Both the position numbers and the translations under genes were made by a program. Source: Gemmatimonadota bacterium (GTDB lineage: Bacteria; Gemmatimonadota; Gemmatimonadetes; Gemmatimonadales; GWC2-71-9). From it: a stretch of DNA of 64,000 bases. The notes beneath the pieces are model-generated. The model saw only the letters and a list, made by a program, of their open reading frames with translations. It did not search any database and had not been told where the DNA came from. Of the stretch, positions 1-64,000 are shown piece by piece (position 1 is the stretch's first letter; the number at the start of each line of letters is the position of its first letter). The stretch lies in NCBI GenBank assembly GCA_029262195.1, contig JAJCZX010000021.1, forward strand, positions 1 through 64,000. Reading direction: 5' to 3'.

Positions 1-105
1 GCGTGCGAGCTGGACGAGTAACGGTCCGGGCGGCTCAGCGTCGTCGCGCTCGTAATAAGCAACCATCGATTGGAGAGCCCCACGAGCTCACGACTGCCGT
101 GCGGT
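1..105 (-). pseudogene. XRE-family HTH regulator remnant (copy 0)
   Basis: Read on the minus strand, this edge segment gives a stretch like GLSNR followed, after a frame change, by MVAYYERDDAEPPGPLLVQL. This matches the helix-turn-helix region of the better preserved copy at 2700-3127 (VGVSNRVIAYYEADDAQPPG). The join between the two parts is out of frame, so the gene is broken. Its C-terminal part lies outside the window. It sits immediately before the first Rhs-tip leader repeat, the same relative position as the other copies. The family assignment rests on the match to the longer copy. Confidence 0.6.
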
Positions 106-115
106 ATTAGCGAAA

Positions 116-354
116 CGCGCCCCACTCCCCCCTAAAAGTGCGCGTCGGCGATTTTTAGTACAAATTACGATCAAAATTCATGGGAGGTGAGCGGCTAAAG
201 AAAAGAACCGCAATAGATTACAAGGTCGGGGTCGTAGCCTTAAGCGTCAATCAGGACAATAACCCAAGAAGACCCGATAGGGATTGCGGGAGGCATCAAT
301 CTTTATCAGTATGTAGGGAATAACCCGGCTAGTTTTACGGATCCGTTTGGGCTG
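116..354 (+). repeat. Rhs-tip leader repeat, copy 1
   Basis: A near-identical block recurs three times in the first 3.4 kb. It starts with a pyrimidine-rich run (CCCCACTCCCCCC), continues through AAAGTGCGCGTCGGCG and the TTACGATCAAAATTCA stretch, and ends in codons for the Rhs core terminus [14 protein letters not shown]...DPFGL. This copy lacks about 78 bp that copies 2 and 3 carry just before the DPIG codons. The block joins an XRE remnant on the left to a toxin tip on the right, so it offers homology for recombination between tips. Confidence 0.8.
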
Positions 355-747
355 TGTCCGCCGATTCAATCTTGTTTGCGACTTGCGGCTGCTGGTGGGC
401 GTGGTGGGGTGGCGATCGGTGGCCTAACCGGATCTCTCCCCGGAGCGGTGATTGGGGGGGTAATCGGCGCGAGTCTCGGAGTCGCGGGTGGTATCATTCT
501 CGGCGACATTGTCGGCAACTTGGTGTTTAACGGAAATACATCAGATGATGCTGAGTCTCCCCAAGACAAACGTCTCTCCCCTGGCGAAATAGGACAGCTT
601 GAAGAAGCTGGTTATGACGTTCATGACTTAAAACCGAATTCGAAATACGATCTTTTCAAAGATCGCGATGGCAACATATCAGTGAAACCCAAGGACGGTT
701 CAGGACCCGGGGATCCGACTGGGATCAACTTGGGCGAACTTCAATGA
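244..747 (+). CDS. Headless orphan Rhs C-terminal tip 1 (toxin module)
   Basis: The open frame begins without a start codon inside the end of an Rhs core domain ([20 protein letters not shown], then DPFGL). A glycine-zipper stretch of about 45 residues follows ([20 protein letters not shown]), and then a variable C-terminus. That last domain ([20 protein letters not shown] ... [11 protein letters not shown]) resembles the polymorphic toxin family often labelled type 33; I recall this from memory and it needs a profile search. The ORF track begins at a TTG at 376, inside the pre-toxin part, which is unlikely to be a true start. No Rhs repeats precede it, so it is a displaced or silent tip. The DUF4279 gene downstream is its likely immunity partner. 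Confidence 0.65.
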
Positions 748-763
748 CTAGGGGATATTCCAA

Positions 764-1168
764 ATGTCGAAAGATGTAACAACCTACTTCAGGCTCATTG
801 GAGATGCCCTCGACGTTGATCAGGTATCTCGAGTTCTCGGGCGTGCGCCAACGGCGACATGGACAAAAGGGGAGTTAGTGCAAGGCAGCCTTCTCGCACG
901 TCGAAGCAATGCATGGATATTGACAGTGAAGAGAGCTGGTGATCAGTGTGATGTTGGGGCTCACATCAACGAACTTCTCGATATTGTCAATCCGCTGACA
1001 AAGCGTATTGGTGATCTCATGAGGGAAAACGATTTCGTTTCTGAAATCGGTTGTACTCTTTACGTCTCGGATCAGATGCCCGCGATTAATTTTGAGCCTG
1101 GTCTGGTCGCACAGCTCGCGGCTTTGGGTGCGACAGTCGATGTGGATATTGTACAGATTGCAGATTGA
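764..1168 (+). CDS. DUF4279-like putative immunity protein
   Basis: This 134-residue protein opens with TTYFRLIGDALDVDQVSRVL and contains the pattern LGRAPTATWTKGE, the usual start of DUF4279 proteins (a sheet strand, an acidic helix, then a W-x-K-G-D/E motif). DUF4279 members are small cytoplasmic proteins often found beside polymorphic toxins. It lies 16 nt after the Rhs tip with an upstream AGGGGATATTCCAA stretch as weak ribosome-binding sequence. The position directly after a toxin tip supports an immunity role; the specific toxin partner is inferred from adjacency only. A terminator lies about 160 nt downstream within the antisense XRE remnant. Confidence 0.75.
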   Translation: MSKDVTTYFRLIGDALDVDQVSRVLGRAPTATWTKGELVQGSLLARRSNAWILTVKRAGDQCDVGAHINELLDIVNPLTKRIGDLMRENDFVSEIGCTLYVSDQMPAINFEPGLVAQLAALGATVDVDIVQIAD

Positions 1169-1232
1169 AAATGTGAGTGTTCATTCTCGAATTGACACTT
1201 GCTGCTGCTAAACGTAACTAGGTGAGTTGGTT

Positions 1233-1441
1233 TTAAGCGAACCCTCGTGCGGTCACCAGCGCGTCAACGAATTTGAGCACGGCCCGTTGATCCGCTGCTG
1301 GTAGAGTATCGATTTGCTGCAGTCGTTTGAGGAGCCTCGCTGATTTTGGCGAGGCTCTTTGTTGCGCCAGTTTTCGTAGCCTTCCGCCCCACTCCCCCCT
1401 AAAAGTGCGCGTCGGCGATTTTTAGTGCAGATTACGATCAA
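1233..1441 (-). pseudogene. XRE regulator remnant (copy 1, HTH deleted)
   Basis: The minus strand encodes the conserved XRE C-terminus ARLLKRLQQIDTLPAADQRA..VDALVTA, ending in TAA at 1235-1233. The helix-turn-helix region seen in copy 2 is missing. The residual ORF (1253-1441) joins the N-terminal extension MIVICTKNRRRALLGG almost directly to an out-of-frame version of the C-terminus. It is a deletion derivative lying antisense between immunity gene 1 and the next Rhs leader. It is unlikely to bind DNA. Confidence 0.7.
1331..1361 (+). terminator. Rho-independent terminator after cassette 1
   Basis: GAGCCTCGC, an 8-nt loop TGATTTTG, and GCGAGGCTC form a perfect 9-bp stem followed by a short T run (TTTG). 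On the plus strand it would stop transcription from the DUF4279 gene. On the minus strand the same bases are codons of the XRE remnant. The T run is short, so termination may be weak here. Confidence 0.65.
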
Positions 1442-1699
1442 AATTCAGGAGAGGTGAGCGGCTAAAGAAAAGAATTGCAATAGATTACAGAGTCGGGGTC
1501 GTAGCCTGAAGCGTCAATCAGGACAATTACCCAAGATCGCGCTGGCGTTAGCCAAGCGACTCGGCACAGCGCGAAAAAGACCGCGTAAGCGGTTTTCTGA
1601 GCGCTGCTGCCGGAAGACCCGATTGGGATTGCGGGGGGCATCAATCTTTATCAGTATGCTAACAACAATCCTGCGAGTTTTACGGATCCGTTTGGGCTG
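1386..1699 (+). repeat. Rhs-tip leader repeat, copy 2
   Basis: This is the same block as at 116-354, including the CCCCACTCCCCCC run, the TTACGATCAAAATTCA segment and the [14 protein letters not shown] codons. It includes the extra segment of about 78 bp absent from copy 1. That segment contains two possible stems: GCGCT...AGCGC, and ACCGC-gtaa-GCGGT followed by TTT. An in-frame TGA at 1598-1600 lies just before the DPIG codons, so the tip cannot be read from further upstream. Confidence 0.8.
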
Positions 1700-2134
1700 A
1701 TGCCGGGAGGGTGCCCGCCGGATTGCCCCCCCGGGACCTTTACCGCTCTTGGAGCGATGGCGGGGGCCTTGTTGGGTGGGTTTGGTGGCGGCGGTGGTGG
1801 ACTCCTTCTTAGCGCCGGCAGTGGTGGTGCTGGATTACCCAGTGTTCCGGTCTTCTCCGTCGCTGGCGCGACAGCCGGTGCGGAGATTGGTGGAGGCCTC
1901 GGATTGGCGGTTGATGCAGGGGTAATGGCATTGAAGGGTGAATCCGCGGAACTAGGCGCGGCCATTAGTCAAGTTATGGGTGCAGCCGCCAATACCGTGG
2001 TGAACCGTCGTGAATTTGGACGCTATTGTGAAGACTGCAAAGAACGAGGCGATACCGGCTCAAAAAATAGTAAGGGAGACTTTACCTTCTCGGAGTTAAT
2101 TACCAGGGCCAAGGAATTTTTCGGTATCCAATGA
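1601..2134 (+). CDS. Headless orphan Rhs C-terminal tip 2 (toxin module)
   Basis: The frame opens after a TGA and reads [19 protein letters not shown]...DPFGL, then a Gly-rich hydrophobic pre-toxin segment different from tips 1 and 3, and a C-terminus FGRYCEDCKERGDTGSKNSK...FTFSELITRAKEFFG. That end resembles small Rhs/WapA tips with an F-x-x-Y-x-E-x-x-K...FT-x-x-EL-x-x-x-A-x-EF pattern; I do not know its activity. The ORF track starts at ATG 1700, which would begin after the Rhs core. The stop overlaps the next ATG (ATGA), so it is tightly coupled to the following immunity candidate. Confidence 0.6.
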   Translation, partial: ALLPEDPIGIAGGINLYQYANNNPASFTDPFGLMPGGCPPDCPPGTFTALGAMAGALLGGFGGGGGGLLLSAGSGGAGLPSVPVFSVAGATAGAEIGGGLGLAVDAGVMALKGESAELGAAISQVMGAAANTVVNRREFGRYCEDCKERGDTGSKNSKGDFTFSELITRAKEFFGIQ

Positions 2135-2679
2135 GGGATGGTGTCAACAATTCAAAGGGTGTAAAGGCAAGTATGAGCAACCAGCTCAAAGTTTTCGCGG
2201 CCAGGGAGTTTCGAGACGATGATCGCGTGCAGTTTAACTCGGCGATCGAAGGATTGATTGGACAGCGATGTGTCCTATGCCAAAAGGGCTACCGCAGGAT
2301 GGTCAGCTTACATTTTGGACGCCTTGTGGAGAGATTGGACCCACCTCCGGGCGCGGTCGGCCAAAAACACGGCACATGGGTTATTGACTTGTGGGACTGT
2401 GACGCCCTGTTGAAGATGCGTGATGGTCAAGTTGACAGCCGCATCGAGTCGGAGCAATCGTTTCATGAGAAGGTTAGTATTCTAACGGACGATGAGATAA
2501 CTGGTATTAAGGTGCAGATGGACCTGTCACTTTCAATCCAATTCGGGACGGGTACGTTGTTGGAATTGCTTGTCGATCCGGACGGGCGCGCCGATTCTGA
2601 GCAGTGGGCGATCGAGCTGCCGCGGCGCCGAGCGATTAGCGCATATGGTGAACGATATTGGTCAGTACAACAGAAGTGA
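2131..2679 (+). CDS. Putative immunity protein for tip 2
   Basis: This 182-residue soluble protein has no signal or membrane segment. It has an alternating beta-strand look near the end (LSLSIQFGTGTLLELLVDPD, then EQWAIELPRRRAISAYGERY), as in small SMI1- or DUF6188-like immunity proteins, but I cannot assign the family. The ATG at 2131 overlaps the tip 2 stop. A second ATG at 2173 (MSNQLKVFAAREF) has AAGGCAAGT upstream and may be the real start. Its last 16 codons and the DNA beyond recur at 5082-5160, showing that this gene type was once present twice in the array. The immunity role is inferred from position. Confidence 0.6.
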   Translation: MRDGVNNSKGVKASMSNQLKVFAAREFRDDDRVQFNSAIEGLIGQRCVLCQKGYRRMVSLHFGRLVERLDPPPGAVGQKHGTWVIDLWDCDALLKMRDGQVDSRIESEQSFHEKVSILTDDEITGIKVQMDLSLSIQFGTGTLLELLVDPDGRADSEQWAIELPRRRAISAYGERYWSVQQK

Positions 2680-2699
2680 CGGTACGGCAAGGGGAACCT

Positions 2700-3127
2700 T
2701 TAAGCGGACCGTCTTCGTGCGGTTACGAGTGCGTCAACGAATTTTAGCACCGCGCGTTGATCCGCTGCAGGTAGCGTCTCGACCTTCCGCAGTCGCTTGA
2801 GCAGTCGAGCGGCCTTGGGCGTGGTCTTTTTTTGACCGGTTTGAGTCCGAGTAACTCGTCACTGGAGACTCGGAGTTTCTTAGCGAGGTCGACGAGCATG
2901 GCCCCCGGTGGCTGTGCATCGTCGGCTTCGTAGTAGGCAATGACGCGATTGGAAACGCCGACGGCGTCACCCAGCTCTTCCTGAGTCATGCCCTGTGCCA
3001 GCCTGATGGTGCGGAGGGGTTTTCCGAAGACCTCGCACGTCCGAAAAACTATACCCGCCCCACTCGAAACGCGCCCCACTCCCCCCAAAAGTGCGCGTCG
3101 GCGGTTTTTAGTACAGATTACGATCAA
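2700..3127 (-). pseudogene. XRE-family HTH regulator, frameshifted (copy 2, most complete)
   Basis: This is the longest copy. It carries a full Cro/CI-type helix-turn-helix (KPLRTIRLAQGMTQEELGD...VGVSNRVIAYYEADDAQPPG), then VSSDELLGLKPVKK. The continuation TPKAARLLKRLRKVETLPAA..VDALVTARRRSA is in another frame. The break falls in a run of seven A residues (GTCAAAAAAAGACC); one more A would restore a continuous reading frame to the TAA at 2702-2700. It could be a true frameshift mutation, a sequencing error or slippage. It lies antisense between immunity gene 2 and the third leader repeat. Confidence 0.75.
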
Positions 3128-3385
3128 AATTCAACAGAGGTGGCGGCTAAAGAAAAGAATTGTAATAGACCGACCGAGTTGGGGTCGTAGCCTGAAGCGT
3201 CAAACAGGACAATAACCCAAGATCGCGCTGGCGTTAGCCAAGCGGCTCGGCACAGCGCGAAAAAGACCGCATAAGCGGTTTTCTAAGCGCTGCTGCCGGA
3301 AGACCCGATTGGCATTGCGGGTGGGATCAATCTTTATCAGTATGTAGGGAATAACCCGGCGAGCTTTACTGATCCGTTTGGGCTG
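3071..3385 (+). repeat. Rhs-tip leader repeat, copy 3
   Basis: This is the third copy of the leader block. It includes the extra segment of about 78 bp; the stem ACCGC-ataa-GCGGT is kept while its loop differs from copy 2 (gtaa). An in-frame TAA at 3284-3286 precedes the DPIG codons. After the DPFGL codons the similarity to cassette 1 continues through the glycine-zipper region (about 3386-3540 against 355-510), so copies 1 and 3 share a longer homologous tract than either shares with copy 2. Confidence 0.8.
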
Positions 3386-3802
3386 TGTCCACCAATTCAA
3401 TCCTGCATGCGGCTTGCGGCTGCTGGTGGGCGTGGTGGGGTGGCGATCGGTGGCCTAACCGGTTCTCTCCCCGGAGCGGTCATTGGGGGGGTAATCGGCG
3501 CGAGTCTCGGAGTCGCGGGCGGTATCCTTCTCGGAGATTTTGTTGGCAACCTACTTTTCAACGAGAATGCCGATGCACCTGCGGAAGGATTCGATGGTGA
3601 TCAAGATGCCGCTATACAACTGGCCAAGGATGCCAAACGCCAAGGAGGATTGTCGCCTGACGAGGCTGAAGCTCTGGTGGAAATTGGCAAGGAAGTCGGT
3701 TTGCCTGCCCGCGGGCCGGAGTCCCATCCCGGTCGTAAATTCGGGAGTCAGCCCCATATACACGTTGGCCCTATCAACCACATCCCAGTGATTACACCAT
3801 GA
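3287..3802 (+). CDS. Headless orphan Rhs C-terminal tip 3 (toxin module)
   Basis: The frame starts after a TAA and reads [21 protein letters not shown]...DPFGL, then a glycine zipper nearly identical to tip 1. It then diverges to DGDQDAAIQLAKDAKRQGGL...LPARGPESHPGR and ends in PHIHVGPINHIPV. That His-rich ending is typical of one family of polymorphic toxin tips; I think it is the group called type 37 or similar, but am not certain of the number. The sharp change after a shared pre-toxin region shows toxin swapping. The stop overlaps the start of the next gene (ATGA). Confidence 0.65.
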   Translation, partial: ALLPEDPIGIAGGINLYQYVGNNPASFTDPFGLCPPIQSCMRLAAAGGRGGVAIGGLTGSLPGAVIGGVIGASLGVAGGILLGDFVGNLLFNENADAPAEGFDGDQDAAIQLAKDAKRQGGLSPDEAEALVEIGKEVGLPARGPESHPGRKFGSQPHIHVGPINHIPVITP

Positions 3803-4278
3803 CAGTTGCGCGGCGGACATTTCGGTGCGAGCCCCGGGGTAAGCTTTACGGTCAACTACTTGACTATGCGATCGGACAATTTTACACAGGGCTTATCGTC
3901 GTTCGCAGGTCGGAAATGATCAACGAATCCGCGAAGGCTGTCCTGCGAAGTTTGGACCCGTACACGACCAAAGATGAAATTGTTTCAGAATGGCCAGGAA
4001 CCATACTACATTCGGATACCGCAAGACTAAAGCAGTTTGCTTTGGAAGCAGAGTCTGTAGCGGTATTGAAGAGGGCGGCAGTAGGCTTATATGATTGGCA
4101 ACATCCGGGACTGCCGGAAGATCTTTGTCTAATGCGGCCCGACGGTGGACCCTGGCTTGTATCCATCGCTCACGAAGGGGATGGTTATTTGGATGCTGGA
4201 TCCCGAGAACTGGACCACCTGTCTCGGATCATCCCAGGACTTGATGAGATTTTGGAGCCAATTGATACCATTCGTTGA
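3799..4278 (+). CDS. Putative immunity protein for tip 3
   Basis: This 159-residue soluble protein starts at an ATG that overlaps the tip 3 stop by 4 nt, the classic toxin-immunity coupling. The C-terminal half contains YDWQHPGLPEDLCLMRPDGG, PWLVSIAHEGDGYLD and a hydrophobic end, a pattern I associate with unnamed immunity-type proteins next to toxin tips. No catalytic motif or membrane segment is visible. Function is inferred from position, since the family is not recognised by name. Confidence 0.6.
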   Translation: MTVARRTFRCEPRGKLYGQLLDYAIGQFYTGLIVVRRSEMINESAKAVLRSLDPYTTKDEIVSEWPGTILHSDTARLKQFALEAESVAVLKRAAVGLYDWQHPGLPEDLCLMRPDGGPWLVSIAHEGDGYLDAGSRELDHLSRIIPGLDEILEPIDTIR

Positions 4279-4289
4279 GCGGAGTTTGG

Positions 4290-4458
4290 TTACGCTGATC
4301 TTCTTCGAGCGGTAACTAGCGCGTCAACGAATTTAAGCACGGCGCGCTGGTCTGCCGCTGGAAGGGTATCGATTTGCTGTAGTCGTTTGAGAGCCTCGCT
4401 GATTTTGGCGAGACTCTTTTTTTTACGGGCTTCAAACCGAGCAACTCATCGGCGCTGC
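4290..4458 (-). pseudogene. XRE regulator C-terminal remnant (copy 3)
   Basis: Only the last 55 or so codons remain: SADELLGLKPVKKR, SPKSARL, then after a one-base loss KRLQQIDTLPAADQRA..VDALVTARRRSA, ending in TAA at 4292-4290. The loss is in GCGAGGCTC-TCAAACG compared with GCGAGGCTCCTCAAACG in copy 1. The helix-turn-helix is gone and unrelated sequence begins upstream of SADELL, at about the same point as in copy 4. Confidence 0.65.
4391..4424 (+). terminator. Rho-independent terminator after cassette 3
   Basis: GAGCCTCGC, loop TGATTTTG, and GCGAGACTC followed by eight T residues form the stem. It has one mismatch compared with the perfect copy at 5255-5290. It would end transcription of immunity gene 3 and lies inside the antisense XRE remnant. 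Confidence 0.7.
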
Positions 4459-4617
4459 GCCAGGCTAATCCACTTTCGAAGATCCAGTGCATCTGATTTA
4501 CTGCGGCAATTTGAGGCGCACAAATCTCATGGAAGTTCGGGGTCCCCTCGCCGCTCGAAACTCCATAGATTAAAATAGTAGTCGTCGTTGTCAACTCAAC
4601 CCAAAGGGATGACTGGA

Positions 4618-4824
4618 ATGTCGGAAATCGTATTTGTAGTTGAAGAGGCCGCTGAAGGAGGTTACATCGCCAGGTCGATCGGTCCGTCCATTGTTACCGA
4701 AGCCGATGGGATCGACGAATTACGCGAGTTGGTTCGTGATTCAGTCCGTTGCCATTTTGACGAAGAGGACCAGCCAACAATGATTCGCCTCCATTTCGTG
4801 CACGACGAAGTCATTGCAGCTTGA
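4618..4824 (+). CDS. hicB: HicB-like antitoxin
   Basis: This 68-residue protein (MSEIVFVVEEAAEGGYIARS...FDEEDQPTMIRLHFV) has the HicB partial RNase-H-like fold: an N-terminal strand, the EGGYIA turn and a helix LRELVRDSVRCHF. It neutralises HicA. The ATG at 4618 is preferred because AAAGGGATGACTGGA lies just upstream; the TTG at 4588 in the ORF track adds an unlikely extension. Its stop overlaps the HicA start (TTGA). The antitoxin-first order differs from the more common hicAB order but is frequent for this short HicB group. It probably represses its own promoter, though this short form lacks a separate DNA-binding domain. Confidence 0.85.
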   Translation: MSEIVFVVEEAAEGGYIARSIGPSIVTEADGIDELRELVRDSVRCHFDEEDQPTMIRLHFVHDEVIAA

Positions 4825-5063
4825 AGCTTCCGCGTGATCTCTCCGGGAGAGATCTGGTCAAACTGCTGGGAACCTATGGTTATGAAGTGACCCGGCAGAC
4901 GGGCAGCCACATTCGAGTCACCACCCACGAGGGCGGGAAACACAACCTCACCATTCCGTCTCACAAGTCTCTCAGGGTCGGGACTCTCGCGGCCATCCTC
5001 AACGAAGTTGCGCAGCACTTCGGCACGGATCGTCATGAGATTGCAACTCGCCTTTTCGACTAA
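4821..5063 (+). CDS. hicA: HicA-like mRNA interferase toxin
   Basis: This 80-residue double-stranded-RNA-binding-fold protein has the HicA signatures: LSGRDLVKLLGTYGYEVTRQ, then GSHIRV with the catalytic histidine, and HNLTIPSHKSLRVGTLAAIL. HicA cleaves mRNA and is held inactive by HicB. The start codon is TTG at 4821, overlapping hicB by 4 nt, so the two are translated together. The module interrupts the Rhs-tip array: remnants of an XRE gene lie before it and a tail of an immunity gene after it. Confidence 0.88.
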   Translation: MKLPRDLSGRDLVKLLGTYGYEVTRQTGSHIRVTTHEGGKHNLTIPSHKSLRVGTLAAILNEVAQHFGTDRHEIATRLFD

Positions 5064-5081
5064 TCCCACCTCGGCCACCGT

Positions 5082-5129
5082 GCGATTAGCGCATATGGTG
5101 AACGATATTGGTCTGTGCAACCGAATTGA
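5082..5129 (+). pseudogene. 3' tail of a second immunity-2-type gene
   Basis: The DNA GCGATTAGCGCATATGGTGA and the following bases match the end of the gene at 2131-2679 almost base for base. It encodes AISAYGERYWSVQPN and a TGA, compared with AISAYGERYWSVQQK there. Similarity continues through CAAGGGGAACCTTTA into the XRE remnant. The rest of the gene and its toxin tip have been lost or replaced, with hicBA now directly upstream. Confidence 0.75.
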
Positions 5130-5154
5130 CGGGTATTGCCCGCAAGGGGAACCT

Positions 5155-5322
5155 TTATGCTGACCGTCTTCGTGCGGTAACGAGTGCGTCAACAAACTTA
5201 AGCACTGCACGCTGATCGGCCGGTGGTAGGGAGTCGATTTGCTGTAGTCGTTTTAAGAGCCTCGCTGATTTTGGCGAGGCTCTTTTTTTTACGGGCTTCA
5301 ATCCGAGCAACTCATCCGCACG
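5155..5322 (-). pseudogene. XRE regulator C-terminal remnant (copy 4)
   Basis: On the minus strand the frame ADELLGLKPVKKRASPKSAR, LLKRLQQIDSLPPADQRA, VDALVTARRRSA runs unbroken to TAA at 5157-5155. The part upstream of ADELL, including the helix-turn-helix, is absent and replaced by unrelated sequence. No start codon and no DNA-binding region remain. Confidence 0.65.
5255..5290 (+). terminator. Strong rho-independent terminator ending the array
   Basis: AGAGCCTCGC, loop TGATTTTG, and GCGAGGCTCT form a perfect 10-bp stem followed by eight T residues. It is the best of the three copies of this element. It would stop plus-strand transcription from hicBA, and it lies inside the antisense reading frame of XRE copy 4. 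Confidence 0.85.
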
Positions 5323-5652
5323 TGATTTGGTTGTTCGCCGCTGGGGTCGTGATCTGCTGGCACATCATGGTCATCGAGAGGTGAAATTTGGGGAGTGGGA
5401 GAGCCTTGAATCGGCGCGCGCCGTTGATATCATTTGTGGCGAAAATGCTGAGTTGAGATTGGTCCCCTCCGGGGAATCGCGGCTCCCATCGGCACAGCTG
5501 ATCCGATTGACTAAGCCGAGAAGGCGAAGCGTTGGCAACGTCGGGGGGAGCGATTCTCGCTTCTCTGTTCTCAGCCGGAGCGGAAGGCCTTAGCGAGCTT
5601 TCGTATATCTATACTACTGACAGGAATTTTTCGAACTGCCTAGGTTTGTAAC
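5291..5652. other. Stretch without a supported gene
   Basis: I see no convincing gene here. The ORF at 5327-5593 has no recognisable domain and starts inside sequence next to the XRE breakpoint. A possible AT-rich promoter (CGTATATCTATACTACTGAC) lies near 5602-5625, ahead of the small membrane protein. Confidence 0.5.
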
Positions 5653-5686
5653 ATGGTGTTGGCACCGGAGGTCTCTTGGATTCGTA

Positions 5687-5992
5687 TTGGTTTGCTTCTG
5701 GTTGGGGCGTCCGTCGTTACTAGAGTCTTATGGCGGGGGTAACCTTGGGTCTGGCGACGCACCCTCACGTTCAGGAATTGAGCTAAGGGACCTTCGGCGC
5801 AGGCATGCCAATGGGCTGCTTCGTTCGCTACTGGTAATCTGTGGAGTTGCGGTCGGGGTGGCTTTTTTCAAGCCCCCTTTTTGGTTAATTGAGCTCTTGG
5901 GCTTTGGCGCCTTGGTCTACACTGTTGCCTCCTTCTATTCCATTGATTCCAAAATACGGACGAAAGAGAAAGAGGCTTCGTCGGCGGATTGA
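5687..5992 (+). CDS. Small two-TM membrane protein, possibly frameshifted
   Basis: The C-terminal half has two hydrophobic helices (LLRSLLVICGVAVGVAFF and FWLIELLGFGALVYTVASFY) and a charged tail, KIRTKEKEASSAD. No family is recognised. The ORF-track start at 5687 gives an odd N-terminus. An ATG at 5653 opens another hydrophobic stretch, WIRIGLLLVGASVVTRVLWR, which stops at a run of five G residues near 5735. Removing one G would join the two frames into a protein of about 110 residues with three membrane segments. The intact form may therefore start at 5653. Confidence 0.45.
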   Translation: MVCFWLGRPSLLESYGGGNLGSGDAPSRSGIELRDLRRRHANGLLRSLLVICGVAVGVAFFKPPFWLIELLGFGALVYTVASFYSIDSKIRTKEKEASSAD

Positions 5993-6006
5993 AGCCCTCG
6001 GGGCTT
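5992..6006 (+). terminator. Short GC-rich hairpin after the small membrane protein
   Basis: AAGCCC-TCG-GGGCTT directly overlaps the TGA of the upstream ORF and is followed by GGTTATTGTTT. The T run is weak, so it is only a possible terminator. Confidence 0.45.
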
Positions 6007-6028
6007 GGTTATTGTTTGACACGATGAT

Positions 6029-6066
6029 CTAGTGGACTGTAACATTTGATTGTTACAGTCCACTAG
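6029..6066. terminator. Perfect 16-bp inverted repeat at the end of ispH
   Basis: CTAGTGGACTGTAACA, loop TTTGAT, TGTTACAGTCCACTAG. The ispH stop codon (TAG on the minus strand) lies inside one arm. The repeat sits between two convergent genes. There is no T run on either side, so it may act as a bidirectional hairpin or mRNA end rather than a classic terminator. Confidence 0.6.
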
Positions 6067-7286
6067 TCGGCGTTTGCCACAGCCACATAGGCTTCCGGCA
6101 GGTCAATTCCTCTAATCGCCATAACCCGCTCGATGGCGTCCCCGATCTTATTATTGGGAGTTGAAGCCCCTGCAGTTACCCCGATAACATTGAAATCGTC
6201 GGTCCAGGGCTCCTCAACAATGTCCGCATCCGCCTTACCAAGAAGTTTGTGGCTTATCATACCCGATTCAACATCAATACATGTCGAGTCTTTGATGTGA
6301 AAGGTCTTCACTTTTTCAGCACAAATCGTGGCAAGATTATTCGTGTTACTTGAGTTGTAGCCCCCGATAACAACCATGGCGTCCAGGGGTTCCGCAATCA
6401 GGTCGATTACCGCGTCCTGCCGCTCTTGAGTGGCCGAGCAAATCGTGTCAAAGGTTTTGAAATGATCGGCAATCGAATCTTCTCCGTAACGGGCAACTAT
6501 TGCTCTGCGAAACCGCGCCGCGATTTCAAGGGACTCGTTTGACAACATCGTGGTCTGATTGGCAATTCCAATCCTCTCCAGTTTCGCATCCGATATGAAG
6601 CCAGGTGACACCGCATTTGAAAAGCGTTCGGCCAGGGCAACTCCATCGCCTCTCTTTTCGATAAATTCGCAAACCAGCTCTGCCTCGTCCATATCACGAA
6701 CGATTATGTAACTGCCACCTTCAAACTTCTCTACCTGACTAACCGTGGCCTTGGTTTCTTCATGATAATATTTACCGTGCACCACAGACGTGAATCCGTT
6801 CTTGGCGTATTGTTGAACACGTTTCCAAACGTTTAAAACCGACCCACACGTCGTGTCGACCACTACGCAACCGATATCCTCAAGGCGCTTGAAGTCGGCC
6901 ACGGAAACGCCGAAAGCCGGGAGAATGACCGCGTCATCACTATTGACCATCGAGAAATCAAAGGCACCATCGTCCGATGCCATGATCACTTCGATACCCA
7001 TCTCCATCATCTTGTTATTGACGTGCGGGTTGTGAATAATTTCGCCAACAAGGAAAAGCCTTTTCTCGGGAAATTTGCGCCGCGTTTCATAGGCGTATTC
7101 CACTGCTCGGTCCACGCCATAACAAAAACCAAACTCCTTGGCTAACCGAAAGGTCAACGGCCCGGCGGTCATCGTGCTGTCTGTTTCGCGGATGCGTTCA
7201 ACGAGGTCGCTGTGGTACTCCGTTACCAGAGTACCAGCAATCTCTTTTTTTAATCCGAACCCGCGCCTGAAATACTGGTCAGTCAT
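6063..7286 (-). CDS. ispH: 4-hydroxy-3-methylbut-2-enyl diphosphate reductase (long form)
   Basis: IspH performs the last step of the MEP isoprenoid pathway, reducing HMBPP to isopentenyl and dimethylallyl diphosphate with a [4Fe-4S] cluster. The three cluster cysteines are visible: FGFCYGVDRA (Cys55), DTTCGSV (Cys147) and TICSATQERQ (Cys283). So are the substrate histidine motif EIIHNPHVN and the NQTTML motif. At 407 residues it is the long form known from cyanobacteria and plants rather than the E. coli form of about 315, and it has the typical N-terminus YFRRGFGLKKEIAGTL. It is transcribed alone, ahead of a lipoprotein gene. Confidence 0.95.
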   Translation of the reverse strand: MTDQYFRRGFGLKKEIAGTLVTEYHSDLVERIRETDSTMTAGPLTFRLAKEFGFCYGVDRAVEYAYETRRKFPEKRLFLVGEIIHNPHVNNKMMEMGIEVIMASDDGAFDFSMVNSDDAVILPAFGVSVADFKRLEDIGCVVVDTTCGSVLNVWKRVQQYAKNGFTSVVHGKYYHEETKATVSQVEKFEGGSYIIVRDMDEAELVCEFIEKRGDGVALAERFSNAVSPGFISDAKLERIGIANQTTMLSNESLEIAARFRRAIVARYGEDSIADHFKTFDTICSATQERQDAVIDLIAEPLDAMVVIGGYNSSNTNNLATICAEKVKTFHIKDSTCIDVESGMISHKLLGKADADIVEEPWTDDFNVIGVTAGASTPNNKIGDAIERVMAIRGIDLPEAYVAVANAD

Positions 7287-7324
7287 GAGCGGACACCTTC
7301 TTCAATTCGAGGCCGTGGAAATCA

Positions 7325-7939
7325 TCAATTAATTGCGGCAGCGGGGAGACACTCTTCCGCCGTTCTCTGATGAATTTCGATGTCGGAAAAAGATCCAGCG
7401 AGTTGAACGTATTCTTCAGTTATGATCTGCCGTACGGTGATCTGAAAACGACCGCTTAACGTCTCCGAAAAATCTGTGACCTCGGCAAAACCCTGAAGGC
7501 CCTGGTACGCCGACCCCGCATCTCCAGACACCCGTTCCACTCCGATAGCAGAAGCCGGAGGCACAGGGAAACCTCTATCCACGTGGGCCAGAGGATAAAC
7601 GACTTCTCGGTCAGACTCTGGAAGCTGCATCAAAAGGATGTAACCCCAGGAGTCGTCTCCACCGCCCGCGCTGAGGATAAGCATTGACGGAGTTGTGCAC
7701 ACGCTGGCTGTGGCCGCGATTGATCGCGACAAATCGGTGTCGCCGGCGCTGACGACCTGAAGCATTCCGGAACGGGCGGCAGGATAGCCAGGCATCGTCG
7801 GCAATTCTGACGAATCCACAAAGGTGACGAAATCCGGCACAACCGATTCCGTTGAATCCGCGGGCGTGGAGGCAACGTCGGCGTCGGATTGACCGGTGCA
7901 GGCAGCTGCAGCCACAACCAGAATAGTTATTCGCTTCAC
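7325..7939 (-). CDS. Predicted secreted lipoprotein of unknown function
   Basis: This 204-residue protein starts MKRITILVVAAAACTGQSDA. The short hydrophobic segment and the cysteine in AAAC look like a lipobox, so it is probably anchored in a membrane. A Ser/Thr/Asp-rich linker follows, then a beta-rich domain with no motif I can name. One Cys pair (SVCTTP, EECLPA) might form a disulfide. It lies between the thioesterase and ispH on the same strand, but nothing links it functionally. Confidence 0.65.
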   Translation of the reverse strand: MKRITILVVAAAACTGQSDADVASTPADSTESVVPDFVTFVDSSELPTMPGYPAARSGMLQVVSAGDTDLSRSIAATASVCTTPSMLILSAGGGDDSWGYILLMQLPESDREVVYPLAHVDRGFPVPPASAIGVERVSGDAGSAYQGLQGFAEVTDFSETLSGRFQITVRQIITEEYVQLAGSFSDIEIHQRTAEECLPAAAIN

Positions 7940-7949
7940 TGAAAACTCC

Positions 7950-8426
7950 TTAAGTCTTTTGGTACTCGCTGCGGGCGTTGTCCGGGGTGACGTGATGCCC
8001 CCGAAGCAAAGTCAACAGCTCTTCCGGTAACGGTTTGGACTTCAAACTTTGCCTGTTCGTGCAGACCAGAACTTCCTTTCCTCGGGCCGCCATCTGGCCA
8101 GTCTCCACATGCCAGACATCGAAGTTGATGTGCAGCGAACTTCGCCCAAATTTCGTAAAATAGGCGACCACCTTCAACTGATCGTCCAATTTGGGAGGAA
8201 AAAGGAAATCAACGTCGAGATGCACGCGAGGGAGCCAGAAATCAAACCGATCGAATAATACACTGTAGGGCGCACCCAGGTCACGAAACATTTCGGTTTC
8301 TGCGATCTCGAAAAACCTTACATACGCGCCGTAGTAGATAATCCCTGCGTGGTCGACGTCCGACCAACGGACGTATTCGTCAATAACAAAGGGTTTTGGT
8401 TGCACGAGGGAAAAGTATGGGGGCAT
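7950..8426 (-). CDS. Acyl-CoA thioesterase, 4-hydroxybenzoyl-CoA thioesterase/YbgC type
   Basis: This hot-dog-fold protein has 158 residues. The motif VRWSDVDHAGIIYYGAYVRF carries the catalytic Asp and the D-x-x-H-A-G-x-x-Y/F pattern of YbgC/FadM-type thioesterases, which hydrolyse acyl-CoA esters. The rest (FWLPRVHLDVDFLFPPKLDD, SLHINFDVW) fits the conserved hot-dog strands. The substrate cannot be read from sequence. The gene ends 10 nt before the lipoprotein gene and may be co-transcribed with it. Confidence 0.85.
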   Translation of the reverse strand: MPPYFSLVQPKPFVIDEYVRWSDVDHAGIIYYGAYVRFFEIAETEMFRDLGAPYSVLFDRFDFWLPRVHLDVDFLFPPKLDDQLKVVAYFTKFGRSSLHINFDVWHVETGQMAARGKEVLVCTNRQSLKSKPLPEELLTLLRGHHVTPDNARSEYQKT

Positions 8427-8526
8427 TTCCCGTGCGCAATATTGAGTACGGGTGAAAGACGAAAGGGGGGAACGCGTGAGGGGGGGTTAAAGATTCTCCT
8501 GTCCCGTGTGCCCCCGTGCTGCTTGC

Positions 8527-10734
8527 CTAACGCGCTGCCCCAAAGAGGAGATCGAAACGGAAACCCTCGTCAGGGTTGAACCCGTAGGAGAGATTCGGCC
8601 TCATCCACCCGTCGAAAAGGGACCAACCTACCCCCACTCCCATAAGTGGGTCGTTCCGTGAAAAAACGTTGCCTATGTCGAAAAACGCCACGGGACTCAG
8701 CGCATTAGAAGGTTTTATCGGAACGTCAACCTGGACAGACCAAAAATCGGGTCCGATCCTCGACCCGTACGGATGCCCGCGTACCGTGTGGGGGCCGCCA
8801 ACACGGTAGAGAAACTGGGGGATGTTGTCCCCGAACGTGCCACCCACGCGACCTGTGATTACCGTATTGAATACATTGGGAATCTGCCTCTCGAACGAGG
8901 TCCAGAGTCGTGCCGCCCGAAGCGATTCGCCCGCAAGGCCTTCAAACCCACTGATCGCTACACCCGACGCGAAGGGAAGGCGCTGTTCAATGTTTCCCCT
9001 GACAAACTCACCCTCGAGGACCGGCGGGTTGGAGCGAATGCTGGTAAAAATCGCTCCGGATTCAGTTACCATCGAGCGATGCCGCTCATAAGACAATTCC
9101 AATTTCATCTCAGAAAGCGTCCGGGAGTAAAACTCAAATGACACAGCTGCACCGAGGCGGGTGAAGTAATCCGCATCGTCGTGCGCCGCAAAGGTAGCGT
9201 TGAGGGAATTCCCCAGGCTCTGGCCCTTGCTCCAGGGATCAGTTTCCCCAACTGAGCGAAACCCTCTTAATTCGAAGGTGCCCTCCGGGGCTTCTCGCTG
9301 CCACGCCAATTCAGCCATCGGGCGCAAATCGCCAAGTCCGAAACGGGCTTGACCGTATATAGTGGTAAACGCGGGACCGGGCCGGATCATGTATCCCATT
9401 CCGAAAGACCAACCCTGCACGCGGTTGAAGCGAACAACGTCAGCAACCTCTCGCCAGGCAAGAGCCCGGTTTGTCCTGCCCACCAGCGAACCCTCCAAAT
9501 CTTCTGCCAGATGAGCCAGTTCCCCTAGCGTCTCTCTCACGCGGGCTTCGTCGTCGGGCCCCAATCCCAGATTGAGCTTTTCATCCCACTCGTACGCCTC
9601 AAGCGAATCTCGCGGCGGATTCACTATTTCCCACCTTTCAATCCCGTCGCCCCCCGCTCGGGTGTAACCGACTTCTGCGCGGCGCCGTTGGGTTCGGACC
9701 CTTCCTTGGCCGCTGTCGGGTTCAGCCGACCCACAGCCCGGGCAGTGAACCCGGTTCCTCCAGCGTAATTGAGTCGAATCGTTGTCGTCCGGCACCTGAA
9801 GTTCCTCCAGGGGGACGGTGAAAACGATAGGAGGTAAAGTGTTGATTTCGTAATCAGAGAACTCGGTGATGAACCGCACGGGAATCTTCACGTTTAGGAC
9901 CCATGGGATTTCTACGTCTAACGTTACAAGCTGGCGGAACGGCAACCAGTATTTCTGTTCATAAAGCGCATATTCGAGGTCAGCCTTGGCACTCAATACC
10001 CGGTTAGCGAGATCCCTTTCTCGATCAGAACTACCTTCGTCATCCAGATCCGTCCACAGGCTGGTACCGACAAAAAGAATGGCCATTCGGACAACCTCGT
10101 GCGAATCGGCATCGATCCAAATATCACCCGCCACCAATGCAGGCGCCTCTTTCCGCGGTTCGACACGAACGTTAATGGCCCGCACCGTAAGTCCAGGAAT
10201 GGAAATTGTCACCGAATCGACGATCGCATAGTGGTAGAACTCTCCCGCCCCTTCTGCCAGGGGATGCAGAGCTGAGTTTTCGGGAAACCCTCCCTCTAAA
10301 AGACCGATGCTGTCTCCCACACTTCGCGGCACAAACCACGGGCGATCAAAATCCATCGTAATTTCGTCCACTCCGGCCAACGCCGAGGTGTCTCGGGCAC
10401 CCAGGATTTCAAGGCGTAAATCGTTGGGGTATTGCCACGACACTCGGGAGACTGTTTCGGTTGCTAGCATGGGAGGAATCAACCCGAAACGGCGCTTGCC
10501 AATACCCGCATCTGCCCTGGTCGTGGCTATGGCACTGTAATTCTTAATGATCGAGTCGCGGTGGTAATGCCTTGCTCGTGCCAGGATTACGGTGGCAGCC
10601 GTCGCCGAATCGCTGTAAACACTTGAATCAGAGGGAGACCAGATTTCTTGGGAATTGGCGACGGTTGCGGGTTGGGCAAAAAACAAAAAAAAGAAAACGT
10701 ATACTGGCCTAGATGACTTAGGTTTCACCGCCAT
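8527..10734 (-). CDS. Outer-membrane beta-barrel protein with Omp85/surface-antigen C-terminus
   Basis: About 735 residues from ATG 10734 (MAVKPKSSRP), with a signal peptide VYVFFFLFFAQPATVANS. The ORF-track start at 10764 is a TTG that overlaps the upstream regulator further. The N-terminal half is a soluble beta-rich domain with a CPGCG motif near its end, which may bind metal or form a disulfide. The last 300 residues alternate as barrel strands and contain YRVGGPHTVRGHPYGSRIGP, close to the VRGY/F motif in BamA/TamA-type barrels, and FFDIGNVFS. It probably resides in the outer membrane, in assembly or secretion. The preceding Fis-type regulator overlaps it by a few bases. Confidence 0.8.
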   Translation of the reverse strand: MAVKPKSSRPVYVFFFLFFAQPATVANSQEIWSPSDSSVYSDSATAATVILARARHYHRDSIIKNYSAIATTRADAGIGKRRFGLIPPMLATETVSRVSWQYPNDLRLEILGARDTSALAGVDEITMDFDRPWFVPRSVGDSIGLLEGGFPENSALHPLAEGAGEFYHYAIVDSVTISIPGLTVRAINVRVEPRKEAPALVAGDIWIDADSHEVVRMAILFVGTSLWTDLDDEGSSDRERDLANRVLSAKADLEYALYEQKYWLPFRQLVTLDVEIPWVLNVKIPVRFITEFSDYEINTLPPIVFTVPLEELQVPDDNDSTQLRWRNRVHCPGCGSAEPDSGQGRVRTQRRRAEVGYTRAGGDGIERWEIVNPPRDSLEAYEWDEKLNLGLGPDDEARVRETLGELAHLAEDLEGSLVGRTNRALAWREVADVVRFNRVQGWSFGMGYMIRPGPAFTTIYGQARFGLGDLRPMAELAWQREAPEGTFELRGFRSVGETDPWSKGQSLGNSLNATFAAHDDADYFTRLGAAVSFEFYSRTLSEMKLELSYERHRSMVTESGAIFTSIRSNPPVLEGEFVRGNIEQRLPFASGVAISGFEGLAGESLRAARLWTSFERQIPNVFNTVITGRVGGTFGDNIPQFLYRVGGPHTVRGHPYGSRIGPDFWSVQVDVPIKPSNALSPVAFFDIGNVFSRNDPLMGVGVGWSLFDGWMRPNLSYGFNPDEGFRFDLLFGAAR

Positions 10735-11239
10735 CCTTGGAATTCTCGTCAAATTGTGGTTCAACTGACTCGACAGAAGTCTCTACGGTTTTAATTTTGC
10801 CTTTCTTTCGCGGTCGCAAGCCGTATACGCGCAGTCGACGCCACAGGGTCGTGCGGGAGATGCCGAGTTCTTCCGCAGCATCTGTAAGTTTCCAGGCCTT
10901 TTCATCCAGCGTTTTTATTATGGCTGCCTTTTCTCGTTGAGCAAGAGTGGAAGGACTGGGTGCGTTCGGCAAGAAAACAACCTTGCCAACCGATAGACCA
11001 TCAACCCGTACGGTGTTCAAACGTCCGCCGAGTTTCGCAAGCTCCGGGAGAAGGTCCTCTTCAATCGCTGGTTGGCCCTCTAAAAGCGAGCCGGCAGTGA
11101 CTCGGGCCTGGTCGCTGGCATAGACCATTTCACCTGCGGAATCAAAAACAACCACGCCTTCTGAAAACGCATCGAGCACCGCCCTGTTGAAGGCGGTGAA
11201 AACCTCTGGACTGTTAATCCTGAAATTTGGGGCTGCCAT
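10718..11239 (-). CDS. PAS-like sensor with Fis-type HTH (transcriptional regulator)
   Basis: The N-terminal part (FTAFNRAVLDAFSEGVVVFD...MVYASDQARV) looks like a PAS domain. The C-terminus REKAAIIKTLDEKAWKLTDA, AEELGISRTTLWRRLRVYGL is a Fis/NtrC-type helix-turn-helix, but there is no AAA+ sigma-54 activation domain. It is therefore probably a one-component DNA-binding regulator. ATG 11239 (MAAPNFRINS) is chosen because the homologous part begins there; the GTG at 11356 in the track gives an unstructured extension and overlaps the promoter of the divergent TetR gene. The stop overlaps the start of the barrel-protein gene by 17 nt, suggesting it may control it. Confidence 0.75.
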   Translation of the reverse strand: MAAPNFRINSPEVFTAFNRAVLDAFSEGVVVFDSAGEMVYASDQARVTAGSLLEGQPAIEEDLLPELAKLGGRLNTVRVDGLSVGKVVFLPNAPSPSTLAQREKAAIIKTLDEKAWKLTDAAEELGISRTTLWRRLRVYGLRPRKKGKIKTVETSVESVEPQFDENSKDGGET

Positions 11240-11349
11240 GCTGTGAAGAGATACGCGCCACCGCTTCCAATGTTTCATGGGCTGGTGTGAAATGGATTGG
11301 TTCACGGACGAACGATGATGAACGAAAAGAATCCTCAGGGGCTCTCTGT

Positions 11350-11403
11350 TTGACACTCATAAACTGCCAGTTATGTTCAAGGAATTGACTGGCCACTCAG
11401 TCA
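11350..11403 (+). promoter_or_regulatory. Promoter and operator of the TetR gene
   Basis: TTGACA at 11350-11355 and TATGTT at 11372-11377 are spaced by 16 bp. An inverted repeat TGACTG-gccact-CAGTCA at 11386-11403 lies at the expected transcription start, ahead of the ATG at 11426. This layout suits autorepression by the TetR protein, and perhaps control of the divergent regulator too. Confidence 0.55.
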
Positions 11404-11425
11404 TATTGCTCGTGCGGAGAATGAA

Positions 11426-11986
11426 ATGGACGCAAAGAACAATATCTTGGCTGTAGCAGAAGATCTGATAAAGGCCAAAGGGGTGACAGGAACTACCGTT
11501 GCCGAAATCGCCATCGGCGCGGAGTGCGCCAAAGGCCTGGTTAATTACCACTTTGGTACAAAAAAAAGCCTGGTAGAGATAGTTGGCGATCGTGTGGTCC
11601 AAAAACGAATCGACTCCTGGCAGGCGGCCCTGCAATCCGACAACCCCCAAACCGCGATCGAAAAATCATGGAGATTGCTATTGTCGGAAGCCAGGGAAGG
11701 TGTACTCAATATCTGGGAAGAGACAATTGACAGAAACGTAATTTTGACTGAACAGACAGTCAAAATTAAGCATCAAGCCTTCAGTGAAGAGTTGGGACGA
11801 AGCGCCTCGGCTACACTTGCAAAGGCCGACTTAAAACCCAGGATACCCATGTCTGAATTGGGTAACTTGTTGGCGGCGGTGGTACACGGAATCGGCAAAA
11901 TGCTTAGCGCGGGAATTAATCCAGGTGAACTCGAGGGCGCCTATGCTGCAGCATGGCTCGGTATATTATCCCTCACGCAAGAGTAA
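11426..11986 (+). CDS. TetR/AcrR-family transcriptional regulator
   Basis: This 186-residue protein has a TetR N-terminal DNA-binding domain: NNILAVAEDLIKAKGVTGTT, VAEIAIGAECAKGLVNYHFG, TKKSLVEIV. The C-terminal ligand-binding domain is helical and unspecific. GGAGAATGAA upstream provides a ribosome-binding site. It is convergent with the helicase operon and divergent from the PAS/Fis regulator. Ligand and targets are unknown; the palindrome in its promoter suggests self-control. Confidence 0.88.
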   Translation: MDAKNNILAVAEDLIKAKGVTGTTVAEIAIGAECAKGLVNYHFGTKKSLVEIVGDRVVQKRIDSWQAALQSDNPQTAIEKSWRLLLSEAREGVLNIWEETIDRNVILTEQTVKIKHQAFSEELGRSASATLAKADLKPRIPMSELGNLLAAVVHGIGKMLSAGINPGELEGAYAAAWLGILSLTQE

Positions 11987-11995
11987 ACCCCAGCC

Positions 11996-14632
11996 TCACC
12001 TTTTCCTGCGACCACCTCTACGGCCGGGCCCAGATCCCCGAGGGTTGGGAAACTTGCCTCTCCCACCGCGTTCGCTCCGATCCGATCTGGCCAGCAAACT
12101 CCGCAGCTCACCCAGCGACCTGGCCCTGGCGGCGCGACGGGTCCCCGAAAACACAACAAACCGCAGCGGACGGTCTAGTTTGGGGAGATCTCTGTTCGTC
12201 AAACCCAACGCAAACTTGGGTTTTAGAAAAACGGTCGCGACGGGTTCGCCATCGTCCATTTCGTATTCGAGCCGGACTCTGGTCTTGCCGAATTGAACAA
12301 ATATCGGAAGAGAATCCATTTTCTGACGCAGTTTCTTGGGAACGATATCAGCCACGGCCAATGAAATTGGCGTATCCAGGAAGCTTTGGAACGAGGTGAC
12401 ATCGTCGAGTTTTTCGGCCAGAATAGAGGTAATACGGTCCGGATTTGCCCGGTCGTAGATGTCGAGAGATTTTTTCGAGTACTCCGCAATTTGGGTCAGC
12501 ACTTTCGACAATTCCGCCTGGTCCGCGTGGGGGGTGGCGCCTGCCAACAGCGAATCAGCGAGTCCGAGTTTAGCAGCGCGAGAGAGGTTTTTGGGAAACG
12601 GTTCGGGCAGCGGTTCTCGGTGGAAGTCCATTTCAAAGCCGTGAAAGCGTTTCACCCGGGTTATCATAAGGTTGGAGCGCTTCCCGCGCGGCAGATACTC
12701 GACAATGGATTCCGCATCCACCGCATTTTCTGTGAGCATCCGCAGCGGCAGATTGGTACCTTCTATCGCAGCCCTCGTGGACCCGTCTTTCAGGGCGAAA
12801 TACCTGATTTCCCCGGTCACCGGTCCCCATTTATTGCATACCGATCCCCGGCTGACCCTTGTTTTCCGGCCGTTGGATTGCTGCTGGTCAATCACCAGAT
12901 CGAACGGCATTACGCGGACAAAAAGTTCGGCCAACTGCTTTAGCGTGCCGGTGGTGGCGTTCGGCAGTTTTTTCGGCAGCGGACGACCAATGGTTCTAAA
13001 GACTGACGCAATGCCGAGCGCTGTGTCCTCAATTGCCTTGACGAGAACCCCTCTTCCTTCAGCCCAATCCTCTAGTTCATCAGAAAAGACATGGCGTTCC
13101 AGGCCGTAAACCTCGCCCACCTGGCCGTACTGGTTCACCGCTTCGGCAAAGACGTTATAAGCGGTCAAATGGTCTGATCCCGACACCACAAGTCCTGTCA
13201 AATTAGGATCATCCCTTGTCATTCGATGCAGGGAGTCGATATTGGACGCAACGGCCACATATGGTAAAATTTTGGGGTCGCAGTGCACCAGTAGTTCAGC
13301 CCAGGGCCGGTCAACAGGCATCGTTTCCACGGCGCGACCATACTCGGTTAGGCGACCACGTTCGATTATTCCCCGCTCGGCAAGGTTGCGTACCGCACGA
13401 CGATAAGCCCGCCGGTCCAGGGGCACAGGGAGTTCCAGTTCTTCAAGATCTACTCCAATTGCCGCAGCGGTCAACGCGACCCGCTCGGAATCTCCCGCTA
13501 ACTGGAATTCCGGTGGTACGGGCTTGAGAGCTTTGAAATTCAGGTTCCGTTCGGTCAGGATATGCACTTCGCCCCCTGCAACTCTCCCGTGAACTCTTCC
13601 AGCCATTTGAAGTAGTTCGTTCGAGCCCAGGGGTTTGCGAGTCAGGATCTTACGCCCTTTGTCCACATTGATGGCAAACCGACCGTCACTAATCACCACC
13701 GTATCGAGTCCCGGAATATTCAGGGCCGACTGCCCGGCGGCCGTCATGGCTAACAAAAAAGGCTTTTTGGCTTCTCCATCTAAGAACGGCCGGATTACCC
13801 TTATCGGTTCACCGCCATGGTAGAAGGCGGTTTTCAAGCCAGCCCATCTGTCTCCCACCTCTGCGGCGAGTTGTTCGACTTCGGCACGGGTCGGTAAAAA
13901 CACTGCGACCCCTCTTTGCTCTTCGATAACACGCTTAATGAACTGACTCTGTATGAACCCCACCGCGGTATGCCGATTGGTCGACACAGCAGCGGCGAGA
14001 TCCGGGTCGAACGCGGTGGAGTGGAGCACCCGGCTGGATTCGAGATAATGTGAGAAAAAATCGGGGTCCACCGTTGCAGAAAGCCATACGAAACGGCATC
14101 CAACCCTTTTCCCGAGTGCCAGGCATAACTCCAATTCAGCTGATGTCTGGTGAATTTCGTCGACGACAAGAGTGTCCTTGCCTGTGATCAACTCGTCTTG
14201 AAACCAGCGACGAGCGATGCCAGTTGTGACGATTACAACGTTCCACGATGGCGTTTCCGGCGTGGCTTCCCGTTCACGGTTAACCACGCCCACTTTGAGA
14301 TCAGCCCCCAGCACCGCCTCGGCGATGGGGCGAATCGCGAGCGTCTTGCCTGTTCCCGTTCCGGCCACAATTCCGAACCCGTCTCCACTCCGGGCGAGTT
14401 GAACGATCTCTTCACCATGATTACGTCGTAATACAGTGTCAATATCCAGTTCAAGAGCCCGTTCGATAGTCTCACAGGCCGCCCTGGTGGGTGCAATAAC
14501 GATTACTCGACCCCCGCTTGACCGTGAGCCTACGAACGCGTCCCGATCGGGGGGGAGGTAGTGATCGCGAATTTCGGCGGTGTCGATTCCGCGGACCGAC
14601 TGGCCCGACTCAGCTCCTTTGGGTTCGCTCAA
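11996..14632 (-). CDS. DEIH-box SF2 helicase, HrpA/HrpB-like, with RGG tail
   Basis: This 878-residue ATP-dependent helicase of the DEAH/RHA group has motif I GTGTGKT (91-97), motif II DEIH (158-161) and motif III SAT (185-187). Motif VI is QMAGRVHGR (342-350), unusual against the common QRxGRAGR. The C-terminal region resembles HrpB-type extensions and ends in a basic, Arg/Gly-rich tail (RGGRGKFPNPRGSGPGRRGG) that probably binds RNA. DEIH is not the standard DEAH/DECH. It is the third gene of an overlapping operon: its ATG overlaps the pfkA stop by 4 nt. It likely acts on RNA or RNP, but the target is unknown. Confidence 0.85.
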   Translation of the reverse strand: MSEPKGAESGQSVRGIDTAEIRDHYLPPDRDAFVGSRSSGGRVIVIAPTRAACETIERALELDIDTVLRRNHGEEIVQLARSGDGFGIVAGTGTGKTLAIRPIAEAVLGADLKVGVVNREREATPETPSWNVVIVTTGIARRWFQDELITGKDTLVVDEIHQTSAELELCLALGKRVGCRFVWLSATVDPDFFSHYLESSRVLHSTAFDPDLAAAVSTNRHTAVGFIQSQFIKRVIEEQRGVAVFLPTRAEVEQLAAEVGDRWAGLKTAFYHGGEPIRVIRPFLDGEAKKPFLLAMTAAGQSALNIPGLDTVVISDGRFAINVDKGRKILTRKPLGSNELLQMAGRVHGRVAGGEVHILTERNLNFKALKPVPPEFQLAGDSERVALTAAAIGVDLEELELPVPLDRRAYRRAVRNLAERGIIERGRLTEYGRAVETMPVDRPWAELLVHCDPKILPYVAVASNIDSLHRMTRDDPNLTGLVVSGSDHLTAYNVFAEAVNQYGQVGEVYGLERHVFSDELEDWAEGRGVLVKAIEDTALGIASVFRTIGRPLPKKLPNATTGTLKQLAELFVRVMPFDLVIDQQQSNGRKTRVSRGSVCNKWGPVTGEIRYFALKDGSTRAAIEGTNLPLRMLTENAVDAESIVEYLPRGKRSNLMITRVKRFHGFEMDFHREPLPEPFPKNLSRAAKLGLADSLLAGATPHADQAELSKVLTQIAEYSKKSLDIYDRANPDRITSILAEKLDDVTSFQSFLDTPISLAVADIVPKKLRQKMDSLPIFVQFGKTRVRLEYEMDDGEPVATVFLKPKFALGLTNRDLPKLDRPLRFVVFSGTRRAARARSLGELRSLLARSDRSERGGRGKFPNPRGSGPGRRGGRRKR

Positions 14633-15711
14633 CCGTCACCCAGACAGACGCCCAGGTCCCGAGCCGTTTGGACTGTATCCGCCCCAAGCGGGACGGTTTT
14701 CAGTTGCCCGATTCCGTCTTTGATCGGCATCGTCAATACCTCCTGGCCAGCAAACGTGACCATTTTTCCAAACTCGCCTCTTTCCGCTGCGCGAACCGCA
14801 GCAGCGCCAAACCTGACCGCAAGGAGGCGGTCGAAGGTTGTGGGTGAACCGCCTCTCAACAAATGGCCGAGCGTTAGTGTCCGTGTTTCTTTTCCGGTTT
14901 TGGCGTGGATTGCGTTCGCAACCAATTCAGCTATTCCACCAAGCCGCTCGACCCCTCCGGGCTCTCCGGGATCTCTCAGGCTAACACCACCGTCCTTAGG
15001 GGCGGCGCCTTCAGCTACAACCACTATGGAAAACGGGATGCCCCTGGCCTCTCGATCACGGACTTTCTTGCAAACGGATTCGATGTCGTATGGGATTTCG
15101 GGGATGAGGATCACGTCAGCGCCACCCGCCAATCCCGAGTGTAGGGCGATCCACCCCGCGTTCCTTCCCATTACTTCAACAACCAGGACGCGCTCGTGGC
15201 TTTCAGCCGTAGTGTGTACCCGATCTAGAGCCTCGGTGGCGATGGAGACTGCGGTGTCGAACCCGAAAGTCACATCCGTGGCACCCACGTCATTGTCAAT
15301 CGTTTTAGGCACTCCGATCACCGGAAGACCAAGCTCAGAAAGCTTTTGCGTTATGGCCAGTGTGCCGTCTCCACCAATCGCGATGAGGCAGTCGAATCCT
15401 CGCTCCCTGAACACAGCCGCTAACTCTGCAGACCTGTCCTCTTCTCTCCACTTGCCGTCCAACCCCAGGAGTGGCCAACGAAACGGATTCCCCCGGTTGG
15501 TTGTACCGAGGATTGTACCGCCCTGGTGGATAATGCCACGGACGTTTTTTGATTTAAGCCTGATTATGCGCGCGTCTCCAAGAAGTCCACCGAACCCCCG
15601 GCGACTTCCGTACATCTGGAAGCCCTTGGTAAGACCCGAGGAGACCGCTCCCTTAATAACGGCATTCAGGCCCGGCGCATCTCCACCCCCGGTAGCAATT
15701 ACTATTTTCAA
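14629..15711 (-). CDS. pfkA: 6-phosphofructokinase (ATP-type signature)
   Basis: PFK phosphorylates fructose 6-phosphate at C1 in glycolysis. The glycine after the Asp in GGDGT (113-117) is the residue that marks ATP-dependent enzymes, since PPi enzymes have Asp there. PKTIDND (135-141) has the Lys found in the group III, actinobacterial-type and PPi enzymes. MGRNAGW and the substrate-binding stretch are present. The 360-residue length is that of group III proteins. The start is TTG at 15711, which overlaps the stop of the selenoprotein gene (TTGA); the stop overlaps the helicase start (ATGA). It is therefore translated in a tight three-gene unit. Confidence 0.9.
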   Translation of the reverse strand: MKIVIATGGGDAPGLNAVIKGAVSSGLTKGFQMYGSRRGFGGLLGDARIIRLKSKNVRGIIHQGGTILGTTNRGNPFRWPLLGLDGKWREEDRSAELAAVFRERGFDCLIAIGGDGTLAITQKLSELGLPVIGVPKTIDNDVGATDVTFGFDTAVSIATEALDRVHTTAESHERVLVVEVMGRNAGWIALHSGLAGGADVILIPEIPYDIESVCKKVRDREARGIPFSIVVVAEGAAPKDGGVSLRDPGEPGGVERLGGIAELVANAIHAKTGKETRTLTLGHLLRGGSPTTFDRLLAVRFGAAAVRAAERGEFGKMVTFAGQEVLTMPIKDGIGQLKTVPLGADTVQTARDLGVCLGDG

Positions 15712-15944
15712 GAAGTTTCCGTTTTTTCGTTTAGCAGGCTCATGACTTCGCCGTCAAAAGGGTGTCTCCCGAGTCGCAGTTTCGAAAACACAGGTTCCCC
15801 GTCGACTGCAACTTCGAACACTCCGCCGGCGCCTTCAACCAAACGTATCCGGGCATCCGGGTAGGCCGTCTTGATCTCAACCTCCAAACTGGAGGCTCGC
15901 GGTTTGTAGTTTCAAACGCCACAATACTGTATGGTAACGTCCAT
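15708..15944 (-). CDS. selW: SelW/Rdx-family selenoprotein with in-frame UGA (CxxU)
   Basis: The minus strand from ATG 15944 reads MDVTIQYCGV, then TGA (15914-15912), then NYKPRASSLEVEIKTAYPDA...GAGGVFEVAVDGEPVFSK, ending at TGA 15708. If the UGA is selenocysteine the product has 78 residues with the redox motif C-x-x-U (Cys8, Sec11). Strand, CxxU, helix and the GxGGVFEVxVxGxxVFSK segment match SelW/SelT/SelH thioredoxin-like (Rdx) proteins. GGAGACAGG precedes the ATG. The ORF track missed it because of the UGA. Its stop overlaps the pfkA TTG start. Rdx proteins are thought to act in thiol redox; the partner is unknown. A SECIS-like hairpin follows the UGA. Confidence 0.85.
15879..15897 (-). 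promoter_or_regulatory. Bacterial SECIS-like hairpin
   Basis: On the minus strand CCTCCA-GTT-TGGAGG forms a 6-bp perfect stem, extendable by A-U and G-U pairs to 8 bp. The loop is 3 nt and begins with G. The loop lies 22 nt after the UGA. Bacterial SECIS elements characteristically have a small apical loop with a G in its first positions at roughly this distance, so it fits SelB binding. Confidence 0.75.
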
Positions 15945-16038
15945 CCTGTCTCCGTTCAGGGTTTCGAAAACTCTCCGAGGGGCGGTGGTAAGTTAGCAAA
16001 CTTCTTTCTTCTGACGCCAATTTTCTTACTTTATTGAA

Positions 16039-17607
16039 ATGAAAATGAACCTCAGGGCCCTAGTCGCCACCGGAATCCTCTTTGTCACACCTGCCAATGT
16101 CGTTTCCCAGCAATTAAAAGGAGGACAGGTGGAACTCGGCGCGTTCGCTAACTTCACCAAATATGACGACACCGGAGTCAATCTTACCACCAAAGCCGGG
16201 GCCGGTGGGTTGATCGGGTTGTTCCTCACTCCAACGTTCTCCCTCGAAGCCTTCAACAGCTATAACTACCCGAGTGTTTCCGGTACCACCAGCAGCGACG
16301 TGGAAGCCCGCGTTTTTGGAGGTTCCCTGCTTGCCAACCTGGCGCACGGCGCCGGAAGTTTTATCCTCGGTGCCGGATACCAGAGGGTGGCCTACCGCGG
16401 CGGAGTGGCAAGCGATGACAATGGGTTTCATGCGATCGTCGGGAACCGTTTTTATCTTGGTGGACGCGCCGCCCTGAGGGTTCAGGGTAACGCAGCGTAT
16501 TTCAGCAGTTCTTCACTTGTCCCGGGTGAAAGCAAGGCCCTTAACCTCAGCGCGTCGGCCGGTTTCAGCATTTTTGCATTCGGAGGACCTCCGCGAGATG
16601 GAGACGGAGACGGCGTAGCCAATAGAGTTGATCAGTGCCCGGACACTCCCATGGGTGCCCTCGTTGATGGGGTTGGGTGTCCGTCCGACAGCGATCGAGA
16701 CGGCGCATGGGACGGTCTCGACAATTGCCCCAACACACCCTCAGGAGCCACAACCGATTCCATGGGTTGCCCATCAGATTCTGACGGAGATGGCGTTTTC
16801 AATGGGATTGACGCATGTCCGAACACCCCGAACGGGGCCACCGTAGACACCAACGGATGTCCAATTGATTCTGACGGCGACCGGGTTTTCGACGGACTTG
16901 ATTCATGCCCGAACACTCCGGCCGGAGCCACGGTGGACGAGGCTGGTTGCCCCACTGACGAAGATAGCGACGGAATATTTGATGGCCTGGACCAGTGCCC
17001 CGGAACGCCCCTCGGTACAACGGTTGACGCATCTGGTTGCCCGGCCGACACCGATGGAGACGGAGTACTCGACGATGCCGATGCATGCGCCGCAACTCCA
17101 GCGGGCACTAACGTAGACTCCCGAGGCTGTCGCATTGTTGTGGACACCGACGGGGACGGCGTGGATGATTCTCTGGACCGCTGCCCCAATACAACACCCG
17201 GCAGAAGTGTAGATGCTAACGGGTGCCCGATTCTGTTCGAGGTGACACAGAGTGGGCAGAGGGCTCAACCGCTAATTCTTGAAGGAGTGACTTTCAGAAG
17301 CGGTCGCTCAGAACTGACCGAAACTTCGTTTATCGTGCTCGATCAGGTAGCAGCTTCGTTGATAGCTAACCCCACTGTACAGATTGAGATTGTAGGCCAT
17401 ACGGACAACACGGGTTCGCGGCGCGGCAACCAGATAATTTCCGGGCGTCGAGCGGAATCGGTGAGAACATATTTGATCTCGAAGGGGATTTCAGGATCCC
17501 GACTGGTAGGACGCGGCGTTGGCCCCGACGAGCCTGTTGCCACCAACGATTCGGCTGCGGGAAGAGCACAGAACCGCCGGGTAGAGTTGCGACTTATTTC
17601 AAGATGA
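16039..17607 (+). CDS. OmpA-family protein with thrombospondin type-3 repeats
   Basis: This 522-residue outer-membrane protein has a signal peptide (ALVATGILFVTPANVVSQQ), a beta-barrel-like N-terminal domain to about residue 185, and then seven calcium-binding type-3 repeats of the form D-x-D-x-D-G-V-x-D-G-x-D-x-C-P-x-T-P-x-G (about 190-400). The C-terminal OmpA domain (about 410-522) has the peptidoglycan-binding signature IVGHTDNTGSRRGNQIISGR and ends AQNRRVELRL. It probably anchors the outer membrane to the cell wall. The stop overlaps the next gene by ATGA. The repeats explain several shadow ORFs on the opposite strand. Confidence 0.93.
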   Translation: MKMNLRALVATGILFVTPANVVSQQLKGGQVELGAFANFTKYDDTGVNLTTKAGAGGLIGLFLTPTFSLEAFNSYNYPSVSGTTSSDVEARVFGGSLLANLAHGAGSFILGAGYQRVAYRGGVASDDNGFHAIVGNRFYLGGRAALRVQGNAAYFSSSSLVPGESKALNLSASAGFSIFAFGGPPRDGDGDGVANRVDQCPDTPMGALVDGVGCPSDSDRDGAWDGLDNCPNTPSGATTDSMGCPSDSDGDGVFNGIDACPNTPNGATVDTNGCPIDSDGDRVFDGLDSCPNTPAGATVDEAGCPTDEDSDGIFDGLDQCPGTPLGTTVDASGCPADTDGDGVLDDADACAATPAGTNVDSRGCRIVVDTDGDGVDDSLDRCPNTTPGRSVDANGCPILFEVTQSGQRAQPLILEGVTFRSGRSELTETSFIVLDQVAASLIANPTVQIEIVGHTDNTGSRRGNQIISGRRAESVRTYLISKGISGSRLVGRGVGPDEPVATNDSAAGRAQNRRVELRLISR

Positions 17608-18908
17608 GCAACTCAAAACCCGTGATGTCCACAATGGGTCGGTTTCGGCCCCTGGTCTTGCTGGCTCTTGCAGTGGCATTTACCACTCCAAAGGATGCGC
17701 GCGCCCAGGAAAGTGCCAACGAGCATCACCATGACGCCGAGCGTCCCAGCTACCTGGAAGACATTCTTCCGGCAGCCCGTGAAACAGTTCGCATCCCACC
17801 ACCACCACCGGGAGCAACACCCGCGTCGGTACGGGGGATCTACCTGGGTGCCTGGACATTCGGATCTGAAAGGTTCGACGGCCTCGTCGCTCTGGCAGAC
17901 ACCACCGAGATCAACGCTTTCGTAATTGACGTCAAGGACGCGACTGGTTTCCTCACCTATCGTTCCGCAATCCCCACGGCTATTGAGATCGGAGCCAACA
18001 ACGAACCACGCGCCAGAGACGTTCGGCGGCGATTGGCAACTCTCAAAGAGCATGGGATTTACTCTATAGCCAGGATCGTCGTTGGAAAAGACCCGTTGCT
18101 TGCCGAAGGCAAATCGGGTTTGGCCGTGCTCGATTCACGAGGCGGGTTGTGGGAGGATAGACTGGGGCACAAATGGATCGATGCCTACAACGACTCGGTA
18201 TGGGTTTACGCCGCCGACGTCGCTGCGGAAGCAATCCTGATGGGGTTTGACGAAATCCAGTTCGACTACGTGAGGTTCCCGGATGAACCGGCCGAACGGA
18301 TGCAGTACGCAATTTTCCCTTCGGCAGAAGAGGGCCTTACGCGGCGAGCCGCCATCAGAAAGCAACTCACCTATCTGCGCGACCGCGTGCACGCGATGGG
18401 CGCACCTTTTACGATCGATGTGTTCGGCATGACCACAAGCGCCAGAGGCAGCATGGGCATCGGTCAATACTGGGAAGATTTTATCGGCTTGGCTGATGCA
18501 GTTCTTCCGATGGTGTATCCGTCGCACTACTCCAGAGGCGACTACGGTATTCCGTTTCCCAACGCCGAGCCGTACGAGACAGTACGACGCGCGCTTATCC
18601 CTGCGATCGAACGAAGCGAACCGTTTGAAAACGCGGGTAGGATTCGACCGTTCTTACAATCGTTTTCAATTCGTGGAGTTGTTTATCGCGCCCATGAAAT
18701 TCGAGAACAGATTCGCGCGGTTGAAGAACTGGGACTCACCGATTGGGTTTTTTGGAACGCCAGAGGGGTTTATCAACCGGGGTCGTTCCGGTCGAATTCG
18801 GAGACTGGTGTCGACGTTACTGAAGTTGAGCCACCCGAAGGCGTGAACGCCGCCGAGGGAGAGAGCGAAAACCCCGACGAAGGTACAGGACAACAAGCGG
18901 GATCGTAG
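17604..18908 (+). CDS. Secreted putative glycoside hydrolase (DUF4015)
   Basis: About 434 residues with a signal peptide (LVLLALAVAFTTPKDARAQ) and a His/Pro-rich linker. A TIM-barrel-like domain follows with strand motifs typical of DUF4015: VRGIYLGAWTFGSERFDGLV, INAFVIDVKDATGFLTY, and GFDEIQFDYVRFPDE, the acidic cluster that probably forms the active site. DUF4015 is annotated as a putative glycoside hydrolase, but no substrate is established. It is translationally coupled to the OmpA gene, so it may act on envelope polysaccharide, which is an inference. Confidence 0.85.
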   Translation: MSNSKPVMSTMGRFRPLVLLALAVAFTTPKDARAQESANEHHHDAERPSYLEDILPAARETVRIPPPPPGATPASVRGIYLGAWTFGSERFDGLVALADTTEINAFVIDVKDATGFLTYRSAIPTAIEIGANNEPRARDVRRRLATLKEHGIYSIARIVVGKDPLLAEGKSGLAVLDSRGGLWEDRLGHKWIDAYNDSVWVYAADVAAEAILMGFDEIQFDYVRFPDEPAERMQYAIFPSAEEGLTRRAAIRKQLTYLRDRVHAMGAPFTIDVFGMTTSARGSMGIGQYWEDFIGLADAVLPMVYPSHYSRGDYGIPFPNAEPYETVRRALIPAIERSEPFENAGRIRPFLQSFSIRGVVYRAHEIREQIRAVEELGLTDWVFWNARGVYQPGSFRSNSETGVDVTEVEPPEGVNAAEGESENPDEGTGQQAGS

Positions 18909-19020
18909 CGACTTTCGCTTAGGCCGCAGCTCGGTAGGACCTTCTTTAGGCTATCGAAGGGTTTTAGTGACGACTCTAACCGTCGAACGGCGGAGGCTCA
19001 GCATGCACGGTTGTTTTAAG

Positions 19021-20265
19021 CTACCGATCACCCCGGTGGAGTTCGTACCGCGTAACCAGCGGTTCGTCGAACTCTCCCTTCTCGACTGCAAGCACATAAT
19101 CGGCTCCTATGTAGCTAATAGTGACAGACGCGGGCGTGCTTGCGTGGGCGACTAGGACGCCCCGGTCATCGAAAACGTCCCAGAGATGGTCGTCGTTTGC
19201 TCGGGCTCTAAAGCGTTCAACCCAAAGGAAGCCGAAGACGTCAACCGAAACCCGCGCAACAACTGGCAACGTCTCGGGAAATAAATGGTTCGGGTAACGA
19301 CGTTCCGCCTCGGCCATTGACGTCCCACGAGCATCAACTCTTTCAGTTCGCAGGTTTTGTATGTCCCGGCGGGTCACTCTTTGAACGGGAACAGTTCGAT
19401 TAACGGTACGTTTCAGCGCTTGGTCAGAAAAAACGGAAACGCTGTAAACTCCGGTGTCTCCTCCATACAAAAAACCGTGTGACGCGAACAGAATGGGTCT
19501 TCGTCCAAACGGTCTCTGGCCCGATATGGACTGTCCGTTTCCGCGGCTTGTGCTTACCCATTCAGACCCAGGAAAGGACACAAGCAACTCACCCGGTACG
19601 CCTTCGGAGTTCACAACGTATATGTTCACAGGGATTCGGAGCACATCCTCAACCTGGCCTACCCATGCGGCAGAGAAGACAAAGTAAAAGCCTCCTTCGC
19701 CTGCGACCCCCAGCATAGAAGGTCGCCCAAATTCAGACTCGGGTTGCTGGATTCGCGCCGTGCGAATCGTGTTTCCGTGAAGGTCAAAAAACGTTAGCCG
19801 TCTGGCAGCAGAGTCGAACGCAACCATCGTGTCGCTGCGAAACGGTATCACGGTTCCCAGGTTCGTGAATTCCCCTGGACCGCCTCCAGGGCGACCGTAC
19901 GACATAAAAAAAGACCCATCCGACCGAAAGTACTGAATCCGCTTTTCACGCCAATCAGCCACCTGGATCAACGTATCGCCAATTGCTATGACATAGCCCG
20001 TCTGAGAAAACGTAGCTTCGGCCGACGAACCGAGACCCCCGAGAATTAGCGTCGGCTGCGAAGACAAACTCCATTCGGGAAGATTTTGTTCAACCGCGCC
20101 GGAGGACATGGTCGGGCTCTGAGCAAACGCCAGCGATGCAACTACCATTGATTGGCACAAAGCGCCCCCGGCAGTGACGAAGCTCACGCGAATATCAACC
20201 ACGCCTCCAGACAGAAATCGCAAAAAAGCTTGAATCTTCACGAAGCACTTCTGAACCGAGATCAT
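19021..20265 (-). CDS. Secreted 6-bladed beta-propeller protein
   Basis: About 414 residues from ATG 20265 (MISVQKCFVKIQ). GAGCGAG upstream supports this start, and the longer ORF to 20361 would run through a terminator hairpin. The hydrophobic stretch ending MVVASLAFAQS is a probable signal. The body has repeated propeller strands (IQYFRSDGSFFMSYGRPGGG, RLTFFDLHGNTIRTARI, DVFGFLWVERFR) as in NHL/6-bladed propellers. The cue PGEFTNLG, after GRPGGG, is common in these proteins. It probably binds ligands outside the cytoplasm; no catalytic site is evident. Confidence 0.75.
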   Translation of the reverse strand: MISVQKCFVKIQAFLRFLSGGVVDIRVSFVTAGGALCQSMVVASLAFAQSPTMSSGAVEQNLPEWSLSSQPTLILGGLGSSAEATFSQTGYVIAIGDTLIQVADWREKRIQYFRSDGSFFMSYGRPGGGPGEFTNLGTVIPFRSDTMVAFDSAARRLTFFDLHGNTIRTARIQQPESEFGRPSMLGVAGEGGFYFVFSAAWVGQVEDVLRIPVNIYVVNSEGVPGELLVSFPGSEWVSTSRGNGQSISGQRPFGRRPILFASHGFLYGGDTGVYSVSVFSDQALKRTVNRTVPVQRVTRRDIQNLRTERVDARGTSMAEAERRYPNHLFPETLPVVARVSVDVFGFLWVERFRARANDDHLWDVFDDRGVLVAHASTPASVTISYIGADYVLAVEKGEFDEPLVTRYELHRGDR

Positions 20266-20299
20266 CACTCGCTCGAATATGGCTAAAGACAAAAGACCA

Positions 20300-20345
20300 C
20301 TCGGGCTTTGGGACACTGAAGCCCCGAACGAAGCCCGAGGGCTGT
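20300..20345 (-). terminator. Stem-loop between the Cys-rich gene and the propeller gene
   Basis: CTCGGGCTT and AAGCCCGAG form a 9-bp stem around a 22-nt loop that can fold further (GGG...CCC). On the minus strand it follows the Cys-rich gene, and TTTTGTCTTT lies just beyond. It is a plausible terminator and argues against the long start of the propeller gene. Confidence 0.55.
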
Positions 20346-20357
20346 TTTTCAGCGTGA

Positions 20358-20822
20358 TCAACCCTCAAAAAGGTCTGTTCGAGCCGCCGCAAACGCTACG
20401 AACCCAATCGATTTGCCTTCGCAATTCAGCACTTCGACCTTTTTTAAATCCGCTGAGAAAATAAGAGCGTCGGGAAAATCAGAAACCAATTGAACTATCG
20501 CCGCATCGTCGATTGGGCGCCCCCGCAGCTCCAACAACTTCGGAACGAGATCATTGGCTTGCCAAGTGCAATTGCTCCACAGGCACTCTGCAAAGGGATC
20601 GCCACATTGCATTGCGACGCCGTTGGCCCCTTGTCCTGCTTCACACGCCTCCCGTTGCTCGCCTGTTATATGGTCCGTAATAGTAACACATAAGTTCCAA
20701 CAGTACCCTGCGGTCGCCTGCGCGGTGGCCCCCCCTGTGCCTAGACCTTGCGCTGACGAAAGGGTTGGGACCGCAACAAAACCCGCAATGGCGAACAGGA
20801 AAAAGTGCAAGTGTTTCTTCAT
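20358..20822 (-). CDS. Small secreted Cys-rich protein of unknown function
   Basis: The real start is ATG 20822 (MKKHLHFFLFAIAGFVAVPT), with a strong GGAGGT 5 nt upstream; the ORF track extends it by nine codons. A signal peptide ends near SSAQG. The mature part (about 130 residues) has six cysteines in CWNLC, EACEAG, MQCGD and ECLWSNC, and one more later (LNCEG), suggesting disulfide bonds. No family is recognised. It lies upstream of the propeller gene with a terminator between them. Confidence 0.7.
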   Translation of the reverse strand: MKKHLHFFLFAIAGFVAVPTLSSAQGLGTGGATAQATAGYCWNLCVTITDHITGEQREACEAGQGANGVAMQCGDPFAECLWSNCTWQANDLVPKLLELRGRPIDDAAIVQLVSDFPDALIFSADLKKVEVLNCEGKSIGFVAFAAARTDLFEG

Positions 20823-20875
20823 GACATACCTCCAATTATTTTTTGACAAACTGGCGTGGAGCCCTGGTCAGGTGA

Positions 20876-21412
20876 TTACGAAAGATACCTGCTCGGGTCA
20901 ATTGGAGCGTTGCATTTGGTCAACAAAAAAGGCAATTGGTCAAGTGTCGGATTTGTATCAAAAGGGGTGACCGCCCTGGCGTCCGAAACTGCTCTACGAA
21001 AGTGCCCAGGCACCATGCCGGTAACGATCTTGAAATTGCGGCGAAAGGTGGAGATGTCAGAATATCCCACTCTATAGGCAACACTGTCCAGCGTGCATTG
21101 AGAGTCAAACAGCAACTCGACAGCTTGCGCGACTCTCACCTCATGAACCCAACGGCTGAACGGCATGCCCACCTTTCGTTTGAACCACATCGAAAACGTA
21201 CTGGGCTTCATGGTAACCAGCGCAGCCGCTGCGTCTCGGGAAACGGGAAAAAACAAATTGGACATCAAATGTTCTTTCAAACTGCGAAGCCGGGAATCAG
21301 ACGAAAATGGATCCAGGGATCCGCTCGAACACCAATTTCGAATCGCCGCTTTGAGAGCCATGCGATAACCGGCCGCAACACTCTCGGGCGGGACTTTCCC
21401 CACCTCGTTCAC
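20876..21412 (-). CDS. AraC-family transcriptional regulator
   Basis: This 178-residue protein has a C-terminal AraC/XylS DNA-binding region: AAAALVTMKPSTFSMWFKRK, VGMPFSRWVHEVRVAQAVEL, LLDSQ-like helix, then VAYRVGYSDISTFRRNFKIV and MVPGHFRR. The two helix-turn-helix units are present. The N-terminal part is short and not recognised as a cupin or other sensor. Targets are unknown. The start is the ORF-track ATG. Confidence 0.85.
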   Translation of the reverse strand: MNEVGKVPPESVAAGYRMALKAAIRNWCSSGSLDPFSSDSRLRSLKEHLMSNLFFPVSRDAAAALVTMKPSTFSMWFKRKVGMPFSRWVHEVRVAQAVELLFDSQCTLDSVAYRVGYSDISTFRRNFKIVTGMVPGHFRRAVSDARAVTPFDTNPTLDQLPFLLTKCNAPIDPSRYLS

Positions 21413-21799
21413 CTCGCCAACGGGTCATCAACATCCTCAGCCTCCGCAACAGCCGATCGCAGGCGCGACTCTCTCGCATGAGGCTCAATAGTATTTAAAT
21501 GAAGCAACTCCTAAGGGACGTCATGCGGCTATTCCTGTCCTAAGTTTTCAAAATCAACGATCTTGGTTGCAACGCGCACGGCGAAGTTGCGCTTCCGGAA
21601 GTAAGACGATTCACGAAGGAAAAACTTGTGGCCAAGGGAAGGGATCGGGAAGAAAACGTTGAATCGATGGCGCACTACTCCTCCTCAAAACAAGTGGGTG
21701 GCGCCCGATAATAACTTTGCGATGTGAACTTTCGCTGTCAAGAAAAAGTTCACATTGAAACAACTCGCTTTTTATCTCAAAAGAAGCTTCTCTCGGACC
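21413..21799. other. Stretch without a supported gene
   Basis: I see no gene in this interval. The ORF at 21611-21928 on the minus strand runs through the palindrome and the TA promoter and looks like a shadow. The segment separates the AraC gene from the RHH-nucleotidyltransferase pair. Confidence 0.5.
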
Positions 21800-21833
21800 G
21801 GTAAATGTCAATACGTATGTATTGACATTTACC
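21800..21833. promoter_or_regulatory. 15-bp perfect inverted repeat, probable operator of the TA pair
   Basis: GGTAAATGTCAATAC-gtat-GTATTGACATTTACC: two 15-bp arms separated by 4 bp. It contains TTGACA (21822-21827), which could be a -35 box of the downstream genes, so a protein bound here would block transcription. The RHH protein encoded 22 bp downstream is the likely ligand. Confidence 0.7.
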
Positions 21834-21854
21834 CCGAAGCGTAGAGGTTTAGGT

Positions 21855-22346
21855 ATGGCCAAAGCCCAGCAACTCCAGATCCGCGTGTCAGCAAATGAAA
21901 AGGCAACCTTGCGACGACTTGCCTGCAAGGCGGGAATGGACCTATCGAGTTACGTGTTGGGTCGCGCATTGCCATCACCCACTCGCACACGATTCTCCAA
22001 TCTCATTTCGGCTCTCAAACGCGCAGAGAGCCGAAAGCACGTATTCGCAGAAATCAACTCGTTGTTGAGCCAACTCGCCCCGGTGGAGCTCCGAGAGATT
22101 AGCGAGGAAATGGATTTCGAAGGCTTGCCTCTGTTTGAAGCAAACTATCTGGCGGCGATGATCGAGCACACGTTTCACTTGCGAGGGAAGGCTCCGCCGA
22201 GTTGGGCTAAGAGAATCCCGCCGCTTGCCGAACCCTGGTTCGCGACCGAGTTGCAGGGCCTTAGGATACACCTGCTTCGCGCATCCCCGGTTGCGTTCAA
22301 AAGGCGCAACCTGTTCATCGACTCAACGGTCGGTGATCAGGTTTGA
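21855..22346 (+). CDS. RHH-type antitoxin of a nucleotidyltransferase TA system
   Basis: About 163 residues from ATG 21855, with GAGGTTTAGGT upstream; the track's TTG at 21822 lies inside the operator. The N-terminus QQLQIRVSANEKATLRRLAC, DLSSYVLGRAL is a ribbon-helix-helix/CopG-like DNA-binding segment. The C-terminus (EANYLAAMIEHTFHLRGKAP, EPWFATELQGLRIHLLRASP, RRNLFIDSTVGD) is typical of the partner of DUF6036 nucleotidyltransferases, as I recall. It likely binds the palindrome upstream and the toxin encoded 12 nt downstream. Confidence 0.75.
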   Translation: MAKAQQLQIRVSANEKATLRRLACKAGMDLSSYVLGRALPSPTRTRFSNLISALKRAESRKHVFAEINSLLSQLAPVELREISEEMDFEGLPLFEANYLAAMIEHTFHLRGKAPPSWAKRIPPLAEPWFATELQGLRIHLLRASPVAFKRRNLFIDSTVGDQV

Positions 22347-22358
22347 TTTGATGATCAA

Positions 22359-22877
22359 TTGAGCGGACTGACCCGAGCCGAAATCATTCGCCTTTTTAAC
22401 CTCTTAAACGCTGAGTTGGAAAAGCAGGCGAAAGAGGGAGAGGTCTACCTGGTTGGCGGCGCGGTGATGTGTCTGGCCTTCGAGGCCCGCGATTCGACAA
22501 AGGACATCGATGCCGTTTTTCGACCAACCAGAGTGATTCGAGAGGCAGCCGGACGGATAGCCGCGGAACACAACGTTGCGACCGGATGGTTAAACGACGC
22601 CGTTAAGGGTTACCTGAGCACCGACGGTGACTTTGACCCGTTTATCGACATGTGCCATCTCCGTGTGTTCATTGCGCAACCACAATATCTATTGGCGATG
22701 AAATGCGCGGCCATGCGGTTAGGAGAAGAGTTTCATGACCTGGAAGACGTGCGCTATCTACTCCGCTACCTGAATATCTCAAATTCGGAAGAGGCCATGG
22801 CCATCGTGTCCAAGTACTTCGACGAGCGGCAGCTGCAACCAAAGACTCGGCTAGCTTTGCAGGAATTGTTGGATTAG
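22359..22877 (+). CDS. DUF6036-like nucleotidyltransferase (putative toxin)
   Basis: This 172-residue protein starts TTG at 22359; the alternative ATG at 22351 stops after three codons. It contains VYLVGGAVMCLAFEARDSTK, DIDAVF, the GG...D-x-D pattern of the nucleotidyltransferase fold used by MenT/AbiEii-type toxins, followed by EAAGRIAAEHN and FIDMCHLRVFIAQPQYLLAM. The helical end has EEFHDLEDVRYLL. Such enzymes typically transfer nucleotides to tRNA or protein targets; the target here is unknown. It is downstream of and probably co-transcribed with the RHH gene. Confidence 0.78.
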   Translation: MSGLTRAEIIRLFNLLNAELEKQAKEGEVYLVGGAVMCLAFEARDSTKDIDAVFRPTRVIREAAGRIAAEHNVATGWLNDAVKGYLSTDGDFDPFIDMCHLRVFIAQPQYLLAMKCAAMRLGEEFHDLEDVRYLLRYLNISNSEEAMAIVSKYFDERQLQPKTRLALQELLD

Positions 22878-23005
22878 CGCCATAGCACCGTTTGGCCGTT
22901 AAGACCGGCGAGATCCGTCTTGAAATGAGGGTTACTCCTCCCCCAACTCCTCCCTTTAAATTGACTGGCCCCAGGTTGTTAGACAAGGTCGATTGAGAAT
23001 CTGCG

Positions 23006-25033
23006 TCAATCTGCGTCAACCTGCGGCCCCCAGCCACAGATATACCCCGCCACCGCACTTGCCGCAGTGGTATACGGACTCGCAAGGTAAAGCTGCCCCG
23101 GCCCTGAACGTCCGGGAAAGTTACGATTGATTGCGCTTACGGTAACCGTCTCGGTCTCATAGGACACACCGGGCCCGGCATTGATGCATGCACCGCATGA
23201 GGGCTCAATGATATTCACTCCAACCTGTTCGAAGACTTCCAGATGCCCCTGTTCAACACAATACTTTCGAACGTCCTGAGAACCGAACTGGATAAAGCAC
23301 TGAACGTGCTCGGGAATTTTTTTGCCTTGCTTCACTGCATCCCGAAACACCGCAGCGTACATGTCCATGTCGGCTTTCTTGCCACCGGTACATGAGCCGG
23401 CGTACGCGATATCAATTTTCACTTGTTCACCGAGGTCTTCGATGAAGAGGCCGTTACCTGGATCGCCAGGAAGCGCAATCATCGGTTTGAGTTCGCTGGC
23501 GTCGATTTCAATAACGTGTTCGTACTCGGCGTCCGGGTCGGAGTAAAGTCCGTCTGTTAGCGCGCGCGCATCGTCAGCGGACATTCCGCGCTCGGCCACA
23601 AGATACTCGACTACTTTTTCGTCGGGCTTCACGACACCTGTAAACGCACCGACCTCAGCGGCCATGTTTGTCATCGTTGCGCGCTCATCGACTGACAGGG
23701 CCTGCACAGCATCGCCAGCATATTCAACGATTTTTCCAATAGCGTGACCGTCACGCACGTAGGGCTGCTTCAGGATTTGAAGCATGAAATCTTTGGCCGT
23801 GATATTTGGAGAGCACTCACCGTTTACTTTGATGAGAACCGTGGGCGGCGTTTGTATTCTCACGTCTTTGGTCAGCCACGAATTAAAAATTGCCGTCGTA
23901 CCAACGCCAAAAGCGATCGCACCGATTGCGCCGGCATGAGGCGTATGGGAATCACTTCCAATGATGAGGTGACCGGGCAACGCGTGATCCTCAAGAATTT
24001 TCGAATGGCAAATCGCTTCTGACCCATTGACCATTCCGTTGGCCAGGCGCGGCAATTCCCCGTAGAGTTTGATCGACTGCTCCTCAGCGAACTCTTCCTG
24101 CTTGGCTTTCAACTGCAGAGCAACGTCCAACAGACCCTGTTTCTTGCGCTCTTCGGTCATGGTGTCGGCGAGGAATGTCAGGTGATCACGGAAAAAGAAG
24201 ATTGATTCAGGATCGACAACTTTCTCGTCTGCCCCAACGAGGTCGCGCCAGAAAATTGCCGACATAGGCGTCACGTACTCGTGACTAAACCTGATGTCAG
24301 TTCTCACAAAGCCTTCGTCGCCCGGTTTGACCACATCGATACCGATTTTGTTTTCGGCGAGATCGGTAACCCAATGTCGCGCCAGGATTTTTTCCGCGAG
24401 GGTCAGGGGGCGTTCCCGGGTCTGGGGTTGCGGAACCGTAACACCACCCTGCATACGAGCAACGTTGTAGGCAAACAAACCGCCGTACTCGATGATGCCG
24501 CGGGTGATTTCTCCCTCACCTGCCGTGAACTCTGAAAGCGATAACTCTTCGCCCGAGCGCAGGCGGTCAATCAACGAAAAATCGGTGCTGGTCAAAATGC
24601 CAAGGTTCTGGCAATTCTCTCGGTAAATGCGTTCGATGCTCTCGCCGATCACCAGCTTTATGCCAGCGCAAAGTTCCGCGTAAGGGGATTGCTCGCGAGA
24701 ACTTCCCTTGCCTCGGCGTTTGCCCGACACCGAACACACGAAACCGCCGTCTTTGACACGACCCCTTGTTAGCGGAAACTCTTCTCCCGCCTTAAGACCC
24801 AGGTACGGGAACTCGCCCAGTGTCTGATCGAAGTAATAGCAGATGTAGGCGGGCGTGATCTCGTCGGTTGATATGTTGTCCCTCAGCTGGAGATCCGGCG
24901 TGTATTCGAGATCCTCGCCGTCAAGTTGACGGGAGATGGTTTGGGGATCAGTAGCGAGAAACAGTATGCGCCCCTGGAGAGATAACTTCTCGGGGAGTTT
25001 GTCGACCTTTCGGCTCTTCAATGATTCATTCAT
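23006..25033 (-). CDS. Aconitase-family hydratase with N-terminal swivel domain
   Basis: This 675-residue protein has a swivel domain first (residues about 45-160: LQLRDNISTDEITPAYICYY, SVSGKRRGKGSSREQSPYAE) and the catalytic part after, an order like AcnB but without its HEAT domain. Cluster residues are seen in GSCTGGKKADMD (one Cys) and EPSCGACINAGPG (two Cys). GSDSHTPHAGAIGA carries the conserved Asp/His, and RSGPGQLYLASP follows. The substrate (citrate, homocitrate, isopropylmalate or other) cannot be told from sequence. It is upstream of no obvious partner; the divergent gene at 25093 is a secreted protein. Confidence 0.8.
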   Translation of the reverse strand: MNESLKSRKVDKLPEKLSLQGRILFLATDPQTISRQLDGEDLEYTPDLQLRDNISTDEITPAYICYYFDQTLGEFPYLGLKAGEEFPLTRGRVKDGGFVCSVSGKRRGKGSSREQSPYAELCAGIKLVIGESIERIYRENCQNLGILTSTDFSLIDRLRSGEELSLSEFTAGEGEITRGIIEYGGLFAYNVARMQGGVTVPQPQTRERPLTLAEKILARHWVTDLAENKIGIDVVKPGDEGFVRTDIRFSHEYVTPMSAIFWRDLVGADEKVVDPESIFFFRDHLTFLADTMTEERKKQGLLDVALQLKAKQEEFAEEQSIKLYGELPRLANGMVNGSEAICHSKILEDHALPGHLIIGSDSHTPHAGAIGAIAFGVGTTAIFNSWLTKDVRIQTPPTVLIKVNGECSPNITAKDFMLQILKQPYVRDGHAIGKIVEYAGDAVQALSVDERATMTNMAAEVGAFTGVVKPDEKVVEYLVAERGMSADDARALTDGLYSDPDAEYEHVIEIDASELKPMIALPGDPGNGLFIEDLGEQVKIDIAYAGSCTGGKKADMDMYAAVFRDAVKQGKKIPEHVQCFIQFGSQDVRKYCVEQGHLEVFEQVGVNIIEPSCGACINAGPGVSYETETVTVSAINRNFPGRSGPGQLYLASPYTTAASAVAGYICGWGPQVDAD

Positions 25034-25092
25034 AAGAAACGAAAACTCACCAGAGCAGGCACACCGGGCAAGTTGGCGGTTAATATTACAGT

Positions 25093-26016
25093 GTGAATAA
25101 ATACTTTCGTGGACTTGGGCTCTCCCTGTCGCTCATTACCGGATTGGTGGCGTGTCGTTCAACCGCCGGCGACGCCCAGGAGGCTCGGGAAGCCAATCTG
25201 GTCAGAACCGGTTCCATCCAAAACAGGCGCATGAGAGAGGCGTCGGGAGTTGCGGCGAGCCGAGTCTATCCGGGAATTTTTTGGACCCACAACGATTCGG
25301 GTGACGGGCCGTTTTTGTTTGCGATGGACGTCGAAGGCCGACTTTTGGCTTCTTTTGATGTCCGTGGGGCTCGTTCGCGAGATTGGGAGGATATCGCTCT
25401 TGGTCCGTGTCCGACAACCCAGGCCAGCTGCCTCTACATCGCCGACACCGGTGACAATCAACGAGAACGGGGCAGCGTCTCTATTTACATTGTTCCCGAA
25501 CCGGATCCCTCAGCTGGAGCGCCGGACAGTGTAGTCAAGACTGCTTCAGCTCAAAGGATAAGGGTGAGGTACGGAGACGGGCACAAATACGACGTTGAGG
25601 CCATGGCGGTGGCTCCAGACGGTTCGATTACGCTTGTTTCGAAAGGCAGGAGACGCCGCTCCGGAATCATGGAGTTCCGGATCTCGGCTGCAGAGGTCGG
25701 TGAAGAAGAGGTTCAAGCTCGGGTAATTGGTCCTCTGCCGATCACGCCTATGCGCCAAATAGGCCGGTGGGTCACGGGGGCAGCCATTTCGCCGACGGGT
25801 GAGCGGTTGGTCGTGCGAACCTACACGGAACTGTATTTTTTCTCCCGCAGCCCTGATGGCCGACTTCAACAAACGCCGATGGTGTGCTGGTTGGGTGCAG
25901 CTGAACCCCAGGGCGAAGCGGTCGATTTCCTCGACGAGAACAGGGTACTGCTGGTCAGCGAGGGAGTGGGGGGCAGAGCGGGCACCATCTACGAAGCAAG
26001 TTGTCCCGAACAATAG
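25093..26016 (+). CDS. Predicted beta-propeller lipoprotein of unknown function
   Basis: This 307-residue protein starts GTG with a signal ending in LITGLVACRS, a lipobox cysteine. The mature part has propeller-like strands: FWTHNDSGDGPFLFAMDVEG, RDWEDIALGPCP, CLYIADTGDNQRERGSVSIY. The pattern HNDSGD...DWEDIA...IADTGDN is typical of secreted proteins related to the phytase-like/NHL group, as I recall. No catalytic residues were assigned. It is divergent from the aconitase gene; the two may share the short intergenic region. Confidence 0.75.
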   Translation: MNKYFRGLGLSLSLITGLVACRSTAGDAQEAREANLVRTGSIQNRRMREASGVAASRVYPGIFWTHNDSGDGPFLFAMDVEGRLLASFDVRGARSRDWEDIALGPCPTTQASCLYIADTGDNQRERGSVSIYIVPEPDPSAGAPDSVVKTASAQRIRVRYGDGHKYDVEAMAVAPDGSITLVSKGRRRRSGIMEFRISAAEVGEEEVQARVIGPLPITPMRQIGRWVTGAAISPTGERLVVRTYTELYFFSRSPDGRLQQTPMVCWLGAAEPQGEAVDFLDENRVLLVSEGVGGRAGTIYEASCPEQ

Positions 26017-26035
26017 CCGAACAAAATGGGCTATT

Positions 26036-27244
26036 ATGTCAGAAATTCGGTTGACTCGGGTGGATTTGCTGAAAAAACTGGCTTTGCACGGTCCCGTTTC
26101 GTACCTTTTCACCGCACGCCAAGCCCATGAGGTAATTCTGGAACTCCCGTCGTCACACATTGTCCCTATTAGCTGGCTCAAAGCCAACGCATCCCCCTCA
26201 ATTTGCTGGAGAATGGCCCGAGACGTTATACCGCGGGATTATGTATTCGAAGAAGAGATGGACGGGCTGCTTGATGCGGTAAACAACTCAAAGACCGTTG
26301 TACAAATCGCGAAGAAACAGCGAGATTCCGGACTTTGGGCGAGAAATATGCTCGAGTTGGCGGCATCAAAGACCACCGGGGCGACCGGAATAGGGACCAT
26401 TCACCAGTACAGACGGCTTCTAGAACTCGGTGTCGGACCGGACCATAGGACGATTCGCCGGTCCAATCGTTGGCTTTTCCGTCTGTTGTCGCGAGATAAC
26501 GATCCCGCCCTCTTTTTCGAAAACAAAAAATCAGCTCAAACCTATGAGGGCGTCGACATCTGGTTCCGGGGAGTGCTGCGACAAGCGGCCACGTGTGCGT
26601 TGGCTCACGGCGGCCTGGATCAAGATCCGCGAGTCCGCGGTTCAGCACATACCATTGCCACAGATATCTCGCGGTTTTTGAGAGACGACATGGCCGACGA
26701 TCCGCTGGAAAAGAGGGGATCTAAGACAGTTCTCAAAGAGGGAGCCAACCCGCCTACAATTTTTTCGGTCGCGATGGTGTCCTACTTAGCCTCTTTTCAA
26801 AAAGAGAGGGCCGGTTTTGTCGACCGCCTTGGGCAGTTCCTTGGCAGACCGGCGCCGAAAAAGTCCTATTGCCTACAATTCGGGCGAAAGACTTTCGCGC
26901 CAACTTATTACATCCTGGGTGAGCCGCTGGCAGCTGACAGTGCGGGCCATCCAAAAGACCTACCCTTCGCTCTCCACTGGTTAGAGGTGTTGGCCCGGCT
27001 TGGAGCGCTAGAGTACTCGGCAGTCGGGACCAGAATTCTTATGCGCCTGCTGAAGGAATGCGATGAGGGAGTCTGGAATCCACCGAAACTGCCCCGCAAT
27101 TTTTCACCGAGTCCGTCGAAACTCGGTAGCTTCTACTATCCCATTGAAGAGAGTGCGGGTTCTTCGAAACAGCGGCGAACAGACGTCACCTTCCGATTGG
27201 CCCTGATCGCGAAACACCTTGGCTGGGAACTTGAGTTCAATTAG
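26036..27244 (+). CDS. Hypothetical helical protein
   Basis: About 402 residues from ATG 26036 (MSEIRLTRVDLLKKLALHGP); the longer track start at 25799 overlaps the previous gene out of frame. Mostly helical, with segments like YEGVDIWFRGVLRQAATCAL and LPFALHWLEVLARLGALEYS, which could be an alpha-alpha repeat as in prenyltransferase/squalene-cyclase folds, but the QW motif is missing and I do not assign a family. It has no signal peptide. It follows a lipoprotein gene by 20 nt, with no functional link visible. Confidence 0.6.
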   Translation: MSEIRLTRVDLLKKLALHGPVSYLFTARQAHEVILELPSSHIVPISWLKANASPSICWRMARDVIPRDYVFEEEMDGLLDAVNNSKTVVQIAKKQRDSGLWARNMLELAASKTTGATGIGTIHQYRRLLELGVGPDHRTIRRSNRWLFRLLSRDNDPALFFENKKSAQTYEGVDIWFRGVLRQAATCALAHGGLDQDPRVRGSAHTIATDISRFLRDDMADDPLEKRGSKTVLKEGANPPTIFSVAMVSYLASFQKERAGFVDRLGQFLGRPAPKKSYCLQFGRKTFAPTYYILGEPLAADSAGHPKDLPFALHWLEVLARLGALEYSAVGTRILMRLLKECDEGVWNPPKLPRNFSPSPSKLGSFYYPIEESAGSSKQRRTDVTFRLALIAKHLGWELEFN

Positions 27245-27251
27245 CCCGTTG

Positions 27252-27311
27252 TTGATTTAAAGCGCCGTTCTTCTTATCATCGTGGTAGTTGTAGTCACTC
27301 ATACCACGATG
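27252..27311 (+). promoter_or_regulatory. Promoter and operator of the TrmB gene
   Basis: TTGATT (27252-27257), 17-bp spacer, TATCAT (27275-27280). A perfect 10-bp inverted repeat CATCGTGGTA...TACCACGATG (27278-27287 and 27302-27311) starts inside the -10 box and ends on the ATG of the gene. Binding of the encoded regulator would block its own transcription and translation. Confidence 0.6.
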
Positions 27312-28004
27312 TCAGACCTCGATCTTACGCCATTTGGCTTCACCCCGACCGAAAACTCGGTCTATCGGGCCCTTATTGAATTAGGACCCTCGGGAGGTTA
27401 TCCCCTTTCCAATGCCCTGGGGATCGCTAGAGCCAATACTTACCAGGCTCTAAAGGGGCTTGTGGGTAAGGAGGCGGCGGTCTTAGTGCAGGAGAAACCT
27501 GCCGAATATCGGGCAATAAGCCCTGAAGCTCTTTACGCCAAGATCGTCAACAAACAGGCACAGCTGCTGGGAGACCTGGAGGACCAGATCGCCGCAAGCT
27601 CGGGTGCATCCGAGCCGTCAATAACGCCAATCGACACGCAACGCTCGTTCGTTCAAATGGTGCTTAGAGATGCCGCCCGTGCCACAGACAACGTAACGTT
27701 TGTTGGCGAATCCGGTGTTATCCAGAAACTCGCCCCGGCGTGGCGAAAGAGGGTAGTCGATCGGCACCAGTCGGCAATCTGGTGCGTTGGGGAATGGGAT
27801 GGCCCCGATGACCTTGAAATAACCGGAAGGATTGAACCGGATAGGCTGGTGACACTAATCGGACACAAAGCCGGTCTGTACCATAACGGAAAAACAACGA
27901 TGGTATTTGGGTTAGCTGAGCCGGGCGCGGGAGGATACTGGACAGACGAGCCGCTTCTTTCGGGTTTGGTGGCGGCAGCCATTAGGACGATAGTCGAGGA
28001 TTGA
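27309..28004 (+). CDS. TrmB-family transcriptional regulator
   Basis: About 231 residues from ATG 27309 (MSDLDLTPFGFTPTENSVYR); the track start at 27282 lies in the operator. The N-terminal winged helix-turn-helix (FTPTENSVYRALIELGPSGG, GIARANTYQALKGLVGKEAA) is the TrmB signature, followed by a coiled segment and an effector-binding domain. TrmB proteins usually sense sugars or related ligands; the ligand is unknown here. The regulated genes may include the following TetR gene, whose -35 box overlaps its stop codon. Confidence 0.83.
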   Translation: MSDLDLTPFGFTPTENSVYRALIELGPSGGYPLSNALGIARANTYQALKGLVGKEAAVLVQEKPAEYRAISPEALYAKIVNKQAQLLGDLEDQIAASSGASEPSITPIDTQRSFVQMVLRDAARATDNVTFVGESGVIQKLAPAWRKRVVDRHQSAIWCVGEWDGPDDLEITGRIEPDRLVTLIGHKAGLYHNGKTTMVFGLAEPGAGGYWTDEPLLSGLVAAAIRTIVED

Positions 28005-28046
28005 CGGCTGTGCCATATACGCTATAATCAACCAACCGGTTGGTTG
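28001..28046 (+). promoter_or_regulatory. Consensus promoter and 18-bp palindromic operator of TetR gene
   Basis: TTGACG (28001-28006), 16-bp spacer, TATAAT (28023-28028). Directly after it lies the perfect palindrome CAACCAACCGGTTGGTTG (28029-28046), ending 2 nt before the ATG. This is a strong promoter whose start would sit in the operator, so the TetR protein should repress itself. Confidence 0.8.
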
Positions 28047-28048
28047 AA

Positions 28049-28612
28049 ATGGCTAAAAACACACGTAACACCAGAGCCCTCATAAGAAAAGCTGCACGTG
28101 GCGAGTTCGCGAAGTTTGGGTTTTCCGGCGCCCGGGTTGCCCGGATTTCCCGCACTGCTGGAGTCAATAAACAGTTAATATTCTATTACTTTGACTCCAA
28201 GGACGGGCTTTTCCAGGCCGTCATGAATGGCGCTCGAGATGAGCTGACCCGTGCGGCAAAAACCGCCGCTGGTGACGGCGAGCATTTCAGAAAAAGTTTT
28301 GAAGGTCTTTTCCATTCGCTGTTGGCATCGCACGAACTCACCAGAATCCTCCTATTCGGAACATCTGAAGACGCCAGTCAGAGAAACGACATCCTGAACC
28401 ACCTGGCACGATTGCTGTCGGAAAGCATTTCACTGGGACAGGGACTCGGGCACCACCGAGATGACGTAGATCCCGACATTGTGGCTCGCCAGGCAGTCCT
28501 ACTTCTGGTGGGCTACTTCGCTGCCGGGCTTCCAGTTCTGGGAAAAGATGCCCTTCCAGCCGAATGGCTCAAAACCACGATCTCCATGCTCAACGGTTGG
28601 CTAACCTGGTAA
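28049..28612 (+). CDS. TetR-family transcriptional regulator
   Basis: About 187 residues from ATG 28049 (MAKNTRNTRALIRKAARGEF); the track's TTG at 28040 is inside the palindrome. A TetR DNA-binding domain (FGFSGARVARISRTAGVNKQ, LIFYYFDSKDGLFQAV) is followed by a helical ligand-binding domain. The transcript would have a very short leader, only about 15 nt before the ATG. Convergent with lon. Targets beyond itself are unknown. Confidence 0.88.
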   Translation: MAKNTRNTRALIRKAARGEFAKFGFSGARVARISRTAGVNKQLIFYYFDSKDGLFQAVMNGARDELTRAAKTAAGDGEHFRKSFEGLFHSLLASHELTRILLFGTSEDASQRNDILNHLARLLSESISLGQGLGHHRDDVDPDIVARQAVLLLVGYFAAGLPVLGKDALPAEWLKTTISMLNGWLTW

Positions 28613-28632
28613 TCGTGGAACGCACGATTGAT

Positions 28633-28659
28633 TGGTGGGTGTCCAGTTAACACCCACCA
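28633..28659. terminator. Hairpin between convergent tetR and lon
   Basis: TGGTGGGTGT, loop CCAGTTA, ACACCCACCA: a perfect 10-bp stem. The lon stop codon (TAA on the minus strand) is in its loop side. It lacks a T run, but its position between two convergent genes suggests a shared end signal. Confidence 0.6.
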
Positions 28660-31043
28660 TCGTTGAGGTCTGGCTTGTCCAGCGCAACTCTTAAGACATC
28701 CCGCAAGCAATCCACTCCAATTACCTGTATTTTTTTTCGCTCGTCCTCGGAAATATCTTCGACGTGGGCAACGTTCTCCTGAGGCAGCACCACGGTGGTA
28801 ATTCCCGCTCGAATGGCGCCGAGCACTTTTTCCTTGACTCCGCCAATCGGCAGCACACGACCCGACAGCGTTATCTCTCCGGTCATGGCCAGGTCGTGAC
28901 GCACCGGATTGCCGGACAGGGCGCTGACCAGAGCCGTCGCCATAGTCACTCCAGCCGAAGGCCCATCTTTGGGAACTGCACCCTGCGGCACGTGAATGTG
29001 TACATCGAGAGCGGCGAAAATACCCGGGTCGATTCCCAGGTCTTCGGCGTGCGTTTTTGCATATGTCAACACCGCCTGGGCAGATTCTTTCATTACGTCA
29101 CCCAGTTGGCCGGTTAAGACCAGTTCGCCCTTGCCGTTTGTTACCGAAACTTCAACGAACATTATGTCTCCACCAACGGGCGTGTAATACATCCCGCTGG
29201 CGATTCCAACCTGATCAATCTCAAACGCCCTTTCCGGGCTGACTTTCTGGCGACCTAAAAGACCGGACACATCGTCCGGGCTGACCTCAACGGTTTCCTC
29301 TTCTCCGGAAGCGATTTTGCGGGCCACCTTTCGGGCTACCCTGCCTATCTCTCGCTCAAGCTGCCGAACGCCTGCCTCTCTTGTGTACTTAGAGATAATC
29401 GTTTTCACCGTACCATCGCTGAAATCCAACTGCTTTTCGGTTAACCCCGCGTCAGAAAGCTGTCGCTTGACCAGGTACCGTCGACTGATCTCCAATTTTT
29501 CTTGCTCTGTGTAACCCAAAAACTCGACGACCTCCATACGATCCAACAACGGTGCCGGAATCGAGTCATGGATGTTCGACGTCGCGACAAAAAGAACCTC
29601 CGAGAGGTCGAAGGGAATCCCGAGGTAATGGTCTACGAAAGAATCGTTCTGAGCCGGGTCGAGGACCTCCAAAAGAGCAGATGCAGGATCACCCTGGAAT
29701 GACACTCCGAGTTTATCCAGCTCGTCGAGAAGGAAAACAGGATTCCTGGCTCCGGCGGTTTTCATTCCCTGGATAATCCTCCCGGGCATCGCACCTACGT
29801 AGGTGCGGCGGTGTCCCCTGATATCCGCCTCGTCGCGCGCTCCACCGAGGGAGATTCGCACGTACTCGCGACCCATGGCCCTGGCGATGGATTTAGCAAT
29901 CGAGGTTTTCCCTACACCCGGGGGACCGATAAAAAGCATGGTCGGGTTACGGGTCCCTTTGTCGTCCTCGTTTCCAGGCACATCGGAGTCGGCGTCGCCC
30001 ACCGAGTTTCTAAGCTGCCTCACGGCAAGAAACTCCAGCACCCGATCTTTTACATCTTGAAGACCGTAATGATCTTCATTGAGAACCTCTTCGGCTTTTT
30101 TCAGATCGAAGTGCTCCTCCGACCTCTCATTCCATGGAAGCTCGGCTACGGTTTCGAGATAGGTCCTAATCACCTGTCCCTCCATCGACTCCCGAGATGC
30201 TCGCCGCAGTCGACCCAGTTCTCGATCGACTTCTTTTCTCGCTGCCTCTGGTAGATCCAACTCCGACAGGCGCTCCTCCAACTCGTCGGATTGCGATTCG
30301 TCTTCGTCGTCCCCTAGTTCTTTTCGAATAGCTTTTAGCTGCTCGCGCAGATACATCTCTCTTTGGCGCTGACCAATTTCTTCTTGAACAGCAACTTTGA
30401 TGTCTTCCTGCGCGTCCAGAAGTTCCAACTGCCGTTGGACGTGTGTCAACACCCTTCGAAGCCTCTCCTCAACGCTCACGACTTCCAGCAACCCCTGCCT
30501 GTCTGTGGCCGCAAGGTCCAGGTAACCGGCAACGAGGTCAGCCAGGGAACCGGGATCGTCGACGCTGTCCAGGACTTGATCCACTACCTCTTCGGCCAGT
30601 CCAGTACGCTGGCCCAGTTCGGATGCGCGCTCCCGAACCTCTCTGTGAAGCGCTAGAAAACCTGCGTCCTCAGGATCATTTGGATGAAGGTCGGCAACTT
30701 CCTCGATAACCGCTTCGAGATAACCGTCGACTTCAGAATACTGGAGAATTCGGCCGCGATATTCGCCATGAAGCAAGAGTTGGACGCCACCAAGTCCGCG
30801 CTGCAGCTGACCAATACGAGAAACGGTCCCGACCTGGTAGAGACCCTCGGCTCGCACCGCTTCCACATTTTCTCTTTGCGACACCGCCATAATAAACCGA
30901 TCCTCGGTTTTCATCACCGCTTCGATCGCTCGCAAGGTGCCGGGCCGACCGGCGCCGATCGGGGTAGCAACTCCGGGGAAGAGAACCACCTCTCGCAGAG
31001 GTAGTACAGGCAGCCTTATGCGCTTCACGTTTTTATCAGTCAT
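28647..31043 (-). CDS. lon: ATP-dependent Lon protease
   Basis: This 798-residue LonA-type protease has an N-terminal substrate domain ([20 protein letters not shown]), an AAA+ module with Walker [14 protein letters not shown] and Walker [10 protein letters not shown], and a C-terminal Ser-Lys protease with [15 protein letters not shown], where the Ser is catalytic. It degrades misfolded and regulatory proteins in the cytoplasm. The length is typical of LonA. It stands alone between the convergent tetR and a divergent or unrelated small gene, with no heat-shock promoter that I can identify upstream. Confidence 0.96.
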
Positions 31044-31232
31044 AATGTATTATTCAGTGAATCCGAACCACAGCTTCAACGTAAGGTGAAAAGTCCAGTA
31101 AGAGCCGACAGGTGAGCATCACTCATGCCAGACGTACCTACCACGTTTTGCGCCAAAATGTCGGACAAAACGTATTGCGGTTCAAATTGCAACGTAGTGG
31201 GTGGCGAAATGACAGGAAACCAGAAAGACGAC

Positions 31233-31475
31233 CTACACGGTCCTTGCCTGGGAGAGAACATCAAGGAGTTCTTCCTCGGACAGGTTTTCCAGTGTTCCTA
31301 CGGTCAACGTGGTTTCGCGAACCAGACCGCCAGCCACATCAGTGCAAGAGAAACGAATTATGTCGTGGGGCGCCAGCAGCGCGTCGGGCTTGTCTGTAGG
31401 AGACAAAATCCCTGAAGTACGTCCGATTTTTTCGGCCAGCCACTCGCGGCCTTCGCTATCATGTACATGAACCAT
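31233..31475 (-). CDS. Small conserved-looking protein of unknown function
   Basis: This 80-residue protein (MVHVHDSEGREWLAEKIGRT...APHDIIRFSCTDVAGGLVRE) has no named motif. The regular alternation of strands and the acidic helix LENLSEEELLDVLSQA at the end suggest a real small protein. GAGGTAGCC upstream of the ATG supports translation. It is divergent from the kinase gene, with 79 bp between the starts. Confidence 0.55.
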   Translation of the reverse strand: MVHVHDSEGREWLAEKIGRTSGILSPTDKPDALLAPHDIIRFSCTDVAGGLVRETTLTVGTLENLSEEELLDVLSQARTV

Positions 31476-31554
31476 ACGGCTACCTCAGATTACAGCCTCT
31501 TGCCTTGACGGGCAGGGTATCGTTAATCTACCCGCGCAGGTCCCTGGGGAATAT

Positions 31555-33480
31555 ATGACTGACGGACAAGATCAAATCATAGCTACCCGCCTCGCTGAGG
31601 CGGTTAAAGACTCCTTTACGCTCGAAGGCGAAATTGGCCGTGGCGGAATGGGTGTAGTCTTTTCTGCTCGCGACATTAGCCTCCAGAGGCGTGTCGCAAT
31701 CAAAGTCCTTCCCCCAGATTTAGCGTTTCGGGAGGATATCCGCCAGAGGTTCACCCAGGAAGCTCAGGTTGCGGCTCGTTTGCAGCATCCCCACATAGTA
31801 CCGATTCACGGTGTCGGATCCGAGTCAAACCTCGTGTGGTTTGTGATGGGGTACGTAGATGGAGAATCGCTCGGCCAGCGTCTGCGCCGCCGCAAGCAGC
31901 TGCCGGTCGAGGAAGCCAGGCGAATAATGAAAGAAACTGCCGACGCGCTTGGCATGGCCCATTCCCAGGGCGTTATTCACCGCGACATCAAGCCGGACAA
32001 CATTCTACTCGAAGGTACCAGGCGCCGCGTAATGGTAACCGATTTCGGAATCGCGAAAGCACTGACCGACTCAGGGTCCGGCCTTACCGGGACCGGGGTA
32101 GCGATCGGTACGCCCACCTACATGAGCCCCGAACAAGCGGCAGGCGAAGGTGAGATGGATGCGCGTAGTGATCTCTACTCGCTCGGTGTTGTCGCGTATG
32201 AAATGATCACCGGGTCACCACCATTCCAGGCTCCGACCGTCCCAGGCATTCTGGTTAAACAAATCACCGAAGCGCCACCCGACATTATCAAACGTCGTCC
32301 GGAGTGCCCCGAAGAACTGGCCGCTACGATTCACAGGGCGCTTGAAAAAGACCCCGGCGAACGTTGGGCGACCGCTGAAGCACTCAGGCGAGCTCTGGAA
32401 TCCAGGTCTTCGGGACCGTACAAACCCCGGCGTTCCTCTTCGGTACCCCGCCGCAGCAGTACGTCCCGCCTGCCCGCCAGAGACTCCGCGAACCGGAAGG
32501 GTCGCCTTAGCCAGGAGAGGCCATCGCGATCCAGAAGCCGTCGGGACGCAGCGCATCACTCAGCACGCAATGAGAGAGCCAAAGACTTAGTCCGCAGAAG
32601 TCGGAGTGCGCCGAAACCGGTTAAGCCCAAAGAGGAAGATGGCGAACCAAAACTGGTAAGAACGTTCCGAGGGCAATTTGCTTCATATGTATCGGTCAAC
32701 GGATGTTTGATGTTGATCAATGTCATGACTGGCCTGGCCGACCCCTGGTTCCTGATTCCAGCTGGCTTCTGGGGAATTGGGATCGCCTCATCGTACGGCA
32801 AACTCTGGTCCGCGGGTTACAGCTGGCGCGACGTCATCTATCGGCCACCGGCTGCAGACGCGATTGAGGGGGGTCCCACATCCGTTGCGACGCCTAAGAG
32901 AAGACTGAAGGTCCCCGAACCGTCGACAGGAGAGTTTGGGCAGTTAGCAGTTCAAATGCGTCAGATGCAGAAGGATCGTGACGCAATCATACAGATCCAT
33001 GGCAAGCTCGACGCATCAGAAAGGGGAATGCTCCCCGAGGTTCTCGATACGGTCGACAAGCTGTACAAACGGGCTGTAACGCTTGGAACAACCCTGCAAC
33101 AAATGGACGAAGGTGTCGACGTAAAGGCCCTCAAGGACATCGAGATGCGGATCGAATCAGCCCGCGCTGGAACCGACGCTGATGAACAGTCTGAAGCCAA
33201 CCGCCATCTGTCTTTGCTGGAGGGCCAACGCGAGTCGCTCCAAAAGTTGGTGAGTCGAAAAACCTCGGTTGAAGATCAATTCCAATCCTGCGTTCTAGCG
33301 GTCCAAACAGTGCGTTTCGACATGTTGCGCTTGCGGTCGGCGGGAGTAGACAACGTGTTAAGCGATCTAACCCGGGCAACCCAGCAGGCAGAGGCGTTGT
33401 CGATCGACATTAACGCTGCGATCGGCGCCGCAGGCGAGATCAGGGAAGCTATAGGTAAGAAGTCAGACGTGGGAAGTTAG
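31555..33480 (+). CDS. Hanks-type Ser/Thr protein kinase with 2TM module
   Basis: This 641-residue kinase has a complete domain: G-loop EIGRGGMG (26-33), Lys50 in VAIK, HRDIKPDN (142-149), DFG (163-165) and the activation/APE equivalent TPTYMSPEQAAGEGE. After a Pro/Arg/Ser-rich basic linker (about 285-370) come two hydrophobic segments (NGCLMLINVMTG, PWFLIPAGFWGIGIAS; a 2TM-like domain) and a long helical coiled-coil region to the C-terminus. Unlike PknB-type kinases there are no extracellular PASTA repeats. It is probably membrane-bound and senses or scaffolds through the coiled coil. Substrates are unknown. Confidence 0.9.
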   Translation: MTDGQDQIIATRLAEAVKDSFTLEGEIGRGGMGVVFSARDISLQRRVAIKVLPPDLAFREDIRQRFTQEAQVAARLQHPHIVPIHGVGSESNLVWFVMGYVDGESLGQRLRRRKQLPVEEARRIMKETADALGMAHSQGVIHRDIKPDNILLEGTRRRVMVTDFGIAKALTDSGSGLTGTGVAIGTPTYMSPEQAAGEGEMDARSDLYSLGVVAYEMITGSPPFQAPTVPGILVKQITEAPPDIIKRRPECPEELAATIHRALEKDPGERWATAEALRRALESRSSGPYKPRRSSSVPRRSSTSRLPARDSANRKGRLSQERPSRSRSRRDAAHHSARNERAKDLVRRSRSAPKPVKPKEEDGEPKLVRTFRGQFASYVSVNGCLMLINVMTGLADPWFLIPAGFWGIGIASSYGKLWSAGYSWRDVIYRPPAADAIEGGPTSVATPKRRLKVPEPSTGEFGQLAVQMRQMQKDRDAIIQIHGKLDASERGMLPEVLDTVDKLYKRAVTLGTTLQQMDEGVDVKALKDIEMRIESARAGTDADEQSEANRHLSLLEGQRESLQKLVSRKTSVEDQFQSCVLAVQTVRFDMLRLRSAGVDNVLSDLTRATQQAEALSIDINAAIGAAGEIREAIGKKSDVGS

Positions 33481-33534
33481 ACACAACCCACCATCGGTCT
33501 TTCTAGCTTCTAACTGTCAACTTGGTCTTCTCAC

Positions 33535-35673
33535 TTAGTATTTATATATTTCCCTGATAGCAGCTTCCACATCGCGGGTCTGCGGCAGAATCGCATCCTC
33601 CAATTCAGGCGAGTAAGCCACAAACGTATCGGTTGACGCAACTCTTTTTACCGGTGCGTCGAGCCAGGTAAAATGTTCGTCAGAAATTCGAGCGGCAATT
33701 TCCGCACCGTAGCCCCAGGACATTGAGTCTTCGTGAACAACAATCACTTTGTTCGTCTTTTTCACCGATATCGCTATCGCCTCCCAGTCCACCGGAGAAA
33801 GTGAACGCAGGTCGATAACCTCAACGTCGATTCCTTCTTCTTCCGCCAGCTTCTGGGCCGCCGTAAAGGACCGTTGCACTGTGGCGCCATAGGTAATCAC
33901 TGTAAGGTCTTTACCCTCACGTACCGTGCGAGCCTTGCCCAGAGGAACCATGAAGCCTGGTCCCGGATAGGCCGCTTTGTTGTAGGTCTGTCGGTAGAGG
34001 TGTTTGTGCTCAAGAACGATCACCGGGTCATCACATCTGATGGCCGTTCTGAGCAGGCCTGCGGCATCCATCGCGTTGGACGGACAAACAACCCTTAACC
34101 CGGGAATGCCCGTGAACAACGCGGCCCCGGTTTGAGAATGATAAATCGCCCCACCTTTCAGATAGCCGCCGTACGTGACGCGGATAACCACCGGGGCGCT
34201 AAAGTCGTTGTTGCTTCTCCAGCGAATTGTTGCGAGTTCGTTTCGGATCTGGTGATAGGCGGGCCAGATGTAATCAAAAAACTGGATCTCAACGACAGGC
34301 CTAATCCCCCGCGTTGCTAACCCAAGGGCCCTCCCCACTATATTCGCTTCTGCCAGGGGAGTGTTGTAAACCCTCTCCCCACCAAATCGTTTCTGCAGGC
34401 CCCAGGTCACCTTGAAGACACCGCCTTTACCCTTAACATCTTCGACGTGCTCCTCGTTGGAACAGTCAGCCACATCTTCACCGAAGATCACGACTTTCGG
34501 ATCGCGCTCCATTTCGTCGGCCATGCACCTGTTGAGGAGGTCCACCATAGTGGTGGGGTTGCCGTCAAACTGGGGGTCATCTTCGGTATCGAACTGCTCC
34601 GCGGTTGGATCCACATCGGGCGAGTAAACGTAGTTGTATATCGTATCGAGAGCGGGCTGAGGCGAGGTCAGCGCCAGGTCCGTAGCCAGTTGAATTTCGT
34701 CAACAACTTCCTCTTTGATAGATTCGATTTCTTCGGGAGTCGCCACGCCTTCGTTCAACAATCGAGCCGGAAACGTTGTCAGCGGGTCGCGAGTCATTTC
34801 TTCGTCGCGTTCTGCCGCGGACTTGTAATGCACCTCATCGTCCGAAAGTGAGTGGGAGTAAGGCCGGATGACATGAGCGTGCACGAGCGCGGGTCCTTTG
34901 CGAGATCTGCAATAGTTTGCCGCTCTGGTGAAGGCATCGTACGAAGCCAGAGGATCACATCCGTCAACCTCTTCAACATGTAACCCCGGAAACCCCTGCA
35001 CTAGCTTCGAAATCGAACCGCCAGGTGTTTGCACTTTGACCGGCGTCGAAATGGCCCAGCCATTGTCCTCAATCAGAAAAACAACCGGAAGTCGCAGCGT
35101 GCAAGCAGAGTTCAACGCTTCCCAAAATTCTCCTTCGCTGGTGGTGCCATCACCCGAAGAAACGAAAGCAACCTCGTCATGCTTGATATGCCTGTCGGCG
35201 TCTGTGATCGCCTCGATACGATGGTATTTGGACCACGCCTCCGCGCAACCGACCGCGTTCAAGAATTGAGTGCCCGTGGGACTGGAGGACGAGACGATAT
35301 TCAGGGCTTTGTGACCCCAGTGCGATGGCATCTGGCGGCCTCCGGAATTGGGGTCGTCGGCGGCCGCAACAGCCGATAACAACATTTCGGTGGCAGTCAT
35401 ACCGAGAGCCAGGCACAGGGCCCGATCACGATAGTAGGGGTAGAACCAGTCGTAGGTGGGCTTTAGGACTTTTCCGGCGGCGACCAGTACTGCTTCGTGT
35501 CCAGCACCTGAAATCTGGAAGAAGATCTTGTTCTGGCGTTTCAGTTGGATCTCTCGATCGTCCAACCCCCGAGAAAGCAACATCGTCCGGTAGATGTCCA
35601 GTAAATCTTGTTTGGCCAGCTTGGATGAAGCGGGACGGGTCGTTTTGGTCTTAGGTTTGATGTCTGTAGGCAT
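33535..35673 (-). CDS. Branched-chain 2-oxoacid dehydrogenase E1, alpha-beta fusion
   Basis: This 712-residue fused E1 performs thiamine-diphosphate-dependent decarboxylation of branched-chain 2-oxo acids or similar and transfers the acyl group to E2. The N-terminal alpha half has the ThDP/Mg motif [20 protein letters not shown] and FLIEDN. From about residue 370 the beta half starts ([20 protein letters not shown]) with [12 protein letters not shown] and the transketolase-like C-terminal domain. No E2 or E3 gene is in the window, so the rest of the complex lies elsewhere. The substrate is assigned by overall similarity only. Confidence 0.85.
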
Positions 35674-35733
35674 CCGGTAAAATTATCCCAAAAGAAGAAA
35701 GACGGGAGGGGCACTGCGACCCTGCCATACACT

Positions 35734-35991
35734 TTAACGTGGTCTTACAATTTTCCTCAACATGTTTATTTTCTCGAGCGCAGCTTCGCCGGAAGGTCGG
35801 GGCTCTTCCGCGGGGATTTCCAAGGCCTCTCTGATATCCAACAGGACCTCCAGCAACAACTGCTCCCGTTGATACGACGAATCAAGATCGGCCATCCGAG
35901 CAGCGTCATCCGTTTCTTTGGCACGCTCGTAGGCTTCCCGAAAAATGGTGTCCAGGTTGTTCATGACCCTGTCGCGTGGTCTGCCCGCCAT
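35734..35991 (-). CDS. Small acidic helical protein of unknown function
   Basis: This 85-residue protein (MAGRPRDRVMNNLDTIFREA...LLLEVLLDIREALEIPAEEP) has two or three helices with coiled-coil character and no membrane segment. I do not recognise the family. It lies 6 nt before the DUF1015 gene's end, as part of a minus-strand run of genes (rsgA, DUF1015, this one, E1), probably co-transcribed. Confidence 0.6.
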   Translation of the reverse strand: MAGRPRDRVMNNLDTIFREAYERAKETDDAARMADLDSSYQREQLLLEVLLDIREALEIPAEEPRPSGEAALEKINMLRKIVRPR

Positions 35992-35997
35992 TATTCT

Positions 35998-37239
35998 CTA
36001 CCTCTCTCCCTGTTCAGCCAGGTTTAAGAACACCATTCCGCTGGGTACCTTAGGGATGAAATAGGTCGCCTTCTGGGGCATTACCGCCCCTGCATCCGCA
36101 ACTCTCACCACTTCTTCTACACCAGTAGCCCGCACAATCACGGCCAGGGAACTGCCGGCAGCCAGTTTTTGCTCAACCTCGTCAGCGCTGGCCGAGTAAC
36201 TAATTGTCGCGTCGGAGAGTTCCTTTAAGGGATCAACAACCAACGCGTCGACTCGAGCTATATCCAGGCTCGCTACCGCACTATCTCTCGATTCGGTGAA
36301 GTCTGAGATGTCGGCATCCGGCTTCATTTCACAGAGAACCTTTTCACCCCCTGACAGCGAAACTACGCAGGCGGTAGAATTCGACGACGCAATTGCGGTT
36401 GTTGGTGTCTCGCCTGCAGCAAGAGCGCGCATATTGAAGCGCCCGTTCAAAAGCATTTCGACGTCATTCCGAGAAACACTCGACCCATCCAGAACTCGGT
36501 GCGTCGGAAGCACAATCAAACCAGGGTCCCCAAGAGGAACTATCAAAGCAAGCGTTCTCGTCGCCGACGGTTCTTCATCACGGTACGCCCAGCCCGTCTC
36601 GAAACGATGATGACCGTCAGCTATGTAGATGTGGGTGGTCCCGGCACTGGACGCTATTTGAGCCCCGAGGTCGCCGTCGACAATCCACAGCTCAACGCCT
36701 ACTCCTTCCAACTCAGTGCGTACATCGGGGTCGGCTGACGTTGCGGACGCCAGAAGATCTTTGAGGCTACCGTCGCGGTCGGGTGCCAGGAAGAATAGAG
36801 ACTCGCACATCGTTCGAGTACTCCGGAGTAGCGCCAGCCGATCTTCCTTCACATGTGAATGTGTTTTTTCGTGTGGCCGCACACGTCCGGTTTCATATGG
36901 TTCAACCGAGACGCCGGCAATAACACCCGTTCTGGCGTGAGTCACTCCGTGGACTTGATATGTTTGTCGCAGCACGTAAACCGACTCGCCCGGATCCCGC
37001 ACAATCACTCCGCTGGCTCGCCAATCGTCCAGGATCGACGCAGCGGTGGCGTAGGGATCAGAACCTCCGGGAAGGGTCACGCAAACAACGTTTTTCCTGT
37101 TCGTCGACGCCAGGCGCTCTCTTTTTTCCGGTGATATCACGTCGTATGGAGGGGAGATGAGATCGCTCATTTGATCCGGAGAGGAATAGCGTTCCCCAAA
37201 AAACGGTGCTACGAGTGGTTGCATTTGTTCTATTCCCAT
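35998..37239 (-). CDS. DUF1015-family protein
   Basis: This 413-residue protein has the family hallmarks: SPPYDVISPEKRERLASTNR at the N-terminus, RPHEKTHSHVKEDRLALLRS, IYIADGHHRFETGWAYRDEE (the D-G-H-H-R motif) and LPTHRVLDG. DUF1015 proteins occur in many bacteria and archaea; an SerK-like free-serine kinase fold has been linked to relatives, but the activity here is unproven. The ATG at 37239 overlaps the rsgA stop; ATG 37224 (MQPLVAPFF), with GGAATAG upstream, is an alternative. Confidence 0.88.
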   Translation of the reverse strand: MGIEQMQPLVAPFFGERYSSPDQMSDLISPPYDVISPEKRERLASTNRKNVVCVTLPGGSDPYATAASILDDWRASGVIVRDPGESVYVLRQTYQVHGVTHARTGVIAGVSVEPYETGRVRPHEKTHSHVKEDRLALLRSTRTMCESLFFLAPDRDGSLKDLLASATSADPDVRTELEGVGVELWIVDGDLGAQIASSAGTTHIYIADGHHRFETGWAYRDEEPSATRTLALIVPLGDPGLIVLPTHRVLDGSSVSRNDVEMLLNGRFNMRALAAGETPTTAIASSNSTACVVSLSGGEKVLCEMKPDADISDFTESRDSAVASLDIARVDALVVDPLKELSDATISYSASADEVEQKLAAGSSLAVIVRATGVEEVVRVADAGAVMPQKATYFIPKVPSGMVFLNLAEQGER

Positions 37240-38138
37240 GTTTTTCCAGCGATGATCGCTTCGTTCAAAAAACGCTGATACGACTCAAGCCGCATTTTCG
37301 ATATCCGACCGGCTTCCACGGCCTCGTGAACAGCGCAGTCAGGTTCCTTCCCATGTCTACAATCGTCGAACCGACATGATTGAGAAGCCTGCTCAATTTC
37401 GGGGAAAGCTCCGTTGACCGAATTTGGTTCGATTCCCCAGAGCCCGATATCCCGCAAGCCAGGTGTGTCGACTACGAACCCGCCGGCATGTAGAGGAAAC
37501 ATTTCCGGCGAAACCGTAGTGTGACGTCCAGCACCCGACTTCTTGCTGACCTCTCCGGTGCGCAAACTAAGTCCCGGTTGTACCGCGTTTAGCAGGGTGG
37601 ACTTTCCCACACCGGTAGGCCCGGTAAAGAGCGAAATTTTTCCCTTCAAGGATAAAGATAGCTCCTCTATACCACGACCATCGCTAGCGCATGTCATGAT
37701 CGTTTTGTATCCGGTTTCGCGGTAAACATTGATCAGATCCTCTGAATCGGCGGCCAGGTCAATTTTGTTAATAACAACGGTCACCGGTAGGCGGCTTGCT
37801 TCCGCCACAACTACAAATCGGTCCATCATGTGTTGATCCCACGTGGGTGACGCTGCTGCACCAACGGCCATGACCTGATCCAGGTTAGCGGCCACCTCCC
37901 GTACACCCCGCGATTTTCCCGGACTGCGTCGCTGCAACAGTGACGTGCGATCCACAATCGCTTCGATGGTGTTGTTGCCGTCCTCATCTTCGTCGAAAAA
38001 GACTCGGTCACCAACGAGGACTTTGGTAGCAGACCTGTGTTTTAGCCGCCCCCTCAAAGAAGCATCAACAAGTTTGCCCTCCACCCACAGACGATAAAGT
38101 CCGCCGGATCTGGAGAGAACTACCCCTTCAGTAGACAA
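37230..38138 (-). CDS. rsgA: Ribosome small-subunit GTPase RsgA
   Basis: This 302-residue circularly permuted GTPase acts in 30S subunit maturation. It has an N-terminal OB-fold (GGLYRLWVEGKLVDASLRGR), G4 NKIDL, G1 GPTGVGKSTLLNAV, G3 DTPGLRDIGLW, and the C-terminal zinc-binding module CRFDDCRHGKEPDCAVHEAV (Cys-His-Cys). TTG start at 38138, immediately after the upstream stop (TAATTG), with GGAG just ahead. It overlaps DUF1015 by 10 nt, so the two are linked in one transcript. Confidence 0.94.
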   Translation of the reverse strand: MSTEGVVLSRSGGLYRLWVEGKLVDASLRGRLKHRSATKVLVGDRVFFDEDEDGNNTIEAIVDRTSLLQRRSPGKSRGVREVAANLDQVMAVGAAASPTWDQHMMDRFVVVAEASRLPVTVVINKIDLAADSEDLINVYRETGYKTIMTCASDGRGIEELSLSLKGKISLFTGPTGVGKSTLLNAVQPGLSLRTGEVSKKSGAGRHTTVSPEMFPLHAGGFVVDTPGLRDIGLWGIEPNSVNGAFPEIEQASQSCRFDDCRHGKEPDCAVHEAVEAGRISKMRLESYQRFLNEAIIAGKTWE

Positions 38139-38459
38139 TTACCACTCCGCTCGCTCCGACGCACAGTCAATCGCAATGTCCAAATGCTCCTTTACGTCGT
38201 GAAGACTGAGATCGCACAAAAGGGCCTCGACTTCAACAGCGGAGGCCGCAAAGAACAAATAATCGGTCTCGACATGACCGACCGGGGCATCCCCCTGGTC
38301 GGACCACCGCAGGTACATCAAGGCCGCACCGTACCCCTCAGGGCCAGGGTCGTCGGACAACAGAATCGAAACGGAGTAGGCTTTGCCATCTTTGCCTTCA
38401 AAAGCGGGCGGACGCTCGTGAAGATCAAAATATCCGCCAAGCGTTTTCTCGTCCCTCAC
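38139..38459 (-). CDS. Small protein of unknown function downstream of PRODH
   Basis: The likely start is GTG 38459 (MRDEKTLGGYFDLHERPPAF), which overlaps the proline dehydrogenase stop by 4 nt (GTGA). This gives about 106 residues. The longer track ORF has an improbable N-terminus, read out of frame over PRODH. The sequence (GKDGKAYSVSILLSDDPGPE, AALMYLRWSDQGDAPVGHVE) is soluble with alternating strands. No named family. The overlap places it in an operon with PRODH and rsgA. Confidence 0.65.
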   Translation of the reverse strand: MRDEKTLGGYFDLHERPPAFEGKDGKAYSVSILLSDDPGPEGYGAALMYLRWSDQGDAPVGHVETDYLFFAASAVEVEALLCDLSLHDVKEHLDIAIDCASERAEW

Positions 38460-39385
38460 CGTCCCCGCACCGACTCCTTGATCACGTTGCCGACGATGAA
38501 GGCGATGTTGGCCGGGCGTTCGGCAAGACGCCGCATGAGGTACGGGTACCATTGCGTTCCATAGGGCACGTAGACGCGGACGTTGTAACCTTCTGATCTC
38601 AGCTGCGTTTGGAGGTCCCGCCTGACTCCGTAAAGCATCTGAAACTCGAACCGGTCAGGCGAAATGTTTTTCGCTTTCGCGAAACGCTTCGCGTGTTCGA
38701 TCATGACTTCGTCATGCGTGGCCATTGCCGGGTAGTTGCCCCTTTCGAGGAGAACATCCGTCAGATTACAGTACGCGTCGTCAACGTCTTGTTTCTTTGG
38801 GTAGGCAACCGACTCGGGTTCGGCGTAGGCACCTTTGACCAGTCGAACCCGGGAACGTGTTTTCACAAGCTTTTCTATATCCGCAGGCGAACGATAAAGG
38901 CAGGTCTGAATTACAGCGCCAACAAGATCGCCATAGTCTGCAGCTAGCTCTTCGAAGATCTCAAGAGTGCGATCCGTATAGGTCGCATTCTCCATATCGA
39001 GCCGAACGAACGTATCGTATTTTTTTGCAACCTCCATCAACTTCCTGAGGTTGGCTCTGCAAAATTCCTCGTCGACATCCAGTCCCATCTGCGTTGGCTT
39101 GATGGACACATTGGCGTCCAATCCTTCGGCGTGGATCCGGTCAAGGATCTCCACCACTTCCTCACGGGACTGTTCGGCCTCTTCCCTGGTCGACACGCTC
39201 TCCCCGAGCAGGTCAAGGGTTGCCGTTAAGCCTGCGGCGTTGGATTTCTTAACAGCTTCAATGGCGGTTTCAAGCGTCTCACCGGCCACAAAACGGGATG
39301 CGAATTTTCCAGCGAGACTGTTGTTTTTTATGAAATTGAAAATCCCTGGTTGTTCGCTCAACCAGAGGAGGCTGCTTCGCAACAA
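38456..39385 (-). CDS. Proline dehydrogenase
   Basis: This 309-residue monofunctional PRODH uses FAD to oxidise proline to pyrroline-5-carboxylate. Family motifs: VSIKPTQMGLDVDEEFCRAN, TFVRLDMENATYTDRTLEIF, VIQTCLYRSPADIEKL, RVRLVKGAYAEPESVAYPKK, MATHDEVMIEHAKRF, FEFQMLYGVRRDLQTQLRSE and RVYVPYGTQWYPYLMRRLAE. It is much shorter than PutA; the P5C dehydrogenase is not in the window. Directly downstream of the fadA/fadJ genes, it fits an operon for energy from fatty and amino acids. Confidence 0.93.
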   Translation of the reverse strand: MLRSSLLWLSEQPGIFNFIKNNSLAGKFASRFVAGETLETAIEAVKKSNAAGLTATLDLLGESVSTREEAEQSREEVVEILDRIHAEGLDANVSIKPTQMGLDVDEEFCRANLRKLMEVAKKYDTFVRLDMENATYTDRTLEIFEELAADYGDLVGAVIQTCLYRSPADIEKLVKTRSRVRLVKGAYAEPESVAYPKKQDVDDAYCNLTDVLLERGNYPAMATHDEVMIEHAKRFAKAKNISPDRFEFQMLYGVRRDLQTQLRSEGYNVRVYVPYGTQWYPYLMRRLAERPANIAFIVGNVIKESVRGR

Positions 39386-39421
39386 AAGATTCTCCTGAAT
39401 GACATTTGAAGGACCCTTCGG

Positions 39422-41554
39422 TCAGTCCTTTTTGTTCTCGTAAAACCCACTGTCGGATTCTACTTGCTCTTTGATGCATAGCGCTGCCTTGAAACGTTCA
39501 CCGTGGTTGGCTTCAAGGGCCGTCAGCACCTCGATCACCCTGGAAGCGCCCAAAGTGTCCATATAACGTAATGGGCCACCAAGAAAAGGCGGATACCCGA
39601 TCCCAAAGATGGCTCCGATGTCGCCATCTCGGGCCGACCTAACCACACTTTCCTGGTGTGCCAGAGCGGCTTCGTTCAACATCGAGAAGACCAGGCGTTC
39701 CCGCACCTCCTCCGCGCTGGGACCTGTTGAAGGGCGACTGCCAAATATCTCATAAACCGACTCGTCAACGCCCTTTTTCTTCCCCTTTTCGTATAAGAAG
39801 AAGCCCTTGCCGTTCTTTCGCCCCAATCGCCCGGCGTCAACAAGCTTCTGGATACCCGCCACAGGTTTCATTCTGTCACCGAAGGCTCCATGCATCACTC
39901 CCGAGGCCTTAACTCCCACGTCGAGTCCAACTTCCTCAAGCAATGTGATCGGTCCAACTGGAAAACCAAACTCCACCATGGATTGGTCAAGATCTTCTAT
40001 CAACGCCCCCTCTTCAAGCAACTTCCCGGCCTCATTCATATATGGAGAAAGAATCCTGTTAACCCAAAATCCCGGTCGATCCTTTACCACGATGACGGTT
40101 TTTCCCAGCCGACGACCGTATGCTACCGAGGTCGCCGTCACCTGAGCAGACGTTTGCTGGGTAACGATCACTTCAAGGAGAGGCATCTTCTCAACCGGGG
40201 AAAAGAAATGCATCCCGATAACCCGCTCAGGGTTGGCAACCGCACTGGCAATCTCAGCGATCTGAATGGTGCTGGTGTTTGAGGCCAGAATGCAGTCGGC
40301 CTTGGTCTTCTCTTCCAGCGTTTTGAATACTTCCTGTTTCACCTTCAGGTCTTCAAACACCGCTTCGATTACCAGATCTACTCGCTTGAACCCCGACCAA
40401 TCTGTCGTGCCGGAAACCAGATCAGATAAGTCACGGTGCTCGTGTTTGGACAATCTACGTCGTTTGAGACGCTTCCTGAATTCGGCGCGCGCATGCCCCA
40501 ATCCGGTTCCGATTCTGTCCCAACTCGATTCCTGGAACCGCACATCTGATCCGGCCTTGAGAGCGGCCACTGTTCCGATTCCGGCGCCCATAAACCCGGC
40601 ACCAACCACGCCGAGCGCGTTTACCTTCCCGGGAACCACGTCGCCTTCGACACCAAGATCTTTTTTCAGTGCAGTAGTAGCAAAGAATATCTGCACGAGG
40701 TGCCTCGAAACATCACCCATAGCGAGGATGGCAAAATGATCGGCCTCGCGTGCCAACCCCGCCTTCAACCCATCAGAAAGTCCCGTAGAGACGGCATCAA
40801 TCGCAGCCAGAGGAGCAGGGTAATTACCTCGAGTTTTCTTGAGCACCTGCTTACGGGCCAGGGCGAACACAAGGCGTCGACCCGGAGATGTCCCTTCCAA
40901 AACAAAGCCGACCAGGCCAGCGGACTTTCTCTTTGGTTTCCAGCCGCCGGCAAGTTTTTTGGCTGCCTTGATGGCCACCGTTTCCAGTTCGGCCGGGTGA
41001 ACGAGGTCGTCAACGAGTCCGAGCCTCCTGGCTTTTTTTGCGTCAACCGATTTGCCTGCGAGGATGATATCCAGCGCGGCCCGGACCCCGATCAATCGGG
41101 GCAGTCGCTGACACCCGCCAGCGGCAGGAATAATTCCGATTTGGATTTCAGGAAGGCCCAGAGATGTCTTCGGGTTATTGGTGGCGATGCGATAAGAACA
41201 CGCCAATGCCGACTCCAGCCCACCACCCAGGCAGGCTCCGTTAATCGCGGCGACAACAGGTTTCCCAATGTTCTCAAACTGGTTAATCAACTGTTGGCCG
41301 GTCTGAACAAGGCGGCGTGCGGATTCCAGAGTCCTGAGGGCGACGAACTCCTCTATATCTGCGCCGGCAATGAAATTGTCTTTCTTGCCGGAAATGAACA
41401 CGGCCGCCTTGAGCGAGTTGTCGGACCGCAACGTCCGGAAAACTTCCTCAATTTCATCACGAACGCCGCTGGTGATTTTGTTAACCGGCTCGCCCGGAAG
41501 GTCCAGGGTAACGACAAGCACCTCGTCGACCGAGCGGATTTGGATGGCTGCCAT
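39422..41554 (-). CDS. fadJ: FadJ-type enoyl-CoA hydratase/3-hydroxyacyl-CoA dehydrogenase
   Basis: About 710 residues from ATG 41554 (MAAIQIRSVDEVLVVTLDLP), which overlaps the fadA stop (TGATG); the track start adds an out-of-frame extension. The N-terminal crotonase domain has GADIEEFVAL and NGACLGGGLESALACSYRIA; the Glu pair for hydration is in LGLPEIQIGIIPAAGG. The central NAD-binding motif is GAGFMGAGIGTVAA, followed by ILASNTSTI, MHFFSPVEKMPLLEVI and DRPGFWVNRIL. It is a multifunctional beta-oxidation alpha subunit, paired with the thiolase upstream. Confidence 0.93.
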   Translation of the reverse strand: MAAIQIRSVDEVLVVTLDLPGEPVNKITSGVRDEIEEVFRTLRSDNSLKAAVFISGKKDNFIAGADIEEFVALRTLESARRLVQTGQQLINQFENIGKPVVAAINGACLGGGLESALACSYRIATNNPKTSLGLPEIQIGIIPAAGGCQRLPRLIGVRAALDIILAGKSVDAKKARRLGLVDDLVHPAELETVAIKAAKKLAGGWKPKRKSAGLVGFVLEGTSPGRRLVFALARKQVLKKTRGNYPAPLAAIDAVSTGLSDGLKAGLAREADHFAILAMGDVSRHLVQIFFATTALKKDLGVEGDVVPGKVNALGVVGAGFMGAGIGTVAALKAGSDVRFQESSWDRIGTGLGHARAEFRKRLKRRRLSKHEHRDLSDLVSGTTDWSGFKRVDLVIEAVFEDLKVKQEVFKTLEEKTKADCILASNTSTIQIAEIASAVANPERVIGMHFFSPVEKMPLLEVIVTQQTSAQVTATSVAYGRRLGKTVIVVKDRPGFWVNRILSPYMNEAGKLLEEGALIEDLDQSMVEFGFPVGPITLLEEVGLDVGVKASGVMHGAFGDRMKPVAGIQKLVDAGRLGRKNGKGFFLYEKGKKKGVDESVYEIFGSRPSTGPSAEEVRERLVFSMLNEAALAHQESVVRSARDGDIGAIFGIGYPPFLGGPLRYMDTLGASRVIEVLTALEANHGERFKAALCIKEQVESDSGFYENKKD

Positions 41555-42816
41555 CAGGACCTTTCCAGAACCATCGCGAAGCCCATCCCGCCGGCTGCGC
41601 ACACCGAGATCAGTCCGAATTGCGCATTGCGCCTTCGCATTTCATTTGCGAGCGTCGTTGTGATCCGGGCACCAGTTGCACCAAAGGGATGACCAATAGA
41701 GATCGATCCCCCCATGACGTTTAGGATATCCCAATTCATTTCACCTACCGCCTCGCTGCGCCCCAACCTCTCCTGAGCAAACTTCTTCGATTCGAATGCC
41801 TGGATATTAGAAAGTACCTGGGCAGCAAACGCTTCGTGCATCTCAATTAGATCAAGATCTTTCCAAGTAATCCCGGCTCGGTCGAGAGCTTTGGGGACAG
41901 CAAACGCGGGCCCTTGAAGAAGTTGTTCTCCCGGGTCGAGCGCGGCTTCTGCATAAGACCTAATAAAAGCGATCGGTTCATATCCATTGGCTCGGGCCAC
42001 GTCCTCGCCCATCAACAGCACTGCCGCTCCACCATCTGTGAGAGGAGATGCGTTGCCAGCCGTAACCGAGCCATGTTTTCTGTCGAATACCGGTCTCAAT
42101 GATGCCATCTTCTCAAGAGTGGAATCGGATCGCACCCCGTTGTCCCTTTTTACAACACCCGAGCGCACAGCGATCGGCGCTATTTCGGACATCAGCCTTC
42201 CGTCTTCGGTTCCGGCGTGGGCATTCGTGTGTGACCGCAATGCAAACTTGTCTTGATCCTCTCGACGAATGCCGTTCAGCTTGGCCATCTTTTCAGCGGA
42301 CTGACCCATCGACTCGCCGGTAGAAGGCTCTGCGATTGCGGGCGCGACGGGCACCAGGTCCCGTGGACGAATTCGAGAGAGGAGGCCAACCCGGGCCCCA
42401 ACAGTTTTGGCTTTGGAGAGAGCAACCAGAGTTTCACTGAATCTCCGCGAGTGCAGGATAGGAATATCTGACAGACTCTCGGCACCACCAGCCATAACCA
42501 CATTGGCGTAGCCCAGAGTTATCTGGTTGTGTCCCTGCACAATCGCGGCGTTAGATGAAGCACAAGCCCGATTAATCGAGGCGGCGGGGATGTGTTTAGG
42601 AAACTGCGGAAGAAGACTGACTTCGCGAGCCAGGTTAGGCATCAACGGACTGGCCACGACCTGACCGAAATACATCTCGTCGACTATATCGGTGTTTAGC
42701 TCGGCCCGATGGACTAGCTCCGCCGCTGCGTGTCGCGCGAGATCAACACCGGACAGGTCTTTGAGAACTGTACCTGATTTACAAAACGGAGTGCGGCAAC
42801 CGGCGACGATTGCCAC
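41554..42816 (-). CDS. fadA: Acetyl-CoA C-acyltransferase (thiolase)
   Basis: This 420-residue thiolase performs the last step of beta-oxidation. The active Cys is in SINRACASSNAAIVQGHNQI, followed by MAGGAESLSDIP. The catalytic His is in NVMGGSISIGHPFGATGARI and the second Cys in SVCAAGGMGFAMVLE. The start is uncertain: GTG at 42816 (VAIVAGCRTPF) is used, but the frame is open upstream (TINTRRVAIVAGCRTPF) with no standard start codon. One-nt overlap with fadJ. The length suggests the FadI-type partner of FadJ. Confidence 0.92.
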   Translation of the reverse strand: MAIVAGCRTPFCKSGTVLKDLSGVDLARHAAAELVHRAELNTDIVDEMYFGQVVASPLMPNLAREVSLLPQFPKHIPAASINRACASSNAAIVQGHNQITLGYANVVMAGGAESLSDIPILHSRRFSETLVALSKAKTVGARVGLLSRIRPRDLVPVAPAIAEPSTGESMGQSAEKMAKLNGIRREDQDKFALRSHTNAHAGTEDGRLMSEIAPIAVRSGVVKRDNGVRSDSTLEKMASLRPVFDRKHGSVTAGNASPLTDGGAAVLLMGEDVARANGYEPIAFIRSYAEAALDPGEQLLQGPAFAVPKALDRAGITWKDLDLIEMHEAFAAQVLSNIQAFESKKFAQERLGRSEAVGEMNWDILNVMGGSISIGHPFGATGARITTTLANEMRRRNAQFGLISVCAAGGMGFAMVLERS

Positions 42817-42836
42817 CCTGCGTGTGTTAATTGTCC

Positions 42837-43373
42837 TTACTCCGGTCGCCTGGCAAACGCACTGGCGGCGGCCATTGGTTGGCCATCAACCATCTCCAGT
42901 ACATCTCGCCCGAGAATGAGGTCAAAAGGCTCCATCAGCCGGGGCAACTCCCCAGACTTGAGAAGGTGGTCATCCGAGGTGGGCCCCCAACCCTGACCGC
43001 GCTGCCATTCCGTGAATGTCTCGCAGATAAAATACCCGCCTGGTTTTACGGCGTTCTTGAAATCGTCCCAACGATTGCGATCCAGGTAGTTGAACACCGC
43101 CACCATGTCGTAGTGCGCAGGTTCGAGCTGGTATGTTTCGAGGTCTTCGACAAGCCACTGCACATTGTGATTCTTGCTGGCGCAGTACTCCTGAGCTTCC
43201 TTGAAACGCGAAGGATCCTTATCTATGGATGTGACGTAGCACCCCCGTGCTGCGGCTGCGACGGAATGTCGGCCCTTGCCACAGGCCAGATCGAGGACTC
43301 GCATTCCGGGTTTTAATACGTGGCTATGCCACATGAACCAGGTGCTTGGTCTTGAGATTTTGATGTCAGACAA
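42837..43373 (-). CDS. Class I SAM-dependent methyltransferase
   Basis: This 178-residue Rossmann methyltransferase has motif I VLDLACGKGRHSVAAAARG, motif II SIDKDP and motif IV YDMVAVFNYLDR. The WFMWHSHVLKPGMRVLDLAC entry resembles the TehB-like family of small-molecule methyltransferases; the substrate is unknown. The start is TTG at 43373, which overlaps the start of the divergent glpD by 11 nt; a start at ATG 43334 would avoid this but loses part of the conserved N-terminus. Confidence 0.83.
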   Translation of the reverse strand: MSDIKISRPSTWFMWHSHVLKPGMRVLDLACGKGRHSVAAAARGCYVTSIDKDPSRFKEAQEYCASKNHNVQWLVEDLETYQLEPAHYDMVAVFNYLDRNRWDDFKNAVKPGGYFICETFTEWQRGQGWGPTSDDHLLKSGELPRLMEPFDLILGRDVLEMVDGQPMAAASAFARRPE

Positions 43374-45021
43374 CCAAAAAGACTCCTATTTTTCTATAAA
43401 AACCCGTAGAGCGAACCTGGTCGAAATGACCTCGCACCCGGTCGACCTTCTTGTTATCGGCGCCGGCATAACTGGAGCCGGTATTGCGCGGGATGCCGCT
43501 ATGCGAGGCCTCCGCACTGCGATCATCGACCAGTTCGACTTCGCATCGGGTACCAGCTCAAAGTCATCACGCCTAGTACACGGTGGCTTACGCTATCTCG
43601 AGATGGGTGACCTCAAACTGGTTTTCGAAGCCAGCGCCGAACGCAAAACTCTTCTGCGGATCGCCCCACATCTTGTCCACCCCAGGTCTTTCGTTTTCCC
43701 TGTCTTCAAAACTAGTAGAGTTCCCAGGTGGAAGTTAGCCATCGGGCTCTGGGGCTACGACATACTATCGCTTTTCCGGAATGTGCAGCGTCATGTGATG
43801 TTGAGCAAGCGGGAAGTCGAAGAAGCCGAGCCCGCTTTGAGACGAGATGGGTTGGTCGGAGGGGCGAGATACTACGACGCTCAGTGCGACGACGCCAGGC
43901 TGACTCTGGCCAACATCATCTCCGCCCACCAGCACGGGGCGTTTGTGGCAAACTATGTCCGGTCCGAATCGTTTGTCAAAATGGACGATCGGATAGTTGG
44001 AACAGAAATTTATGATCGAATCGCCGGAGAAAAGCACAAAATCTTGGCGAAAGTGGTAATCAACGCGACCGGTCCTTGGTCGGACGAAACTCGCGAAGAC
44101 GGAGTTGACGCCCTGCGTCCCACCAAAGGCGTACACATTCTTGTTGATCGTGCGCGACTCGGGAACAACGAAGCCATCACACTAACCTCCGACGTAGACG
44201 GTCGGGTCATGTTCGTTATTCCGTGGGGGGACCTCACTTACATTGGAACAACAGATACCGATGATAACGCAGATCCCCGTAGTGTCCAAGCTGATCGAGA
44301 GGACGTTGATTACCTGCTCGAGTCTGCCAACGCCGCATTCCCTTCCGCTGACTTAACGCAAGTTGATGTGATCTCCGCGTGGGCCGGATTCCGCCCGTTG
44401 CTCAGGCCTGACGATCCGCTTGACCCAAGCTCGGTCTCTCGAGAACACAGGATCATTGAGGGTAAGTCAGGGCTCATCTCAATCGTCGGCGGAAAGCTCA
44501 CTACTTACCGTAAAATGGGTGCGGAAGTGGTGGACCTTGCAGCTACCCGCTTTCGGGCGACAGGAATGTCAGTTCCAGATTTTGCGCCTACGGACGTTGA
44601 AAGATTGCCTGGAGGCACAGACAGCTACTCCGGCCAATGGGAATCCCGTCTTACGAGTTTTGGGATTTCGCCGAAAACAGCTGACCATCTCTGGCGGAGC
44701 TATGGAACCGAGAGCCTGGCTCTCCTGGAGTTATCAAACGAGGATCCGACGCTACTTGAGCCGATCGTCGACGGCTACCCGAGTATTCGGGCCGAGTTGG
44801 TGCATTCTTGCCGCAAGGAGATGGCAGTTACGTTATGCGATATTCTGATTCGGAGAAACCACCTGTTTTATGAGGTGGTCGGACACGGAGTCAAAGAAGC
44901 GCCCGGGTTGGCGGAGATTGTTGGAAACGAACTCGGCTGGGATGACGGGGAACGGGCATCTCAGCTCAAAAACTATCTGGATGAGGTTGAGGCAATGACC
45001 GCTTTTCGAGTCTCGGACTAA
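43363..45021 (+). CDS. glpD: Glycerol-3-phosphate dehydrogenase
   Basis: About 552 residues from ATG 43363 (MSDNQKDSYFSIKTRRANLV); the track start at 43276 reads over the divergent methyltransferase. The FAD-binding motif is LLVIGAGITGAGIARDAAMR, with GTSSKSSRLVHGGLRYLEMG, LRPTKGVHILVDR, and IGTTDTDDNADPRSVQADRE; the substrate-binding SIVGGKLTTYRKMG is present. The C-terminal domain (EMAVTLCDILIRR) is typical of GlpD. It transfers electrons from glycerol-3-phosphate to the quinone pool at the membrane. It fits with the fatty-acid genes nearby in lipid degradation. Confidence 0.95.
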   Translation: MSDNQKDSYFSIKTRRANLVEMTSHPVDLLVIGAGITGAGIARDAAMRGLRTAIIDQFDFASGTSSKSSRLVHGGLRYLEMGDLKLVFEASAERKTLLRIAPHLVHPRSFVFPVFKTSRVPRWKLAIGLWGYDILSLFRNVQRHVMLSKREVEEAEPALRRDGLVGGARYYDAQCDDARLTLANIISAHQHGAFVANYVRSESFVKMDDRIVGTEIYDRIAGEKHKILAKVVINATGPWSDETREDGVDALRPTKGVHILVDRARLGNNEAITLTSDVDGRVMFVIPWGDLTYIGTTDTDDNADPRSVQADREDVDYLLESANAAFPSADLTQVDVISAWAGFRPLLRPDDPLDPSSVSREHRIIEGKSGLISIVGGKLTTYRKMGAEVVDLAATRFRATGMSVPDFAPTDVERLPGGTDSYSGQWESRLTSFGISPKTADHLWRSYGTESLALLELSNEDPTLLEPIVDGYPSIRAELVHSCRKEMAVTLCDILIRRNHLFYEVVGHGVKEAPGLAEIVGNELGWDDGERASQLKNYLDEVEAMTAFRVSD

Positions 45022-45034
45022 AGACTGAACTCGA

Positions 45035-45343
45035 TCACCCAACCAACCTCGCCAAGGCAAACATTATGCCCACATTGGTGACTGTCATACCGGTCCAGAA
45101 CACGAACATCCATTTGATTAAACTCACTCGGGTCTCACCGATCTCCGTATGCAACATTCCCGCCATTTGAGCCAACCTCTGCTCCAATCGGCCGTCGAAG
45201 CGTTCGAAATTACGCTCGTTCAATTCCCGCAGGTCCGTGCGGTAAGTCGTATCCACGCTATTGAACCAATCTACCAATTCACCAGCGATGTCGTCGCCAA
45301 ATCGGTCGTAAAATTTTTTCGACAGTTTTGCCGTTATCGGCAT
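45035..45343 (-). CDS. Small coiled-coil protein with C-terminal membrane helix
   Basis: This 102-residue protein (LSKKFYDRFGDDIAGELVDW, FNSVDTTYRTDLRELNERNF) has a helical coiled-coil middle and one membrane segment, LIKWMFVFWTGMTVTNVGIM. The layout resembles small DUF1640/CCDC90-like proteins, but I do not claim membership. It is convergent with glpD, alone on the minus strand, with AT-rich spacing to the next gene. Confidence 0.6.
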   Translation of the reverse strand: MPITAKLSKKFYDRFGDDIAGELVDWFNSVDTTYRTDLRELNERNFERFDGRLEQRLAQMAGMLHTEIGETRVSLIKWMFVFWTGMTVTNVGIMFALARLVG

Positions 45344-45556
45344 TGGACACTCCGTTGTTGATTAATGGAGCTACAATAACGGTACGCTCGGCGGAGCAAT
45401 AATCAAAGTGTTGCCACGGAGTACCCCGTTTGTTTCGACGAGAGAACGACCGCGGGGGGGCAGGGCTGCAAGTCTCGGCTTAACAACCCTGGCTCGGCAT
45501 CAAACAGCTTCCTTAAGAACGCTTCTCTGGGCCGAGTCCGCCTTTGAAGTCGATAC

Positions 45557-46678
45557 TCACCCAAGCTTGTCATTTTTCCCATAATTCCCAACTTCCTTGA
45601 AAGCTGTGACCAGACGACCGACGGAGTCCTCGCGTTGATCGTAGAGTCTTTTCAGGGGCCGCTTCTCGGCCGTCCCAAGGGCGTACGCAGCAAGGATAGG
45701 CAAGCCAATAGTGCTGTCGACATAGCACACGACTGAATCGGGCAACCGGTTCGGGTCTACCTTGCCCCAGCTAACCGCTTCGCTGGGGGTGGCCCCGGAA
45801 AGACCACCCGTGTCAGGCCGAGCATCGGTGATCTGCAGGAAATAATCGTGCCCTTCGTTGGGGATTCCAAGCACCTCCTGGATCTGGGGTTCCGTCTGGA
45901 GGACAAAGTTCTTCGGACTGCCACCGCCTACTATGAACACCCCGCTTTTTCCACCATTTCGTTTGGCATCCAATACGATAGCGGTCGTTTCGTTTACATC
46001 GCCAGATACGTCAAAGGCTAACTTCCCGCCTGAAAGGGCCCGTTCGGCAACGTTCATACCGAGCGTGCTGTCGCCCGGGGAGGACGTGTAAATCGGAACG
46101 CCGCACTCGTAGGCGGTGCTGACCAGAGAACGACGCGGTGCGTTGAGAACCTTTTCTCGTTCCAGGACATACCGACCGAGACGATAATGATATTCGGCCG
46201 TGGTCATCGTTCGCTGGAACTCTTGCTGAGATGAAACCTCTCTCAGGAACGCGTCAGTTTTGAGCAGGACGTCGAAGTCGAAAAAGATGTCGTAGATGCG
46301 GATGACCTGCTCTTCACGAAGAGTAACGTCATCCACGAACGGGGAACCCCGATGGAGAGAAAACCCGAGCGCAAAATGGAGGTCGTGGTAGAGATTGGCT
46401 CCAGTCGAAACAATCCAGTCGACGAAACCGGCTTCAATAAGAGGAATGAGGGCAGTGATTCCGAGGCCAGCCGGAGTCATCGCCCCGCTAAGACTCAAAC
46501 CCACGGTCGCGTCGGGAGCCAGCATCTTTTGCGATAGCAGATGCGATGCTTCCCGCAGCCGGGCGCCATTATATGCGAGCAGCGAGTTGTCGACGAGATC
46601 AACAACCGACTCAGCTCCTGTCAGTGGAGTCGGGTCAAGTTTCGGCCCGGAGAGTAACTCTTTTTTGTTATCGGTCAT
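45557..46678 (-). CDS. Deoxyhypusine-synthase-like enzyme
   Basis: This 373-residue protein is of the deoxyhypusine synthase family. The NAD-binding stretch [18 protein letters not shown] and [16 protein letters not shown] (the Lys of the GGG-x-x-K motif is the intermediate-forming residue in DHS) are conserved; [20 protein letters not shown] follows. Bacteria lack eIF5A, so relatives act on small polyamines (for example homospermidine or a bis-guanidino polyamine from agmatine in cyanobacteria). Which product forms here cannot be told. No other polyamine gene is in the window. Confidence 0.88.
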
Positions 46679-46774
46679 CGTTGATTTGCTGGACCCCGGA
46701 AGGAATGTCTCCCTGAAAGGTTTAGCTGATACTAGATTGTTCCCAGTGTTTGACAGACCAGAAATTAAGAGATT

Positions 46775-47053
46775 GTGACCGAAACTAACAGCGCTCCGGG
46801 TAGCTGGGGCAAATTGTTTTTCGCCCTGTTCTTGAGAGCGTTGATAAACCCGCGCCTTGCGGTTGATCTCCTGGGCGTTGTCTGGGCATTCCGGTCGAGA
46901 CGTTGGCTTGTCCGTTTCCCCTTTCTCCCGCTACCCCCGCCGGCGTACGTGCGCTGGAGAATGTATACGGCCTATGGAGACGAAAACGCCGTACCCCCCG
47001 TGGCCGATGTTATTCGGTTTGCCAGGTGGAAGAGGCAAGTGATGGGGGTTTGA
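46775..47053 (+). CDS. Small protein upstream of queG, unknown function
   Basis: This 92-residue protein starts GTG at 46775. The hydrophobic stretch [20 protein letters not shown] and the Arg/Pro-rich middle ([20 protein letters not shown]) suggest a membrane-associated protein. The stop codon TGA overlaps the queG ATG by one nucleotide, so it is probably translated ahead of queG. I do not recognise the family. Confidence 0.55.
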
Positions 47054-48000
47054 TGGCCACCGATACCGCAGGTTCGGTCAAAGCTAAAGCGCTCGAGCTT
47101 GGATTTGATTCCGTGGGAATCACTGACCTTTCTCCCCCACCCCACGGTGACGTGTTGCGCCAATGGATCGCCGACGGCATGGCTGCCAACATGGGTTACA
47201 TGCCGAGACAAGCGAAACGCCGATTGGACCCGAGTCTTATTTTCCCTGGAGCAACACGGGTCGTCGTTGCTACCAAGAACTATTTTCTCGAGGACGGCGG
47301 TCCGGCGAACGGACAGGCGGGCAAGGTCGCCCGCTACGCGCGAGGTAAGGACTACCACCATTCGATTGGGGAGCGGCTCAGTGAACTTGCAGATCATATT
47401 CTGGGGGTAGGAGACGACAGCACAATCGCCCGTACTTATGTCGATGCCGGTCCGGTTCCCGAAAGGGAACTCGCTCAGAGAGCGGGCCTGGGTTGGATCG
47501 GAAAGAACACGATGTTGATTGACCCGAAGGCGGGTTCCTTTTTTTTTATTGCGTCGGTATTTACCAACCTTGATCTGGCCGTTGATGCCCCTTTTGCGCT
47601 GGATCATTGCGGTTCTTGCCGACGATGCATCGAGGCGTGTCCAACACAGGCCATAGTATCCGAAAGGGTGGTGGACGCGAGACTTTGCATTTCCTACCTC
47701 ACAATCGAAAGCAAAGAAGGTCACCCTGCAGAACTACAGTCCCTTATGGGGGACCTTGTGTTTGGTTGTGACATTTGTCAGGACGTGTGCCCCTGGAACG
47801 TGAAGTTCGCAGAACCACCTCAAAACCAATGGCTGCGCCAGAACTATGGGCTGGAGTGGGTTGAGCTAGAGCAATTCGCCACCATGGAGGAGGCTGCTTT
47901 CGACCAGAAATATGGAACAACTCCGTTAGAACGCCCTGGGCTAAAGGGGATGAAACGCAACGTGGAAACAGCGAAAAAGAATCAACGAGATACAAAATGA
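47053..48000 (+). CDS. queG: Epoxyqueuosine reductase
   Basis: 315 residues from ATG 47053; the longer track start is an out-of-frame extension. QueG reduces epoxyqueuosine to queuosine in tRNA, using cobalamin and two [4Fe-4S] clusters. Cluster motifs: CGSCRRCIEACPTQAI and CDICQDVCPWN. The N-terminal cobalamin-binding part (LGFDSVGITDLSPPPHGDVL, MGYMPRQAKRRLDPSLIFPG) is typical. It needs no partner in this window. Confidence 0.94.
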   Translation: MATDTAGSVKAKALELGFDSVGITDLSPPPHGDVLRQWIADGMAANMGYMPRQAKRRLDPSLIFPGATRVVVATKNYFLEDGGPANGQAGKVARYARGKDYHHSIGERLSELADHILGVGDDSTIARTYVDAGPVPERELAQRAGLGWIGKNTMLIDPKAGSFFFIASVFTNLDLAVDAPFALDHCGSCRRCIEACPTQAIVSERVVDARLCISYLTIESKEGHPAELQSLMGDLVFGCDICQDVCPWNVKFAEPPQNQWLRQNYGLEWVELEQFATMEEAAFDQKYGTTPLERPGLKGMKRNVETAKKNQRDTK

Positions 48001-48056
48001 AGATTTTAAGAACCAGCCTGGGTCTTTCGAATTCTTTCTTCTAGCTCAACACTCCC

Positions 48057-48815
48057 TCACAACCCTGTCGGGTGATCGAAGAACTCCCATTCAAGGTCGA
48101 ACTCTTCGCACAGCTTCCCAGCCAGCGCCTTCACTCCAACCGTCTCGGTGGCGTAGTGGCCGGCTAGAATCAAGTTGACCCCGGACTCTTCGGCCTCGAA
48201 AAAACTGTGATGGCTCGCTTCTCCCGTTATGAGCGTTCCGATTCCTTTGCGAGCCGCTTCTTCAATAAAGGAGCCTCCCGACCCACTGACCACCGCAACG
48301 CTGCCAGCTTCAGGTGACCCGGCCCTTATCAACCTCGACTGGCACCCCAGGTCCTTTTCAAGTTTGTCATTCAACTCGCCCGGGGTCATCTGCGATGCGC
48401 CTTGAATTCCAAGGAATACGTCTTCGTATTGTCCAAACGGATTGTGATCCACAAGCTCCAGCATGTTCGCTATGATCACGTTGTTCCCAACCTCCGGGTG
48501 TAGATCAAGTGGGATATGGGCGGAGTAAACGCCTATGTCGTTTTTGATCAGTGGGGCGAGGCGACTATAGTTGCGACCGGAAACGGTTGGGGAGCCCGCC
48601 CAGAACAATCCGTGGTGCACCAAAAGGAGATCGTATTCGCCGGCCACGGCAGCGTCCACAGAAGCCTGTGAAGCGTCAACCGCGGTCAAAACCCTTGAGA
48701 CGTTGGCCGTTGTTTCTACCTGTAATCCGTTGAAGGCCGTCGGGAAGTCTGGGACTTCACCAATTCGGAGATACCAATCGAGAAACTCAGTCAGTTTTTT
48801 GGCTTCAACACTCAT
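48057..48815 (-). CDS. NIF3-like protein (GTP cyclohydrolase I type 2 homolog)
   Basis: This 252-residue protein has the NIF3/YbgI signatures: FNGLQVETTANVSRVLTAVD, LLLVHHGLFWAG (HHG, metal-binding), VYSAHIPLDLHPEVGNNVII, and near the end ILAGHYATETVGVKALAGKL. These residues bind a two-metal centre. The cellular function of the family is unsettled. It is convergent with queG. Confidence 0.9.
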   Translation of the reverse strand: MSVEAKKLTEFLDWYLRIGEVPDFPTAFNGLQVETTANVSRVLTAVDASQASVDAAVAGEYDLLLVHHGLFWAGSPTVSGRNYSRLAPLIKNDIGVYSAHIPLDLHPEVGNNVIIANMLELVDHNPFGQYEDVFLGIQGASQMTPGELNDKLEKDLGCQSRLIRAGSPEAGSVAVVSGSGGSFIEEAARKGIGTLITGEASHHSFFEAEESGVNLILAGHYATETVGVKALAGKLCEEFDLEWEFFDHPTGL

Positions 48816-48993
48816 TAATCGCCGATTTTATGAATTTTATGCAGATACAATTATCCAACAGTGTCAAAACACCATCACGCCAGTTTTAAGCCGTTGGCCA
48901 CAGGAGCACCGTAGCAACATGTGGAACCACAAGGAATTACACCACTCGGATCACCTAATTTGTCGACCTACGAAACATTCAACACGAACTCCA

Positions 48994-49434
48994 CTAGGTA
49001 CTCTCAGCAACAAGGCGAGGTTCGGTGGGCTCACCTCCGTCAAGCGCCCCAGCTTTCCTGGCTCGCTCACGCACCGCTTCCGGATTGCCCATGTTTATGT
49101 AGCCGTTGACCTCTCCACCCTCATGGACCACGATGCTCTGCGTAACTATGTCTCCGTCTATCTTGGAGTCGGTTTGGATTTCGGTACGTCGTTCAGCGAA
49201 GATTGCCCCTTTTACTTCCCCACCAATTATTGCTTCGTCGGTGAGGATATCGCCGTCGATTACACCGCCCTTGGCCACCAGGACTTGCCGGGTAGCTTTA
49301 ACGCTTCCAACAACCCGCCCTTCGACCTTCACAATCCCATTACTCTCTAGCGCCCCGGTGATGGTTGCGCCGACCGCTATCACAGAAAGAGTTGTCTCAC
49401 CGGCATTCTTATTGTTGTCATCGCGTCGTGCCAT
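48994..49434 (-). CDS. Bactofilin
   Basis: About 146 residues from ATG 49434 (MARRDDNNKNAGETTLSVIA), preceded by GGAGGTGCCC; the track start overlaps the M23 gene. The central beta-helix repeats (IVKVEGRVVGSVKATRQVLV, GVIDGDILTDEAIIGGEVKG, IDGDIVTQSIVVHEGGEVNG) are the bactofilin (DUF583) fold, which forms cytoskeletal filaments that shape cells. It is coupled to an M23 peptidase gene, a pairing known elsewhere in envelope morphogenesis. Confidence 0.93.
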   Translation of the reverse strand: MARRDDNNKNAGETTLSVIAVGATITGALESNGIVKVEGRVVGSVKATRQVLVAKGGVIDGDILTDEAIIGGEVKGAIFAERRTEIQTDSKIDGDIVTQSIVVHEGGEVNGYINMGNPEAVRERARKAGALDGGEPTEPRLVAEST

Positions 49435-49435
49435 A

Positions 49436-50224
49436 TCAGGGCACCTCCTCAATTACCTGTCGTGGGTCGACTGAGCGACCGTTTAGTCTGATTTCAAAGT
49501 GTAAATGTGGTGCAGTTGACCGCCCGGTTGACCCCGTCAGCCCGACCACTTCCCCTGTCACCACCGAGTCTCCCGCAACTACCAGCGTTCGGGAGGCATG
49601 TCCGTACATGGTCTGGTAGCCGTTGATGTGCTCCACAAGCACATAACGTCCGTAAATTGAATCCACCCCCGCCTCGCCGACAACGCCGGAAGCGGCAGCG
49701 CGTATCGGCGTCTCCATCGATACCGCTACATCAATCCCGGGGTGCTCGTCGGGCCCGGCATCGATGTACTCCCGAGTCACAAACCCTACATCCATTAGCG
49801 GCCACGTCAACGGCATTCGTTGGTTTCTATCGAACAACGAAGACGCGCCCGGTAAAGCTGCTTTGATTGGAGTCGCCATGGGAAGGGACGCAAAGAAGGC
49901 ATTGGGTCGCGGCGGAACGATTTCACCTCCCAGCATTTCGCGGACCTGGGAGTAAGTGCCTTCGAGTCTACCAACAGTAGCCGCCAGCTCGCGAACCTGA
50001 AGGTTTTCCTCCCGGAGTTGGTCGATTTCACGTTCTAGCGATGGCACTCTCGCCGCACTGCGCGCAATGGGGGTGAAAGCGATGGCCGCCACGATCACGG
50101 TTAGCGCCAGCACCGCCCCAAGGGTCGTTAGCGTACGCACTACCCACAACGGAACCCGAAGCGACTTAGAATCGACGGTTCCGTCACGGTGGATCATCAG
50201 CGTGACACTCGGACTTTTAGCCAA
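49436..50224 (-). CDS. Membrane-anchored M23 peptidase (LytM domain)
   Basis: This 262-residue protein has one N-terminal membrane segment (VVRTLTTLGAVLALTVIVAA), a short coiled coil (VPSLEREIDQLREENLQVRE), then a LytM/M23 domain with the zinc ligands in HPGIDVAVS and TAPHLHFEIRLNGRSVDP and MYGHASR. It cuts peptidoglycan peptides or acts as an activator. TTG start one base after the parB stop, and the stop is next to the bactofilin ATG, so parB-M23-bactofilin form one unit. Confidence 0.9.
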   Translation of the reverse strand: MAKSPSVTLMIHRDGTVDSKSLRVPLWVVRTLTTLGAVLALTVIVAAIAFTPIARSAARVPSLEREIDQLREENLQVRELAATVGRLEGTYSQVREMLGGEIVPPRPNAFFASLPMATPIKAALPGASSLFDRNQRMPLTWPLMDVGFVTREYIDAGPDEHPGIDVAVSMETPIRAAASGVVGEAGVDSIYGRYVLVEHINGYQTMYGHASRTLVVAGDSVVTGEVVGLTGSTGRSTAPHLHFEIRLNGRSVDPRQVIEEVP

Positions 50225-50225
50225 A

Positions 50226-51101
50226 TTAGCCTTCGTAAGGTTTGCCCAGTATCAGTTCAAGCAAGCGTGAGAGATCGTCGTCGGAATAGAAGTTGAGCCA
50301 GATCCTTCCGCTTCCTTTGGACCGGGGGGCCACCAGGACGTCGGTGCGCAGATGTTTCCTCAGTTCCTCTTCAATACGACGAATCTGCGGATCGACTTTG
50401 CGTTCCCGAGGCCTTCTGGTCGCGCCCTTGCCGTTGTTCTTGCCAAGCTCCTCGAGCCTCCTGACCGAAAACTTGCTTTCGACCGCCTCTGCGGCGAGCG
50501 CCAACATCTGAGCTTCGTCGTCGACCTGCAGCAGCGCCCGGGCGTGGCCAGCTGAGAGGTCGCCCGAGTGAACCAAATTCTGCACCGCTGCGGGAAGTTT
50601 CAGCAGACGCAACCCGTTGGTTACCGCCGACCGGCTTTTCCCTACGATGTCGGCAACTTCAGCCTGCGACGTTCCGAACTCTCCTATCAGTGTCTGGTAG
50701 CCAATAGCCTCGTCAATCGCGGAGAGGGAGTCTCGCTGAATATTTTCAACCAGTGCCAGGGCCAGGAGAGCTTTGTCGTCAGCTTCGCGAACGATAGCGC
50801 TTATGTCGTTCCACCCCAGCGCTCTCGCTGCTGTACAACGGCGTTCTCCTGCAATGAGCTGAAAACGGCTGCCGTGTTTCCTGACCACAACTGGCTGAAG
50901 CAACCCGGATGAATCGAGAGACTGTTTTAGTTCATCCAACGCGACGGGGTCCATCGCGGTCCGAGGCTGGAAGGGGTTCGACTCTATCCTGGCAAGAGGG
51001 AGTTGTTCCAGGGAGTGGTCACTGTTTGTTTCGGTTGTTTGAGGACCCAGAAGTGCCTCGAGGCCCCGACCCAACCTCCTCTTGTTGCTGGTCTGGCTCA
51101 C
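50226..51101 (-). CDS. parB: Chromosome-partitioning protein ParB
   Basis: This 291-residue ParB opens KRRLGRGLEALLG, then the CTP-binding/ParB core (PFQPRTAMDPVALDELKQSL, GERRCTAARALG) and an HTH that recognises parS (GTSQAEVADIVGKSRSAVTN), ending in a C-terminal dimer helix. It loads on parS, clamps DNA as a CTPase and works with ParA to segregate origins. The likely site lies 1 kb away at 52064. It is in an operon with parA upstream. Confidence 0.95.
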   Translation of the reverse strand: MSQTSNKRRLGRGLEALLGPQTTETNSDHSLEQLPLARIESNPFQPRTAMDPVALDELKQSLDSSGLLQPVVVRKHGSRFQLIAGERRCTAARALGWNDISAIVREADDKALLALALVENIQRDSLSAIDEAIGYQTLIGEFGTSQAEVADIVGKSRSAVTNGLRLLKLPAAVQNLVHSGDLSAGHARALLQVDDEAQMLALAAEAVESKFSVRRLEELGKNNGKGATRRPRERKVDPQIRRIEEELRKHLRTDVLVAPRSKGSGRIWLNFYSDDDLSRLLELILGKPYEG

Positions 51102-51128
51102 TGTACCCTCCTCGGATTGCTACCGGTA

Positions 51129-51908
51129 TCAGTCATTTAACGAATCCACTCTCTTGATCAACTCCTGTCCCACCGACAGATAGGCCCTCGCGCCGACTGA
51201 CTGCACGTCGTACAGGATTATGGGTCGTCCGAAACTCGGCGCCTCTGCAAGCCGCACGTTGCGGGGGACCACAGTATTGAACATCGCATCGCCAAAGTAC
51301 TCGCAAGCTTCTTTGGCAACCTGTTTAGACAGATTGAGACGCGCATCGTACATCGTCAACAAAACACCTTCAACTGCAAGGTTTGGATTAAAGTTTTGCT
51401 GCACCTGCGTAATCGTATTGAGAAGCTGGGAGAGACCTTCAAGGGCATAGTATTCGCACTGGATCGGTATCAACGTGCCATTGGCCGCAACAAGCATATT
51501 CAGAGTCAGTAGACCGAGAGAAGGCGGACAGTCGATCAACACGAAGTCGTACTCTGAATCAACTTCATCGAGCGCTTTGCGCATCATCCCTTCGCGACCG
51601 CGTTTGTTCACCAATTCGATCTCAGCGCCAACAAGGTCCTGTGTGGCTGGAAGCACATCCAGTGCAGGGAAATTTACAGAGCGGTTGATTACATCTGAGA
51701 CGGAGCGCTCGCCGGAAAGAACGTCGTAGAGGGATAACTCTAGCGCACCTTTATCTAACCCAACTCCGCTCGTAGCGTTGCCCTGAGGATCTGCATCCAC
51801 CAGCAAGGTACGCTTCTCTGCGGTAGCCAGCGAAGCAGCGAGATTGACCGCTGTCGTGGTTTTACCGACTCCACCTTTTTGATTTGCGACCGCGATCACT
51901 CTCGCCAT
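51129..51908 (-). CDS. parA: Chromosome-partitioning ATPase ParA
   Basis: This 259-residue ParA/Soj ATPase has the deviant Walker A AVANQKGGVGKTTTAVNLAAS, Walker B VLIDCPPSLGLLTLN, and DADPQGNATSGVGLD. It binds the nucleoid and moves ParB-parS complexes. It lies between the parS palindrome and parB. A TTATCAACA stretch just upstream (about 51927-51935) is a one-mismatch DnaA-box-like site. Confidence 0.95.
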   Translation of the reverse strand: MARVIAVANQKGGVGKTTTAVNLAASLATAEKRTLLVDADPQGNATSGVGLDKGALELSLYDVLSGERSVSDVINRSVNFPALDVLPATQDLVGAEIELVNKRGREGMMRKALDEVDSEYDFVLIDCPPSLGLLTLNMLVAANGTLIPIQCEYYALEGLSQLLNTITQVQQNFNPNLAVEGVLLTMYDARLNLSKQVAKEACEYFGDAMFNTVVPRNVRLAEAPSFGRPIILYDVQSVGARAYLSVGQELIKRVDSLND

Positions 51909-52053
51909 AAACAGCTAACTCTTTTATTATCAACAGGTTACAGAAAACACAAAAACGATCCCAATTTTTCGATCTCACCTCAAAATCGGAGTGAGGGGCG
52001 AGAATATAGTGTCAAAGTCACTGCTAGTAAAGACTCTATGGGACAAAAAGAAT

Positions 52054-52089
52054 AATGTGGAAATGTTTCACGTGAAACATTTCCACATT
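52054..52089. promoter_or_regulatory. parS: parS site in a 36-bp perfect palindrome
   Basis: The core TGTTTCACGTGAAACA (52064-52079) is a consensus bacterial parS. It is embedded in AATGTGGAAATGTTTCAC and its exact reverse complement. In RNA from mnmG this palindrome would form a long hairpin followed by ATTCTTTTTG, so it may end the mnmG transcript as well as bind ParB. Confidence 0.93.
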
Positions 52090-52100
52090 TCAGCATTGAT

Positions 52101-53972
52101 CTAGGCTGTTTTGGGACTTCGCTTCATGACCTCGAAAACAAGATTCTGTAGATCAGACGGCGAGACACCGGGAATGCGACCTGCCTGAGAGAGGGTTCTG
52201 GGTTTCACTGTGGCAAGTTTCTGACGGGCTTCTGTACTCAAACTTGAGAGTTCCGAATAGGGAAAGTCGACCGGAAGGTCAAAGTCAGCCATTCGGGACA
52301 TGCGCTCCACAGACTCTCGCTCACGCTCCAGGTAACCTTCGTACCTGATTTCGATCTCGGCCGAAAGCCATGTGTTTTCATCGAACTCTGGAGTCGCGAG
52401 ATCGTCCAGCAAAAACAACTCCTTCAGGGAAACCGAAGGACGTTTGGCAAGATCCGATATTTTGCGAGATTCCTTTGGAGGGGTCTGGCCGGATCGGGCC
52501 ATCAACAACTCCACAGCCTCTGGCTTCACCGACCGGGAACGGGCTTCTCTTAATAACCCTTGTAGGCCCTTTTCCCTCGAAGCCAACGTTTTTTCTTCGG
52601 CCGATGACAACATACCAAGTTTTTGAGCGATCGGCCCCAGACGGTCGATGGCGTTGTCCTGTCGCAATAATAGGCGATACTCAGCCCTTGAGGTAAAAAG
52701 GCGATAAGGCTCGTCGACGCCCTTGGTGACCAGGTCGTCGACTAAAACACCTATGTAGCCATCATCTCGGCGAAGAACGACCGGTTCCTCTCCGCGGACC
52801 CTCATGACGGCGTTTATTCCGGCCACCAGGCCCTGCCCGGCGGCCTCTTCGTAGCCGGTGGTGCCATTTACCTGTCCGGCCAGAAAAAGCCGCTCCACGG
52901 TCTTTGTTTCGAGCCAAGGAGTCAATTGGCGAGGAGGATAATAGTCATACTCGATCGCATAACCCGCCCTGGTCATCTTTACAGACTCCATGCCCGGAAC
53001 AGCCCTTAAGAATTCCACCTGTACCTCCGGTGGGAGAGAAGTCGAAAGACCGTTCACGTACAACTCTGTTGTCTCAAGGCCTTCTGGCTCTAAAAACACC
53101 TGGTGCCCAGGGGCTTCGGGAAATCTTACAACTTTGTCCTCGATCGAAGGACAATACCTAGGCCCTCTACCTGAAATTTCCCCTCCGTACAGGGCGCTAC
53201 GGTCCAGGTGGGTTCTAACGATGTCTTTGAGTTGATCACCGGACCAAGTGATCCAACAGGGCAGAGCACCGGGCCTTTCTGTTTTATCGTATTCGCTAAA
53301 GTTGTATGAGCTTAGCTCCCCGTCTTGTCGCTCCAATTGGACGTAGTCAACCGTCCTTCCGTCCACTCTCGGGGGGGTTCCCGTCTTAAACCTCTCCACG
53401 TCGAGGCCGTAATCGCCCATTCTCTCGGCGAGGTCCTCCACCGCAGCGTCACCGGCGCGCCCGCCTTCAGTCGCAGCAACTCCACCCACGTGAATTCTTC
53501 CCCGCAGAAACGTCCCCGCTGTCAGGACCACCGCCCCGCATTTAACCTCCCCCCCACCGTTCAAAACTACACCCTTTACCACGTTGTTCTGCACTGTCAA
53601 AGAAGAAACAGTACCCTGCAAGAAAGAGATCTGATGTTTTTCGAGCTCTCGACGCACTGCTCTCCGATAGAGTCCTCGGTCGCATTGGCTGCGCGGCGAC
53701 CAGACTGCGGGGCCCTTCGACCTGTTCAACATCCGGAAGTGTATCGTCGCCTGGTCTGCGGCCCGCCCCATAACGCCGCCGAGAGCATCAACCTCCCGCA
53801 CGACAGTCCCCTTAGCAATCCCACCAATGGCCGGGTTGCAGGACATCTGCCCAATAGTCTCAAGATTGGTAGTAACCAAAAGCACCGACGCGCCCAGCCT
53901 GCTCGCCGCAACGGCAGCTTCGGACCCCGCGTGGCCACCACCGACAACAATCACATCAAATTTTTCAGACAT
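52101..53972 (-). CDS. mnmG: tRNA U34 carboxymethylaminomethyl-modifying enzyme MnmG (GidA)
   Basis: This 623-residue FAD enzyme works with MnmE to form the cmnm5U modification at the tRNA wobble base. FAD-binding GGGHAGSEAAVAASRLGA (from residue 11), then MSCNPAIGGIAKGTVVREVD and GTFLRGRIHVGG, and GLVAGINAVMRVRGEEPVVL. The C-terminal helical domain has YEGYLERERESVERM. Its gene is commonly close to parAB and the origin, as here, but rsmG is absent between them. MnmE is not in the window. Confidence 0.96.
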   Translation of the reverse strand: MSEKFDVIVVGGGHAGSEAAVAASRLGASVLLVTTNLETIGQMSCNPAIGGIAKGTVVREVDALGGVMGRAADQATIHFRMLNRSKGPAVWSPRSQCDRGLYRRAVRRELEKHQISFLQGTVSSLTVQNNVVKGVVLNGGGEVKCGAVVLTAGTFLRGRIHVGGVAATEGGRAGDAAVEDLAERMGDYGLDVERFKTGTPPRVDGRTVDYVQLERQDGELSSYNFSEYDKTERPGALPCWITWSGDQLKDIVRTHLDRSALYGGEISGRGPRYCPSIEDKVVRFPEAPGHQVFLEPEGLETTELYVNGLSTSLPPEVQVEFLRAVPGMESVKMTRAGYAIEYDYYPPRQLTPWLETKTVERLFLAGQVNGTTGYEEAAGQGLVAGINAVMRVRGEEPVVLRRDDGYIGVLVDDLVTKGVDEPYRLFTSRAEYRLLLRQDNAIDRLGPIAQKLGMLSSAEEKTLASREKGLQGLLREARSRSVKPEAVELLMARSGQTPPKESRKISDLAKRPSVSLKELFLLDDLATPEFDENTWLSAEIEIRYEGYLERERESVERMSRMADFDLPVDFPYSELSSLSTEARQKLATVKPRTLSQAGRIPGVSPSDLQNLVFEVMKRSPKTA

Positions 53973-54587
53973 AGCCTTTTAATTTAAGTAGTCCGGGTCC
54001 CCCCAAAAAGATCTCAACCTCGCCAACTTGACAACTGACCGACCCTAACACAATGTAACATGTTACTAAGAATAAACTTACGGAACATTCAAGCGAGGCC
54101 GCCGAGGAGTCCTTTTCATGTTCATGTGGGCTTCGTACTGGAAGCGTTCTTCGGACGGAGGTCATTACCGCAACCCCACATTCTCCTTCGCCAGACCTTC
54201 TTCCGTCACACCCCAGGACCCTCAAGCGCCCACACCCAGCCATAAAAACTCTCCTCCCCTTCGTCGGACCAAACTAGAATCGGTATGAAGTAGTTGTCTC
54301 ACCAGCAACCACCACAAAAACATGAAATGTCAATTTTTGCCTCTGCCAGATAATGGATGCGATTGTTCGTCCGGCGGCAGCCGATCCACAAAACTGTGCT
54401 CTTGACTATTCTTCAATTAGTTGTTGCTACCACTCCAACCTCTCCACCACCCATTAAGTCCATGAGGGCAAGGACTCTCTCTCGTTGCGGGCTTGTTTGT
54501 TTTGGAACTATGCAGGCCGCTAAACGGTTGAATATTTGTTACAACGCAGCACTGGCAACCAGAACACAGGGATTTATCTTTTCAGCA
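53973..54587. other. 615-bp stretch upstream of mnmG without a supported gene
   Basis: No ORF here looks real; the candidates at 53965-54243 and the N-terminal part of 54357-55379 lack domains. It includes a 12-bp palindrome GTAACATGTTAC (54055-54066) that could be an operator or part of the mnmG promoter. I see no cluster of DnaA boxes, so it is not clearly the origin. Confidence 0.5.
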
Positions 54588-55379
54588 ATGACCGATTCAT
54601 TTGATTGTACACTAGCCAGAGAAACCCTCTGGCCCAACCCGGACGACGGCACCGGTGCGGAGTCTGATCTCCGAGCCAAGCAACACGTCGAAGGGTGCCG
54701 GTCGTGCCAGCGCTTTTTCCGAGACGACCGAGCAATCGAATTGATGTTGTCCGGACTTTCAACCCAAAAAGCCCCAGCGTCTCTTAGAACATCTATCTTG
54801 GCCGCCATAGCAGAAGATCAAGAAAACAGCCAGGGTGACGTAATTCCGCTTTTTGGTAATCGCATAACACTGCCACTTTCGATCATCGCTATGGCTGCTG
54901 TTTTAACGTTGTTGATTGCTCGAACGGTGCCAACCACTACCCCAATCGCCACACCGGAGGCGGTTACAGCTGCGGGCATATGGGATTTCTCGGACCAACG
55001 GGTCTCCAAAACCGATGCCCACGAATTAGAAGAGTGGTTTTCCTCGAAGTTCGAAACTCCCGTTATGGTACCTGACATCCAGGGAGGAAGGTTGATCGGT
55101 GGCGGGCTTACCAACTTTGACGGTTATAGAAGTGCGACGGTGGCATATACCGTTGGCGGCACTCAGGTCACCTATGTCGTCGTACCGACTTCTTTTGTCC
55201 TGAGCAAATCGGTGTCGCACGGAGACGGCCCTCATTTCATTGAACACACCACGGCCAACGAAAACACCGTTGTATGGGGCGCGCACGACACAGCACGCCT
55301 TTTGGTTGGGAATTTGCCTCCGGAAGAGCTGATGGCTATCGCCGAGCGATGCCGGAAGCAAGACCTGGGAGAGCTTTAG
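54588..55379 (+). CDS. Anti-sigma-factor-like membrane protein with zinc-finger
   Basis: About 263 residues from ATG 54588 (MTDSFDCTLARETLWPNPDD); the track start is 77 codons upstream in non-conserved sequence. An H-x-x-x-C-x-x-C motif in KQHVEGCRSCQRFF matches the zinc-binding anti-sigma (ZAS/RsrA) domain. After a linker comes one membrane helix (ITLPLSIIAMAAVLTLLIAR) and an extracytoplasmic beta-rich domain. No ECF sigma gene lies on either side, which is unusual since the pair is normally adjacent. Confidence 0.7.
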   Translation: MTDSFDCTLARETLWPNPDDGTGAESDLRAKQHVEGCRSCQRFFRDDRAIELMLSGLSTQKAPASLRTSILAAIAEDQENSQGDVIPLFGNRITLPLSIIAMAAVLTLLIARTVPTTTPIATPEAVTAAGIWDFSDQRVSKTDAHELEEWFSSKFETPVMVPDIQGGRLIGGGLTNFDGYRSATVAYTVGGTQVTYVVVPTSFVLSKSVSHGDGPHFIEHTTANENTVVWGAHDTARLLVGNLPPEELMAIAERCRKQDLGEL

Positions 55380-55407
55380 TTCAGCCGGGGACCCAGCAGC
55401 CCCCCCT

Positions 55408-56619
55408 TCATACTGTAATTGCGAAGATCTCTTTCGCTTTCCGTACTCCACCAATCAACGCGTCAACATCCTTTTCGTCGTTGTAGACATAAAAGGACGC
55501 CCGTGCGGTAGCGCTTACGCCCAGCCTTCTCATCAGCGGCTGCGCACAATGATGTCCTGCCCTAACTGCTACTCCGCTCTCATCCAGTATGGTGGCCAGA
55601 TCATGGGGATGAACTCCGTCAACCCAGAACGACACCACTCCCGCTCGCTCTGACTCTGGTCCGAAAATCTTCACACCACCCAACCCCTGCAAACCCTGAA
55701 TCGCCAGCCTCCCCAACTCCTTTTCGTGTTTCAGAACCGCCTCCATGCCACAACCCTCCAGGTAGTCGATCGCAGCGGCGAGACCCACCGCCCCTCCAAC
55801 ATTCGGCGTGCCGGCTTCGAACTTGGAAGGGATCGGGGCGAAAGTCGAAGAGGTATCTCCAACGACTTTGATCATTTCCCCCCCTCCGTGGAACGGGGGC
55901 ATCGCATCAAGAATCTCAGGTCGAGCAACCAAAACCCCGATACCCATCGGTGCCAACATCTTGTGACCCGAAAAAGCATAGAAATCAGCTTGTAGTGCAC
56001 TGACATCAATTTGAACGTGCGGAGCAGCCTGGGCACCATCCACAAAAGTCGTTGCACCGACATCCCTGGCCATCGCGACCAGACGCTTGATCGGGTTCAC
56101 TGTGCCGATAGCGTTTGAAATATGAGAAACAGCTACCAGTCTGGGATTCAACGACAGCGCCTTTGCAAAGTCTTGTAGATCCAGGGAGCCATCTTCGTTG
56201 ATTTCAACCATCCGAATCGTGGCCCCTTTTTCTTCGCACAATATCTGCCACGGGACAAGATTGGAATGGTGTTCGAGGGCGGTAACAACGACAACATCCC
56301 CGCTGGCCACGTTTTGCCGCCCCCAGGAAAATGCCACGAGGTTCGCAGACTCAGTCGTTCCCCTGGTGAAGATGACCGCATTCTTGTCGTAGGCACCGAC
56401 AAATCCCGCTACTTTGGCTCGAGCTCCTTCGTACGCCTCGGTCGCTTTCACCGCCAGGCCGTAAACCCCTCTGTGAACGTTGGCGTTTGACTCTTCGTAG
56501 TACTTGCTTACCGCATCGATGACCGATCGCGGCTTTTGGGAACTGGCCGCCGAATCCAGGAAGACGAGCCGATCATTTTCCGGTCGATCGAAGACCGGAA
56601 AGTCGTCCCTCCAACTCAT
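55408..56619 (-). CDS. sufS: Cysteine desulfurase SufS
   Basis: 403 residues. SufS removes sulfur from cysteine for Fe-S clusters. PLP Lys in YAFSGHKMLAPMGIGVLVAR and active Cys in AVRAGHHCAQPLMRRLGVSA. It starts 4 nt into the end of sufU (ATG at 56619). Last gene of the suf operon. SufU, not SufE, is the partner here. Confidence 0.95.
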   Translation of the reverse strand: MSWRDDFPVFDRPENDRLVFLDSAASSQKPRSVIDAVSKYYEESNANVHRGVYGLAVKATEAYEGARAKVAGFVGAYDKNAVIFTRGTTESANLVAFSWGRQNVASGDVVVVTALEHHSNLVPWQILCEEKGATIRMVEINEDGSLDLQDFAKALSLNPRLVAVSHISNAIGTVNPIKRLVAMARDVGATTFVDGAQAAPHVQIDVSALQADFYAFSGHKMLAPMGIGVLVARPEILDAMPPFHGGGEMIKVVGDTSSTFAPIPSKFEAGTPNVGGAVGLAAAIDYLEGCGMEAVLKHEKELGRLAIQGLQGLGGVKIFGPESERAGVVSFWVDGVHPHDLATILDESGVAVRAGHHCAQPLMRRLGVSATARASFYVYNDEKDVDALIGGVRKAKEIFAITV

Positions 56620-57056
56620 TCTTCCGTAACCACCATTTCGGCTCGTTCATCCAACGCGGCCTTCAAAGTATGCCAGGAGAGACTTGCGCACTTTACCCGG
56701 GCCGGAAATTCGCGCACCCCACTGAAAGCTGCCAACCTGCCCATGGCTTCAGACTCTCCATCCTCAGCAACCATCGCATGAAATTTTTCGAAGAGTGCTC
56801 TGGCTTCTGAAACGGTCTTCCCTTTGACGGAGGCTGTCATCATTGAGGCCGATGCCTGAGAGATGGCGCAACCGCCACCCTGAAAACCAACGTCCTCAAT
56901 CACACCGTTTTCTACGATAAGTGACACAGTCACTTCGTCCCCGCACAGAGGGTTGTGACCAACCGCGGTTCTGGTGGGTTCCTCAATCCTCTTGAAATTC
57001 TTTGGACTGAGATTGTGGTCGAGAATGACCTGCTGATACAACTCTCTCGTATCCAC
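56616..57056 (-). CDS. sufU: SufU-type sulfur acceptor
   Basis: 146 residues of the IscU/SufU fold. Three conserved cysteines are in GHNPLCGDEVTVSL, GFQGGGCAISQASASMM and RVKCASLSWHTLKAAL; with an Asp they bind zinc and accept sulfur from SufS in Gram-positive-type systems. The insert SASMMTASVKGKTVSEARAL is the SufU-specific region. It starts 6 nt after the sufD stop. Confidence 0.93.
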   Translation of the reverse strand: MDTRELYQQVILDHNLSPKNFKRIEEPTRTAVGHNPLCGDEVTVSLIVENGVIEDVGFQGGGCAISQASASMMTASVKGKTVSEARALFEKFHAMVAEDGESEAMGRLAAFSGVREFPARVKCASLSWHTLKAALDERAEMVVTEE

Positions 57057-57062
57057 TCTTGA

Positions 57063-58358
57063 TTAGACCTCCACCAGGAGACGGTCCCGGACCATCTGGT
57101 TGAGAGATTCCCTTACACCGTCTATTCCGATCGCATCGATTATTTCAACGCCAAACCCGTAGGTCAACATCCGCCGGGCTTCCACTTCCGATATCCCTCG
57201 CGTGCGCAAATAGAGGACAGAGTCTTCGTTTAGGGGGCCAAGAGTGGCCCCGTGGGTACACCGGACATCGTCGGCATATATCTCCAACTGCGGTTGGCTA
57301 TCGACCCTGGCCGACTCGGACAACAAAACGTTGTTGTTGCTCTGTTTAGAATCGGTCTTTTGGGCGTCTTCGCGAACAACTATGCGCCCCGTGAACACGG
57401 CGTGAGACTCGCCGTCCAAAACACCATTCAAGAATTCTTTGCTCTGGCAATTGGGCATAGCATGATCAATCACCGTGTTATGGTCGACGTGCTGTTTCCC
57501 ATCGAGCAGGTACAGTCCTCGAAGTGTTCCCTCGGCACCTTCGCCGTCCAACACATAGGTCAAGTCATGACGGGCAATTAGCGATCCCAAAACCACCAGC
57601 GTGGCGTCAAATTTACTCGACCGCTCCTGTTTTACGTGGGTAGTCGCGGTATGATACGCGGATTTCGATTCCCGTTGTAATCTGCACAGTTCTACACCGG
57701 CTCCTTCTTCGACAAAGATCTCGCTCACGCAATTTCTTAAGTACCTGGAACCCTCGTCCCCCACAAAGTTTTCAACCAGTTGCAGACGGGCGTTTGGCTC
57801 CGCGACGACGAGTACTCGTGGATGCTCTACGACCCCTTCTTCAACAGCGGCGAAAAGAATTTCGATCGGCTTCCCCACCTCTACACCAGCCGCTACGTGA
57901 ACAAACACACCGTCCCGTAAGAACGCCGAGCTCAAAGAGGAAAAGGCATTGCCGCCGGTTGCAGCCTGTTTGCCCAGGTATCTGGACACAAGGTCCGGAT
58001 GCGAGGCCGAGGCGTGGGCTAGAGACATGACCGTCACGCCCTCCGGGAGCCCCTCCAAAACCGAGTTTTCCGAAGAAAATTTTCCGTTTATAACCGCAAC
58101 ACGGAAAGCGTTCGGATCGATAAAGTTATCGTCGAATTCTCTGTCGGGTTGTCCAGTCAGGGCAAACTCTTTTTCGAAAATTGGCTTCACGCTTGTGAAA
58201 CGCCACTCTTCATCCCTGGTAGTTGGGAACCCCGTTTCTTCAAAACGGCGGACGGCGTCGGCCCTGAGCTTCTTGATCCACTCGGGAGATTGACCGGCCC
58301 CGTTGCTTTCAAAGGTTCTGTATTGCTCCAGGAAGCGCTCTGCTGCAGTCTGGCTCAT
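57063..58358 (-). CDS. sufD: Fe-S assembly protein SufD
   Basis: About 431 residues from ATG 58358 (MSQTAAERFLEQYRTFESNG), preceded by GAGGATC; the track extends it 28 codons over sufC. The beta-helix core typical of SufB/SufD is seen (LRGLYLLDGKQHVDHNTVID, NCQSKEFLNGVLDGESHAVF, VRCTHGATLGPLNEDSVLYL, with the conserved C-x-H). It forms the SufB-SufC-SufD scaffold. Confidence 0.94.
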   Translation of the reverse strand: MSQTAAERFLEQYRTFESNGAGQSPEWIKKLRADAVRRFEETGFPTTRDEEWRFTSVKPIFEKEFALTGQPDREFDDNFIDPNAFRVAVINGKFSSENSVLEGLPEGVTVMSLAHASASHPDLVSRYLGKQAATGGNAFSSLSSAFLRDGVFVHVAAGVEVGKPIEILFAAVEEGVVEHPRVLVVAEPNARLQLVENFVGDEGSRYLRNCVSEIFVEEGAGVELCRLQRESKSAYHTATTHVKQERSSKFDATLVVLGSLIARHDLTYVLDGEGAEGTLRGLYLLDGKQHVDHNTVIDHAMPNCQSKEFLNGVLDGESHAVFTGRIVVREDAQKTDSKQSNNNVLLSESARVDSQPQLEIYADDVRCTHGATLGPLNEDSVLYLRTRGISEVEARRMLTYGFGVEIIDAIGIDGVRESLNQMVRDRLLVEV

Positions 58359-58365
58359 ATGATCC

Positions 58366-59124
58366 TCAAACCGCCGCGGCCATATCGGTTTTGATCCAGT
58401 CGTAGCCTCGCGCCTCCAACTCCAGTGCAAGCTCTTTACCACCAGATTTCACGATCCGGCCGTTTGCCAGCACGTGCACAAAATCGGGCTCGATATACGT
58501 CAGGAGCCGCTGGTAGTGGGTCACCAAAATCGTGGAATTGTCTTTAGTCCGTAGCTTGTTGACCGCTTCCGCAACTGTTTTCAAAGCATCGATATCCAAT
58601 CCTGAATCGGTCTCATCCAAAATCGCCAATTTCGGATTAAGAACAGCCATTTGAAGGATCTCGTTGCGTTTTTTCTCTCCACCTGAAAAGCCCTGGTTTA
58701 CCGGGCGGTTCATCAAACTGTCGTCCCAACCGATCGCTTTTAGTTTCTCGTCGAGTACATCCAGAAACTCGAGCGTGTCGTATTCTTCCAGGCCCTGATG
58801 TTTCCGCACCGAGTTCACCGCAGCTCGAAGGAAGTAAGCGTTCGAAATCCCGTGGATTTCAATGGGATACTGGAATGCGAGGAAAATTCCCTCGCAGGCA
58901 CGTTCTTCGGGCTCCATTTCGAGGACGTCTTTACCCTCATACGTGACCGAACCCCGGGTGACTTCATAGTTGGGATGTCCTGCCAGAACCTGAGCTAGAG
59001 TGCTCTTGCCCGAACCATTCGGTCCCATAATGGCATGGACTTCACCAGGATTAACCGTGAGATCAATGCCCTTAAGAATCTCCGTCCCTGCGACGTTAGC
59101 GTGAAGATCTTTTATTTCAATCAT
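58366..59124 (-). CDS. sufC: Fe-S assembly ATPase SufC
   Basis: 252 residues. ABC-type ATPase: Walker A IMGPNGSGKSTLAQVLAGHP, signature NQGFSGGEKKRNEILQMAVL, Walker B LAILDETDSGLD, H-loop ILVTHYQRLL. It drives assembly on SufBD in the cytoplasm. It lies 7 nt ahead of sufD's start and 20 nt after sufB. Confidence 0.97.
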   Translation of the reverse strand: MIEIKDLHANVAGTEILKGIDLTVNPGEVHAIMGPNGSGKSTLAQVLAGHPNYEVTRGSVTYEGKDVLEMEPEERACEGIFLAFQYPIEIHGISNAYFLRAAVNSVRKHQGLEEYDTLEFLDVLDEKLKAIGWDDSLMNRPVNQGFSGGEKKRNEILQMAVLNPKLAILDETDSGLDIDALKTVAEAVNKLRTKDNSTILVTHYQRLLTYIEPDFVHVLANGRIVKSGGKELALELEARGYDWIKTDMAAAV

Positions 59125-59144
59125 TTTCTTTCAAGCTTTCCGTT

Positions 59145-60581
59145 TTATCCGACACTGCCTTCGAGGGTGATTCCCAATAACTTCTGGGCTTCCACCGCGA
59201 ATTCCATCGGCAACTCTTTGAATACTTCTTTGCAAAAACCGTTTACGATCATCGAAACAGCGTCTTCCGCTGAAAGGCCCCGTTGTTGGCAATAGAAGAT
59301 CTGATCTTCACCGATCTTCGAGGTCGAGGCTTCATGCTCCATGATCGCGGAGCTGTTTCGGACGTCAATGTAGGGGAAAGTGTGAGCGCCACAGCGATCG
59401 CCAATCAGCATGGAATCGCACTGGGAGTAGTTGCGAGCGCCGTCAGCCCCTTTGAGGATCTTCACTTCACCACGATAGGTGTTGTGGCTTTTACCGGCAG
59501 AAATGCCCTTGGACACAATAGTGCTACTCGTATTTTTCCCTATATGGATCATCTTGGTACCGGTGTCGGCCTGCTGCCGGTTGTTGGTCACGGCAACCGA
59601 GTAAAATTCCCCGACGGAGTTGTCCCCCTGGAGAATGCAGCTGGGGTATTTCCACGTGATGGCCGACCCGGTTTCGACCTGTGTCCAGGAGATCTTTGAA
59701 TTCCGACCGGAGCATTTGCCGCGCTTGGTTACAAAATTGTAGATCCCTCCGACACCGTTTTCATCACCCGGGTACCAATTCTGGACGGTGGAGTACTTTA
59801 TTTTTGCGTCATCCAACGCCACCAGTTCGACGACTGCAGCATGAAGCTGATTCTCATCCCGCATTGGTGCAGAACACCCTTCGAGATAGCTGACTGACGC
59901 GCCTTCTTCGGCAACGATCAACGTGCGTTCGAACTGCCCTGTATTTGCAGCGTTGATCCTGAAATAGGTCGAAAGCTCCATGGGACATCGGACTCCCCTG
60001 GGCACAAAACAAAACGACCCATCGGAGAACACAGCAGAATTCAGAGCGGCGTAAAAATTGTCAGTGGTAGGCACCACAGACCCGAGATACTTCCGCACCA
60101 GATCAGGGTGCTCCTTGACCGCTTCAGAAAAAGAGCAAAAAATGACACCCTCTTTGGCGAGCGTGTCTTTATAGGTTGTGGCAACCGAGACCGAATCGAA
60201 AACGGCATCAACCGCCACCCCGGACAATATCTTCTGCTCAGAAATCGGGATGCCGAGTTTTTCAAATGTCTTGAGTAATTCGGGGTCTACTTCATCCAGA
60301 CTCTGGGGCCCGTCTTCTGGTCTTTTGGGTGCTGCGAAATACACGATGGACTGATAATCCACCGGTTCGAATTTAACGTTGGCCCAATTGGGTTCTGTCA
60401 TGGTAACCCAGTGCCGGTAAGCCTTCAGCCGCCACTCGGTCATCCACTCGGGTTCTTCTTTTTTTGCGGAAATCCACCTTACGACATCTTCGTTCAATCC
60501 TGGCGGTAACGAATCCGCCTCAATGTCGGTGATGAATCCGTATTTGTAAGGTTGGGTAACCTGTTGTTCTATGCCCGTCAT
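59145..60581 (-). CDS. sufB: Fe-S assembly protein SufB
   Basis: 478 residues. Contains the conserved [60 protein letters not shown], and near the end [20 protein letters not shown] and [20 protein letters not shown] (the catalytic Cys-His-Glu region). It receives sulfur and assembles clusters with SufC and SufD. It starts 2 nt after sufR. Confidence 0.97.
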
Positions 60582-60583
60582 AA

Positions 60584-61252
60584 TTAGTTCTCGGCTGTAA
60601 TGCGCTGATTTGCCGGGGAGCTGACCACATACTCACAGGCGTTACAGCCGCTTACGATATGTGTCTTTCGTTCAACCTCAGCTCCTACCAAACCTTCGAT
60701 CATCTTCCGTTCTACGTCGCAGATTTCCGGAAGGCACGATGCCATCGCTTGAATTGCGCAATTATGTATCAAGAGTTGCATCGCAGAACCATCGCCCACG
60801 GTTTCGGCCATGAAACCAGCTTCCTCCAGGGCGCTCGCCAACTCGGTGAGCCGCTGATTCGGATCCAGGCCTTCCAACTTCCCGGACACCTGATTCACGA
60901 TCTCTTTGTACTGTCGTTCGAGTACCGCAACAGCAGCACCGCGACCTTCCTTTTCGACCAAGTGCTCAAGTAAACGAGTGGCGGTTTCCTCGTACCGATT
61001 GGGGAATAGGCCTTCCGCCGCAGCACTTAGTGTATAGGCAAACGTCGGTGCCCCCTGGCCCCTTTGCTCCCTACCGTATCTCACCAGACCCTCAGCCTCA
61101 AGCTCCTTCATATGTCTCCGAACGGCCGTACTGGAAACACCAAGCCTGCCAGCAAGCTCCGCAGAGGCCAGAGGTTGGTCTTTTTTCAGTTCCAAGAGTA
61201 TTTGTTGGCGCGAACCTTTTTGGCCCGCCAAACCTGGTGTTTGAGGCTCCAT
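60584..61252 (-). CDS. sufR: SufR-type Fe-S-sensing repressor of the suf operon
   Basis: About 222 residues from ATG 61252 ([20 protein letters not shown]); a TTG at 61264 adds four codons. DeoR/ArsR-like winged HTH ([40 protein letters not shown]) then a domain with cysteines in [20 protein letters not shown] and [13 protein letters not shown], which resemble the cluster ligands of SufR. It is first in the operon, so it most likely represses sufBCDUS when its cluster is intact. Confidence 0.9.
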
Positions 61253-61285
61253 AGGGACGCTCAATCTAACAACTTATGTAACTAA

Positions 61286-61300
61286 AACAACCTTTTTGTT
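61286..61300. promoter_or_regulatory. Possible operator upstream of sufR
   Basis: AACAA-CCTTT-TTGTT: a 5-bp inverted repeat with 5-nt spacer, 34 bp before the sufR ATG. Its shape is only loosely like the CAAC-N6-GTTG sites known for cyanobacterial SufR. It is weak evidence. Confidence 0.3.
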
Positions 61301-61440
61301 CTATTAACCTGTAAACCATTGCAAATCATTGCTTTACGTTATTTTCCAAGAGGACTTGAGATTCTACGCCCAAACACTACTTCCTCTCCCCCAACTCCTC
61401 CCTCTTCCCCCCAAAACCTCTTTTCCCTACCTTGTTGCCC

Positions 61441-61989
61441 ATGACTATCCACCGGATTCGCCTGCTCGGCGACCCGATCCTACGAAATAAGTGTGATCAC
61501 GTTGTTAACCCGAGTTCCCCGGCCATTCGTATCGTGGCTGACGACCTGCAGGAAACACTTCAGGATGTAAAAGCTCGATTGGGGTTTGGTCGGGCGCTAT
61601 CGGCACCCCAGATCGGTGCACCGGTTCGTATGATCCACCTGGCTAACGGCGATCACCCTTTTTTGGTGAATCCAGAGATCGAAGACATAGGATCAAAAGA
61701 TTTCTACGTCTGCAACGATTGCTTTTCTTTTCCAGACCTGCTCGTCAGGGTTCACAGGTCTTTCCAGGTAACGGTTAGGTTCACCGACTTGAAAGGAAAA
61801 CAACACGTCATTGAAGCCGAAGGAGCGTTGGCGGAACTCCTCCAGCATGAGCTAGACCACCTCGACGGTGTCCTGGCTATTGATCGGGCCGACGGACTCG
61901 ACCCGTTTTTCTACCGGGAAGAGTGGAACAAGCATCACCCGGAAGAGTCCAGGCTAGGCGAACCTTTTCCGAGAGCGGAAATACTTTAG
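61441..61989 (+). CDS. def: Peptide-deformylase-like protein with altered motifs
   Basis: About 182 residues from ATG 61441 (MTIHRIRLLGDPILRNKCDH); the track's TTG is 3 codons upstream. PDF removes the formyl group from nascent proteins. The third motif LLQHELDHLDGVLAIDR is intact (HELDH), and the metal Cys is in CNDCFSFPDL. But motif 1 is GFGRALSAPQIG rather than G-x-G-x-A-A-P-Q, and motif 2 reads NDCFS rather than EGCLS. It may be a second, divergent deformylase; a standard copy may lie elsewhere. Confidence 0.82.
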   Translation: MTIHRIRLLGDPILRNKCDHVVNPSSPAIRIVADDLQETLQDVKARLGFGRALSAPQIGAPVRMIHLANGDHPFLVNPEIEDIGSKDFYVCNDCFSFPDLLVRVHRSFQVTVRFTDLKGKQHVIEAEGALAELLQHELDHLDGVLAIDRADGLDPFFYREEWNKHHPEESRLGEPFPRAEIL

Positions 61990-62061
61990 GGGCAGGTCGA
62001 GAGGACGGGACGGAAGGCCCGCCCCCCCAAACTTCTTACATCTAGCTTTCGACTTCTAACT

Positions 62062-62538
62062 TTACTCCGGTTTATGCCAGCAGTTTTCGGTACGAGACGT
62101 ATCGGTAAGTCGAAAAATCTTCCAACCATCTGCGGATTTCCAAAGGTCGAACGCGTCGACACCGCAATGGTGAAACGCACCGTTTAGAAGCAATTCGTAC
62201 TTCACCCAAACGGTGGCAAGGTTGTCGTCTATCTGGACAACCGGGTCCCAGATCGGCTCATCCAACTGGCCTGGCTGCATACTGGCAATAAACGTCACGA
62301 ACCCGTCCATCGGAGAGGTAGTGATCTCGACCTCACCAGTGTTCGGGTTAACGCCGGCCCGACCCATTGTCGCTTCGGAGCTGAACGTGGAACGAACCAT
62401 TGCCGTATCGGCTGCCTTCATGCCGTCAAAAAGGCGATTGACCGTTGCCATCACCGCTTCCTCTTCTTCCATCATCTGCGCGGACACGGATCCCGCAGAT
62501 ACAAGGAGAATGGAAAGGGCAGAGAAAAGTTTTTTCAC
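62062..62538 (-). CDS. Secreted NTF2-like (SnoaL/DUF4440) protein
   Basis: This 158-residue protein has a signal peptide (MKKLFSALSILLVSAGSVSA), then EEEAVMATVNRLFDGMKAAD, LATVWVKYELLLNGAFHHCG, VDAFDLWKSADGWKIFRLTD, the strand-helix layout of NTF2-like DUF4440 proteins. These bind small ligands; activity is unknown. It is alone on the minus strand, convergent with the deformylase gene. Confidence 0.8.
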   Translation of the reverse strand: MKKLFSALSILLVSAGSVSAQMMEEEEAVMATVNRLFDGMKAADTAMVRSTFSSEATMGRAGVNPNTGEVEITTSPMDGFVTFIASMQPGQLDEPIWDPVVQIDDNLATVWVKYELLLNGAFHHCGVDAFDLWKSADGWKIFRLTDTSRTENCWHKPE

Positions 62539-62662
62539 GGGTAAAACCTCGGGTTAGGTGGGGAAGTAGTGTTCGAGCGACCAACGTCGTCGCAAAAGGC
62601 CTGTAATGTTACTAACTAGATAAACCGGAGTTCCATCTCGCAATGATACAAGCCCCCCCAAG

Positions 62663-63538
62663 TCATGCCCTCGAAAACTCGGCGCCATCCAAAAGCGCCA
62701 GTTCCTTGGCCGTCAATGCGATATCCGGCACCGTCGTGGAGTTGATAGCATTTGCGCTGGACCGCGCCGCGGGAATGATTATTACCGACGGCGACTGGGC
62801 AAGCACCCATGCAAGGACGATGGCGTGGGGAGTAGTCTCATGCGCCTCGGCGATGGGCCCAACAACCGCGTGGTCAGGCAATTTCTTGTTGAGCCTACCA
62901 CCACCCACAGGACTATACGCCAGGAAACAGATTCCGTTTTCGTCACAATGACCCAGAACGCCCTCGTCGATTGCTTCTCGGAAAAAGGGGTTCAACCTGT
63001 TTTGCACCGTTTTGATTTCAGCCACCGAACGGGCTTCCTCAATCTGGGCCACTGAAACGTTCGAAATCCCAATCCAACGGACCTTGCCCTGGTCCTGCAA
63101 ATCTCTGAACGCCCCGATGCTATCCGCAAAAGGAACCCTGGGGTCGGGGGCGTGATGTTGGTATAGGTCAATGCAGTCGACACTCAGGGCTTTAAGCGAC
63201 GCTTCGCATGCGGCTTTGATATGCTGAGGACTACCGTCATACTCCCAATTCCCCTCCGGGCGCGTCATTCCAGCTTTCGTCGCCACAGTGATTGAATCTC
63301 GGTTGCCGGACCACTGGTCCAGGGCCTTCGCTATGAGCCGCTCATTATGTCCAATTTCGGTGTGGTCCAGGCAATAGACGTCCGCCGTATCGATCAACGT
63401 AACTCCGTGATCGAGAGACGCGTGAATCGTCTCAATAGATACCGCCTCATCAGGCCGCCCGGCCACTGAAACGTGCATTCCTCCGTAACCGACAGCAGAA
63501 ACTTCGCGGGTATTTGAGCCTAGGGTTCTGTATTTCAT
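62663..63538 (-). CDS. Aldo/keto reductase
   Basis: About 291 residues from ATG 63538 (MKYRTLGSNTREVSAVGYGG); the track adds 109 codons that run through the divergent PadR gene. Catalytic tetrad: Asp and Tyr in TLIDTADVYCLDHTEIGHNE, Lys in ITVATKAGMTRPEGNWEYDG, and His in IDLYQHHAPDP. NADPH-binding (IPAARSSANAINST) is at the C-terminus. The substrate is unknown. It is divergent from a PadR gene, so it may be its target. Confidence 0.9.
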   Translation of the reverse strand: MKYRTLGSNTREVSAVGYGGMHVSVAGRPDEAVSIETIHASLDHGVTLIDTADVYCLDHTEIGHNERLIAKALDQWSGNRDSITVATKAGMTRPEGNWEYDGSPQHIKAACEASLKALSVDCIDLYQHHAPDPRVPFADSIGAFRDLQDQGKVRWIGISNVSVAQIEEARSVAEIKTVQNRLNPFFREAIDEGVLGHCDENGICFLAYSPVGGGRLNKKLPDHAVVGPIAEAHETTPHAIVLAWVLAQSPSVIIIPAARSSANAINSTTVPDIALTAKELALLDGAEFSRA

Positions 63539-63625
63539 AATTCTAAAGATAAGTGGGGGGCACGACATGCCTGCAAGGTTTTCGTGGTCATCGGGCGGAA
63601 CCCAAAACACAGTACAAGGTACCAC

Positions 63626-63644
63626 TATAAGTGTTTTACTTATA
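63626..63644. promoter_or_regulatory. Inverted repeat between the AKR and PadR genes
   Basis: TATAAGT-gtttt-ACTTATA, a 7-bp perfect repeat that also contains a TATAAT -10-like box (63641-63646) towards PadR and the mirror TATAGT towards the reductase. A PadR protein bound here would block both divergent promoters. Confidence 0.5.
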
Positions 63645-63663
63645 ATGAATTTGAGAGAATTCC

Positions 63664-64000
63664 GTGAAACCCGATATCGAACATTTGATTCCGATGAAAC
63701 CTGGAGACTTCCAGATCCTGCTTGTCTTGCTCCGCGAGAATACGCACGGCTATGGAATAATGAAAGTTGTTTCCGAGCAAACCGATGGAGCAGTGAGGTT
63801 GGAAATCGGGTCTTTGTACCGAATTTTGGCCCGAATGATGGACCTTGGATTGGTTGAGACATCAAAGACGAACAGCGAGGAAACCGATCGCCGGCGTTTC
63901 TATTCGATCACCCAAACCGGTAGGCTAGCCGCGCAACTGGAAGCCCGCCGGTTGGAAAGCCTAATCAAAACCGCCCGCTCCGTAAATCTCCTGGGACCAT
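63664..64000 (+). CDS. PadR-family transcriptional regulator (partial)
   Basis: Starts GTG 63664 (MKPDIEHLIPMKPGDFQILL) and runs off the window end. PadR winged helix: LVLLRENTHGYGIMKVVSEQ, RLEIGSLYRILARMMDLGLV, then the wing RRRFYSITQTGRLAAQLEAR. Not in the ORF track because it is cut. It lies divergent from the aldo/keto reductase with the shared inverted repeat between them. Confidence 0.85.
   Translation, partial: MKPDIEHLIPMKPGDFQILLVLLRENTHGYGIMKVVSEQTDGAVRLEIGSLYRILARMMDLGLVETSKTNSEETDRRRFYSITQTGRLAAQLEARRLESLIKTARSVNLLGP

Follow-up and report, generated by a model that had tools for sequence, protein, structure and literature searches.

The question raised by this locus was whether a short hairpin directly after an in-frame UGA on the minus strand of the window (the whole 64,000-nt stretch of Gemmatimonadota DNA analyzed here) is a bacterial selenocysteine insertion sequence (bSECIS), with the UGA read as selenocysteine (Sec). 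The ATG at 15944 opened a frame of 78 residues whose one internal interruption was the UGA and whose terminator was a TGA at 15710–15708 on the minus strand. When UGA was translated as U, the product began with MDVTIQYCGVUNYKPRASSLEVEIK... and contained the motif YCGVU. It matched PF10262 with 67.4 bits (cut-off 22.6; E 1.3e-18, residues 3–71), and this match crossed the UGA, with both the frame and the domain running on beyond it. By sequence, its relatives of solved structure in the PDB included C17orf37, Atu0228, and selenoprotein W (2npb). With an Rdx domain and a CxxU motif close to the N terminus, the product had the features of a SelW-like (Rdx) selenoprotein. Cys-for-Sec homologues also exist, namely an orthologue with CVGC in genome G201 (locus L144) and remoter Rdx proteins with CTGC or CPRC (L153–L156). 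The features of the locus are listed in the table.

Table. Coordinates of the selW–pfkA locus in the window and the basis of each assignment
Feature	Positions	Strand	Basis
Putative bSECIS hairpin (5′ arm 15897-15890, GUU loop 15889-15887, 3′ arm 15886-15879)	15879..15897	-	Folds and comparative tests
selW-like (Rdx family) selenoprotein gene, predicted, 78 residues, CxxU	15708..15944	-	Translation with UGA=U; PF10262
In-frame UGA, read as Sec (U11 of CGVU) in the predicted product	15912..15914	-	Translation; homologue alignment
Likely Shine-Dalgarno GGAG, 5 nt 5′ of the selW ATG (15944)	15950..15953	-	Sequence reading
pfkA (6-phosphofructokinase), TTG start	14629..15711	-	ORF and domain match; selW adjacency

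The minus-strand RNA from the UGA on was UGA AAC UAC AAA CCG CGA GCC UCC AGU UUG GAG GUU. In numbering that starts from the T of the UGA, bases 18–25 (AGCCUCCA) pair with bases 29–36 (UGGAGGUU) around GUU. The sequence-only reading had described a minus-strand hairpin, CCTCCA-GTT-TGGAGG, with a G-first loop 22 nt past the UGA, and this hairpin was real and predicted by folding: 15896-15890 paired with 15886-15880, and an outer A-U pair (15897-15879) brought the total to 8 pairs. The predicted energy was -9.9 to -10.0 kcal/mol, and the predicted minimum-energy fold kept at least 7 of the 8 pairs. The CCUCCA arm began 16 nt 3′ of the UGA, and the spacing from the UGA to the loop was 22 nt to GUU, or 21 nt when AGUUU is counted as the loop. 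Published bSECIS constraints, as given in PMC13188914, were applied by script. In that model, a loop of 3-9 nt and an upper stem of 4-16 bp lie 16-37 nt from the UGA with an energy of at most -7.5 kcal/mol, and a G occurs within the first two loop positions, usually in the form N1-G-(G/U)-N-N2, where N1-N2 pairing is possible (PMC13188914). The selW hairpin fell within all of these constraints (8 bp, GUU, 22 nt, about -10 kcal/mol); its loop, A-G-U-U-U, fitted N1-G-(G/U)-N-N2, its stem was fully paired, and no feature broke the model. The likeness to known bacterial SECIS elements in spacing and in the G near the loop start, proposed from the sequence alone, was upheld. In E. coli K-12 fdhF, the SECIS loop is GGUCU and lies 18 nt past the UGA; this loop is identical to that of many selW homologues (21 nt after the UGA), whereas the window itself has AGUUU. 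The fdhF type is also characterized by an unpaired U in the upper stem, and in this feature the selW hairpin differed, since its stem is fully paired and an unpaired U was not conserved.

As a single sequence, the hairpin was unusual only mildly, yet it was significant against its own coding constraint. The fold energy of the 50-nt stretch gave z = -1.2 against dinucleotide shuffles, 25 of 200 of which folded equally well, and a bSECIS-model-like hairpin of equal or greater stability was found at 20 of the 1,998 TGAs in the window (~1%). When the window peptide was recoded synonymously, 284 of 200,000 recodings retained the loop motif with every one of the 7 pairs. The sequence-only reading had regarded the hairpin as independent support for Sec insertion; its SECIS reading was right, but the support from the hairpin alone is modest because about 1% of the TGAs in the window have a hairpin as stable. 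An Rfam scan of the region with E values up to 10 gave no SECIS match; the one match returned, to a CRISPR repeat, was insignificant. When a model of the element (R1) was run against the genome, the window copy was the single convincing match, with 60.2 bits; other matches in the genome scored 17.8 bits or less, and no plausible selenoprotein frame was found at the five that were inspected. The strong evidence for a SECIS is comparative, and on sequence grounds the comparison settles the question.

In a class-wide search of 394 genomes, selW homologues were found in 180, nearly all with a single in-frame TGA, and a phylum search with the Pfam family agreed with this result. The fetched loci with TGA at the aligned codon numbered 151, of which the 149 that were distinct over 60 nt formed the set for the conservation counts. 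These UGA homologues aligned without gaps through the hairpin, with the conserved core GCCNCC-RGUYU-GGNGGC. The loop G and the U of loop position 5 were each kept in 148 of 149, as were stem pairs 6-12 and 3-15, and pair 5-13 was kept in all 149. The loop motif NG(U/G)NU together with six or more of the 7 stem pairs was present in 145 of 149. The conserved apical motif is, from this alignment, RGUYU, in which N1 and N2 can pair as A-U or G-U around the G(U/G)N loop, in agreement with the model of PMC13188914. At stem position 4 the window has U-A and most homologues have G-C, so both sides differ with pairing kept, and this change in the window alters the protein from Ala..Ala, as in most homologues, to Ser..Glu. 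The alignment proposed earlier as a check showed a stem and loop G conserved with compensatory changes. The hairpin was also present at the same position in all five loci from outside the phylum (one Firmicute, two near-identical Acidobacteria MAGs, a Chloroflexi MAG, and a Myxococcaceae MAG), with weaker stems in the Firmicute and Myxococcaceae loci.

Several homologues departed from the common form. An A-C mismatch at stem pair 4 (GCCACC...GGCGGC) occurred in 25 of 149 homologues, for example L019 and L025, a frequency indicating that this position tolerates mismatch. The sole UGA homologue without the loop G was L122 (G192:C155), with GCCACC-GCGUU-GGCCGC; the SelB gene of this genome was truncated at a contig start, and L122 possibly carries a decaying or shifted SECIS. 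Two in-frame TGAs were present in the homologous matches of G223 (C55:638-853), G131, G106, and G025, and G223 carried a second, weaker selW-like copy. A search of plasmids for selW-like homologues gave no match.

The source genome (4.2 Mb, 93% complete) contained the genes expected with a bSECIS: SelB above the NCBIfam cut-off, SelA at 506 bits, SelD with one in-frame TGA, and a tRNA-Sec at 70.5 bits, above the Rfam cut-off and confirmed by ARAGORN. SelB, whose absence the sequence-only reading had named as a reason to abandon the idea, was thus encoded alongside the other three. The SelD of this genome, at L174 (G000:C1:50719-51648), is also predicted to contain Sec (SHGAG-U-ACK), and a strong hairpin (GGCGCAGGUUCUGCGCC) lies 3′ of its UGA. 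This hairpin, GGCGCA-GGUUC-UGCGCC, has a stem and a GUU loop with N1-N2 closed, like that of selW, and differs in that the loop lies farther from its own UGA (about 33 nt versus 22). Across the 394 genomes of the class, 166 had both SelB and selW, 14 selW only, 121 SelB only, and 93 neither, giving an odds ratio of 9 (P 2e-16, with relatedness uncorrected). Among the 14 genomes with selW only was G201, a single contig with a 100% completeness score, in which no SelB was found above the cut-off; its orthologue has Cys (TGC) and carries GCGUU where the UGA forms have RGUYU. The Cys Rdx proteins L153–L156 belong to a distant subfamily, and therefore the G201 orthologue was the sole direct Cys control. 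Several drafts (G004, 99% complete; G259; and a few others) had a UGA selW with an intact hairpin and no SelB over the cut-off, plausibly through an assembly gap, or else after a recent loss of the machinery.

A hairpin at this position might have arisen as a by-product of coding, since an Ala-rich 'RAxxLAA' Rdx peptide in GC-rich DNA brings complementary GCC and GGC codons together. The peptide is indeed Ala-rich, its synonymous recodings kept about 5 of 7 pairs on average, and hairpins as stable stand near about 1% of the TGAs in the window. The loop and wobble bases, however, were fixed far past codon usage. In the loop codon, Gly was encoded by GGU in 67 of 68 cases and Ser by AGU in 61 of 61, versus 12% and 2%, respectively, elsewhere in the same genes, and the usual choices, GGC or UCN, were displaced; Leu was encoded by CUG or UUG in 143 of 144 cases, though CUC makes up 40% elsewhere. 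The residue at the loop codon in the UGA forms was only Gly, Ser, or Arg, bar one Ala, and the identity of the protein residue there appears to be set by the RNA loop. Pairs 0-18 and 3-15 each link two third-codon positions and are wholly synonymous; at these two wobble-wobble pairs, 103 Watson-Crick pairs were observed versus 58 expected, and 131 versus 115, among sequences encoding the same residues, and neither value was reached in any of 20,000 shuffles. In 56 diverse members the covariation score was 0.345, versus 0.189 for shuffled alignments and 0.142 or less for slid structures, and RNAalifold recovered the same 8-pair helix unprompted. Because the covariation shuffles leave relatedness uncorrected, every gene was also recoded synonymously with pooled codon usage from the rest of these genes. 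In 300 trials, an average of 9.4 of the 149 recoded genes, and never more than 19, had the loop together with six or more of the 7 stem pairs, against 145 of 149 observed. The Cys orthologue of G201, moreover, retained the peptide and lacked the loop motif. A hairpin produced by coding bias was rejected as contradicted by the recoding test, and we regard it as highly improbable. The UGA homologues showed selection at the RNA level, as expected of a bSECIS.

Two further accounts take the UGA itself to be something other than a Sec codon. It could be an ordinary stop, in a leader peptide, a decayed gene, or a sequencing error, with a hairpin that is incidental or an attenuator of pfkA; UGA is normally a stop, and the small frame lies directly 5′ of pfkA. 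Against this, the Rdx domain crosses the UGA, the genome carries the Sec machinery, and about 150 genomes share TGA at the CxxC/U position, followed by conserved protein sequence, leaving the ordinary stop with almost no probability. Reading of the sequence 3′ of the hairpin revealed no U run, and a terminator or attenuator was rejected on that ground. Readthrough elements downstream of stop codons do occur, and the UGA could be recoded in another way, by tRNA suppression or as Trp, with the hairpin acting as a readthrough or pausing element that does not bind SelB. However, the UGA aligned with the redox Cys of CxxC, by which a reading as Trp was rejected, and the terminator of selW is itself TGA. 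With SelB and tRNA-Sec present and a loop that fits the bSECIS model (PMC13188914), recoding of this kind is just as improbable as an ordinary stop.

The hairpin is therefore best explained as the bSECIS of a SelW-like selenoprotein gene, an assignment that the comparative sequence evidence makes very probable. The frame, the conserved structure, the RNA-level selection, and the presence of the machinery genes were all established at the level of sequence, and binding of the hairpin by SelB and incorporation of Sec at this UGA are inferred by analogy with the established E. coli mechanism. In the E. coli pathway, domain 4 of SelB binds the hairpin, brings Sec-tRNA(Sec), and blocks release factor 2 (PMC5311926). 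By the same route, SelA would make Sec-tRNA(Sec) using selenophosphate from SelD, and SelB would carry it and bind the G(U/G)N apical loop of the hairpin, so that the ribosome would place Sec at the UGA instead of terminating. The product would be a CxxU thioredoxin-like redox protein. SelW-like selenoproteins with a bacterial SECIS have been known since 2005 from the Sargasso Sea (PMC1088965), and selW here therefore belongs to a known kind; they are the most abundant selenoprotein family in marine samples of the GOS (PMC2398784). The reported cases (PMC1088965, PMC2398784, PMC1794560) share with it the CxxU motif, the small thioredoxin-like protein, and a SECIS directly past the UGA, whereas the window gene differs in its spread across Gemmatimonadota and in adjoining pfkA. 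No paper on Gemmatimonadota SelW was found in a literature search that left many journals outside its range.

The stop codon of selW overlapped the TTG start of pfkA by 4 nt (TTGA, 15711-15708). Among the window and loci L017–L168, selW lay directly 5′ of pfkA in 107 of 153, and in 26, the window included, the stop and start overlapped by 4 nt as NTGA. Because the selW frame ends within the TTG of pfkA, ribosomes could reach pfkA and re-initiate there only after inserting Sec at the UGA, which would make the translation of phosphofructokinase selenium-dependent. We consider such coupling unlikely: many selW–pfkA pairs are spaced rather than overlapping, and the pair persists in the Cys form, the G201 orthologue overlapping pfkA by one base. 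These results confirm selW here as a gene, one that would be missed or cut short in standard annotation. They also show a wide distribution across Gemmatimonadota of SelW-type selenoproteins that share a uniform SECIS, and the 149 aligned elements make a useful benchmark for models of the bacterial SECIS. The pairing of selW with pfkA also points to a possible connection of selenium with glycolysis that could be tested; if the coupling were true, the SECIS would act as a switch through which glycolysis in Gemmatimonadota responds to selenium.
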